A DNA stretch of 10,189 bases from a candidate division Zixibacteria bacterium SM23_81 (lineage in GTDB: Bacteria > SM23-81), in assembly GCA_001304015.1 (NCBI GenBank), contig LJUY01000082.1:1-10189 (forward strand), written 5' to 3'. The notes under the pieces are model-generated. The model did no database searches. It was not told the DNA's origin and worked only from the letters and a program-made list of their open reading frames with translations. Of the stretch, positions 1 to 10,189 are shown piece after piece (position 1 is the first letter of the stretch; each line of letters starts with the position of its first letter). The translations under genes and the position numbers were made by a program.

Positions 1-1
1 C

Positions 2-574
2 GGTCCCAAATTTCTCCATGCCGGAGCGGGCTATGGGGGTTCTTGCTTTCCCAAAGACACCATGGGTTTGTTAAAGCTAGCGGAGGCTGCCAGCATGGAG
101 CTGCAGATCGTGAAGGCGGCGGTGGAGGCCAACAGGACACAGAGAGAGCTGATGGTTCAGAAGGTCATCCAGGCTGTGGGCGATCCCTCCGGTAAGACCA
201 TTGGCGTATTGGGCCTTTCCTTTAAGCCCAGAACTGACGATGTGCGGGAAGCACCGGCCCTCTACGTCATTCAGCGTTTGCAGGAGAAGGGCGCTAAAAT
301 CAGGGCCTATGATCCCGCGGCCATGAGCAATGCGGGTCGAGTCCTTCAAAAGGTAGAGTTTTGCGACGACGCCTATGCCGTTTGTCAGGGTTCGAACGCT
401 CTGGTGTTCATGACCGAATGGAACGAATTTCGAGAGCTGGATATGGCCAGAATCAAGGAACTACTCCAAGAGGCGGTGGTCGTGGATACACGTAACATTT
501 ACGATCCAGAGGAGATGGAGAATATGGGCTTCCGATATACCGCGGTCGGGCGAGGAAGACCTCGTCTGACTTAA
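2..574 (+). CDS. ugd: UDP-glucose 6-dehydrogenase, C-terminal part (5' truncated by window edge)
   Basis: This enzyme makes UDP-glucuronate from UDP-glucose with two NAD+, in the cytoplasm, supplying an acidic precursor for the polysaccharide. The frame is open from base 2, so the gene enters from the left; 190 residues are visible of a family usually about 430-460 long. The first visible residues carry the active-site signature GAGYGGSCFPKDT, with the catalytic cysteine codon at 44-46. The central dimerisation helix region follows, then the C-terminal UDP-binding domain with GKTIGVLGLSFKPRTDDVREAP (bases about 191-256). The F after the catalytic Cys and the GYGGS form favour UDP-glucose dehydrogenase over GDP-mannose or UDP-ManNAc dehydrogenases; this is family knowledge applied by eye. 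The ATG at 62 is internal and not a start. The gene lies 25 nt before the RmlC-like gene and is probably co-transcribed with it. Confidence 0.93.
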   Translation, partial: GPKFLHAGAGYGGSCFPKDTMGLLKLAEAASMELQIVKAAVEANRTQRELMVQKVIQAVGDPSGKTIGVLGLSFKPRTDDVREAPALYVIQRLQEKGAKIRAYDPAAMSNAGRVLQKVEFCDDAYAVCQGSNALVFMTEWNEFRELDMARIKELLQEAVVVDTRNIYDPEEMENMGFRYTAVGRGRPRLT

Positions 575-599
575 CAAGCACCAACTTTGAGGTATTGCC

Positions 600-1055
600 A
601 TGATTGAGGGGGTCAAAACCAAAAAGCTCAGGGTTATTCCCGATGAGAGGGGAAGGTTGATGGAGATCCTTCGCTGCGATGAAGAGATCTTTGAGAAATT
701 TGGCCAGGTTTACGTCACCACCACCTATCCGGGTGTGATCAAGGGGTGGCATTACCATAAAGTGCAGACGGACAATGTCGCTGTGGTCCATGGTATGGTG
801 AAGTTAGCGCTCTATGACGCCCGGGAGGGGTCTCCAACTAAAGGTGAGGTAAATGAATTTTTCTTGGGCATCCACAACCCCATGCTGGTTCAAATCCCCA
901 AGGGAGTTTACCACGGGTGGAAGTGCATCGGCCAGGAGGAAGCCGTCGTGGTGAATAGTCCCACCGAACCTTACAACTACGAGAAGCCCGACGAGTTCCG
1001 GGTGCCCTTTGATTCGCCAACCGTTCCTTACGATTGGGAAATCAAGATGATGTAA
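600..1055 (+). CDS. RmlC-like cupin, dTDP-4-dehydrorhamnose 3,5-epimerase family (short, divergent)
   Basis: This 151-residue cupin of the RmlC family likely epimerises a 4-keto-6-deoxy sugar nucleotide, such as the product of the RmlB encoded next door. Family marks visible are DERGRLMEI near residue 15-23, GVIKGWHYHK near 45-54 (His51 matching the RmlC catalytic His of GLHYQ), IPKGVYHGWK near 99-108 (matching the family IPxGxxHGF) and a C-terminal PFDSPTVPYDWE with a candidate partner Asp138. It is about 30 residues shorter than classical RmlC. The stretch that normally holds the catalytic Tyr (LYKTT-type) reads VVVNSPTEPYNY, so that Tyr seems to be absent by eye alignment, although Tyr125 and Tyr127 are close. 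It may therefore be a mono-epimerase or another sugar-modifying cupin. A TGAGGT Shine-Dalgarno at 588-593 sits 6 nt before the ATG. Confidence 0.8.
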   Translation: MIEGVKTKKLRVIPDERGRLMEILRCDEEIFEKFGQVYVTTTYPGVIKGWHYHKVQTDNVAVVHGMVKLALYDAREGSPTKGEVNEFFLGIHNPMLVQIPKGVYHGWKCIGQEEAVVVNSPTEPYNYEKPDEFRVPFDSPTVPYDWEIKMM

Positions 1056-1144
1056 AGTAAGGGCTTGAGCCGGGAGATTTTCTGAGGACTAGGGATGTAG
1101 CATCACCGCAGCAAAAGACAGGTCCGGGTCTCGGGGGAACGAAT

Positions 1145-2152
1145 ATGCACAAGATTTTGATTACTGGAGGGGCAGGTTTTATCGGGAGCAACTTCGTCAA
1201 GTATATGCTTGCTGAGCACCCGGAGGCGGAGTTGATTGTGCTGGACAAGCTGACCTATGCGGGCAACCTTGATAATCTCAAAGAGGTGTGGGACGATGCG
1301 CGCTTCACTTTCGTGAAGGGGGATATCTGTGATGGTCAGGTTGTGGAGAAGAGCATGTCGGGTTGCGATGCGGTCATCAATTTCGCTGCCGAAACTCACG
1401 TAGATCGATCCATCGGCGATGCCGGTGCCTTTGTGCGAACCGACGTATATGGCACACACGTGCTCCTAGAGGCGGTGCGCAAGCTCAAGGTGAGGCGTTA
1501 CATCCAAATTTCCACCGACGAGGTATATGGAAGCGTCGGGCAGGGATCCTCCAGGGAGGGTGATCCTCTGAATCCCAGCAGCCCCTATGCCGCCAGCAAG
1601 GCGGGCGCTGACCTTCTGGTGCTCTCTTATTATGTCACCCATAGTCTTCCCGTATTGATTACCCGCAGTTCTAATAACTTCGGTTCCAACCAGTATCCGG
1701 AGAAACTGATCCCCTTATTTGTGACCAACGCCCTGGAGAATATCTCTCTTCCCCTCTATGGCGATGGTCTTAACGTCAGAGATTGGCTCTACGTCCGGGA
1801 TAATTGCCGGGCCATCGATTTGGTGCTCCAACGTGGAGAGGTGGGCGAGATCTACAACGTCGGCGGCGATAACGAGAAGAGCAATCGGGAGATCACCGAT
1901 TTGATTTTGAGGATTTTAGATAAACCGAAGTCTTTGGTGAAGATGGTCAGGGATCGACCGGGGCATGATCGCCGTTATTCTGTGAACAGCGAAAAGCTGA
2001 AAGATCTTGGTTGGGCACCTAAAGCGCGATTCGAAGATGATTTAGAACGAACCGTCCAGTGGTATGAGGAAAATGAGGACTGGTGGAGGAAAATAAAAGA
2101 AGGTCGAAAGGACTTTCAGGAGTATTACAAAAGACAATATGGAATCGAGTAG
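1145..2152 (+). CDS. rfbB: dTDP-glucose 4,6-dehydratase
   Basis: This enzyme converts dTDP-glucose to dTDP-4-keto-6-deoxyglucose, the branch point for dTDP-rhamnose and other deoxysugars, using tightly bound NAD+. It is an extended short-chain dehydrogenase of 335 residues, the normal length. Visible motifs are the Rossmann GGAGFIG at residues 8-14, NFAAETHVDRSI at 79-90, the dehydratase STDEVYG at 123-129 (catalytic Thr-Asp-Glu), the YxxxK pair Tyr148/Lys152, NNFGSNQYPEKLIP at 177-190 and RPGHDRRYS at 271-279. This set is characteristic of RmlB rather than UDP-glucose 4-epimerase or UDP-GlcNAc dehydratases. The ATG at 1145 is preceded by GGGGG at 1133-1137. An 89-nt gap separates it from the RmlC-like gene and holds no gene or promoter I would defend. 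It is the last gene before the terminator at 2174. rmlA and rmlD are not in view. Confidence 0.94.
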   Translation: MHKILITGGAGFIGSNFVKYMLAEHPEAELIVLDKLTYAGNLDNLKEVWDDARFTFVKGDICDGQVVEKSMSGCDAVINFAAETHVDRSIGDAGAFVRTDVYGTHVLLEAVRKLKVRRYIQISTDEVYGSVGQGSSREGDPLNPSSPYAASKAGADLLVLSYYVTHSLPVLITRSSNNFGSNQYPEKLIPLFVTNALENISLPLYGDGLNVRDWLYVRDNCRAIDLVLQRGEVGEIYNVGGDNEKSNREITDLILRILDKPKSLVKMVRDRPGHDRRYSVNSEKLKDLGWAPKARFEDDLERTVQWYEENEDWWRKIKEGRKDFQEYYKRQYGIE

Positions 2153-2173
2153 AATCTGCACCCTTGAAGTTTG

Positions 2174-2209
2174 AAGGCCACCCTCTCCAATGGGACGGTG
2201 GCCTTTTTT
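2174..2209 (+). terminator. Intrinsic terminator after rfbB
   Basis: A perfect 9-bp stem, AAGGCCACC at 2174-2182 with GGTGGCCTT at 2197-2205, is extended inside by a 4-bp helix (TCTC/GGGA, one G-U) around a CAAT loop after a C-C mismatch. The T run 2204-2209 follows directly. It lies 22 nt past the rfbB stop and ends the sugar-nucleotide unit. Confidence 0.87.
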
Positions 2210-2236
2210 CTGTCACGGTCCAGGCCCAAAAACCTG

Positions 2237-2265
2237 TTGACTTCAAGGGCAGAATTTCATATTAT
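2237..2265 (+). promoter_or_regulatory. Sigma70-type promoter for the export/assembly operon
   Basis: TTGACT at 2237-2242 (five of six consensus -35 bases) and TATTAT at 2260-2265 (five of six consensus -10 bases) are separated by exactly 17 bp. The predicted transcription start is about 2271-2273. A short dyad, TCGA-ATA-TCGA (2272-2282), begins at that start and could be a minor operator or RNA hairpin. The site sits just after the rfbB terminator and before the export gene, where a new promoter is expected. Confidence 0.65.
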
Positions 2266-2295
2266 GTCGTGTCGAATATCGAGTTTTGTGAAAAG

Positions 2296-2319
2296 ATCAG
2301 GGAAATAGCCCTGATTTTT
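2296..2319 (+). terminator. Terminator-like hairpin in the 5' leader of the export gene (candidate attenuator)
   Basis: A perfect 7-bp stem, ATCAGGG (2296-2302) with CCCTGAT (2309-2315), has a six-base loop AAATAG, an A/G-rich foot at 2291-2295 and a T run at 2315-2319 continuing as a pyrimidine-rich tract to 2333. It lies downstream of the predicted start site and upstream of the export gene, so a transcript would meet it after only about 25-50 nt. It is weaker than the rfbB terminator. Either it is a leader attenuator for the operon or it acts as a second terminator for read-through. Confidence 0.6.
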
Positions 2320-2333
2320 CTTCTGTTCTTCTC

Positions 2334-2339
2334 AGGGGG
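2334..2339 (+). promoter_or_regulatory. Shine-Dalgarno AGGGGG that fixes the export-gene start
   Basis: AGGGGG at 2334-2339 lies 5 nt before the ATG at 2345. A GTG two codons upstream (2339) overlaps this site and so cannot use it, which favours the ATG. The sequence TCAGGG at 2332-2337 repeats the ascending arm of the leader hairpin and can pair with CCCTGA at 2309-2314, which would bury the ribosome site. Confidence 0.6.
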
Positions 2340-2344
2340 TGGGT

Positions 2345-4030
2345 ATGACCGTCTCCAGACCGTTCAGGTCCTTTTGGCTGATCTGTTCGATCTTGGCCTT
2401 CATCTTTGTGGCCAGGACAACCTCCCCTGAGGTGACGATGAGTAGACTGGACAGCTTGCGGCTCGAACATGAGAGGGGACGGCGCCCATTGCCATCCCAT
2501 CGCGTCATGATGAGCATGCTCGATAGCCTCAGGCTCAGCCAAGCGATATCGGCCAGGCCGGAACTGGATAGGGAGCAAGTTCTGGATAGGAATATAGAGC
2601 CGGAGAATTATGTGGTGGGACCCGGCGATGAACTCATCCTTATCTTATGGGGGGAGATTAGCCAAAGCTTTCTACTTGAGGTTACTCCAGAAGGCAAGGT
2701 TTTGGTCCCGCATGTGGGGGAAATCCTGCTCAGGCAGCTCACATTGGCGGAAGCGAGAGACAGAATTATTAGGAAGGTGGGAAAAAGGTACAGAAACGTG
2801 AACATCTCTGTATCTCTGACAAAAATAAGGAAGTTTCGGGTGTTCTTGGTCGGCTCGGTGAACCTTCCCGGCACGTACACGGCCACAGCCGTGGATCGTG
2901 TCTCCATGCTCATCGATCAGGCCGGTGGTTTGGCACCAGGCGCATCTAGAAGAAACATTCGGGTGACCAGGCAGGATTCCAGCACCGTTGACGCTGATCT
3001 TTTGCGCTTCATAGTCGTTGGTGATTTGGCGAGCAATCCCTATGTTGTGGATGGAGACGTCGTGACAGTACCCGTCCGTGTGGATTCAGTGGGCGTGTTT
3101 GGAGCCGTCAATATTGAGGGGTACTATGAGTTGAAACAGGGAGATCGAATCAGTGACCTGGTTGAGCTGTCTCGCGGCTTGGTTAGGGATGTCTATATGG
3201 AGAAGGCCGAGCTGGTTCGATCCCAGGAAGATCAGAGGGGGGCCGAGCATATCTTCATCGATCTGGCCAAGGCTGTTGTGGACAAGGATCCCGAACATAA
3301 CCTGTATCTACAGAGCGATGACGTATTGCTGGTCCGCCACGAGCCCGAGTGGCATCCGGAATACTTGGTAGAAGTTCGGGGTGAAACCGTTTTTCCGGGC
3401 CACTACGCCATCGAAAAGAACAAAACGTACCTGAGCGAAGTGATGGAAAGGGCTGGAGGTCCCAAACTAGACGCCTCTTTGAGCGAGGCTAAGTTAATTA
3501 GAACACTTTATGAGGATAATCCCGACTTGGAGTTTGAGCGCTTGATGGAGATGCCCGTAGCCCAGATGAGCGACGACGAGTACTCATATTTCAAGACAAA
3601 ATCCAGACAGCTGCATGAGGTGGTTGTGGTAGACTTCGAGGGGCTTTTTCTGAAGAACGACAAGAGCAAGGATATCTTGCTCAAGCGAGGCGACATCATC
3701 GACATCCCCGCCATTCGGAAAACGGTGAACGTGAACGGGCTTGTGAATGACCCCGGTGCCGTTCAGTACAGGTCCGGGAAGAAGCTGGGCTACTACATCG
3801 ACCAGGCGGGCGGTTATCATTCAAACGCCCGCAAGAGCAGGATGCGTGTGATCAAAGCAAGCACCGGCCAATGGTTGAAGCCCAGCAAGGTGAAGCGTAT
3901 CGAGCCGGGAGATATCATCTGGGTGCCTGAGAAGCCAGAGAGGAACTACTGGGAGCTCTTCAAAGACCTCGTGAGCACCACCGCTCAAGTGGCCACGGTC
4001 ATCCTGGTGATAGATCAGGCAAGGAAGTGA
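2345..4030 (+). CDS. Polysaccharide export outer-membrane protein (OPX/Wza-like, multi-SLBB)
   Basis: This protein forms the outer-membrane channel through which the finished polymer leaves the periplasm. It is 561 residues from the ATG at 2345, longer than the roughly 380 of E. coli Wza because of extra SLBB domains. Order: hydrophobic signal sequence at about 9-23; a linker with two copies of MSxLDSLRL (about 32-40 and 56-64); the poly_export domain beginning YVVGPGDELILILWG at about 89; and four SLBB-type units with start marks VGSVNLPGTY (169), FGAVNIEGYY (252), RGETVFPGHY (345) and NGLVNDPGAV (464). Three of the units contain a QAGG or ERAGG turn. A C-terminal hydrophobic helix (about 541-556, STTAQVATVILVI) may span the outer membrane like the Wza barrel helix. 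The only early Cys (14) is in a poor lipobox, so it is probably not a lipoprotein. It is the first gene of the second operon, 37 nt before the co-polymerase. Confidence 0.87.
   Translation: MTVSRPFRSFWLICSILAFIFVARTTSPEVTMSRLDSLRLEHERGRRPLPSHRVMMSMLDSLRLSQAISARPELDREQVLDRNIEPENYVVGPGDELILILWGEISQSFLLEVTPEGKVLVPHVGEILLRQLTLAEARDRIIRKVGKRYRNVNISVSLTKIRKFRVFLVGSVNLPGTYTATAVDRVSMLIDQAGGLAPGASRRNIRVTRQDSSTVDADLLRFIVVGDLASNPYVVDGDVVTVPVRVDSVGVFGAVNIEGYYELKQGDRISDLVELSRGLVRDVYMEKAELVRSQEDQRGAEHIFIDLAKAVVDKDPEHNLYLQSDDVLLVRHEPEWHPEYLVEVRGETVFPGHYAIEKNKTYLSEVMERAGGPKLDASLSEAKLIRTLYEDNPDLEFERLMEMPVAQMSDDEYSYFKTKSRQLHEVVVVDFEGLFLKNDKSKDILLKRGDIIDIPAIRKTVNVNGLVNDPGAVQYRSGKKLGYYIDQAGGYHSNARKSRMRVIKASTGQWLKPSKVKRIEPGDIIWVPEKPERNYWELFKDLVSTTAQVATVILVIDQARK
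2438..2536 (+). repeat. Two copies of an MSxLDSLRL motif in the export-protein linker
   Basis: MSRLDSLRL and MSMLDSLRL occur 24 residues apart between the signal sequence and the poly_export domain. Their codons differ at several synonymous sites, so the peptide, rather than a recent DNA duplication, appears to be conserved. Function is unknown; it may be a short docking or helix-capping element in the periplasm. Confidence 0.5.
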
Positions 4031-4067
4031 TGATGTCCCGTGGGCTCTGTGGTCAAGGGAGCAATTC

Positions 4068-5297
4068 ATGAGTAGCAGGGAATTTAAATTTTGGGACTAT
4101 CTTGCTGTCCTGGTGAAATGGCGCAAGCTGATTGTGTTCAATTTTGTGGCTGTTTGTCTCATAGCTGTTGGATTAAGTCTTGTGCTTCCCAAATGGTATA
4201 AGGCTAAGGCGACCATACTGCCGCCTGAGGAAAGCTCGAGTTCCTCAGCTATCGCTTCACTGCTCACTGATCTCCCGTTGGGCGGTCTGACCATTCCCGG
4301 GGCCATGACTTCGACCAATCTTTTCGTCGCTATTTTGGGCAGCAGGACCGTTGCCGAGGGCGTCATAGAAAAGTTGAACCTCATGGAGGTTTACAAGTCG
4401 AAGAGCTTAGAGGGAGCTGTGGAGACTCTCCAAAAACACTCGACTTTCGGCATCACCAAGGAAGGCGTCCTGACCATTGAAGTTGAAGAGAGGGATCCGC
4501 AGCTTGCTGCGAAAGTTGCCAATACCTTTGTGGTTGAGCTGGATAGAGTGAATCAAGAGACCAATGTCTCTCAGGCAAAAGGGAAACGTCTCTTCATCGA
4601 GGGGCGCTTGAAAGAATCACAGCTGGAGCTGGAAAAAGCGGAAGAAGAGCTCAAGTTATTTCAAGAAAAAAACAAGGCCATCTCCTTGCCTGACCAGATA
4701 TCCGCCGCTATCGAGAGAGCTGCTGAGCTAAAAGCTGAGCAGGTTTCTCTCGAGATTCAACTGGGAGTTTTGCTTAAAACAGCCTCCCGCTCACACCCCC
4801 AGGTGGAACTCCTTGGTTCTCAAATTTCTGAGATTCAAAAACAGCTGGAAAAAATCGAGTTTGGAGATGCTTCGAATCTCAGTTCTCAAGAACCAGGGAG
4901 CTCTGAGCCCACTGAGTTTCATGTTCCCTTCTCGAAAGTACCGGCTGTGGGTTTGGAGCTGGCTCGCTTAACCAGAAATCTCAAGATCCAAGAGGTTGTA
5001 TACAGACTCCTCACACAACAGTATGAGCAGGCAAAGATCGAAGAGGCGAAGGATACACCAACGGTGCAAATTCTCGACGTTGCGTTACCGCCCATCAGGA
5101 AGTCGAAGCCTAATCGGAAGATGTTCGTCATATTTTTGGGATTTTTAAGCCTTTTTCTGAGCACGGTCTACGCGTTTTCTGCAGAATATTTTCAAAGGCT
5201 CAGGGTCACCCGTGCAGAGGAATATGACAAGGTTTCTGGGTTGTTTCATATATTGAAAGGAGATGTCCAGCATCTGAGATCGAAACGCAAAAGGTAG
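4068..5297 (+). CDS. Wzz-family polysaccharide co-polymerase (chain-length determinant, no kinase domain)
   Basis: This inner-membrane protein controls chain length and couples polymerisation to export, contacting the Wzy polymerase and the OPX channel. It has 409 residues. TM1 is about 21-40, preceded by the charged cytoplasmic FWDYLAVLVKWRK typical of the Wzz domain. A periplasmic part follows, with a Ser-rich patch (SSSSS at 56-60) and a long coiled coil at about 176-265 rich in Glu, Lys and Leu. A proline motif (PPIRKSKP, 341-348) precedes TM2 at about 350-372, and a short basic tail ends the protein. The Walker-type tyrosine-kinase domain and Tyr-rich tail of Wzc are absent, and no separate kinase gene follows in the window. 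AAGGGAG at 4055-4061 lies 6 nt before the ATG. It is flanked by the channel and polymerase genes, the expected partners. Confidence 0.87.
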   Translation: MSSREFKFWDYLAVLVKWRKLIVFNFVAVCLIAVGLSLVLPKWYKAKATILPPEESSSSSAIASLLTDLPLGGLTIPGAMTSTNLFVAILGSRTVAEGVIEKLNLMEVYKSKSLEGAVETLQKHSTFGITKEGVLTIEVEERDPQLAAKVANTFVVELDRVNQETNVSQAKGKRLFIEGRLKESQLELEKAEEELKLFQEKNKAISLPDQISAAIERAAELKAEQVSLEIQLGVLLKTASRSHPQVELLGSQISEIQKQLEKIEFGDASNLSSQEPGSSEPTEFHVPFSKVPAVGLELARLTRNLKIQEVVYRLLTQQYEQAKIEEAKDTPTVQILDVALPPIRKSKPNRKMFVIFLGFLSLFLSTVYAFSAEYFQRLRVTRAEEYDKVSGLFHILKGDVQHLRSKRKR

Positions 5298-5330
5298 ATG
5301 TAGATAAGGTAAGTTTCAGAAGAGCATTCG

Positions 5331-6776
5331 ATGAACCATTGGAGCATCGCTTCACAAGGCATGGATTCTTCCTCGCCGTCGAGGGCGTTTTTTTTATTTT
5401 TTCTCATCGCTCAGTTGGGATTTGTGCTTCTCTTTTCCCTCACCGGCTCCCCCTACCCTATCTTGCTGGTCTTGGTTGGCTTCTTCTTGCTTTTTAAAAT
5501 CGCGTTCTCCGTCAAAAACACCCTTTTTCTGGTATGCTTTTATATCATCGTTTTGCCGGGCTATGGCTGGGGCAGGCGTTATGCTTTTTATAAGATTTTC
5601 GTCTCCTATCCAGTCGTTACGGCTCTCATTTTTGCGGCAGCTTTGTTTTGGCTGGCCAGAACTGCCTTAAGAAGTGAGCGTACAAACCGTTTTGCAGCGC
5701 AGGATTTCGCTGTCCTGATCTTTTTGTCTGTGATAATCATCTCGGCCTTTATCGGTTTTATAAATGGTCATCAGACAAGATATGTCCTCAAGGAGCTCTA
5801 TTTCTTAAGCATGTATGGCATCTATTTCCTAGCACTCAAGGGCGTTGTTCAGCGCAATTGGGTTAAGCAGTTCTGGCAACTCTTAATCATAGCCACCTTT
5901 GTAGTTTCCCTTCAGTACCTCTTTCTGACGCTTTCTGAAGTAAGTGCCGGTGAGCTCTTTATTTCACGCGTGACAACCCAACAGCCCCACCTTGCGCAGC
6001 TTGCCATTCCCTATCTGGCAAGTTTTTTCTTTTTCCCATCTTCCCTAAGGGAGAAGCTCATTGCCTTTGTGCTTTCTGTGTCCATCCTCACCATGGTGTT
6101 TCTAAGTCAGCAAAGAAGCTTGTGGATTGGGGTATTCTTTTCGATCCTGCTTTTATGGATCTTTTACATTTATCGAAAGCGAGTTTCTCTTCTAGAAGTG
6201 GTCAGGGCCATCGCCGTCGTGGTCCTTTTCGTTGTGGTCGTGATCTCCATGCTGCTTCTATTAGACAAGATGTTTGCGGGGTCGACCTTAGCCACCCTGG
6301 CTGTTCGAGTCGAAACTCTGACAAGGTTGTCTGAGGATCAATCTGCGCTGGACAGGATGGCAGAGATACACATCGCACTTGGGCAATGGAAGCAGAATAT
6401 TTTCTTGGGAACGGGACTGGGCTCGACGATCCATCGGGTGGCCACCCATATGAGTTATGACATCCTTGACAATTCCTTCGCCTTTCTTCTTTGGAAGGCT
6501 GGTTTGCTTGGTCTTCTCTCTTATATGACCATAATTGTTCTGTTTTATCAGCGCGGTCTGGCTGTGTTCAGGAGGTTAGATGACGTTGAGACTCAGCGAA
6601 TCGTTGCATCATCTCTTTCAGGATTTTCCGGCTTGATGCTGATCGCTCTGACCAACAGCAGTTTGATGCAGTATCGATTTGTCCTTATTTGGGCTGTCCT
6701 TTTCGCTTCCCTGGAGTTTCTATACGGCAGGTCGAAAAAGGAAATCCAGACAGTACAATCCTCGGTCCGAGAGTGA
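5331..6776 (+). CDS. O-antigen polymerase/ligase-type membrane protein (Wzy-like)
   Basis: This is likely the polymerase joining lipid-linked repeat units at the periplasmic face of the inner membrane. It is 481 residues with about 12-13 hydrophobic segments between 19 and 464. Features of the Wzy_C/O-antigen ligase superfamily visible are LSQQRSLWIG (258-267) at a membrane boundary, a large periplasmic loop (about 312-380) ending NIFLGTGLGS (356-365), and LDNSFAFLLWKAGLLG (379-394), the typical N-x-hydrophobic-GllG close. Sequence alone does not separate polymerase (Wzy) from ligase (WaaL); position between the co-polymerase and the flippase favours polymerase. The AGAAGAG at 5318-5324, 6 nt upstream, supports the ATG at 5331; Met11 (5361) is a less supported alternative. 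It begins 33 nt after the co-polymerase stop. Confidence 0.82.
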   Translation: MNHWSIASQGMDSSSPSRAFFLFFLIAQLGFVLLFSLTGSPYPILLVLVGFFLLFKIAFSVKNTLFLVCFYIIVLPGYGWGRRYAFYKIFVSYPVVTALIFAAALFWLARTALRSERTNRFAAQDFAVLIFLSVIIISAFIGFINGHQTRYVLKELYFLSMYGIYFLALKGVVQRNWVKQFWQLLIIATFVVSLQYLFLTLSEVSAGELFISRVTTQQPHLAQLAIPYLASFFFFPSSLREKLIAFVLSVSILTMVFLSQQRSLWIGVFFSILLLWIFYIYRKRVSLLEVVRAIAVVVLFVVVVISMLLLLDKMFAGSTLATLAVRVETLTRLSEDQSALDRMAEIHIALGQWKQNIFLGTGLGSTIHRVATHMSYDILDNSFAFLLWKAGLLGLLSYMTIIVLFYQRGLAVFRRLDDVETQRIVASSLSGFSGLMLIALTNSSLMQYRFVLIWAVLFASLEFLYGRSKKEIQTVQSSVRE

Positions 6777-6797
6777 ACTTTGGGTTTTTCCAAAAGA

Positions 6798-7538
6798 ATG
6801 AAAATCTGCTTCGTCGGCAGCCTTCCTAAACCATATGGCGGTGTGGCCAGCCATTCCTTTCATCTGACCAAAGAGCTGGCCGGATTAGGCGTCAAAGTCG
6901 ATTTTATCGATACGCGTCTAGCCAAGAAAAAAACGGTGCCTTCGGGTGTCCGCCATCTGTTGATCGCCGACTTAAGCCTATCCTCTACCCTCAGGCAAAT
7001 TTCAAAGCTGCCCCGCTTGGGGGGGGCTTGGACCCAAATTATGAGGTATTGGAAGTGTCTACGTCCTCGCGACTTTATTAAGGTTATCTACATAATTCTC
7101 AAGATTTTGGACAGCTGTCGACCAGAGTCGGTCGATCTTTTTCACGCACAGCACGCCAACGAGAGGGCTCTGGCCACCTGGGTGGTGGCCAAGAGGTTCA
7201 AAAAACCTTTGGTGATCACAGCACATTGCGGCGAATTCACCGAGGATTTTTTTTGGTCACGCTGTTCTAGGTTAGTCAAGCATATGACCACAGTGGCGGC
7301 CAGGGTCATATCCGTTTCGAAATATACTCAAAAATGCATGATTGCAAGGGGTTGTAAAGGGCATGTGAGCATTATTCCTAACGGGGTGGACACTCACTTC
7401 TTCCGGCCGGGATTAGAAGTCAGCGAATTGCGGCGCAAATACAGATTAGTTTCGTCGGGGACATTCATCGACGGAAAGGGCCAGATGTGTTTCTCAAGGC
7501 GGTGCCTTTTGTTCTTGAGAAGAATTTCAAAGCGATAG
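6798..7538 (+). CDS. Glycosyltransferase family 4-type, N-terminal half (frameshifted gene, part 1)
   Basis: This is the acceptor-side half of a GT-B glycosyltransferase that would add a sugar to the lipid-linked repeat unit in the cytoplasm. It opens MKICFVGSLPKPYGGVASHS (residues 1-20), with the GGV loop typical of GT4 enzymes. FHAQHANE (115-122), TAHCGEF (141-147) and IPNGVDTHFF (193-202) follow, and the last is the usual linker into the donor-binding domain. After about residue 217 (LRRKYRL) the frame ceases to resemble the family and runs about 29 unrelated residues to a stop at 7536-7538. The natural continuation lies in the -1 frame (next entry). I chose the ATG at 6798 because the family N-terminus begins there; a TTG at 6780 is possible but only adds GFSKR. 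If read as is, this half lacks the donor site and would be inactive. Confidence 0.8.
   Translation: MKICFVGSLPKPYGGVASHSFHLTKELAGLGVKVDFIDTRLAKKKTVPSGVRHLLIADLSLSSTLRQISKLPRLGGAWTQIMRYWKCLRPRDFIKVIYIILKILDSCRPESVDLFHAQHANERALATWVVAKRFKKPLVITAHCGEFTEDFFWSRCSRLVKHMTTVAARVISVSKYTQKCMIARGCKGHVSIIPNGVDTHFFRPGLEVSELRRKYRLVSSGTFIDGKGQMCFSRRCLLFLRRISKR
7443..7452 (+). other. Approximate site of the -1 frame change in the glycosyltransferase
   Basis: Upstream of here the family sequence (LRRKYRL) is in the frame of the ATG at 6798. From base 7448 the -1 frame reads SFVGDIHRRKGPDVF, the expected first strand and phosphate-binding region of the donor domain. The exact base cannot be placed. A single missing base, whether real or an assembly error, is enough. 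No X-XXY-YYZ slippery heptamer is seen. Confidence 0.75.
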
Positions 7539-7999
7539 TTGTGGGTTCAAAAGGCGGTCAACAGGAGAGTCTCCGACAGTTGATCCATGAACTTTCCATC
7601 TCGCACCAGGTGCTCATGATCGAAGAGGTGGAACATGAACTTCTACCACAATTCTATAATTTGGCCGATATTTTTGTATTCCCAACGGTGATGAAGACCG
7701 AGGGATTTGGCATCGTAGCCCTAGAATCGATGGCCTGTGGGACGCCAGTTATTGCCTCTAGAATTGGAGGTATTCCAGAAGTGGTCAGAGAAGACCAGAC
7801 AGGTTTTCTCTTTGAACCAGGCAATTTCCAAGAACTGTCTGAGAAGATCAATGTTCTCCTGGCGGACGACGCCATGAGGGCCAATCTCGGAAGGGCAGGT
7901 AGAGAGCTGGTCGAGTCAGAGTATACCTGGACAGTTGTGGCTCAGAAGACATTGGATATCTATCGCGCCGCCATTATGAATTACCGATTTGGGAGATAA
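7448..7999 (+). CDS. Glycosyltransferase family 4-type, C-terminal half (frameshifted gene, part 2)
   Basis: This is the nucleotide-sugar-binding domain (Glycos_transf_1) belonging to the preceding half. The family match begins at about 7448 with SFVGDIHRRKGPDVFLKAVP, before the first available start (GTG at 7487), which shows that this is not an independent gene. Later marks are the AIVVGSKGG strand, the EX7E pair in TEGFGIVALE, and CGTPVIASRIGGIPEVV, which contact the nucleotide and donor sugar in GT4 enzymes. Joining the halves gives about 400 residues, normal for the family. The stop at 7997-7999 leaves 3 nt before the flippase gene. Codon usage and residue conservation look intact, which favours a very recent lesion or a sequencing error over an old pseudogene. 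Donor and acceptor cannot be predicted. Confidence 0.8.
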   Translation, partial: SFVGDIHRRKGPDVFLKAVPFVLEKNFKAIVVGSKGGQQESLRQLIHELSISHQVLMIEEVEHELLPQFYNLADIFVFPTVMKTEGFGIVALESMACGTPVIASRIGGIPEVVREDQTGFLFEPGNFQELSEKINVLLADDAMRANLGRAGRELVESEYTWTVVAQKTLDIYRAAIMNYRFGR

Positions 8000-8002
8000 T
8001 CG

Positions 8003-9484
8003 GTGAAGATGAGGAGAGGACATTTTCAGAATCTGTTTAATCAATCCATCGTCTACGGACTGGGGAGGCTGGTCGGTCAGGCTGTTGGTTTTTTCCTGAT
8101 ACCAATATACACCAGATCGCTCTCGACGGAAAATTATGGTGTCTTTGCCCTTTTGACCATGGCTGTTTCGGTCTTGAGCATTGTACTCGGCATGGGGGTG
8201 GGTTCGGCCTTTTTCAAGTACTACTTCAGCTCTCCAGATGAGGGCACAAAAGACAGTGTCACAGATTCAGCCTTTTTTCTGCTAGTCGTGGTTTCATTAG
8301 CGGCTGTATTAGTCTTATTACCTCTCAGTTCCCAGCTCTCTCAGCTTTTATTTGGCTCAACCAATTTTGCACAGCATTTGAAGTATCTGGCCTGGACGGC
8401 TCTCTTAAACACCTTGAGCATCATCCCGCTGAGCCTTTTAAGGGCTAAAGAGCAATCTTTGCGATACTCAGCCATCACTCTGACCAAGTTCATCTTTATG
8501 TTGGGCCTGAATATCTTCTTTGTGGTTGTTTTACGCAAAGGCGTCATCGGCATCCTTCAGGCAAACCTCTTATCAGCCGCAGCCATGTTCCTTATCTTGG
8601 TAGTCCCCCTTTGTAGGAGCTGGCGGGCGCGTCTGTCGTGGGTGCATATCAAAGCGTTGCTGGCTTTCGGCGCGCCCTTGATGCCCACCCAAATTGCCTC
8701 GTGGGTGCTGACTCTTTCCGACAGATACTTGCTAAAATATTTGACAAACCTAGAGGAAGTTGGGGTGTACACCCTAGGGTATAACCTCGGTTTTGCGGTT
8801 AACCTCCTTATCATATGGCCTTTTAGCGTTGCATGGGGGCCTTTTATGTATAAAGTCGCTGGTGAACAGAATGCATCCCAGGTCTATGCCCGTACTCTCA
8901 CCTACATCGGTTTGGCCTCCGGATCTATCTCTCTGATCCTCTCGTTGTTTGCGCCTGTTTTGGTAAGTTTGGTTTCGCCATCGGCCTATTTCAATGCCCA
9001 CAAGATCATTCCTTTGGTGGCCTTTTCCTATGCCTTTTATGGAATGTACTTCGTTTTTACCGCCGGTTTGAATATCACCAAAAGGACGTATTATTTTCCC
9101 TTTATCGTTGGCTTCTCGGCAGCTATGAACATAATTCTGAACTTGATTTTCATCCCCTATTATGGGATGATGGCTGCAGCCTGGTCAACCTTCGTCTCAT
9201 ATCTGGTGTTGGCATTTCTCACCTATGCGTGCTCTCAGAAATTTTTTCGGGTGCCATACGAGTATACCAGATTAGCGAAATTAGTCATGGCACTACTTCT
9301 TGTTCTGGTCATTGGTCAGGTGACAAAAAACTCTGCTGGTTTTCTGGGATTTCTTCTCAGAACGATACTTTTTTTAATGTTTCCCATCCTTCTCTACATC
9401 CTGAGGTTCTTCCGACAGGAGGAAATAGCCAAGATATCAACTCTCTTAGGGCTGCGCTCAGCGACTCAGGATATGGTTGGTTAA
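8003..9484 (+). CDS. Wzx-type oligosaccharide flippase (MOP superfamily)
   Basis: This inner-membrane transporter moves the undecaprenyl-linked repeat unit from cytoplasm to periplasm. It is 493 residues with about 12-14 hydrophobic segments along its whole length. The N-terminus, with GLGRLVGQAVGFFLIPIYTR followed by LSTENYGVFAL, is the typical polysaccharide_synt opening: amphipathic helix, then PxYxRxLxxxxYGxF. The second half opens LLAFGAPLMPTQIASWVLTLSDRYLLKYL with the usual SDRY motif, and INxxLNLIFIPxYGxxxAA occurs as MNIILNLIFIPYYGMMAAA near residue 375. The start is GTG at 8003: GGGAG (7991-7995) is spaced 7 nt from it, while the ATG at 8009 is too far from that site. It follows the glycosyltransferase by 3 nt, so translational coupling is likely. 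Confidence 0.9.
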   Translation: MKMRRGHFQNLFNQSIVYGLGRLVGQAVGFFLIPIYTRSLSTENYGVFALLTMAVSVLSIVLGMGVGSAFFKYYFSSPDEGTKDSVTDSAFFLLVVVSLAAVLVLLPLSSQLSQLLFGSTNFAQHLKYLAWTALLNTLSIIPLSLLRAKEQSLRYSAITLTKFIFMLGLNIFFVVVLRKGVIGILQANLLSAAAMFLILVVPLCRSWRARLSWVHIKALLAFGAPLMPTQIASWVLTLSDRYLLKYLTNLEEVGVYTLGYNLGFAVNLLIIWPFSVAWGPFMYKVAGEQNASQVYARTLTYIGLASGSISLILSLFAPVLVSLVSPSAYFNAHKIIPLVAFSYAFYGMYFVFTAGLNITKRTYYFPFIVGFSAAMNIILNLIFIPYYGMMAAAWSTFVSYLVLAFLTYACSQKFFRVPYEYTRLAKLVMALLLVLVIGQVTKNSAGFLGFLLRTILFLMFPILLYILRFFRQEEIAKISTLLGLRSATQDMVG

Positions 9485-9497
9485 ACGCAGGGGTTTC

Positions 9498-10189
9498 ATG
9501 CAGGAGATGTTAGGTTCTCAAAAGGTAGAGACAAGTCTAAATTTATTATGTACTTGGGTTGAGGAAAACGGATGGGCAGGCTACGATCCTTACGACATCA
9601 AAGGAGTGCCCGGGTTGATGTGGATGCAAAAATACAGGCTGCTTCGCAAAGGACTCAATGTCTTGGTGGAGTCTTATCCCCATAAATTCAGAAAAATTTT
9701 TCGGATCCGACCTGCCATGAATCCCAAAGCTATGGCTCTTTTTGCCAGGGCCTATTTGAACTTATTTCGGTTTGAGCCTCGAGAAACGTACCTTGAGGAA
9801 GCAAGGGAATGTCTAACTTGGCTAATGGAAAATAGCTGCAGTGGTTACTCTGGGCCTTGTTGGGGCTACCCCTTTGATTGGCAGTCGGAGATTCTCATTC
9901 CTCGAGGGACGCCTTGTGGAGTCGTGACTTCTTTTGCCGTGAGAGCTTTTCTCGATGCCCATAGGGTTTTGGGCGCACAGGAATACCTCGATGTTGCCAA
10001 GGGTTGTTGTGAGTTCTTGATCAAAGACCTCAACTGGGATGAGATGACCCCAGAAAGCGGTTGCTTTAGTTATACTCCTATGGACTTTTTCCATGTGCAC
10101 AACGCCAATCTGTGGACGGCCGCCGCCGTATCCAGAGTGGGTGCTCTGACCTCCAACAGGACCTATTTGGACAGGGCACGCCAGGCTTT
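9498..10189 (+). CDS. Uncharacterised helical-repeat protein of polysaccharide loci, N-terminal part (3' truncated by window edge)
   Basis: An open frame of at least 230 codons runs from ATG 9498 off the right edge. AGGGG at 9489-9493 precedes it by 4 nt, and it begins 13 nt after the flippase stop, so it belongs to the same operon. There is no signal peptide or membrane segment, so it is probably cytoplasmic. Marks visible are WVEENGWAGYDPYDIKG (20-36), IRPAMNPKAMALFARAYL (70-87), CWGYPFDWQ (121-129), GTPCGVVTSFAVRAFLDAH (137-155) and CFSYTPMDFFHVHNANL (189-205). Helical units ending YLEEARECL, YLDVAKGCC and YLDRARQA recur every 60-65 residues, as in (alpha/alpha) toroid folds of glycosidases, lyases and some epimerases. 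It has eight Cys in 230 residues. I recall similar proteins in exopolysaccharide clusters carrying unrelated or generic names; no activity can be assigned. A role in modifying or trimming the repeat unit is inference. Confidence 0.8.
   Translation, partial: MQEMLGSQKVETSLNLLCTWVEENGWAGYDPYDIKGVPGLMWMQKYRLLRKGLNVLVESYPHKFRKIFRIRPAMNPKAMALFARAYLNLFRFEPRETYLEEARECLTWLMENSCSGYSGPCWGYPFDWQSEILIPRGTPCGVVTSFAVRAFLDAHRVLGAQEYLDVAKGCCEFLIKDLNWDEMTPESGCFSYTPMDFFHVHNANLWTAAAVSRVGALTSNRTYLDRARQA

Follow-up and report, generated by a model that had tools for sequence, protein, structure and literature searches.

A conserved terminator-like hairpin in the leader of a polysaccharide export operon of a candidate division Zixibacteria bacterium: a possible leaky attenuator

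Gene Order and Assembly Context

The window, i.e., the whole stretch of 10,189 nucleotides analysed here, is the complete contig C50 of an assembly (G000) composed of 99 contigs and 3.07 Mb, with a completeness of 92.6% and a contamination of 4%. It carries, in order, a partial ugd, a dTDP-sugar epimerase-like gene, rfbB, a Wza/EpsE-like export gene, a Wzz-like gene, a Wzy-like gene, a split glycosyltransferase gene, a flippase gene and an open final ORF. The coding run that begins with the export gene reaches the contig end, and the operon is at least 8 kb long. The glycosyltransferase family 4 gene (6780–7999) is present as two overlapping ORFs in different frames, one with the N-terminal and the other with the C-terminal domain, which suggests a frameshift or an assembly error near 7450–7490.

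The same assembly contains a second version of the locus (C21), which is 86% identical to the window over 5.6 kb and has the same leader arrangement. Since its variable genes differ while the flank matches, C21 may be a second locus or the version of another strain. At L003 3866–4470, about 300 nt of the start of the window's wzy-like gene remain after wzz in C21 without a long ORF, and beyond this remnant lies a different gene set, with a 529-aa protein and another Wzy-like protein; judged from the sequences, this difference would correspond to a serotype-like exchange inside the locus. The contig itself starts inside ugd, and positions 1–104 of the window are identical to C21 (L003 9671–9774) over about 100 bases, as expected for an assembly break at a repeat or strain variant.

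Structure of the Promoter and the Leader

The features between rfbB and the export gene are given below; G001 is a genome of the same family as the window but of another genus.

2176..2209, + strand: terminator 1, GGCCACC-C-TCTC-CAAT-GGGA-C-GGTGGCC (2176–2203) plus T6, which ends the upstream rfbB unit (folding, d score)
2237..2265, + strand: sigma-70-type promoter TTGACT-N17-TATTAT with a predicted start at about 2272 (10/12 consensus matches; kept in G001)
2272..2344, + strand: predicted untranslated leader of 73 nt, its start placed by the distance to the -10 box (in G001 the leader has 83 nt)
2296..2315, + strand: leader hairpin ATCAGGG-AAATAG-CCCTGAT with a perfect 7-bp stem (folding; arms identical in C21 and G001)
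2316..2325, + strand: U-rich tract TTTTCTTCTG behind the hairpin core, a terminated leader RNA being predicted to end near 2320 (identical in C21; in G001 after one inserted C)
2334..2347, + strand: ribosome-binding site AGGGGG and ATG start codon (2345) of the export gene (conserved in C21 and G001)
2345..4030, + strand: polysaccharide export protein (Poly_export and SLBB, Wza/EpsE-like), the first gene of the operon (Pfam PF02563, PF10531, PF22461; EpsE-like NCBIfam match below the cut-off)

First of all, the sequence-only reading of this stretch had described a strong terminator belonging to the rfbB unit itself (2174–2209), a near-consensus promoter and, about 25 nt past its start, a perfect 7-bp hairpin with a T run, and all of these held up, the hairpin lying 24 nt past the predicted start. 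Terminator 1 folds at −21.9 kcal/mol with its flanks and has a d score (the score of d'Aubenton Carafa and colleagues) of 28.5. The window has no surplus of promoter-like sites (8 observed against 8.6 expected from shuffles), so the promoter call rests on conservation, that is, on TTGACA-N17-TATTAT at the equivalent position in G001. An inverted repeat flanking terminator 1, CCCTTGAAGT (2161–2170) and ACTTCAAGGG (2240–2249), is broken in C21 and G001 and is therefore regarded as chance.

With added G-U and A-U pairs the hairpin stem reaches 11 pairs (2292–2319), and it is trailed by TTTTTCTTCT, the first Ts of which overlap this extension. The leader as a whole folds at −15.7 kcal/mol (z −3.1), the hairpin has a probability of >0.99 in the leader ensemble, and in nascent folding it forms once transcribed, with no competing structure; the AGGGGG sits 11 nt ahead of the start codon. 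With a 6-bp core the hairpin has a d score of 13.7 in the window and 11.4 in C21, which is terminator-like in both, while longer stems give −2 to 6; that is to say, the value for the window varies from −2 to 14 according to how the stem is cut. The G001 hairpin, with its 14-nt loop and a U tract broken by a C, has a d score far below zero (−46).

The hairpin occurs in excess over chance. A 7-bp Watson-Crick stem with a U tract was found in 6/5000 shuffled leaders of the window and in 23/5000 of G001, and of the 81 promoter-like sites counted in 400 kb of stretches sampled from the same genome, not one has such a hairpin within 10–90 nt; since the thresholds were modelled on this hairpin and chosen after it had been seen, these figures give its rarity and are no unbiased test. 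Moreover, ATCAGGG...CCCTGAT occurs in G000 only at the two leaders, in the window and C21.

Conservation of the Leader in Related Genomes

The leader comparison covers three sequences, two of which (window and C21) are nearly identical. The C21 leader is 93% identical to that of the window, which is no more than the upstream genes share; the pair is therefore of little use for judging selection, and its high identity was set aside as evidence. The comparison with G001 is more informative. Terminator 1, promoter, hairpin and ribosome-binding site follow in the same order there, behind a PorV/PorQ-family gene instead of rfbB. Between the window and G001, identity is 41% at the 4-fold synonymous sites of the export gene, which are thus nearly randomised, and 71% in a hand alignment of the leaders, whereas the hairpin arms agree at 14/14 bases around a loop that has changed from 6 nt to 14 nt. 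The chance of such identity in the arms is 4e-6 at the 41% rate, and 0.007 at a rate of 70%, similar to that of the leader itself. Because G001 keeps the promoter, the arms and TTTTCTTCTG in spite of the changed loop, upstream gene and synonymous sites, the hairpin is probably selected, as far as these alignments can tell, and its persistence in a related genus makes a real, functional control element probable. A functionless chance hairpin kept through shared descent would fit the small number of sequences and a window–C21 leader no more conserved than the flanking upstream genes, but it is very improbable in view of the 14 invariant arm bases in G001.

No loss of the hairpin was found, since the two homologous leaders available both have it. 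The sequence-only reading had looked to related leaders for a stem conserved with compensating changes, and only the first part stood, since the core stem is invariant in all leaders and variation is confined to the basal pairs. As there is no compensatory change in the stem, the pairing itself is not proved by covariation, and an invariant core argues neither for it nor against it. Terminator 1, strong in all three leader regions, does show one compensatory pair (G-C to A-U) among C21 and G001, in both of which it is kept. In G001 (L037 3206–3413) it is retained despite the unrelated upstream gene, as if terminator, promoter and leader travelled together with the export operon as a single unit.

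The second hairpin lies about 90 nt past terminator 1, and tandem terminators are common, so that it might be read as a backup terminator for the upstream gene, with an inactive or incidental promoter. This reading is improbable, because terminator 1 is far stronger, the -35 box, spacing and -10 box are conserved in another genus, and the upstream gene differs there. A further reading takes ATCAGGG-N6-CCCTGAT, a perfect inverted repeat at +25 to +44 just past the promoter, as a palindromic DNA operator for a dimeric repressor, and both half sites are indeed invariant in the three leaders. It is unlikely all the same: the half-site spacing is longer by 8 bp in G001, which is no helical turn and would not be tolerated by a rigid dimer, the A-U and G-U pairs outside the 7-mers and the one-sided T tract are also kept, and the site is found nowhere else in G000 beyond the two leaders.

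The phylum holds only four searchable genomes, and in two of them, from another family, the export gene overlaps with rfbB and has no leader; therefore the element is confined to one family in these data. Among GTDB contigs, only one further locus was found, which matches G001 (DAOVRJ01, Candidatus Zixiibacteriota), and among viral contigs none.

Search for a Switch in the Leader and in the Genome

Nascent folding of the leader gave no competing antiterminator fold, and a 76% inverted repeat (2290–2314 / 2364–2388), considered as an antiterminator, is not competitive in folding. There is no conserved leader peptide either: the candidate mini-ORFs of the window and G001 agree neither in frame nor in start or sequence and are without a conserved Shine-Dalgarno sequence (SD), and the mini-ORF GTG AAA AGA TCA GGG AAA TAG is not conserved in G001. 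Rfam models of riboswitches and leaders gave nothing near gathering scores.

Control at the level of translation was considered as well. In all three leaders CUUCUG can pair with CAGGGG, so that the SD could be masked by CUUCUG or by early codons. This is very improbable, since the predicted SD accessibility is unremarkable (11–34% of sampled genes are less accessible), and the alternative in which the 3′ arm of the hairpin pairs with TCAGGG of the SD has a probability of only ~1e-6.

As for protein factors, the sequence-only reading had raised processive antitermination by a NusG paralogue of the RfaH, UpxY or LoaP type and had suggested looking for such a gene. The search lends this no support. 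Each of the four genomes (G000–G003) has one PF02357 gene, the sole one of G000 sitting in the secE-nusG-rplK-rplA housekeeping cluster, and the locus itself has none; the absence of a specialised paralogue in G000 is not absolute, because the assembly is 92.6% complete. The statement that no ops/JUMPstart-like element is visible was confirmed for ops, as no site with 0–1 mismatch exists in the window and the one match with 2 mismatches falls inside terminator 1. Nor was a UNCG dfn-type hairpin seen in the leader, the loop being AAAUAG. CsrA (PF02599) has no match in G000 or G001 and was found in the controls and in G002, and GGGA was accordingly rejected as a CsrA site. BglG/SacY-type antiterminator proteins (CAT_RBD) were not found, with positive controls, and the search for ANTAR proteins gave no match, but it matched no control genome either.

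A Possible Leaky Attenuator as the Favoured Explanation

In well-studied phyla, the gating of long polysaccharide operons often takes place once transcription is under way. The stretch would be understood as a dedicated promoter–leader module of the polysaccharide export operon. Transcription would start near 2272, the nascent RNA would fold the hairpin 24 nt downstream, and hairpin and U-rich tract would serve as an intrinsic terminator, weak or partial, or as a pause, releasing a leader RNA of about 50 nt and thereby lowering and setting the share of polymerases that enters the operon. From the arrangement we infer that the promoter is active, and that termination takes place and is partial. 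Among the readings considered, such a leaky attenuator explains the data best, though it is held tentatively, at somewhat under an even chance.

The attenuator proposed by the sequence-only reading thus survives in part. In its favour, a conserved terminator-like hairpin with a U tract and, in the window and C21, a terminator-like score stands between the promoter and the first gene; against it, G001 has a poor score, compensatory changes are missing from the stem, and no candidate antiterminator factor was found. Since no built-in switch is seen in the leader, neither a competing fold nor a conserved peptide, any control would have to be external, exerted by a trans-acting factor or by the general conditions of elongation, and a fixed dampener is equally likely. 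Such a fold or peptide marks only the attenuators that switch themselves; one that is constitutive or regulated in trans can do without it. A narrower proposal is a lineage-specific attenuator of a polysaccharide operon, in a lineage without detectable NusG paralogues, with the invariant ATCAGGG/CCCTGAT stem as the recognition site of some trans-acting factor that switches it; this is rather unlikely.

A serious rival, possible though on the doubtful side, is that no termination occurs and that the 5′-UTR hairpin shields the long mRNA from decay at its 5′ end, or binds an RNA-binding protein or a small RNA. It is the stem that is conserved, not its quality as a terminator; two invariant arms fit sequence-specific recognition, and the near-certain formation of the hairpin in the ensemble agrees with such a role. 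On the other hand, TTTTCTTCTG is kept directly behind the stem, where a mere stabiliser would not need it, a stabiliser is most effective at the very 5′ end and this hairpin lies 24 nt in, and, for the binding variant, neither G000 nor G001 gave a CsrA match.

Compared with known systems, the leaky attenuator would resemble the intrinsic-terminator attenuators of biosynthetic operon leaders in the succession of promoter, short leader, GC-containing hairpin with U tract and first operon gene; it differs from them in that no leader peptide, riboswitch or competing antiterminator fold was found and that terminator quality is lost in G001. The LoaP/dfn leader of Bacillus antibiotic operons also places a terminator hairpin ahead of the first gene of a long operon, and LoaP requires a separate UNCG-type recognition hairpin in the leader beside the terminator (PMC12691694), whereas here there is one conserved hairpin, with the loop AAAUAG, and no NusG paralogue. 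With RfaH/ops and Bacteroides UpxY (PMC7593976) the locus shares the type of operon controlled, a polysaccharide operon, and it differs in having no ops-like element and no NusG paralogue in genome or locus. In this literature the recruiting elements are the UNCG hairpin and ops (PMC12691694, PMC7593976).

If the leader terminates transcription, it would be a compact, testable element and an example of such gating from the FCB group, in a lineage that is uncultured and has no detectable NusG paralogue; if it does not, it is an ordinary conserved 5′-UTR hairpin.

Other Terminator-like Sites in the Window

Further terminator-like sites lie inside the operon. One of them, CGCCGTCGAGGGCG followed by T8-A-T6 (5374–5402), is located just within the start of the wzy-like gene; its d score is 38, its stem is weak (−6.1 kcal/mol), and it is identical in C21 (L003 4386–4399, minus strand). 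Another is found at 6000–6022. In total the + strand has 4 over the 10 kb, where 160 kb of the genome would predict 0.7. The internal sites may be explained by T runs that code for membrane segments.
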